Source of the DNA: a virus
Virus record (IMG/VR): IMGVR_UViG_3300029268_000147
Span: 1-22,189 of that record
Length of the DNA stretch: 22,189 nucleotides
Strand: one strand, 5' to 3'
Part shown: piece by piece, positions 1 through 22,189 of the stretch
How positions within the stretch are numbered: the stretch's first letter is position 1
Layout of the letters: each line of letters begins with the position of its first letter
Program-made: the position numbers and the translations under genes
Notes under the pieces: model-generated
Database searches by the model: none
What the model saw: only the letters and a program-made list of their open reading frames with translations
Told to the model about the DNA's origin: nothing

Positions 1-2
1 TC

Positions 3-293
3 GCAATCGGTCGCGCGGTGGTAGAAGTAGAACAAAACCCAGGACGCAAAGGTTGGAAGCCATCAGGCTTGATGGTAACCGAAGCTAAGTGGTGGGTGTA
101 TGTATTCTCGCCACAAGCTTTCATGTCAGTAGAAGTAGATAGGCTCAAGAGATATCTTCAAATTAATGACATTAAACTAAAAGATTTTGTTCCGCACTCT
201 AATAATCCTACCAGAGGTTACCTGCTGTATCCCGAGGATATCAGCAAACTATTGAGTTCGGAATTGTATGACTCTTTGGTTTCTGACAAGTAG
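3..293 (+). CDS. C-terminal fragment of a probable PD-(D/E)XK-like phage nuclease (5' end outside window)
   Basis: The frame is open from the first full codon at base 3 to TAG at 291-293, so this is the last 96 residues of a longer protein. A GTG at 18 exists, but the preceding codons read smoothly (AIGRAV) and have no obvious ribosome site. The readable part contains a Gly/Lys-rich turn, then PSGLMVTEAKWWVYV, then a strand and VDRLKRYLQ. In phage PD-(D/E)XK-fold nucleases and resolvase-like proteins I know a similar C-terminal block (SG..TTEAD.W.Y.. followed by ..LK.L), so I infer a nuclease of DNA replication or recombination. The acidic catalytic residues would lie upstream, outside the window, so the activity cannot be confirmed. 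The following gene starts 26 bases before this stop, implying one early operon. Confidence 0.5.
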   Translation, partial: AIGRAVVEVEQNPGRKGWKPSGLMVTEAKWWVYVFSPQAFMSVEVDRLKRYLQINDIKLKDFVPHSNNPTRGYLLYPEDISKLLSSELYDSLVSDK

Positions 294-672
294 TAAGGAC
301 AATCTAATTAATCGTAACGAAATACCAATCAATAACGAACAGCTGCACAGGCTTGTTGATGAATCCCAGCCAATAAATATATGGCAGGCTTTGCTGCAGG
401 CTGCACCTGGCGCAGAAGTCATGACGCCATCAGATGCACCAAACATAATAAAAGAAGCCGTACTTGATTGCATGGAGATGCTACGAGAACAAGATAAGTT
501 TGTTATTGACGCAATAATTTATGAACAAATAACATATCCAGCGCTTGGCGAAAGGCTTGGTGTATCTACTCCGCATGCATGGAGATTGACCCAGTCTGCA
601 TTTGCAAGTTTAAAAGAATTGATATTGATGCATTCAACGTTAAAGGAGTATGTTCTTAAAAATGAACAGTGA
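268..672 (+). CDS. Sigma-70 region-4-like helix-turn-helix protein
   Basis: The protein has 134 residues and no full sigma factor architecture. Residues about 72-118 look like sigma region 4 or a small HTH regulator: a helix (LREQDKFVIDAIIYEQI), a turn helix (YPALGERLGVS) and a recognition helix (TPHAWRLTQSAFASLKEL). The pattern of A-L-G-E-R-L-G-V-S followed by a helix ending in A-x2-L-K-E-L is typical. The N-terminal 65 residues are not recognised. It overlaps the end of the upstream nuclease-like gene and the start of the next, so all three are probably co-translated. A plausible role is switching transcription between the plus-strand early genes and the minus-strand late operon, which meet a few hundred bases downstream; that is inference from fold and position. 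The start is uncertain because the ribosome site before ATG 268 is weak; rarer starts lie just downstream. Confidence 0.6.
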   Translation: MTLWFLTSSKDNLINRNEIPINNEQLHRLVDESQPINIWQALLQAAPGAEVMTPSDAPNIIKEAVLDCMEMLREQDKFVIDAIIYEQITYPALGERLGVSTPHAWRLTQSAFASLKELILMHSTLKEYVLKNEQ

Positions 673-928
673 CGATTGGTTTCGCAATATATTTTCTAAG
701 TCAGAGTTAGAAGAGCTCAGTGTTACTTATGAAAAGATTGTGTATGATTCCGAGCATGGGCTTGTTGTCAATATTGGTTTGTCCAACGATATGTGTTTAG
801 ATTTGATTGATGCGTGGGAAGACAGCCAAGATGGCAAACTAACGGCACAACTACACATGCTCAACTTCATAGAAGGTTTTATAAATTATCTCAAAGATTA
901 TTTAAATGATGAACGGAATAGAATTTGA
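662..928 (+). CDS. Small acidic hypothetical protein
   Basis: This is an 88-residue acidic protein that I do not recognise. It starts MNSDDWFRNIFSKSELEELS and ends with a helical NYLKDYLNDERNRI segment; the sequence between looks alpha-helical with one beta-like stretch (GLVVNIGLS). No cysteine pairs, membrane segment or catalytic motif is visible. An in-frame ATG at 650 lies only one base after an AGGAG at 644-648, too close for use, so I prefer ATG 662, which is 13 bases from the same AGGAG. It overlaps the stop of the sigma-like gene by 11 bases, which suggests translational coupling in the plus-strand operon. Confidence 0.6.
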   Translation: MNSDDWFRNIFSKSELEELSVTYEKIVYDSEHGLVVNIGLSNDMCLDLIDAWEDSQDGKLTAQLHMLNFIEGFINYLKDYLNDERNRI

Positions 929-953
929 CGAATAACTTTTTTGCTGCTAGACT
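925..953 (+). promoter_or_regulatory. Candidate sigma-70-type promoter before the last plus-strand gene
   Basis: TTGACG at 925-930 and TAGACT at 948-953 are separated by exactly 17 bases. They match the -35 and -10 consensus at 5/6 and 4/6 positions. The predicted transcription start would fall at about 960-961, at the ATG of the next gene. The -35 box overlaps the stop codon of the preceding gene. AT-rich DNA gives such matches by chance, so this is a candidate only. Confidence 0.3.
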
Positions 954-960
954 ATAAGGT

Positions 961-1221
961 ATGACAAAGAAAAAACGCAAATACCATAAGTATGAAGATG
1001 GCGAAATCATTTATAAAAGATGGTTTCGCACAGACGCGCTGTTAGAGCACTTTAATATTACAGCAGACAATGTAGATAAAAGAATAAATTTCTGCAATAG
1101 TTTGGGCGTTAACCCTAGCAGAGTCTTTGAGATGATGCAGCCTGACTACATGATTTCTTGGTCTACGGCAGACAAGTACGCAACCAAGTTACGGGCGTCA
1201 TCCATGTATGATATGGCCTGA
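961..1221 (+). CDS. Small basic hypothetical protein, last gene of the plus-strand operon
   Basis: This is an 86-residue protein with a strongly basic start (MTKKKRKYHKYEDGE), then helical segments that include RTDALLEHFNITADNVDKRINFC and STADKYATKLR. The mixture of short helices and basic residues would suit a small nucleic-acid-binding protein, but no recognisable family motif is visible and I do not assign a function. It lies 32 bases after the preceding gene, the largest gap in this operon, and has its own candidate promoter at 925-953. AAGG sits directly against the ATG, too close for a normal Shine-Dalgarno. It ends 44 bases before the convergent transglycosylase gene. Confidence 0.55.
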   Translation: MTKKKRKYHKYEDGEIIYKRWFRTDALLEHFNITADNVDKRINFCNSLGVNPSRVFEMMQPDYMISWSTADKYATKLRASSMYDMA

Positions 1222-1265
1222 TTGGTTTTTTGAAGAACCAGAAGAAGGCTCTAACGCAAATATGC

Positions 1266-1637
1266 CTAAGAGGAAACAACCTTCCAGGGTGCAAGCTGAT
1301 ATCTTTTATATAGATACGAACCAACCTTAAGATTACAATCTAAGGTCAATAACAAATCAAGCCCACCCTTGCCACATAACTGGCGGACGGTGGGCTTATG
1401 TATCGAGTTAATCTGTAACAGTCCTCTATCAATAGACTTGTTCTTATTTAGTGTCCATATGACATTGCCATGTTTATCAAACTTAGCATTGATTGCTTTG
1501 ATGCGGCAACCTGATTCACGTTTAGCTATGTAGGTAAATTCTTTTACTGGTAGTTTATATTTTTTTAGATGCGGGATTAACCACGCACACGGGTCGTCTT
1601 GACCATGTGCGGGTGCAACGCTACTAAATAGTAGCAC
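1266..1637 (-). CDS. Exported lytic transglycosylase (SLT/GH23 lysozyme-like), probable endolysin
   Basis: It should cleave the glycan strands of host peptidoglycan at lysis. From the GTG at 1637, residues 36-50 read TYIAKRESGCRIKAI, with the Glu at 41 in the position of the GH23 catalytic acid. Residues 70-77 (DRGLLQIN) match the G-L-x-Q-I-N motif of soluble lytic transglycosylases, and the end (YKRY..APW) fits the family. At about 123 residues it is a minimal catalytic domain with four cysteines (17, 44, 88, 100). The N-terminus is odd: the frame is open upstream to codon 1662-1664, directly after the stop of the holin candidate. Those extra codons supply a hydrophobic signal peptide (ISSIFISLVLLFSSVAPA) with an APA cleavage-like site, but no ATG, GTG or TTG lies before GTG 1637. 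An AUU start at 1661 is possible. It is the last gene of the late operon, suiting a lysis role. Confidence 0.85.
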   Translation of the reverse strand: MLLFSSVAPAHGQDDPCAWLIPHLKKYKLPVKEFTYIAKRESGCRIKAINAKFDKHGNVIWTLNKNKSIDRGLLQINSIHKPTVRQLCGKGGLDLLLTLDCNLKVGSYLYKRYQLAPWKVVSS

Positions 1638-1664
1638 TAAAGAAATAAAGATAGAACTAATTAA

Positions 1665-1955
1665 TTAATCTTCTTTATTATAGGTTTCTAAATTATCTTC
1701 TTTCTTTTTGCCTTTCATGCCATTGGACATAACAAGTCCACCCAAACTTCCAGTTAAAAAAACAGTAAGGGTTTTAAGCAGGTCGATGAACGCTGCATCG
1801 TTTGGGCTTTGTTTGTCTACGGGTTGCGTTACAAACATCAACGCATAAACAAAACCAAATACAGCCACAGCAAATACAACAGCAAGTATTATACCCACTG
1901 AAAATATTAAACGTGCGTGTAGTTCTTCTCCAGAATATCTTTTAGGCTTAGCCAT
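1665..1955 (-). CDS. Two-transmembrane protein, holin candidate
   Basis: This is a 96-residue membrane protein. After a basic, polar start (MAKPKRYSGEELHAR) come TM1 (residues about 17-44, LIFSVGIILAVVFAVAVFGFV and on) and TM2 (about 56-80, including LLKTLTVFLTGSLGGLVMSN), then a Lys-rich tail (KGKKKED). Two TM segments, small size, a charged C-terminus and position just before a transglycosylase gene are what class II holins look like. Function is inferred from this. I chose ATG 1955 because AGGAG lies 7 bases upstream and the lipoprotein gene ends 2 bases before it; a longer frame from 2003 would run back through the lipoprotein gene. Its stop is followed in frame, without a gap, by the signal-peptide codons of the transglycosylase. 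Confidence 0.65.
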   Translation of the reverse strand: MAKPKRYSGEELHARLIFSVGIILAVVFAVAVFGFVYALMFVTQPVDKQSPNDAAFIDLLKTLTVFLTGSLGGLVMSNGMKGKKKEDNLETYNKED

Positions 1956-1957
1956 AG

Positions 1958-2122
1958 TTACTCTCCTATTAAATCTTTTGTACAAGTTCCAGATGCTTTG
2001 CACACGGGAGGATTACATTCTGTTTTTTCCCAGTTTTCTGGGCTTTGGCATTTATATCTAAAGCTTCCATCATAACCACAACTAGCAAGTAATAATGTAG
2101 TTATAAATATAATTCTTTTCAT
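1958..2122 (-). CDS. Small Cys-rich lipoprotein of the lysis cassette (possible spanin-like component)
   Basis: This 54-codon gene begins MKRIIFITTLLLASCGYDGS: two basic residues, a hydrophobic stretch and a lipobox L-A-S-C, so Cys15 should be lipidated after signal peptidase II cleavage. The mature part (GYDGSFRYKCQSPENW and on) carries four more cysteines (25, 36, 41, 47), compatible with two disulfides in the periplasm. I recall similar GYDGS(F/Y)RY lipoproteins from marine phage genomes, but give no formal family. Between a small membrane protein and a holin candidate it could play the outer-membrane-spanin role. There is no matching inner-membrane coiled-coil spanin here, so that is tentative. 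Its ATG follows the previous stop by one base, and its 3' end contains the Shine-Dalgarno of the next gene. Confidence 0.75.
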   Translation of the reverse strand: MKRIIFITTLLLASCGYDGSFRYKCQSPENWEKTECNPPVCKASGTCTKDLIGE

Positions 2123-2123
2123 T

Positions 2124-2345
2124 TTAAACTACTTGACTGGCTTCTCCACCGCCACCACCACGACCGAATGCTTTGTCGTTTGGGTTTGCCCAACGCATAA
2201 TGACTGGAAGTATTGCAGCAACGGCTGCTTTACCTATGTCTGATGGGTCTGTATTGCCTGTCATGTATACTGCAAGACCTGCTGCGACACAAGACCTTGC
2301 GTAAGACATTAACATTGCTTTATGTTTTTTGTTTAATTTTATCAT
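2124..2345 (-). CDS. Small membrane protein with a helical hairpin, holin-like
   Basis: The protein has 73 residues. Residues about 10-28 (MLMSYARSCVAAGLAVYMTG) and 35-53 (DIGKAAVAAILPVIMRWANP) form two short hydrophobic helices linked by a TDPSD turn. The block R.ANPNDKAFGRG is followed by five glycines and a polar end. I recognise this as a small protein common in marine phages near lysis or tail genes, usually left unnamed or called holin-like. As first gene of the lysis cassette it could be the holin, with the two-TM protein at 1665-1955 as antiholin or the reverse; the sequence cannot decide. It starts 8 bases after the preceding virion gene. Confidence 0.65.
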   Translation of the reverse strand: MIKLNKKHKAMLMSYARSCVAAGLAVYMTGNTDPSDIGKAAVAAILPVIMRWANPNDKAFGRGGGGGEASQVV

Positions 2346-2353
2346 GTTGTTTC

Positions 2354-3229
2354 CTATCTTTGATTATTAGCTATGAATGCTCTCAATGCAGCTTGTTGTG
2401 CCGCACTAAGAGCCCTGCCACCAGCTGTTGTTGCTTTGGCAGCTCCTTCTATTATTTGATTCCTTCTTGCATTTTGTGCCAGTATCGGCAACAGTTTTCT
2501 TAAAACTTCTTGTTCATCTAGTTGTGCAGTAAATTGACCTGTTGGTTCAGATATTCTATCTACTATTTTTTGACCGCCTTTTATTCTGCGGGCAATAGTT
2601 CCTGGTACGTTAGGGTCTTGTTCAACCAAGTTCCTTAACATGCTTGTAATATATGCGCTTTTGCGCCAATCATCTTCAGGTATAAACTTATCAAAAATCA
2701 TTCTATTTTGTTCAGCTACTTCGAAAGCTGCTCTAGCTGGGTCATCAACATTCCAGAAGTAAGAGTATCCAGGTGCCTGGTCCATTGCGGTAATGCCGCC
2801 CTTAGCAACAGATGGGTTTATCATGCCAGTTATGTTTGGATTTGGCGAGTGATGTAAACCGATATTTTTTGTTCTACCAAGTAAGTTTTTTACAATGCGT
2901 GGAGCAACTGCACCAATACCTCTTGCTGCGCCACCCGATAAGCCAAGTAGTGCTAAGTTTTGTATAAATTGTTTTTGTAGTGCTTGTCTATTGTCGGTTT
3001 TGCCAATGCCCTCTTGTGCTGCTAGTTGAACTAATGGAGAAAGCAATCCACCAGTTGCAAAAGCATCTGCTATTTGTACGCCTTTACCAATTGCACCAGC
3101 AGTAACATCTCTAGCTTGATTTACAAAACCACCCATACCCATAGCAGCTTGTGATGGAATGTTACCCAAACCAAGATTGAACTTTAAACTATCAGGCAGT
3201 TTATCTAATAAGTCATCAAGTTGACTCAT
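2354..3229 (-). CDS. Virion-associated protein with LHHSP...GYSYFW motifs (function unknown)
   Basis: This 291-residue protein has three visible parts. Residues 1-75 are Gly/Ala-rich and amphipathic (IPSQAAMGMGGFVNQARDVT..GAIGKGVQIADAFATGG). Residues about 120-215 look globular, including LHHSP (125-129), an Ile/Pro turn and GYSYFWN (154-160). The C-terminal 60 residues are Ala-rich and helical. Its start overlaps the stop of the 1362-aa gene as TAATG, so it is almost certainly translated with it and is probably ejected or carried with the internal proteins. The spacing of an early H-H, a later Y-x-Y-F and acidic residues is faintly like an ADP-ribosyltransferase fold, but this is only a resemblance. 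I give it no enzymatic name. Confidence 0.7.
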   Translation of the reverse strand: MSQLDDLLDKLPDSLKFNLGLGNIPSQAAMGMGGFVNQARDVTAGAIGKGVQIADAFATGGLLSPLVQLAAQEGIGKTDNRQALQKQFIQNLALLGLSGGAARGIGAVAPRIVKNLLGRTKNIGLHHSPNPNITGMINPSVAKGGITAMDQAPGYSYFWNVDDPARAAFEVAEQNRMIFDKFIPEDDWRKSAYITSMLRNLVEQDPNVPGTIARRIKGGQKIVDRISEPTGQFTAQLDEQEVLRKLLPILAQNARRNQIIEGAAKATTAGGRALSAAQQAALRAFIANNQR

Positions 3230-6200
3230 TATTTGTTTTTCCTTTGCTTTTCTCTTTCTTCCTTCGCACGAGTTGTTTCTGTTTCATCTAATAATAAGAA
3301 GAATCTTCTCCAGATTTCTGCTTTTTCATCTGATGGTAATTGCTGAAAGAATGGCAAACCAAATAGACTTAAGCCTGCATTGATTTCTTCGTTTCTTGCA
3401 TTCTGTTCATCGCCAACTTTTTTAGTGCCAGCAATCTTTTGCATCAATTCAAATCTACGCAATGGAGTTGCGTTTGCAATGCGCGCAACTAAACTTAATG
3501 GAGCACCCACTTGACGTAATGAATATACAAATCTGTCAAAGTTTGCGTCTGCCGACTTTTGATTTGTTACAGGAGCACCACTAAAGAATTGTTTATTCTT
3601 CCAAAGTTCTAGTGGAGTTTTTGGAATTGGACTTACGCGACCAAGCAATTGTTCTGGGTCAGTAAATAATTCTTCCACCAAGCTTGGTTGACCAGCTCCA
3701 GGAAATCCAAGGTCTGGTTGTAGATAAAGGTTGTCACCAAATGGAACTTTAAATGCACCAGCTTCTTTTCTATATGAACGCAAGAATGCACTTTCGTTTT
3801 CTTCATCTTTAAGATTGTCTCTAAACTTATTATAAGTCACATATGCTTTTGGATTGAGCCACATGTTTTCTATTTGTAAAGGTACGTTTCTAGATGCCCA
3901 AGTCCAGAAAGGAATAATCTGTTTAATAAATCTATCTGCATTTGATATGTCATTGTAGTCAATCAAATACTTTTGTGTTCTTGCGACAGCAGTTGCCGCA
4001 TCAAATCCTTGTTGAATTCCATCATAAGTTAATTGAAAACGATTCATACTTTCAATAAATGAACCAAGCTTACGAGAGCCATAAATAGGTAATCCTGCGA
4101 TTTCTGAAGCTGTTTTTAATCCAGGTATTTCTCTAGCAACGATTGTCTTTTTTAATCCTGGTATTTTAGTAACTAACGGTAGCGTTCCAGTTGCTTCTCT
4201 ACCAAATACACCTGGCCTATCAACACCTGCAGCCTGTGTAATTTCGCCAATTTGGCCAAAGCCTGTTGCTCCAGAATAAGCAAGTGCTTCACGAACTGCT
4301 GCCCTATCTGCTTCTTTTACTGATTTTGATAAAAATTGTTCTACCGTTAAACCAGCTTTTTGAGCACTTAACCAGTTTTTGTAAATTATTAATCCTTTAG
4401 AAAGATTGATTGGATTACCACCAGCAGCAATCATCATGAATGTATTTGTTAATGAGTTACGAAGATGGAATCCTGGTGTTAAAGTAACATAAGATTTAAA
4501 GAATGTATTATAATCTCTTAACAATGCATCTGCTGCACGAACAAATGCTGGGTCATCAAGTCTTTTAACATTAGTAAACATTTCTAATATTTCATTGCGA
4601 ACAGCAACATCTGGAATTGTTTTTTCATTTAACACAGTAAAACCATCGAGCACTGCTCTTTGAACACTTTGCCATCTGGATGGAGAAGTAACAAGAAAGT
4701 CTCTTGTTGTATTATTAATTGCAAGGGCGAGTCCGTTCGCAAGGTCTTCTATTTCTGTTCTTAACAAAGAAGCCATAGTTGGGTCGATTACGCCCGAATC
4801 AATAAGTCTGTTTGTGCTTATAATTTTTTCATCCAATTCAAGGAGAGCTTCTTGAAAAGCTTCCCTATCTATTGGAGATGCGCTAGCTAGTTTAGATTGA
4901 AGTCCAGCAATATCACTTCTAATTTCAAGAACATCTGTTTTATTCCATAACTGTAATCTGTCTGGGTTCATTAATCTTGCAATAGTACTTTGTAACGTAC
5001 CGAGTTCCATGCCACTAGGTTTTGTCCCCATTTTAGTTGTGGTGGGAAGCATGCTTATATCTTGAGCTAAGCCGCCAGCTCTTGCTGGAGATGTACTAGT
5101 AAGTTTTTCTAAGGCTGTTGCGTATGCAAGATATTTTGCATGATTCTCGCCATAAGCGGTTAATGCTTTTGCGGGGTTAAGTTCAAAGAAATCAAAGCCT
5201 AATGTTGGACGAGCAAGGTCATTTAATTGTGTGGTAGTTTCAGTTCCATCAAGAACATTACCAAACCATACTTTGCCTCTATCTAATGTTCTGTCGGTAA
5301 AGTTTCCTAAAAAATATGTTTTATCAACACCAAGGTCATCAGCTGCTTTAGTAGCAGCGTCTACATTTTTAGATGCCCATTCTAGTGCTTGAGTGCTTTG
5401 AACGCGAGGAAAATAATCAGGAAGCTTAGGAAGTGGTGGAGCGCCAACAATTGCTGCAGCGCTATCTGCTTCTCTGTAGAACTTATCAAGGGTGTCTCTT
5501 ACCTGGTCATAAACTGCACGTTCTGCAGTATCCAAGGAACGTAAGCCAGCAGCTGCCCATGTGGGTTCTGGCGTACTTAAGTGTTGTGATATATCTTGTA
5601 AAATTTGTTTATTTTTACCAGAAGTTAATCCTCTTATTGAAGAACTGGTTATTTTTCTTTGCAAATCTAATGTACCACGGTATGCAGTATCTGCACCAAG
5701 CAGCTGAACATAATCAGCAGCAACGTTTGCTGGAACGTTTTTACTTCTTAATGCATTGCGCATTTTAAGAATATCAGTTGAACCAAATAAACCACCTTCG
5801 CCAGTAGGAGTTATTTGATTTAATATTTTTTGACCAGCTTCTGACTTAAATAAAGTAAAACGACTACCCGACAATGCTGTACCAAATAAATCTGTAACTT
5901 TATTAGTAAAAGGAATTGTTACTTTAGGCCCAAAAGGTAAACCAATTCTTGCACCACTTCTTACTCCAAGTACTCTGGCTGCTTCTCCTCTAATAACCGC
6001 ATAACCTTTTGCTGCTATCTCTTGAATAAAATCATCAGTTAAAACCCTTAGAGCATCTTGTGCAACAATTTTTTGTCCAGCTGTTGATGCTGCGTCGTCT
6101 AGTATTTGTTGTGCAGCTATTTTTGCGCTTGCTACATTGTTTGCAAGAGCTTCTCGAGCAGGTCTACCATACACTCTTCTTGGTGCCGCTGCAGCTGCTT

Positions 6201-7317
6201 GTCTGAAAGCTTTATCTGCAGCAGATTGTGCTGCTTCTGCCGCTTGTTGAGCTGCTGTTTTTTGTGCCGCTGTTGATGCCGCATCGGCTGCAACTCTTGC
6301 TGCGGTTTGTGCTGCTTCTGCTGCTGCTATGTCTGCTGCCTGTCTTGCTGCTGCTGCAACAGATGCTTTTGTTGCACCCTTAACACCTTCAGCAACTGGT
6401 TTTACAAACGCACTACCGCCAAATGTTGCGTATGTTGCGGGGTCAGTAAAAACGTCATAAGAAAAGTCGATAATACCATCAATAATTTTATTGCCGGTTG
6501 ATGGCACATATGGATTATCGGATGCGCTATATGTAAAATCTTTCGTTGCTTTTTTAATATCACTAAAAGATGGTGAAGTAGTTCTTGCTTTTTGTTTTAC
6601 TAAATTTTCTTGAATTGATTTTATTTCTTCTGGCGTTTTGGCAGCATCGATGCCAGGTATTGGTGTATTTGCAACATCGATAGCGTTTTTAATAACATAA
6701 TCACCAGGTTTTGCTATTGGTAAACCCGTTTGTGAATGTACTGGAATATAATCGGTTGCTTTATAAACTTGTGCTTTTTCTCTTAATACTTTTTGTTTAA
6801 AAAAATCAATAGCTTCTTCATTTACTGAAAGAACAAAACGTCCTCCAGTTGTGAGCCCACCAAGTGCTGGAGCAACAACTGTTTTAATTGGTCTAAATTC
6901 TGTTTTTCCAGGGATAATATCAACATTAAATATTTTTGATAATACACTTTCTTTTTCTTTGCCTTCTACTATATCTTGTACAGTATCAACTGGAACTCCT
7001 GCTTTGATTGCTTTTTGGGTTTGTTCACGCAAAGACTTATTTGCCTCAAGTACGTCTGGTGTGGTTGATATTGCGCGAGGCACTTGTACTGGTCCAACTT
7101 TAACTGTTCCCGAAGGTGGCAGCGGAGGTTGACCAGATAGTAAACGTGACAATGAAGATTGTGTAGACGCTGGTTTTGGTGCAATTGTGGTTGGTGTTGT
7201 TTGCGCAGGCACCGTTGTAGACGTACCGCCTCTAATTAATTTAGACAATGCAGATTCCCTACCAGGAATTGTCGTAGGCGGAATTGGTGGCGTAGTATTA
7301 GTTGATTTAATTGCCAT
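3229..7317 (-). CDS. Giant internal virion / DNA-ejection-like protein (1362 aa)
   Basis: This is the largest gene of the window. Residues 1-75 are Pro/Thr/Ser-rich and low complexity (TTPPIPPTTIPG; TTVPAQTTPTTIAPKPAS). Residues about 316-385 are an almost pure Ala/Gln/Asp coiled coil (AAEAAQTAARVAADAAST). Large helical regions follow. Two blocks near the C-terminus are ones I associate with very large phage internal virion proteins: YVTLTPGFHLRNSLTN (about 944-959) and IPFWTWASRNVPLQIENMWL (about 1134-1153). No transglycosylase or protease motif was seen, so any cell-wall activity is unproven. In podoviruses such proteins are packed inside the head and ejected to form a conduit for DNA. Overlapping TAATG junctions on both sides show strict co-expression with its neighbours. 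The assignment rests on size, composition, gene order and these motifs. Confidence 0.75.
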   Translation of the reverse strand: MAIKSTNTTPPIPPTTIPGRESALSKLIRGGTSTTVPAQTTPTTIAPKPASTQSSLSRLLSGQPPLPPSGTVKVGPVQVPRAISTTPDVLEANKSLREQTQKAIKAGVPVDTVQDIVEGKEKESVLSKIFNVDIIPGKTEFRPIKTVVAPALGGLTTGGRFVLSVNEEAIDFFKQKVLREKAQVYKATDYIPVHSQTGLPIAKPGDYVIKNAIDVANTPIPGIDAAKTPEEIKSIQENLVKQKARTTSPSFSDIKKATKDFTYSASDNPYVPSTGNKIIDGIIDFSYDVFTDPATYATFGGSAFVKPVAEGVKGATKASVAAAARQAADIAAAEAAQTAARVAADAASTAAQKTAAQQAAEAAQSAADKAFRQAAAAAPRRVYGRPAREALANNVASAKIAAQQILDDAASTAGQKIVAQDALRVLTDDFIQEIAAKGYAVIRGEAARVLGVRSGARIGLPFGPKVTIPFTNKVTDLFGTALSGSRFTLFKSEAGQKILNQITPTGEGGLFGSTDILKMRNALRSKNVPANVAADYVQLLGADTAYRGTLDLQRKITSSSIRGLTSGKNKQILQDISQHLSTPEPTWAAAGLRSLDTAERAVYDQVRDTLDKFYREADSAAAIVGAPPLPKLPDYFPRVQSTQALEWASKNVDAATKAADDLGVDKTYFLGNFTDRTLDRGKVWFGNVLDGTETTTQLNDLARPTLGFDFFELNPAKALTAYGENHAKYLAYATALEKLTSTSPARAGGLAQDISMLPTTTKMGTKPSGMELGTLQSTIARLMNPDRLQLWNKTDVLEIRSDIAGLQSKLASASPIDREAFQEALLELDEKIISTNRLIDSGVIDPTMASLLRTEIEDLANGLALAINNTTRDFLVTSPSRWQSVQRAVLDGFTVLNEKTIPDVAVRNEILEMFTNVKRLDDPAFVRAADALLRDYNTFFKSYVTLTPGFHLRNSLTNTFMMIAAGGNPINLSKGLIIYKNWLSAQKAGLTVEQFLSKSVKEADRAAVREALAYSGATGFGQIGEITQAAGVDRPGVFGREATGTLPLVTKIPGLKKTIVAREIPGLKTASEIAGLPIYGSRKLGSFIESMNRFQLTYDGIQQGFDAATAVARTQKYLIDYNDISNADRFIKQIIPFWTWASRNVPLQIENMWLNPKAYVTYNKFRDNLKDEENESAFLRSYRKEAGAFKVPFGDNLYLQPDLGFPGAGQPSLVEELFTDPEQLLGRVSPIPKTPLELWKNKQFFSGAPVTNQKSADANFDRFVYSLRQVGAPLSLVARIANATPLRRFELMQKIAGTKKVGDEQNARNEEINAGLSLFGLPFFQQLPSDEKAEIWRRFFLLLDETETTRAKEEREKQRKNK

Positions 7318-8138
7318 TATCTAAGTTTCTTGTCTTTTAAGGTTTGCCTTATTTTAACTTCGTCCCTAAATGGTGTTGCACCTGTGTTTAAAAATTTATT
7401 AAATACGTCTTTTTCTATATCGCTAAAGCCACTTCGTATTTTAGAAAATTCTTTTTCAGAACCTGCCATGTATCCTGCTGGTGCGGTTTGAGACAATTGT
7501 TTAGCACGTGTTACTTTAGGTGAAGAAAAAATTTTTGACACAGCGGGGTTAGTGCGAAAATCAATCGTTCCAGCAGTAAGGTCTGTTTTTGACCCATACT
7601 TTAGTTTAGGGTCTGGTAATCCAGCTCCATAAAACTTATCTTTATTTAATAATGTTTCTTTTGCTTGCAAACTTTTTGAGTATTCACTAAATAACTTATT
7701 TGCTTGGTTAACTACATCTGTTTCATTTAATCCACCAAATAGAGATTCGTCTGTTAATGCATCATTTCTAATTGAAGTAATAACTGAATCTAAAGATATT
7801 CCTTGTTGTGCTGCTGCTGCAATATCTTTAATATATTGATTTGAACTATTTAAAGCTGATAAATAATTTGGAGCAGCTTTTTTAACAGCTAAATCAATAG
7901 CTGGTTGACCAAGAACCAAACTTGCATACGCATCAAAATCTGCATCAGATGCCTTTGGTGGCTTAAATGTCATTGGGAAAAGTGCGGCAGAAGCAGCAGC
8001 TAATTCCTTATCAAATGCATCTTGAATATCTTTTTTCTTTGCGCCTGGACGAGCAGCAGTAAACTGTGTTTCAAATGCTCGAGCACGCTCTGGGCTTGCA
8101 CCAGCTGCTATTAGTCTTTGTGTAATGTTAGTTTTCAT
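7317..8138 (-). CDS. Hypothetical virion protein upstream of the giant internal protein
   Basis: A 273-residue, mainly helical protein without a family I recognise. It begins MKTNITQRLIAAGASPERAR, resembling small helical N-terminal domains of internal virion proteins. It has an Ala-rich middle (QYIKDIAAAAQQGISLDSVITS) and a Lys/Arg-rich C-terminus (IRQTLKDKKLR). No signal peptide, membrane segment or cysteine cluster is visible. It is joined by TAATG overlaps to the genes before and after, so its product is probably made in step with the 395-aa and 1362-aa proteins and belongs to the same internal or ejection complex; that is inference from position. Confidence 0.65.
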   Translation of the reverse strand: MKTNITQRLIAAGASPERARAFETQFTAARPGAKKKDIQDAFDKELAAASAALFPMTFKPPKASDADFDAYASLVLGQPAIDLAVKKAAPNYLSALNSSNQYIKDIAAAAQQGISLDSVITSIRNDALTDESLFGGLNETDVVNQANKLFSEYSKSLQAKETLLNKDKFYGAGLPDPKLKYGSKTDLTAGTIDFRTNPAVSKIFSSPKVTRAKQLSQTAPAGYMAGSEKEFSKIRSGFSDIEKDVFNKFLNTGATPFRDEVKIRQTLKDKKLR

Positions 8139-9325
8139 TATTTGAACTGCGCTGCTAGTTTAGGATTCTTACGCTTAAGTTCTGCAATTTCTTTTGCGCT
8201 CAACCCAGTTCCATCTTTAGTAAGAGCAGCAACTTGTTTTGGATTCAACGCTTTAATTGCTTCTTTGAACGATGAGAACTCTTGTGCTGCTGTTTCTACC
8301 CTTTCAGCACGAGGTGCTGGGCTTGGCCCTACGCGAGGAACATTAAGGTCAAGTGGTCCTTGTAAAATTTCGTCCGTACCAGTACCCGTACCTGTGCCAT
8401 CACCTGTGCCACCTGGGCCTTGCGGGAACAAACCAGTGCCAATTAACTGACCTATAGCGTCTTCTAGCGCTTGTCGACGAGCATCGGCTTGTTGTTGTGC
8501 TTGCAGTCTTGCTGCGCCTGAGCGACTAGATAGTTCAGCTAACGCCTGTAGTCTTGACTGCTCTAAGCCACCAGTTGCTTGGCCATATATTGCCTGTAGC
8601 TGTGCTAGCTGTGAAGCAAGTCCCATTTCAGCTTCTGATTGACGTGACTGTTGTCCTGCTGCCTCACGTGCTGCAAGTACGTTTAATAATTGATTATAGT
8701 TTGATGCGCCACCTGCAGACTGAATATTAGCAAGCGTTGCTGCTTCTTGTGCAGCAGCTGGGCTTACACCTTGACCCGTCATGTATTGACCAAGGTCAGA
8801 TTGTGTTATAGTTGGTCTGGCACGTTGTGCTTGTGCAAATGCAGTTGGTTGATTTCGTGCCAAATAGTTTTGTAAATTAGAAAAACCAGTTTGAGTTAAA
8901 CCAGTTGCCTGCCCTTGGCGAGCTTGAAGCTGTGAAAGCAGTGCTGCAACTTGTTGTCCAATAAAGTCTTGACCAGCTCTTTCTTGTGCTTCTATTTCAC
9001 CAGATATTTCTTTTGGTACACCTAAACCAAGTTGCGATTCAAAGTATGCCTTTTGTGCTGCTGCGCCAGCTTGTTGTCTAGCTAATGCTGCTGCATTTAA
9101 ATCTCGTTCAGTTATAAATTTACCAATATCAAATTCAAGTTTGCCTGCGGTAGAAGCTGCTCTAGACCTAGCTGCCGCACCTAAGGCATCGTAATAACTT
9201 TTAGGTACTCTGCTGCCACTGCCACTGCCGCTGTCACTGTCGACAAGGCCTAGGCCACTAAAAATATCAAAATCGTAATCATCATCTGCTTGTTGCGGTC
9301 TATTTCCCGTGAATGTAACAGCCAT
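8138..9325 (-). CDS. Ala/Gln-rich coiled-coil virion protein (395 aa)
   Basis: Residues 1-45 are acidic and include DSDSGSGSGS, encoded by a 6-base repeat at about 9213-9240. Residues about 50-285 are long Ala/Gln-rich helices with heptad-like spacing (AAALARQQAGAAAQKAYFES; QLQAIYGQATGGLEQSRLQA). Near residues 300-315 is a Gly/Thr run (GTGDGTGTGTGT), again from a short DNA repeat, then a Pro linker and a basic helical end (KEIAELKRKNPKLAAQFK). Such Gln/Ala coiled coils are typical of internal core and ejection proteins of podoviruses. Similar composition in the 148-aa protein upstream suggests the two assemble together. The repeats may be flexible hinges. No enzymatic motif was found. Confidence 0.7.
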   Translation of the reverse strand: MAVTFTGNRPQQADDDYDFDIFSGLGLVDSDSGSGSGSRVPKSYYDALGAAARSRAASTAGKLEFDIGKFITERDLNAAALARQQAGAAAQKAYFESQLGLGVPKEISGEIEAQERAGQDFIGQQVAALLSQLQARQGQATGLTQTGFSNLQNYLARNQPTAFAQAQRARPTITQSDLGQYMTGQGVSPAAAQEAATLANIQSAGGASNYNQLLNVLAAREAAGQQSRQSEAEMGLASQLAQLQAIYGQATGGLEQSRLQALAELSSRSGAARLQAQQQADARRQALEDAIGQLIGTGLFPQGPGGTGDGTGTGTGTDEILQGPLDLNVPRVGPSPAPRAERVETAAQEFSSFKEAIKALNPKQVAALTKDGTGLSAKEIAELKRKNPKLAAQFK

Positions 9326-9330
9326 TTTGT

Positions 9331-9777
9331 TTACCTTAACCTTAATAACGCTTGTGCGTCTTCTGATATTTGTCTTGCTTTACTTCTCTCTAAATCAGCT
9401 AAACCTGACTCAAACCCTTGTTGTGCTTGTGTTGCGCCAAGGTCATACCCTCGTAATGCACCAGCTAAATCTTCTCTAGCGTAACCTAGGCCACGCTCTC
9501 TTTGTCTAGCATAGTTCTGTAGTGCCTGGTTGTAGACACCCGAACGTACGTTCATACCCTGCAATCCTCTGCGAGCATAGCTGCTAGTAAGCTTGGGCAC
9601 TTGCCCTAGGCCGCCACTGGCAGTCCTACCAAAGGCTGCTTCTTCCATCTGCTGAATAGGGCGTTGACCACGTGTTTCAGCCAAATAGCGTTGATAGGCG
9701 TTTATCGCTGCCTGTTGAGCGTATTGGTCAAATAGGCTTCTTCTAGCCGCTTCATAAATACTTGAATCAAATGCCAT
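9331..9777 (-). CDS. Small Ala/Arg/Gln-rich virion protein (148 aa)
   Basis: This helical protein is rich in Ala, Arg, Gln and Tyr (IYEAARRSLFDQYAQQAAIN; NYARQRERGLGYAREDLAGA; RSKARQISEDAQALLRL). The spacing of hydrophobic residues suggests amphipathic helices rather than membrane segments. I do not know the family. It is the first of five consecutive genes (148, 395, 273, 1362, 291 aa) of similar composition that I interpret as the internal/ejection protein module. AGGAG lies about 10 bases before the ATG. The 33-base gap from the oxygenase gene shows no hairpin. Confidence 0.65.
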   Translation of the reverse strand: MAFDSSIYEAARRSLFDQYAQQAAINAYQRYLAETRGQRPIQQMEEAAFGRTASGGLGQVPKLTSSYARRGLQGMNVRSGVYNQALQNYARQRERGLGYAREDLAGALRGYDLGATQAQQGFESGLADLERSKARQISEDAQALLRLR

Positions 9778-9810
9778 TTTATTAAATCTCCTACTTATAT
9801 AGACAAAACA

Positions 9811-11136
9811 TTACTTAAGATAGTCATACCACTTAACAACGGCATATCTTATGCCCTTTGTTACTGGATGAACCTGATGCATGTAGGGAAAACCCGACGA
9901 AAATACTACTATTTCGCCTGCTTCTGGTTTAATTTTAAGATTAAACTCTTTAAATTCTAATTCCCCACCTTCAAAATCATCATTTAAAAATAAAGATAAT
10001 GATACTACTCTTGGAAACATTGGATGGTCGTCTATATGATTATGAAATTTATTTCCTTCTTCATAACGCAATAGAACGGTGTGATGACTTACCAGTGGCA
10101 CTATGCTGTATCTGCCTCTAAAGTCTTCTATAATCGCATCCAGGCCCGTCTGAAGGGACTCTGCAGCCCTACGTAATGGGTCTTGTGGATGGCAACTAAA
10201 TTCTTTATCAGTTATAAAATAATTATAACAATTTCTTGCGGCATAGTCTACACCTGGTTTATCATCTTTTACTAATACTTCTGCTGGCTTCCATTGTTTA
10301 AACATTGCATTTTGAATTAATCCCTTTAGTGTGCGGGCTGATTCTCTAGCAATCTTATACTTAACAATTCCTGGTGCTAACTCTATTTTATCTAAAATTG
10401 TCATATCTACTATCTCTGGTTTTGAGTCTGTTAGATGTCCAAAGAATTCATCGTAAAATCTTAATATCACTGAATAGTTATGACAGTTACAAACTGGTTG
10501 GGCTATTGGGGCATCAGGCATTGCAAAGTAGCGATTGCGATTAAAGAACCTTGCATCACCATCTGAACCATACTTATGAAACCCGTCTTTATCTGTTTGA
10601 ATCCAGTGGTCTGGTTGTGTAAAGTGTAAAAACAATACTGTTGTGTGTGCAGTCTCGTCTTTTGTTGGATATGGTGGCCTTGCATGCATATGCTGTTGAC
10701 CAGCAAAGATAATTGCATCATTAGGATTTTGTTCAAAGTGTTGACCTTCTACTATTAATCCCCAGTTTGCAGTATTGTCTATAGTTATATCTATTGTTGT
10801 TTGCGTGCCGTTTTGGTCGGTGTGTTCCCAAAGGTGTGGAACACAACCATTCTTTCTTTGATATCTTACAGCAAAAAAGTATGCTTTCTTTAAAGAATCA
10901 TCTTTAAATATTTCTCTTGCCTTTTGAATGCAGTGTTCTTCAATGTCAGCATCAAACTGTACTGGTGCTTCCCATCTGGCAAGCATGGTATGAAACTCTA
11001 CTTTGTCCGTACCCATTCCAGTTTCTGCAACCGTTTTCTTAACACGGTCGAGCATGTGTTCTGGAAAGAAGTTTTTAATTATCTTTGGTTCAGATAAGAC
11101 TTCTGGCAGTTCAAATAAAATTTCTTTTGTTAACAT
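9811..11136 (-). CDS. Protein with two 2-oxoglutarate/Fe(II) oxygenase-like (DSBH) domains
   Basis: The C-terminal half is a prolyl-4-hydroxylase-type 2OG-Fe(II) dioxygenase. Counting from the ATG at 11142, it has FHNHID with the H-x-D metal pair at His369 and Asp371, then the core VSLSLFLNDDFEGGELEF, then GEIVVFSSGFPYMHQVHPV with the distal His425 and the 2-oxoglutarate-binding Arg432 (GIRYAVVKWY). The N-terminal half repeats the logic more loosely: EHTD (His107/Asp109), a strand-rich stretch with WGLIVEGQHFEQNPNDAIIF, and QHMHARPP (His151/His153, Arg155), so it may be a second, perhaps divergent, domain. Such enzymes hydroxylate protein side chains or nucleobases; the substrate is unknown. 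The start is a choice: ATG 11136 overlaps the upstream stop as TAATG, like other junctions here, while ATG 11142 would add two residues. It lies between surface-protein and internal-protein genes. Confidence 0.85.
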   Translation of the reverse strand: MLTKEILFELPEVLSEPKIIKNFFPEHMLDRVKKTVAETGMGTDKVEFHTMLARWEAPVQFDADIEEHCIQKAREIFKDDSLKKAYFFAVRYQRKNGCVPHLWEHTDQNGTQTTIDITIDNTANWGLIVEGQHFEQNPNDAIIFAGQQHMHARPPYPTKDETAHTTVLFLHFTQPDHWIQTDKDGFHKYGSDGDARFFNRNRYFAMPDAPIAQPVCNCHNYSVILRFYDEFFGHLTDSKPEIVDMTILDKIELAPGIVKYKIARESARTLKGLIQNAMFKQWKPAEVLVKDDKPGVDYAARNCYNYFITDKEFSCHPQDPLRRAAESLQTGLDAIIEDFRGRYSIVPLVSHHTVLLRYEEGNKFHNHIDDHPMFPRVVSLSLFLNDDFEGGELEFKEFNLKIKPEAGEIVVFSSGFPYMHQVHPVTKGIRYAVVKWYDYLK

Positions 11137-11366
11137 TACCATTTACCGATTGGGCATGTTGCTTTTTCTAGTTTAACTTTCATGTTCATAAAACATCCAC
11201 ACTGCTTGCACTGTTTGGTTGCCTTAATTAATTCAGGACAATCCATGCACAATGACATTCGTGTGCTTTCTATGTCTTCTGTAACCTTTGGGGCATTTGG
11301 ATTTAACATGTCCCAAGGTTTTGTATCGCCTAACTTTTCTTTATATTTTTGCCAAGCCGAGGTCAT
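11136..11366 (-). CDS. Six-cysteine zinc-binding protein, DUF6171-like
   Basis: A 76-residue protein. After a helical, basic start (SAWQKYKEKLGDTKPW) it carries C40-x2-C43, C53-x2-C56-x-C58 and C71 within SLCMDCPELIKATKQCKQCG and a terminal ATCPIGKW. This layout, with the closing CP-x2-KW, is one I know from short phage proteins (DUF6171-like) that often accompany 2OG-Fe(II) oxygenase or fibre genes; the family name is from memory. It probably binds one or two zinc ions. The gene overlaps the following oxygenase gene by TAATG and the preceding gene by ATGA, so the three are translated as a unit. Its role may be to assist the oxygenase or a structural protein, which the sequence does not show. 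Confidence 0.7.
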   Translation of the reverse strand: MTSAWQKYKEKLGDTKPWDMLNPNAPKVTEDIESTRMSLCMDCPELIKATKQCKQCGCFMNMKVKLEKATCPIGKW

Positions 11367-11584
11367 GGTTTTACGAATTCTCCGTTGACGTATCTGTCGC
11401 CCATCTGCACGTCGGCGTTCTTTGGATATTGGACGATTACTGGATTAGACTGCAATACAGCAATGAAATGTTCGTTTTGTGGCGGAATGCGCATCATGAA
11501 AGCGACCTCTCCGTCACAAACAAAGGCGAATGGTATAAGCGTCGTTGGGTCAATGTTCGGTATCGGTTGTATCTGTTGTTGCAT
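11363..11584 (-). CDS. Small conserved phage protein with FVCDGEVAFMMRIP core
   Basis: A 73-residue protein. The core IPFAFVCDGEVAFMMRIP, then ALxSNPVIV-type sequence (FIAVLQSNPVIVQYP), then a short end (MGDRYVNGEFVKP), is a beta-alpha-beta-like mini-fold that I recognise from many marine phage structural regions, where it is unnamed. AAGGAG sits 5 bases before the ATG and its stop overlaps the next start as ATGA, so it is translated despite two long plus-strand frames across it. It may be a small virion or chaperone-like protein for the neighbouring surface proteins; function unknown. Confidence 0.65.
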   Translation of the reverse strand: MQQQIQPIPNIDPTTLIPFAFVCDGEVAFMMRIPPQNEHFIAVLQSNPVIVQYPKNADVQMGDRYVNGEFVKP

Positions 11585-11611
11585 ATTGCTCCTTCGTTTA
11601 TCTATTCGTAA

Positions 11612-12217
11612 TTAACCCAAACAATCGTTTGGCAGTCCGTAGTTACAACCGACGAATAATCCGTATGAACAACATCCGTCGCTTGTAAAGTATGCCTCCC
11701 AGTCACCATAACGGTCACCGCAAATTTGCGGAATGCATTGGTTGTAACTGTATTGATACACCCACGCACCACCAGGAGGTGCACCATAATCATTACAGTT
11801 AATTCCTGCACATGGGTCTACTGGTGGAGTAACTGGCGGTGTAACAGGCGGTGTTACAGGAGGTGTTACGGGTGGAGTAACTGGCGGCACCACTGGAGGA
11901 ACGACAGGTGGAACTGCCGGAGTTACCGAGTTAGATGCTGCAGAGTATTCGCTGTTTGCGCCGTAAGATGTTTCTGTTCTAACTTGAAAGGTATAAGATA
12001 CGCCGTTTGTTAAACCAGTTACAGTAATTGGAGATGCTGAACCAGTAGCAGTAACGTTGTCTGGAGTTGATATTGCACGGTAAGTTACAGCACCACCCTT
12101 ACCCGTGTAAGATGGCACCGTAAATGCAACAGTTGCCTGAGCATTGCCGCCTGTGGCGGTTCCAATGGTTGGTGTTCCTGGAGCACCACCGCTACCTGCA
12201 ATTACGTTTATTAGCAT
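11612..12217 (-). CDS. Surface/fibre protein: fibronectin-III domain, TPPV repeat stalk, Cys-rich tip
   Basis: A 201-residue mosaic. Residues about 12-100 are a fibronectin type III domain of the kind frequent on phage surfaces (GAPGTPTIGTATGG; SPITVTGLTNGVSYTFQVRT; NSEYSAASNSVTP). Residues about 98-134 are a Pro-rich stalk of Thr/Val-Pro-Pro-Val units. Residues about 135-201 are Cys-rich (eight cysteines, starting DPCAGINCNDYG and ending PNDCLG), rich in Tyr and Gly, and probably disulfide-bonded. I infer an exposed tail- or head-fibre accessory that binds the host surface. Start MLINV at 12217 makes TAATG with the previous stop and has AGGAG 13 bases upstream; a TTG 30 bases earlier is less likely. 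A prolyl-hydroxylase-like oxygenase is encoded two genes downstream in the same operon. Confidence 0.75.
   Translation of the reverse strand: MLINVIAGSGGAPGTPTIGTATGGNAQATVAFTVPSYTGKGGAVTYRAISTPDNVTATGSASPITVTGLTNGVSYTFQVRTETSYGANSEYSAASNSVTPAVPPVVPPVVPPVTPPVTPPVTPPVTPPVTPPVDPCAGINCNDYGAPPGGAWVYQYSYNQCIPQICGDRYGDWEAYFTSDGCCSYGLFVGCNYGLPNDCLG
11816..11919 (-). repeat. 12-base tandem repeat encoding Thr/Val-Pro-Pro-Val units
   Basis: About eight 12-base units, in register with the codons, encode the (T/V)PPV stalk of the surface protein. The units differ at many third positions (GGC, GGA, GGT; GTA, GTT on the plus strand) while the amino acids stay nearly constant. This indicates selection on the protein sequence rather than fresh slippage. 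Confidence 0.85.
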
Positions 12218-12816
12218 TAGGCTGCCAAGTCTCCTAAGACTACCCAACTGTTGGATGACCTTTTAATCAAAACTGCCGAAGACCATTGTGCACGTAGTTT
12301 TAATCCTGGTGTTCCGTTTAATGTTACACCTGAACCAGCAACAAATGTTGTTTGTCCTGCGCCAGTTTGAATTACTACTATCTGTGTTCCGTTAGCGAAG
12401 TTCACGGATGACTCTGGTGGTATTGTAACGTTAACGCCAGAAGCATCATTCTTTTCAATTATTGTTCCGTCATCTGTTAATTGAAATGTATAAGCGCCAA
12501 CAATTGGAGTTGGTGCAGAGTGCGCAATTACGTTGCCAGTCAAATTTAATGAAGTTCCCGTAGCAACACCAAGTATTGGCGTAGTTAAGCTTACTGAGGT
12601 TTGAATTTTAGCACTAGTTACGGCGCCTGTAGCAATCTTGGCAGCTGTAATAGCAGTTGCTGCAATATCTTCTGTGTTGATTGCTCCAGCGTCAAAGTTT
12701 GCACCTGTTGATAATCCTTCTGCAAAGTTTTTTACTGCGGTAAAGTTTGCATTCATTTCTGGTGCATCGATTACCTGACCGTTAGCAAATGAATTGGGAA
12801 TATTTAATGTTGCCAT
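12217..12816 (-). CDS. Tail/head fibre-like protein (199 aa)
   Basis: It begins with IPNSFANGQVIDAPEMNANF, an N-terminal motif very common in phage fibre proteins (I-P-x-x-F-A-N-G-x-x-I-D-A-x-x-M-N-x-N-F), probably the anchor to the virion. It continues with an Ala/Thr repetitive shaft (AATAITAAKIATGAVTSAK) and a beta-rich C-terminal region with QIVVIQTGAGQTTFVAGSGV and SSAVLIKRSSNSWVVLGDL. The last element resembles the distal domain of many phage fibres. No endosialidase or lyase motif is visible. The gene has a good ribosome site (AAGGAG) after a hairpin-containing gap and overlaps the next gene as TAATG, so the two surface proteins are co-translated. Confidence 0.8.
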   Translation of the reverse strand: MATLNIPNSFANGQVIDAPEMNANFTAVKNFAEGLSTGANFDAGAINTEDIAATAITAAKIATGAVTSAKIQTSVSLTTPILGVATGTSLNLTGNVIAHSAPTPIVGAYTFQLTDDGTIIEKNDASGVNVTIPPESSVNFANGTQIVVIQTGAGQTTFVAGSGVTLNGTPGLKLRAQWSSAVLIKRSSNSWVVLGDLAA

Positions 12817-12849
12817 ATTATTTCGAACTCCTTATTTTGTTGCATATTC

Positions 12850-12885
12850 TGCTAATATCTTTTGTCATAGAGAAAGATTTTAGCA
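12850..12885 (-). other. 13-base-pair RNA hairpin between hub/nozzle and fibre genes
   Basis: TGCTAATATCTTT (12850-12862) and AAAGATTTTAGCA (12873-12885) are complementary over 13 positions with one mismatch, around a 10-base loop. It starts 3 bases downstream of the hub gene stop. No U-run follows it in the direction of transcription, so it looks more like an RNA-stability or processing element than an intrinsic terminator. Confidence 0.55.
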
Positions 12886-12887
12886 TA

Positions 12888-14633
12888 CTATTTTTGGCTT
12901 CTTACTTTTCTTCTCTTGTATTTAAATGCAATTGAGTTAATACCCCATTGTCTACCAATCGTATCGGTAGTGTTACCTAAGGGACCTAAAAATTCTAACT
13001 GTACAGACTTCGCCCTTTTAAGTCTACCACCTCGTTGTATTCCTTCTTTTAGGTCACTTGAACCAAATTCTGCTGTTCCAAATAATCCAGTTCCATATAT
13101 TCCGCCGTCTGCAATTGGATTTAAATCAAGAGTATGAGATGTTACTTTTTTATCGCTATTAAAGTCATGATAAACATTTACTACTATTTGTGTAGTTTCA
13201 TCAACAGAACGTACAACATAAAGGTTTCTTACAAACGTTTTATTTTGCACGTAGCGGTCATCATAAAACCACGGAGTGGTAAAGTTGGTTGTAAAGTCTC
13301 CAAGGTCATCACCTTCTAAGATGTCATCGTTTACATTTTGCGGAATATTATTAGAAGCTTCAAATTCATCTACATACATAACATATTTAAAATTTTCATC
13401 TGGGTGAATTAACAAATGCCAGATGTCACCAGTTGAATCATTCCAATCTATTCCCGATAATAAACCATATGGTGCTATTGCAGATGGTGTTGCGGCATTT
13501 GCAAATGATGCCGATTGATACATGGTGAATGCGCCACTTTGGCCAATTGACGGGTCAAATATAAAGTTCATATTAGAATAATCAACTGCGGTGCCAGTAT
13601 TTTCAATGTCAAAAGGAGCTGACATCCACATTCTATCATTGACATATGACATAGTTAATACGTCTAGTTTTTGAGCATTAACTCTGTTTGTGTCTATTAT
13701 CGGTTTTAATCTACTAAATAAATCTTGAATACCATTGCGATTATAAAACATTACGCCTTGTGGATAACTAAAGAAATATGCTCCGTTATTTCCTTCAACT
13801 ACGTGTTGTGGATATTTGATTCCAACGTTTGTTGATAACTCTACAAGCTGAAATGAGTCAGCATCGTAGCCCATTAATAGATACACTGCTTCAGGTTTAA
13901 ATATTAACAACTGGCCGTCAACTATTGCTAATCCCGTTATGCCATCACCACCAGCAATGATATCTATATAGTCGTCTTGAAACCAATCTTCTGGTCTATT
14001 TTCGTGCGACCAACGCAATCTATTAGGATGGTCTTCTAGTGTTGGTGTAGCATCGTTGTTTAGTTCTTTTGTATTAGCGCAAAACAGTTTGTTTGCGTGA
14101 GCCCTAACAAGTTCTGACCTTGGCATAAAGCCACCAACTGGAGTTTGATAAGGCTGAAACGTTGGACCAGATGCAGTAAGCGCAACAGCATAAGCATCGC
14201 CGGCATTATACTTAAACATCTGACTAGCATCTTTGCCGACTGCTATATATATTGTATCAAGATATTGTGTAACGCTTGCGCCGTTGGTTGACTCTACTGC
14301 AATGTCAGTTGCAACCGCATACTCAATTGTTGAAAAGTCTGAACCAGATGATTGATACACTTTACCATTTGTTGCGCCATCTTTACCAGTATTTAATATT
14401 ATTCTTGGCGAAGAAACATCTTTATAGTTAAATAAACCTTTTGGTTTCCAGTTTCCACTTACTTGTGTTGGATGCTTTTTTTTGTACCCGGCACGTGAAA
14501 AAACGCCACCACGTGGGTCTACGTCAAGGTTTAGTACAAAAGGAGATTCATTATCTTTTAACTGAAACTGGTCTGCACGAAAGTTTAATCCGCCAGTAAA
14601 GTCCCTTTTTTGGTCAAAAAGAATTTGTGCCAT
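12888..14633 (-). CDS. P22 gp10-like tail hub/nozzle protein (DNA stabilization protein)
   Basis: A 581-residue beta-rich protein. Its start, RDFTGGLNFRADQFQLKDNE, with a following NLDVDPRGGVFSRAGY, is characteristic of the tail nozzle/hub family (P22 gp10 and relatives), where the chain forms a beta-propeller closing the tail channel after packaging. Residues about 204-222 (RLRWSHENRPEDW.QDDYIDI) and the following DGITGLAIVDGQLLIFKPEA repeat are family hallmarks. The C-terminus is basic (KYKRRKVRSQK). It follows the adaptor gene by one base, with a GGAGGA ribosome-site-like stretch inside that gene's end. The pair (adaptor then nozzle) is the usual order in P22-like and other short-tailed phages and is the best evidence for a podovirus-type tail. 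Confidence 0.8.
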   Translation of the reverse strand: MAQILFDQKRDFTGGLNFRADQFQLKDNESPFVLNLDVDPRGGVFSRAGYKKKHPTQVSGNWKPKGLFNYKDVSSPRIILNTGKDGATNGKVYQSSGSDFSTIEYAVATDIAVESTNGASVTQYLDTIYIAVGKDASQMFKYNAGDAYAVALTASGPTFQPYQTPVGGFMPRSELVRAHANKLFCANTKELNNDATPTLEDHPNRLRWSHENRPEDWFQDDYIDIIAGGDGITGLAIVDGQLLIFKPEAVYLLMGYDADSFQLVELSTNVGIKYPQHVVEGNNGAYFFSYPQGVMFYNRNGIQDLFSRLKPIIDTNRVNAQKLDVLTMSYVNDRMWMSAPFDIENTGTAVDYSNMNFIFDPSIGQSGAFTMYQSASFANAATPSAIAPYGLLSGIDWNDSTGDIWHLLIHPDENFKYVMYVDEFEASNNIPQNVNDDILEGDDLGDFTTNFTTPWFYDDRYVQNKTFVRNLYVVRSVDETTQIVVNVYHDFNSDKKVTSHTLDLNPIADGGIYGTGLFGTAEFGSSDLKEGIQRGGRLKRAKSVQLEFLGPLGNTTDTIGRQWGINSIAFKYKRRKVRSQK

Positions 14634-14634
14634 A

Positions 14635-15426
14635 TTATAGAGCTATTCCTCCAGGATATGGACTGCCTGGTATTACTCTCATTCCTGAACTAAACGGCGC
14701 AAAGTCGTAAGCTTGAAGTTGCAGTCCACCTGACATAATTAATTGTCTATTGCTCGATGGTGCGGTAAGTTGACCTTGAATAATAGCAACTGCTTTTTCA
14801 AAGCCTCGCATGTATTCGTTTGCCATTTCTGTATCTTCTTGAAACTGAAAGATACGAGCCATAACATAATTTACTAACGGCAATTGCATTTGCGGGTCAA
14901 TGTCTATTGGTAAGTTTTCATCTTGAAACCAAGTTAAACTTGGAATTCTAAAACCACGAATAGTCATACTGTAGACTTGGTCTGGTTTTGGCCAAAGATT
15001 TAATTGATTAGCCCATATAGAAAAGTATGCGGGTGTTTCTGGTTGGTCAGAAGTTCCAACCCAAATTGATTCACATCTTGCTTGGTCAAGATATATTAAG
15101 GAATTGCCGCCATCAGTATTATTGACTACCGCAATTAATTGTTGAATATCAGTTATTGATACTGTTGCTATCGATGGTAAAATTCTACCAAAACTACCAT
15201 AAGCTCTTTGGTTTACAGTTGTAGTAAAACCATATGTTGATTGATAAAAGGGATAACGATTACTTAAAGCTACAATCTTTTGAAAACCCTCTTTGATAAA
15301 ACCATTAACTAAATCAGTTGATATGTCGTCGTTTTCATCAAGGCCAATATCTAAGTCAGAAAGTTCACCGACAAAAGTACGCATTTGTCCTAGTGTTAAA
15401 TTGGGATTAGAAAAATTTATAGCCAT
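14635..15426 (-). CDS. P22 gp4-like head-to-tail adaptor
   Basis: A 263-residue protein that should form the ring below the portal. It starts with a helical acidic region (LGQMRTFVGELSDLDIGLDE). The central block ETPAYFSIWANQLNLWPKPD followed by YSMTIRGFRIPSLTWFQDE is typical of gp4/gp6-type adaptors of podoviruses (P-x-Y-(F/Y)-x-x-x-x-x-x-L-x-L-W-P-x-P). Then comes a helical region with MARIFQFQEDTEMANEYMRGF, the usual alpha-helical C-terminal bundle, and a Gly/Pro tail. It has AAGGAG 7 bases before the ATG. No lytic domain like that of P22 gp4 is visible. Confidence 0.75.
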   Translation of the reverse strand: MAINFSNPNLTLGQMRTFVGELSDLDIGLDENDDISTDLVNGFIKEGFQKIVALSNRYPFYQSTYGFTTTVNQRAYGSFGRILPSIATVSITDIQQLIAVVNNTDGGNSLIYLDQARCESIWVGTSDQPETPAYFSIWANQLNLWPKPDQVYSMTIRGFRIPSLTWFQDENLPIDIDPQMQLPLVNYVMARIFQFQEDTEMANEYMRGFEKAVAIIQGQLTAPSSNRQLIMSGGLQLQAYDFAPFSSGMRVIPGSPYPGGIAL

Positions 15427-15436
15427 TTAAAACTCC

Positions 15437-15745
15437 TTATTCTTTGGGGTCTAAGGCTGCGTCTTGATTCTCGCCCATCTTTTTAAGGCCATTAAGATGA
15501 CCGATACAATAATCTGTACCTTTTGCTTTTGGTGCTTTACATTCTTCTTCTTTTGAATTCATTGCTTGGCATAGGCCATTCTTGTAGTGCACGCCGCCAA
15601 ATGCAACACCAGATGGAGGAGCAACCTCTACACCTTTACCGTGATAATCGGAACGAGCATTACCAATGTGACGTGCGCCTTGTACAGAGCCATAAGGCTG
15701 TGTGCCTGCTAGTCCTTGACCTGAGCTTTGTGTTTCTTTATTCAT
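15437..15745 (-). CDS. Small CCCH zinc-binding protein of the head module
   Basis: A 102-residue protein with a Gly/Ser/Gln-rich disordered first half and a compact second half carrying C59-x9-C69-x10-C80-x2-H83 (GLCQAMNSKEEECKAPKAK, then TDYCIGHL). This is a treble-clef-like zinc site that I have seen in small proteins of aquatic phages, beside the head genes. No function is known to me. It has a strong AAGGAG ribosome site and follows the hairpin pair at 15770-15815, so its expression may be set separately from the decoration gene. Confidence 0.65.
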   Translation of the reverse strand: MNKETQSSGQGLAGTQPYGSVQGARHIGNARSDYHGKGVEVAPPSGVAFGGVHYKNGLCQAMNSKEEECKAPKAKGTDYCIGHLNGLKKMGENQDAALDPKE

Positions 15746-15769
15746 ATTGTTTCTCCTTCGTAAAAATAG

Positions 15770-15815
15770 TGTTCTAAGTAGAACATGCCGCCAAGGGTCC
15801 TTCCCCCTGGCGGCA
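15770..15815 (-). terminator. Tandem hairpins after the decoration gene, possible partial terminator
   Basis: TGCCGCCA (15786-15793) pairs perfectly with TGGCGGCA (15808-15815), making a strong GC hairpin. It is followed in the transcribed direction by TGTTCT/AGAACA (15770-15785, four-base loop), then CTATTTTT. The U-run follows the weaker hairpin after three bases. Position just after the capsid and decoration genes suits attenuation of the highly expressed head genes. Confidence 0.45.
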
Positions 15816-15834
15816 CGTATCTTGTTTGCAATTA

Positions 15835-16305
15835 TTATTGGTTATCGCCAACAAATATGCGCTTCCATGACAGAGTTGAAAGTCCGCCCTTTGCAGTAAT
15901 CTTGGCTGCATTTTCAGCAACGCCACTTACTCCAATGAAACCGTCTGCCGATGGTGTAACAACGCCAAATACTTGGGCTGTGTTCAATCCATCAACTGAA
16001 GATGTTCCGTGGTCTGGAGTATCAACTGCAACGCACTGTGTTTTGGTTTCAGTCGTAGCACTCAATGGATAGACTGAAACGAACTGAATTGCTGTTGGCG
16101 TTGTAGCCGATGTTACTGAAAAGGCTGCGCCCTCTGTTGCACCGTCTGCATCATAGACAACGTTGGCTGAAAACTCGTAAGTTTCGCCAGCTTTGCCATA
16201 CCAACCAAAGTCACCAGCATCAAGTGCTGCGTATGTGGTTCCGAGTGTTACGTCGGCTGCAAGAACGTTGGTGCGTTCTACAATGAATTTATTTTTCGTT
16301 ACCAT
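15835..16305 (-). CDS. Putative capsid decoration (cement) protein
   Basis: A 156-residue, beta-rich, Ala/Thr/Val-rich protein (NVLAADVTLGTTYAALDAGD; TYEFSANVVYDADGATEG; TPTAIQFVSVYPL; GVVTPSADGFIGVSGVAENA). It lacks membrane segments and shows only one Cys. A short all-beta protein directly after the major capsid gene is typical of head decoration proteins; I did not match it to a named family. The ribosome site is AAGGAG, with a small GAAA-loop hairpin just upstream. Codon choice is like the capsid gene (many C-ending codons), suggesting abundant synthesis. Confidence 0.6.
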   Translation of the reverse strand: MVTKNKFIVERTNVLAADVTLGTTYAALDAGDFGWYGKAGETYEFSANVVYDADGATEGAAFSVTSATTPTAIQFVSVYPLSATTETKTQCVAVDTPDHGTSSVDGLNTAQVFGVVTPSADGFIGVSGVAENAAKITAKGGLSTLSWKRIFVGDNQ

Positions 16306-16320
16306 AGTTGTATGTCTCCT

Positions 16321-16332
16321 TGCCTTTCGGCA
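16321..16332 (-). other. GAAA-tetraloop hairpin beside the decoration gene's ribosome site
   Basis: On the transcribed strand the sequence TGCCGAAAGGCA forms a 4-bp stem capped by GAAA, a stable GNRA tetraloop. It is immediately followed by AGGAG of the decoration gene. A short stable hairpin there may protect or expose the ribosome site. Confidence 0.4.
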
Positions 16333-16388
16333 GATACCTAACTAATGTTTTTATTAATTAGAGTTTGTTTGTTTTTATTATAATCGCA

Positions 16389-16438
16389 GGTGGAGGAAGA
16401 GCTGCCCGAAGGATGACAGCCTTTAAACTTCCCCCACC
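16389..16438 (-). terminator. Strong two-tier hairpin downstream of the capsid gene
   Basis: GGTGGAGGAAG (16389-16399) pairs with CTTCCCCCACC (16428-16438) as an 11-bp stem with one G-U type pair. Inside it GCTGCC (16401-16406) pairs with GACAGC (16415-16420), again with one wobble. No long U-run follows in the transcribed direction, although an AT-rich stretch does. It sits 12 bases after the capsid stop, where phages often keep a terminator or 3'-end stabilising structure. Confidence 0.5.
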
Positions 16439-16449
16439 AACGAAATTTA

Positions 16450-17409
16450 TCACGCGTCAGCGGTTAAGAAACCTTGACGATTACGGTTGCTGCAAGTCAA
16501 CTGACCATAGGCCAACACGAGGGCGTAACGGGCGTCTACGCCAGCTACAGTGCCGTTCATGAATTCCGTGGTCTTGAACCAATAGCCATTCAAGCCGGTA
16601 AGCTTGAGGTACTTCGTGTTAAGGAAGTACATTGGCGCATCAGTTGCGTCAACGGCCAGCTGAAGGTCAAACACGATTGGTGTTTGCTTGAACATCAAGT
16701 TTTGGAAACCAGCATTGGCTTTTGCAACGTCCTGGTAACGAACTTGGTTCGTCAACAGTGACTCGTACTTTTCAAACAAGCTAGTGTTCGTGATAATTAA
16801 ATCAGGAACATCTGAGCCCTTTGAGGCACGGTTGTACACATCAGCCATGGTTGTAAGCGCAAGAGTTGCGCCCATGCTTGTTGCCTGGGTTGGATTCCAG
16901 AACGAGTTGGTCGATGCATCAATGCCACCGACTGTGTTGTTCTGGGTTCCGATGATGTTGCCCAAACCGTTGAAGTCAGGACCTGCTGGTGCAACGCTTG
17001 GTGTACCGAAGAGTTGCTCGTTGAGCGTTGTCTTCAGTGACATTTCAGCTTGCATTATCTTTGCATTGAGCAGTTTGATAATTGCCTCGGTGCCACGGTT
17101 CTTTGCTTCTTCAATACCGCTGATTGCGATAGAAGCAGCCATCTGCTTCCAGTCGTATTCTGCGGCTGAGATGCCTTCCTGTGGGGTAAGGTCAATTGCA
17201 TCATAACCTGAGTACGTTGCAACGGTATCGTTAACGGCGTACATCAATGGTTCGATGATTTGTGTACCACCCTCTTCAACGCGAACTCGTCCCGCTGTGT
17301 TGAGGTGGTTAAGAAGGACTAGGTCCTTGAAAATGTTATCTACTAACGTCGGCTGATAGTTCTGCAGCGTAGTGGACAACAGTGAATTAAAGTCGGGATT
17401 ACCGGCCAT
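16450..17409 (-). CDS. Major capsid protein
   Basis: A 319-residue protein that should build the head shell. The start MAGNPDFNSLLSTTLQNYQP then LVDNIFKDLVLLNHLN, followed by VRVEEGGTQIIEPLMYAVND, is a typical N-arm and E-loop arrangement of HK97-fold capsid proteins of this phage type. The TPQEGISAAEYDWKQMAASI helix region and a C-terminal WFKTTEFMNGTVAGVDARYA also fit. It is immediately downstream of the scaffold gene (21 bases, with AAGGAG) and upstream of the decoration gene. Codons end in C or G more often than in neighbours (for example AAG for Lys and AAC for Asn), as expected for the most highly translated gene. A strong hairpin follows its stop. Confidence 0.85.
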   Translation of the reverse strand: MAGNPDFNSLLSTTLQNYQPTLVDNIFKDLVLLNHLNTAGRVRVEEGGTQIIEPLMYAVNDTVATYSGYDAIDLTPQEGISAAEYDWKQMAASIAISGIEEAKNRGTEAIIKLLNAKIMQAEMSLKTTLNEQLFGTPSVAPAGPDFNGLGNIIGTQNNTVGGIDASTNSFWNPTQATSMGATLALTTMADVYNRASKGSDVPDLIITNTSLFEKYESLLTNQVRYQDVAKANAGFQNLMFKQTPIVFDLQLAVDATDAPMYFLNTKYLKLTGLNGYWFKTTEFMNGTVAGVDARYALVLAYGQLTCSNRNRQGFLTADA

Positions 17410-17430
17410 GTTATTCTCCTTGTTGTGGGT

Positions 17431-18216
17431 TTATAAGTTGAGTGTCTTTTTGGCCTGTTCATAAGCTTCAAAGACTGACGTTGGTTTAGCAGCTTTGGCG
17501 CCGACTGTGTTTTTGTTGGCAGAGCCACCAGAAACCACGGATGCTGAACGTTTTGCCTCGACTCTAGACTGTTCTTCTAAAAGCTTTTTAGTAGCTTCCG
17601 AAGCTTTAGAGTAAACTTTATCGAAAGTAATCTGCTTAAAGACTGCCTCTAAATCGTTTGACCCTGTTGCTAGTGCCTTGGCTACGACTTCATCTGCGTT
17701 AAAGTCATCACCGTACTTGCCTTGCAAAGAATCGATAGTCCTAGTCAACTCATCCATTGCTTTTTGTTGTTCAAAGCTTGCGATGCGTTGTTCTAAGTTT
17801 CGAAGTTGTTTTTCAGCTGGGTCTAAATACTCTTCTTCAACCTCTTGGTTTTGGATTGGAGTCTTTATACCATAATGCTGGTTTAACGCCTGCAAGGTGC
17901 CTGCTGGGTCCTGTTGCAGAGATTCTGCTAAGGTTGTAGCAAACTGTACTTGCTTTCTTTGTTCGCTGAGTTCTTGTGTCTTGCGGGTATAATCCGCTTG
18001 ACGCTGGTACCCAGCTAAAGCCTCCTTAACTGGAACAACTACATCTTGGCCATCTACTTGGAGTTTAACGAATTTATCGCTAATCTCTGTATAGTCAAAA
18101 AGTTCTTGTTCTTGTTCTGGAGTTTCTGCTGTGACCTCTGTCACTTCATCAACTTGTCCACTTTCTGTGGGGTCAACTACGTTTTCAGGGTTAGCAATAT
18201 TATTATCATCTGTCAT
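17431..18216 (-). CDS. Capsid scaffolding protein
   Basis: A 261-residue protein placed between portal and capsid genes. The N-terminal 40 residues are acidic and disordered (VDEVTEVTAETPEQEQELF). Then comes KLQVDGQDVVVPVKEALAGY followed by QRQADYTRKTQELSEQRKQ, a segment I recognise from scaffolding proteins of many environmental phages. The middle is a Glu/Gln coiled coil (AEKQLRNLEQRIASFEQQKA) and the C-terminus a basic helix (EAYEQAKKTLNL), probably the capsid-binding end. Such proteins guide procapsid assembly and then leave. No protease motif was seen. Confidence 0.8.
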   Translation of the reverse strand: MTDDNNIANPENVVDPTESGQVDEVTEVTAETPEQEQELFDYTEISDKFVKLQVDGQDVVVPVKEALAGYQRQADYTRKTQELSEQRKQVQFATTLAESLQQDPAGTLQALNQHYGIKTPIQNQEVEEEYLDPAEKQLRNLEQRIASFEQQKAMDELTRTIDSLQGKYGDDFNADEVVAKALATGSNDLEAVFKQITFDKVYSKASEATKKLLEEQSRVEAKRSASVVSGGSANKNTVGAKAAKPTSVFEAYEQAKKTLNL

Positions 18217-18263
18217 TGTTGGAGTCCTATCCTTCTTTGGTTATTCCTATTGGGTTTTCTATC

Positions 18264-18280
18264 TCCCTATATTATAGGGA
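18264..18280 (-). promoter_or_regulatory. Perfect 7-bp palindromic hairpin containing TATAAT, between portal and scaffold genes
   Basis: TCCCTAT and ATAGGGA flank a three-base loop in the 81-base gap between portal and scaffold. On the transcribed strand the palindrome includes TATAAT, a perfect -10 box, but no -35-like box sits 16-18 bases upstream. It could be an operator, a small RNA hairpin or chance. Confidence 0.35.
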
Positions 18281-18297
18281 AGTTCATTACATTATTT

Positions 18298-20217
18298 TTA
18301 CTGTCCACCTGATAATAATGCTTGAATTACTTCTGGTGGGAGACTTTGTATACTTGCTGGCAACGCACCTGCGCCTGGTTGGGCACCTGGACCTTGGATT
18401 GGAGCACCTGCTCCTGCAATTAAACCTGGTGGAACTTCTGTTGCCATTTGGTCTGGTGTCATGCCAGGTGGTAAACCTTGACCTTCTAAAGCTGCTTGGT
18501 CTGGTGTCATGCCAGGTGGTAAACCTTGACCTTCTAAAGCTGCTTGGTCTGGAGTCATACCTTCAGGAGCTTGAGGTGGTGGAGCTTGTTGTAAGAATGA
18601 ACCTGGGTCTTTTACTCCAAATCCTTGCGACAACACGTACTCTGCTAGTTTTGGTAGGTTTACAAGTCCTGCCTGGGCAAATGGTTGCATTGCTGAAACT
18701 ATTTGTAGTGCCATATCTCTACGGAAAGCTTCATTGCGAGGAGCGGTAGAACCAGCCTCAACTGTGTAATCAAATTCACCGCTAATATAATCTTTGTCAA
18801 ATGTTAAGAATACTGGAGCTGCTTCTGTGCCTACTATTCTTACAGTTTGCTCTCCAGTCATAAACTGTTGAGCTAGCATTATAAGATTAGAAGCACATGC
18901 TGCTATGCCATTTTCTATTGCAACTAGCTTTTCTGCGACTCTAGCATTGCCTGCTTCAGCAATAATTGATGCTTCACGGGCAGTTCTAGTTGTTTCTGGA
19001 ATTGCACCACGCTGGTATTCAGATACGCCAGATACACGGTCAATGTCATTTTGAATTAAAGCTGACTGATTATAAAATTCAGGTGGGTTGATTAGCGCTG
19101 GCATTGGTACAACTACATTGGCCAAGCTTTCGCCAGACTTGACTGGAACGATAACATTATCTTCGTCTGATGCTAAAGCCTGACGACCATCATCATCGAA
19201 TGCTGATTCTTGGAACAACCACTTACGGCTATAACGCTTTCTGTGCAACATCATTTGTGTACGAGTTTCGTTTAATTCGTATTGCAATGGCTCAATTGCT
19301 TCAAGTTCTCCCATTGGATAAAAGAATCCAGGGATGTCATAGTTACGCAACATGAAGAAAGGGTGACCAAAGGCGTATGGCATCTGTGTTGGTTTAATTA
19401 AAAACTTGTCTCCACCCGAATCAGAGAACACGCTCATCTCACCAGTATCAATATTATAATATTCATATATATCACAATAAGCGTTTTCTGGATTGGCGTT
19501 TTGTGATGCTTGAGCTGACATGTAGCCAGTTCCTTGAGTGCCATACTTTTGATAGCCTGAAGGACTTAGTTCTTTTCTTGCGGCGGCATCATAACGCTTG
19601 TCTGCTTTGGCGTCTTTTAGCGTGCGACGTGTGCGCTGAGCAATCCAACGTGCATCTTCCATTGTTGAAGCGTCCGTGTCAATAAACATTTCAAACGGGT
19701 CAACACGTTCTAAGAATGGTCTATCTTCTCTGATGATTGTTGTTGCCTCGACGTCATCAGCAGGTTCTCTAGTTGCCAGGTCATCAGCTGTATATTCTAT
19801 ATCGTCAGCTTTGGATTCTTCAACAAAGCGATACCCAGTTTTAACCCAGCCATACCCAAGTATAAGGTAATCTTTAACGGCACGTTGAAATTCTTTTTGA
19901 CATCCATAATGCCCCCACCAATAGTTGATGATTGATTCTGTTACTATTGCTTTGTCGGCATCTTGTGGTTTGCGTGGATTGACATTGATTTTTGGACGAC
20001 CAATAGAAACGGCAGGTGCCAATGTGTTGATTGTTGAGAATGCAATGTTGACAAGCAAACGGTCGCCTGTTGCCTGACCACGATATTGACGACCACGATA
20101 CAAGTTAATCATACGCTGCCAAAGATTATCGTAACCTTCGTTTTGACGCCAGCGTTGAGAGTAGTCTATGTTACCTCTATATGTTGATAATTTATCTAAA
20201 TTACTTTGGCGAGCCAT
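18298..20217 (-). CDS. Portal protein
   Basis: A 639-residue portal forming the dodecameric DNA channel at the head vertex. The N-terminal part contains RMINLYRGRQYRGQATGDRL, then PAVSIGRPKINVNP and YGWVKTGYRF, and the central part DPFEMFIDTDASTMEDARWI and FYPMGELEAIEPLQYELNET; together they are diagnostic of portals of short-tailed phages. The helical region with IERVSGVSEYQRGAIPETTRT-like sequence (about 395-420) is the usual stem and wing. The last 90 residues are Pro/Gly/Gln-rich and carry two exact 16-residue repeats (about 559-590) plus a partial third, perhaps a disordered tail for terminase or scaffold binding. The gene starts at 20217, directly after the HNH stop (TAG then ATG). Confidence 0.9.
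   Translation of the reverse strand: MARQSNLDKLSTYRGNIDYSQRWRQNEGYDNLWQRMINLYRGRQYRGQATGDRLLVNIAFSTINTLAPAVSIGRPKINVNPRKPQDADKAIVTESIINYWWGHYGCQKEFQRAVKDYLILGYGWVKTGYRFVEESKADDIEYTADDLATREPADDVEATTIIREDRPFLERVDPFEMFIDTDASTMEDARWIAQRTRRTLKDAKADKRYDAAARKELSPSGYQKYGTQGTGYMSAQASQNANPENAYCDIYEYYNIDTGEMSVFSDSGGDKFLIKPTQMPYAFGHPFFMLRNYDIPGFFYPMGELEAIEPLQYELNETRTQMMLHRKRYSRKWLFQESAFDDDGRQALASDEDNVIVPVKSGESLANVVVPMPALINPPEFYNQSALIQNDIDRVSGVSEYQRGAIPETTRTAREASIIAEAGNARVAEKLVAIENGIAACASNLIMLAQQFMTGEQTVRIVGTEAAPVFLTFDKDYISGEFDYTVEAGSTAPRNEAFRRDMALQIVSAMQPFAQAGLVNLPKLAEYVLSQGFGVKDPGSFLQQAPPPQAPEGMTPDQAALEGQGLPPGMTPDQAALEGQGLPPGMTPDQMATEVPPGLIAGAGAPIQGPGAQPGAGALPASIQSLPPEVIQALLSGGQ
18448..18558 (-). repeat. 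48-base tandem repeat at the portal 3' end
   Basis: Two identical 48-base units (18448-18495 and 18496-18543) and a partial third (18544-18558, one change) encode repeats of GMTPDQAALEGQGLPP. Identity at the DNA level, including third positions, points to a recent duplication, and unit number may vary between related phages. Confidence 0.95.
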
Positions 20218-20643
20218 CTAACAATCCTCTTGTTTATTAATGTAATATCTTTTTTGACTTTGTTGATTTCTACATGTTCTGCAACGACGAGCGTTTTTTG
20301 AATCTACATAAATATCTTTGTGACCATACCTGCATTCTGTAATACGACGAGCATTAGTCTTGTATCCTTGGCTGTTGCTTCTACCCTTTTGTTCTCTATC
20401 TACGGCGTTATCTTTAGGTGTTCCTAAAAATAAATGTTCTGGATTAACGCATGAACGAACGTCACAAGTATGACAAATATGCATTCCTTCTGGAATTTTT
20501 CCATTAACCAATTCCCACGACAGTCGGTGAGTACTTATATATTTTTTATTGATATTAATTTTACCATAACCATATTTAGTTAAACTACCTGTCCATAGCC
20601 AACAAGAATTTGTTTTATTTACTTTATCGTAAAAACGATTCAT
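20218..20643 (-). CDS. HNH endonuclease with C-terminal zinc finger
   Basis: The 141-residue protein has the HNH_3-type layout: CWLWTG (14-19) and KYGYGKI, then HRLSWELVNGKIPEGMHICH (39-58) with the catalytic His58, TCDVRSCVNPEHL with Asn67 and His70, then a GTPKDNAVDREQKGR helix. C57, C60 and C65 can structure the site. The C-terminus has C104-x3-H108 and C121-x2-C124 (ECRYGHKD; RRCRTCRN), a zinc finger common in HNH proteins of phages. Start ATG 20643 overlaps the upstream stop as ATGA. It lies just before the portal gene. It could be a free-standing homing endonuclease or a packaging-associated nicking enzyme; terminase is not in view, so this cannot be decided. Confidence 0.85.
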   Translation of the reverse strand: MNRFYDKVNKTNSCWLWTGSLTKYGYGKININKKYISTHRLSWELVNGKIPEGMHICHTCDVRSCVNPEHLFLGTPKDNAVDREQKGRSNSQGYKTNARRITECRYGHKDIYVDSKNARRCRTCRNQQSQKRYYINKQEDC

Positions 20644-20906
20644 TTGCAGTCCCATTTCTTTAGAGCCAACGCTTTACGAGTTGGTCTTCCTTTTGAATCC
20701 TTCATTGGACCTTTTACTCCACCCATTCTTGCGCAAAATGATTTTCTTCTTGCGGCAGCTTTGGGGGACTTCTTAGCTTGCTTAGCAGACACAGGTGGTT
20801 TTAGTGTTCCACCAGTTTCGGCTTTATAAGATGCACGCCCCTTAGCATTTAAGCCACCTTTAGGGTTTTTGCCTTCTGACCTTTGCCATGCAGGAGTCTT
20901 AGCCAT
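20640..20906 (-). CDS. DUF6321-like small basic protein
   Basis: An 88-residue, highly basic protein. It has the pattern PAWQRSEGKNPKGGLNAKGR, then an LKPPV segment, a SFCARMGGVKGPMKDSKGR motif and a final ALKKWDCK. This matches what I know as DUF6321, a family frequent in phages and with no known function. Two cysteines (58, 87) may pair or bind metal. It is joined to a 40-aa gene by TAATG and to the HNH gene by ATGA. The excess of Lys and Arg suggests contact with DNA or RNA, but that is inference. Confidence 0.75.
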   Translation of the reverse strand: MAKTPAWQRSEGKNPKGGLNAKGRASYKAETGGTLKPPVSAKQAKKSPKAAARRKSFCARMGGVKGPMKDSKGRPTRKALALKKWDCK

Positions 20907-21028
20907 TATTTTTTCTTTCTGCGAGATACGACAATCTTGCCGTCTTTCTCCATAACTTTCATACCAGCATTTTCCGTATGTTTTTTTAATTGACTATACT
21001 TTTGCGCAACGGTAAGTTTTTTAGCCAC
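20906..21028 (-). CDS. 40-aa Lys-rich microprotein
   Basis: The 40 residues read MAKKLTVAQKYSQLKKHTEN and on, ending SRRKKK, with AGMKVMEKDGKIVVS in the middle. The start is GTG, overlapping the preceding stop as TAGTG, and the end overlaps the next start as TAATG. Overlap on both sides and no internal stop are the evidence for a real gene; I know of no family. A basic helix plus a beta hairpin (MEKDGKIVVS) is predicted by eye. Confidence 0.6.
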   Translation of the reverse strand: MAKKLTVAQKYSQLKKHTENAGMKVMEKDGKIVVSRRKKK

Positions 21029-21204
21029 TATTTACCTTTAGCTGCTCTCATTGAGTCTACGAGATTTGGATACTTGCGTCCTGCTTTTTTAGCTGCAGCT
21101 TTAGCTGATGCCTTTTGTGCTGGTGTAAGTTTCTTAGGCTTGCCTAATGACTTTGGTCTTGGCTTTTCCCAAACTTCTTTAACGCTTTTTCTTTTTGTTG
21201 CCAT
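21028..21204 (-). CDS. 58-aa Lys/Ala-rich small protein
   Basis: The protein (58 residues) begins MATKRKSVKEVWEKPRPKSL and contains GKPKKLTPAQKASAKAAAKK, AGRKYPNLVDSMRAAKGK. I recognise the SLGKPKKLTPAQKA..AKKAGRKYPNLVDSM pattern from phage genomes in water samples, where it stands near packaging genes, without an assigned role. It is strongly basic, so nucleic-acid binding is plausible. It overlaps the 33-aa gene at the start by 26 bases and the 40-aa gene at its stop (TAGTG). GAGGAAAAAG lies just upstream and could serve as ribosome site. Confidence 0.7.
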   Translation of the reverse strand: MATKRKSVKEVWEKPRPKSLGKPKKLTPAQKASAKAAAKKAGRKYPNLVDSMRAAKGK

Positions 21205-21280
21205 TTTTCTTTTTCCTCGCTGGTATATATTTCTTTTTTGTTGTTGACGGCAGTGCTGGATAATTTGGATTAGCGGGCAT
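21179..21280 (-). CDS. 33-aa polybasic microprotein
   Basis: The 33 residues (MPANPNYPALPSTTKKKYIP, then ARKKKNGNKKKKR) have a Pro-rich head and a nearly pure Lys/Arg tail. It starts in TAATG at the stop of the 115-aa gene, the same junction type used by known genes in this operon, and overlaps the 58-aa gene in another frame. No family is known to me. At this length chance cannot be excluded. Confidence 0.45.
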   Translation of the reverse strand: MPANPNYPALPSTTKKKYIPARKKKNGNKKKKR

Positions 21281-21627
21281 TATCTAGCGTTTGTGTTAGA
21301 TACAGCTGTAACAACAATGTCTACGTTGCCAACAAAACCAGATGCTGATTTAACAACAAGAGTAGTTAAACCTGCAACTGGAACTCTTCCAGTCCATACT
21401 TCAGATGATGGGCTTGAACCAGCTTCTGATGTAACAGCTGTAGTCCAGTTTGTGCTCTCTAGTTCTTGCACTGCAATTGCAGTATAAGTTGTTCCTGTGT
21501 TGGTTGCATAGAATTCTATGTTACCATCCCAAATTCCAGAAAGTCTAATAACTGCATCTGAGTAATCTGAAACAGCAAAAGTTCTTTCAACCGAAGCACT
21601 TGTTAGAGTAGATGTGTAAGTTTGCAT
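21280..21627 (-). CDS. 115-aa beta-rich putative virion protein
   Basis: The sequence (VERTFAVSDYSDAVIRLSGI, WDGNIEFYATNTGTTYTAIAV, VWTGRVPVAGLTTLVVKSAS, GFVGNVDIVVTAVSN) alternates hydrophobic and Gly/Ser/Thr residues, fitting a beta sandwich. I know this pattern (V-R-L-S-G-x-W-x-G, then a G-T-V-x-V end) from putative virion decoration or fibre-like proteins of phages. It has no cysteine, charge cluster or membrane segment, unlike its basic neighbours. It could be a capsid-surface or neck protein; gene order does not decide. The next gene upstream ends right before its ATG. Confidence 0.6.
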   Translation of the reverse strand: MQTYTSTLTSASVERTFAVSDYSDAVIRLSGIWDGNIEFYATNTGTTYTAIAVQELESTNWTTAVTSEAGSSPSSEVWTGRVPVAGLTTLVVKSASGFVGNVDIVVTAVSNTNAR

Positions 21628-21810
21628 TTATTTTCTCTTTCCTTTTTTAAGTGCTTTAAAGTCAGCACCAGTTATTTTATCTTTAGGATTTGCTGCTTCG
21701 GCAATCTTTTTTTGCTTTGATGATAACGCTTTTTTATAAGCTGCACCCATTGGCGTTTCAGTAACAGCAACCATAATACCAAATTTTGGTTTGCCTTTTT
21801 TGTTTATCAT
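21628..21810 (-). CDS. 60-aa basic small protein with KDKITGADF motif
   Basis: The protein contains MINKKGKPKFGIMVAVTETP, then MGAAYKKALSSKQKKIAEAA, then NPKDKITGADFKALKKGKRK. The block KKIAEAANPKDKITGADFKALKKG is one I recognise from many aquatic phage genomes, in small genes beside packaging and portal genes, with no role known. It is strongly basic. It starts in ATGA overlap with the 34-aa gene, and its stop is directly followed by the ATG of the 115-aa gene (TAAATG). Confidence 0.65.
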   Translation of the reverse strand: MINKKGKPKFGIMVAVTETPMGAAYKKALSSKQKKIAEAANPKDKITGADFKALKKGKRK

Positions 21811-21911
21811 TTGTTTTTCTTTCCTTTTTTAGTTTTGAATTGTACTGTTTTTATTTTCTTTGGTTTTTTTACGGCTTTTAATTTAGGAAATTTATATTTA
21901 TTTATCTTCAT
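21807..21911 (-). CDS. 34-aa polylysine-like microprotein
   Basis: The 34 residues (MKINKYKFPKLKAVKKPKKI, then KTVQFKTKKGKKNK) are about 45% lysine. The start overlaps the 3' end of the membrane-protein gene by 14 bases and the stop overlaps the next start as ATGA. Overlaps at both ends are the evidence. It resembles a DNA-condensing peptide in composition only. Confidence 0.5.
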   Translation of the reverse strand: MKINKYKFPKLKAVKKPKKIKTVQFKTKKGKKNK

Positions 21912-22113
21912 TCTTTTTCTTCCTTGTTCTATGAAGATGCCAGGACAGGTGGTTATCTAATTTTTCATCTACCATATCAACCTTGTAAGCTACCTTATGA
22001 AGCAAATCTCTTGACTCTGCGTGTTGGCTGGTGTTTTCGCTTCTAAGCTTTTGGACTACAACTACCAAAGGTCCTCCTATAACGGCAACAACAATAGGGA
22101 CCAGCCACTCCAT
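21898..22113 (-). CDS. Small membrane-anchored coiled-coil protein
   Basis: The 71-residue protein has an N-terminal membrane helix (LVPIVVAVIGGPLVVVVQKL, residues 4-23) and a helical cytoplasmic-type remainder (ESRDLLHKVAYKVDMVDEKL, then DNHLSWHLHRTRKKKNEDK). The ending H-L-x-W-H-L followed by basic residues is common in small phage membrane proteins, some of which are labelled holin-like. It lies far from the lysis cassette, so a holin role is not assumed. The ATG follows the end of the partial gene by one base; AAGGA lies about 15 bases upstream inside that gene. Confidence 0.65.
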   Translation of the reverse strand: MEWLVPIVVAVIGGPLVVVVQKLRSENTSQHAESRDLLHKVAYKVDMVDEKLDNHLSWHLHRTRKKKNEDK

Positions 22114-22114
22114 G

Positions 22115-22189
22115 CTAGATGAGTTCTTTCCTTGTGGAGACTTTTTCTACGTTTGGCATTGATTCATACATCCTTTGAGTCTCTCTTAT
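22115..22189 (-). CDS. C-terminal end of a gene that starts outside the window
   Basis: The frame is open from the window edge to TAG at 22115-22117 (24 residues, including MYESMPNVEKVSTRKELI). An internal ATG preceded by AAAGG could also start an 18-residue peptide, so this may be either the end of a longer gene or a mini-gene. No family can be given from so little sequence. Confidence 0.45.
   Translation of the reverse strand: MRETQRMYESMPNVEKVSTRKELI

Follow-up and report, generated by a model that had tools for sequence, protein, structure and literature searches.

A tandem 2-oxoglutarate oxygenase predicted to hydroxylate the proline-rich stalk protein encoded in its own phage operon

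Comparison of a small phage operon with related viral loci makes it likely that this phage hydroxylates the prolines of its own adhesin stalk during infection, using an oxygenase fitted to the stalk repeat, with glycosylation added in some relatives. A first-pass annotation of this DNA had proposed that the adjacent stalk is the target of the oxygenase; this gained strong comparative support from the co-occurrence of the two genes and from their co-switching on one phage backbone, whereas a specific role for the six-cysteine protein, suggested there as a possible partner, was not supported. The window, by which we mean the whole stretch of DNA that was analysed, is an IMG/VR virus record of 22,189 bases with portal and major capsid proteins that are SU10/P22-like and Mx8-related. 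On its minus strand, the genes of interest are arranged in the order TF199, stalk protein, P73, ZN76, and OXY, as follows.

9811..11142, minus strand: OXY, a tandem 2OG-Fe(II) oxygenase of 443 aa and predicted prolyl hydroxylase (ORF list, Pfam, PHROG, alignment, and model).
10498..11142, minus strand: putative N-terminal 2OG-type domain of OXY, aa 1-215, with H107xD109...H153 (motif and PHROG; a separate gene in other phages).
9814..10395, minus strand: C-terminal P4H-like domain of OXY, aa 250-443, with H369xD371, H422, and R432 (Pfam, alignment, and PDB profile and fold matches).
11136..11366, minus strand: ZN76, a six-Cys protein (CxxC..CxxCxC..C), DUF6171-like, a conserved neighbour (Pfam and PHROG).
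11363..11584, minus strand: P73, 73 aa, a small conserved gene in the interval between the stalk gene and ZN76 (comparison with relatives).
11612..12217, minus strand: adhesin-like stalk protein of 201 aa, comprising fn3, a (T/V)PPV stalk, and a Cys-rich tail (Pfam, PHROG, and comparison).
11933..12151, minus strand: fn3 domain, aa 23-95 of the stalk protein (Pfam E 4.5e-5, slightly under the curated cut-off).
11819..11914, minus strand: Pro-rich stalk of 8 (T/V)PPV units (codon comparison).
11615..11818, minus strand: Cys-rich C-terminal tail of the stalk protein, variable among relatives (comparison with relatives).
12217..12816, minus strand: TF199, a tail-fibre-like protein encoded just before the stalk gene (upstream) and the backbone anchor (PHROG).

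OXY shares a few bases with ZN76, and so does ZN76 with P73, consistent with a single translationally coupled operon. The operon that had been described, with an oxygenase and a fibre-like protein separated by two small genes, is borne out by the open reading frames on this strand. Elsewhere in the window (3229-7317) lies a gene for a 1362-aa protein, possibly an internal or ejection protein, whose conservation is very uneven (about 26-78% identity among relatives).

Residues 357-439 of OXY match 2OG-FeII_Oxy_3 (PF13640) in Pfam with an E-value of 1.8e-16 and 61.3 bits against a cut-off of 27. The iron ligands of this C-terminal domain are H369, D371, and H422, and R432 is the basic residue 10 positions after H422. 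The earlier assignment of H369, D371, and R432 to a P4H-type fold therefore stands, but H425, which had been taken as the distal iron ligand, varies among homologues and must give way to H422, which is invariant in 16 of them. The model of the full protein (AlphaFold2; pLDDT 92, pTM 0.91) contains two double-stranded beta-helix (DSBH) domains in tandem, and a separate HxD...H set is conserved in each of them. The N-terminal domain, which had been overlooked, keeps H107xD109...H153 in 17 diverse sequences and matches phrog_2954 among the PHROG profiles; profile searches with it gave no significant match in Pfam or to PDB sequences, and a single-sequence model of it reached a pLDDT of 30. One member of the N-terminal type matches Asp_Arg_Hydrox weakly (E 0.006). 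On the strength of the motif, the phrog_2954 match, and a predicted structure with confident DSBH-like strands, we regard the domain as putatively of the 2OG class.

The best PDB matches of the OXY model in Foldseek are mostly prolyl hydroxylases, and the matches include P. putida P4H, an algal P4H with (Ser-Pro)5, the viral P4H of PBCV-1, and PHD2, together with the tandem-domain Tpa1/OGFOD1. A PDB profile search with the C-terminal domain returned a PKHD-type hydroxylase, a bacterial P4H, P3H1, and EGLN1. By fold similarity, OXY is predicted to be a prolyl-hydroxylase-class enzyme. Tpa1/OGFOD1, the ribosomal protein S23 prolyl hydroxylase, belongs to the same class and likewise has two consecutive DSBH domains. 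In Tpa1, only the N-terminal domain is known to be catalytic, whereas the HxD...H set is kept in both domains of OXY and both occur elsewhere as separate genes, the N-terminal type standing free beside PPV stalks in other phages (L027/L245, L246, L254, and L258). A scan of genome contigs for OXY found no relative, and tblastn against annotated phages gave only partial matches of less than 60% identity, mostly in cyanophages. The related 2OG genes of cultured cyanophages lie near baseplate and other genes and are not obviously beside Pro-rich stalks. In cyanophages, some genes that carry the label 'DNA endonuclease V' or 'ferrochelatase' seem to encode 2OG oxygenases (e.g., NC_021536 21210-21815; L305:5323-5928), and the PHROG labels of phrog_274, 2297, 2954, and 3531 look misleading.

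The stalk, previously put at about eight units, consists of exactly 8, of which 3 are VPPV and 5 are TPPV. When the codons for P, P, and V are compared pairwise between units, the 62 differences all fall at third positions and 0 at first or second positions, from which it follows, as the first-pass annotation had argued, that the peptide sequence of the stalk is conserved. We infer from the tail-fibre-like neighbours of the 201-aa protein that it is a virion adhesin. Stalk length differs strongly among close relatives, with ∼30 TPPV units at L013:8246-9514 as opposed to 8 in the window. Another stalk protein (L022:7647-9278) has several Cys-rich modules with (PVTA)n and PPV linkers between them, and in a third (L020:10081-10785), an endosialidase-chaperone-like C-terminal domain comes after an (FFPP/YFPP)n stalk, on a contig that also carries a TPPV stalk and two oxygenases.

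Scans of viral contigs yielded 26 and later 46 loci. Co-occurrence was counted in 26 tandem-oxygenase loci whose upstream sequence exceeded 2 kb and from which near-identical enzymes had been removed, this removal being the only handling of kinship in the counts. A Pro-rich protein adjoins the tandem oxygenase in all 26 of these non-redundant loci, with at least 8 prolines in 20 residues in 25 of them and 7 in the 26th, which is of the FFPP type; in these relatives, the oxygenase is thus not found equally often without a Pro-rich partner. Plain Pro-richness (at least 8 P in 20) was rejected as a marker, being unspecific: it was also found at 21 of 131 control anchors elsewhere in related contigs and at 24 of 37 major capsid protein (MCP) anchors. 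We therefore used the architecture of a Pro stalk with a Cys-rich tail instead, which was present at 24 of the 26 tandem-oxygenase loci as compared with 0 of 131 control anchors and 0 of 37 MCP anchors. The association extends to unrelated backbones (L007, L022, and L027), where the stalk protein has an N-terminal part not homologous to that in the window and yet keeps the stalk and Cys-rich tail. Among 50 other contigs with PPV repeats, only 4 had a PF13640 gene, and 46 had TPPV-like repeats without a 2OG gene. Prediction thus works from the enzyme to the stalk, and not from the repeat by itself to the enzyme. The automatic selection of stalks skipped L040, a read-through ORF, and likewise the oxygenase of L107; both belong to the contig of L013, which has a TPPV stalk and a tandem oxygenase.

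A six-Cys gene of the ZN76 family was also present in 26 of 26 non-redundant loci. Despite this, we rejected a dedicated partnership for ZN76, the six-cysteine zinc protein that had been named as a possible partner, because the family is wider and occurs in phages that have no such stalk or oxygenase nearby. In loci seeded with this family, stalk and oxygenase or glycosyltransferase genes were associated (Fisher p 4.5e-5, a descriptive value uncorrected for kinship). ZN76 itself matches DUF6171 at 29.2 bits (cut-off 27) and phrog_13558 at 6.9e-15, and its profile gave no significant match in the PDB, with RPB12 among the weak matches. Two proteins of the family, NC_015463 gp034 (L308:4749-5168) and NC_013021 gp085 (L309:4566-5123), bear the annotation 'RNA polymerase-like' or 'DNA-directed RNAP', which apparently stems from a short zinc-ribbon similarity.

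Enzyme and stalk also change together. In phages whose capsid gene is homologous, this site is occupied by an fn3 protein with differing stalks: the TPPV stalk pairs with the tandem enzyme, a polyproline stalk (PPPPPGPPPPP) with a 203-aa oxygenase, a PTP stalk (PTPT or PTPPA) with a pair of oxygenases of 199 and 165 aa, and a PPDF stalk with a 244-aa oxygenase. On a tree of two backbone proteins, where a few long branches leave some placements unsure, stalk type changes at least 8 times and oxygenase type at least 9 times. There is one mismatch, L066, with a polyproline stalk and ZN76 and no detectable oxygenase. In L079, where the same backbone has a different adhesin at this site, the stalk, ZN76, and oxygenase are all absent together. 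Between L060 and L077, DNA homology spans fn3 and then the small gene and ZN76, but the stalk to one side of these two genes and the oxygenase to the other are different. The fn3 and ZN76 trees also track stalk type in part, and since the stalk and enzyme genes are close together, some of the co-switching could reflect co-transfer of a cassette as a block.

Several related loci encode putative hydroxyproline glycosyltransferases, which the first-pass annotation did not foresee. At L175:8232-10391, a 720-aa protein with an HPAT-like domain fused to the tandem oxygenase adjoins a six-Cys gene and a Pro-rich stalk gene. The HPAT-like domain alone matches the hydroxyproline O-arabinosyltransferase family (E 7.6e-7), and a free-standing homologue, 49% identical, is present in the window-like phage of L077. 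PF11397, which we take to be the Skp1 hydroxyproline GlcNAc-transferase family, was found in 11 of 50 contigs with the module as compared with 1 of 50 PPV-only contigs, and the latter contig also has a 2OG gene. Judging from this gene content, hydroxyproline is probably glycosylated in some relatives. No HPAT-like or PF11397 gene was seen within the 22-kb window fragment; in two relatives, GT2 and methyltransferase genes lie just past the point homologous to the left edge of the window. The L175 contig carries several further 2OG genes after the fusion gene, and at L022 a PF11397 glycosyltransferase gene follows the oxygenase. In a window-like phage, a sulfotransferase gene (L317:5291-6106) neighbours genes for collagen-like fibres and represents another possible fibre modification.

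The oxygenase might instead modify the same adhesin elsewhere than at the stalk prolines, for example at Asp, Asn, or Lys in the Cys-rich tail or fn3 domain, which we consider unlikely. Such a target would fit the regular presence of the tail beside the stalk (24 of 26 loci), the hydroxylation of Asp and Asn by other 2OG enzymes of related fold, and the weak Asp_Arg_Hydrox match of the N-terminal type; yet the Cys tails are highly variable and the Pro repeat is the constant part, enzyme type is tracked by repeat type, the nearest structural relatives of the OXY model are prolyl hydroxylases, and the HPAT fusion at L175 points to hydroxyproline. We give equally little credence to a target outside the adhesin, whether the collagen-like fibres with GPT repeats that these phages encode, EF-Tu or a ribosomal protein of the host, or a metabolite, in which case the gene would be an auxiliary metabolic gene. 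Collagen-like fibre proteins are also encoded by relatives, but they are disfavoured as the substrate driving enzyme type because one is identical at 308 of 314 positions between two relatives that differ in oxygenase type and in stalk, so that enzyme type does not follow the fibre. The titles of the structures give EF-Tu as the target of P. putida P4H and Rps23 as that of Tpa1, and PHROGs classes such genes as auxiliary metabolic genes, but an enzyme with a host target is not expected to switch with the stalk repeat or to disappear with the adhesin as in L079. Less probable still is passive linkage, in which the oxygenase would be functionally unlinked to the stalk and exchanged with it as a block within a hypervariable host-recognition cassette: the switches do resemble recombination and the fn3 and ZN76 trees do partly follow the stalk, but co-occurrence is near complete across unrelated backbones with different upstream proteins, the intervening genes of L060 and L077 are homologous while both flanks differ, and glycosyltransferase families named for hydroxyproline are enriched.

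If OXY hydroxylates the stalk, as we favour, the locus would be a cassette by which the phage modifies its own tail appendage. The adhesin of 201 aa would comprise an fn3 base, an extended polyproline-type (T/V)PPV stalk, and a small Cys-rich tip, and the tandem oxygenase would use O2, 2-oxoglutarate, and Fe(II) to hydroxylate stalk prolines in the infected cell prior to assembly. Within a PPV unit, each OXY domain could target one of the two prolines, or the domains could act sequentially. Several relatives add a glycosyltransferase, either of the Skp1 hydroxyproline-GlcNAc family or of the HPAT-like type, which presumably would glycosylate the hydroxyproline. Where the stalk repeat has been exchanged the oxygenase has been exchanged too, which is what recognition of the repeat by the enzyme would predict. 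The purpose may be rigidity, protease resistance, or receptor interaction.

The nearest viral precedent for OXY is the chlorovirus P4H of PBCV-1 (vCPH, PDB 5c5t), a virus-encoded enzyme of P4H fold. According to the passage of PMC9301287 that cites Eriksson et al. 1999, evidence of 4-hydroxyproline in viral proteins was reported for it. The PBCV-1 enzyme is a single domain from an algal virus, whereas OXY is a tandem enzyme that a tailed phage encodes in one operon with the presumed substrate; in addition, the phage loci have enzyme types matched to the repeat, and relatives add putative hydroxyproline-type glycosyltransferases. In the Skp1 PhyA/Gnt1 pathway of Dictyostelium, a prolyl hydroxylase is followed by a GlcNAc transferase that acts on hydroxyproline. 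The PF11397 genes in 11 of 50 related contigs resemble this pathway, but the presumed substrate here is a repetitive stalk and the window showed no PF11397 gene.

The closest functional analogue appears to be the plant extensins, and lectin-like glycoproteins of the extensin type have a Cys-rich domain as well. In plant and algal extensins and hydroxyproline-rich glycoproteins, a Pro-rich rod is accompanied by a 2OG prolyl hydroxylase and a hydroxyproline arabinosyltransferase (PMC4132260). The likeness lies in a Pro-rich repeat and a P4H-class gene that are encoded together in 26 of 26 tandem-oxygenase loci; the phage system differs in being phage-encoded and cytoplasmic with other repeats, in that sugar addition is a prediction, and in that the window has no HPAT-like gene. 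We advance only tentatively, and with some doubt, the broader notion that tailed phages run an extensin-like pathway, in which repeat-specific hydroxylases and glycosyltransferases would turn a simple Pro-rich stalk into a stiff, sugar-coated rod that ends in a Cys-rich receptor-binding tip, and swaps of the stalk during adhesin evolution would carry the enzyme set along. A literature search, with many subscription journals outside its scope, found no paper linking phages, hydroxyproline, glycosyltransferases, and tail fibres.

Prolyl 4-hydroxylase and other 2OG oxygenase genes are frequent in aquatic viromes, where they are usually classed as auxiliary metabolic genes, and according to one paper the viral use of prolyl 4-hydroxylase 'remains cryptic' (PMC9301287). 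Since a candidate substrate is encoded adjacent to the enzyme and enzyme type predicts repeat type, the question can be tested directly with peptides. Glycosyltransferases in phage host-recognition regions are usually assigned to changes in lipopolysaccharide (PMC7029224), and our findings offer an alternative reading for some of them. If the proposed function is correct, such 2OG genes would encode virion-maturation enzymes, repeat-specific prolyl hydroxylases would become usable as tools, and phages would join plants and algae as makers of hydroxyproline-rich rods.
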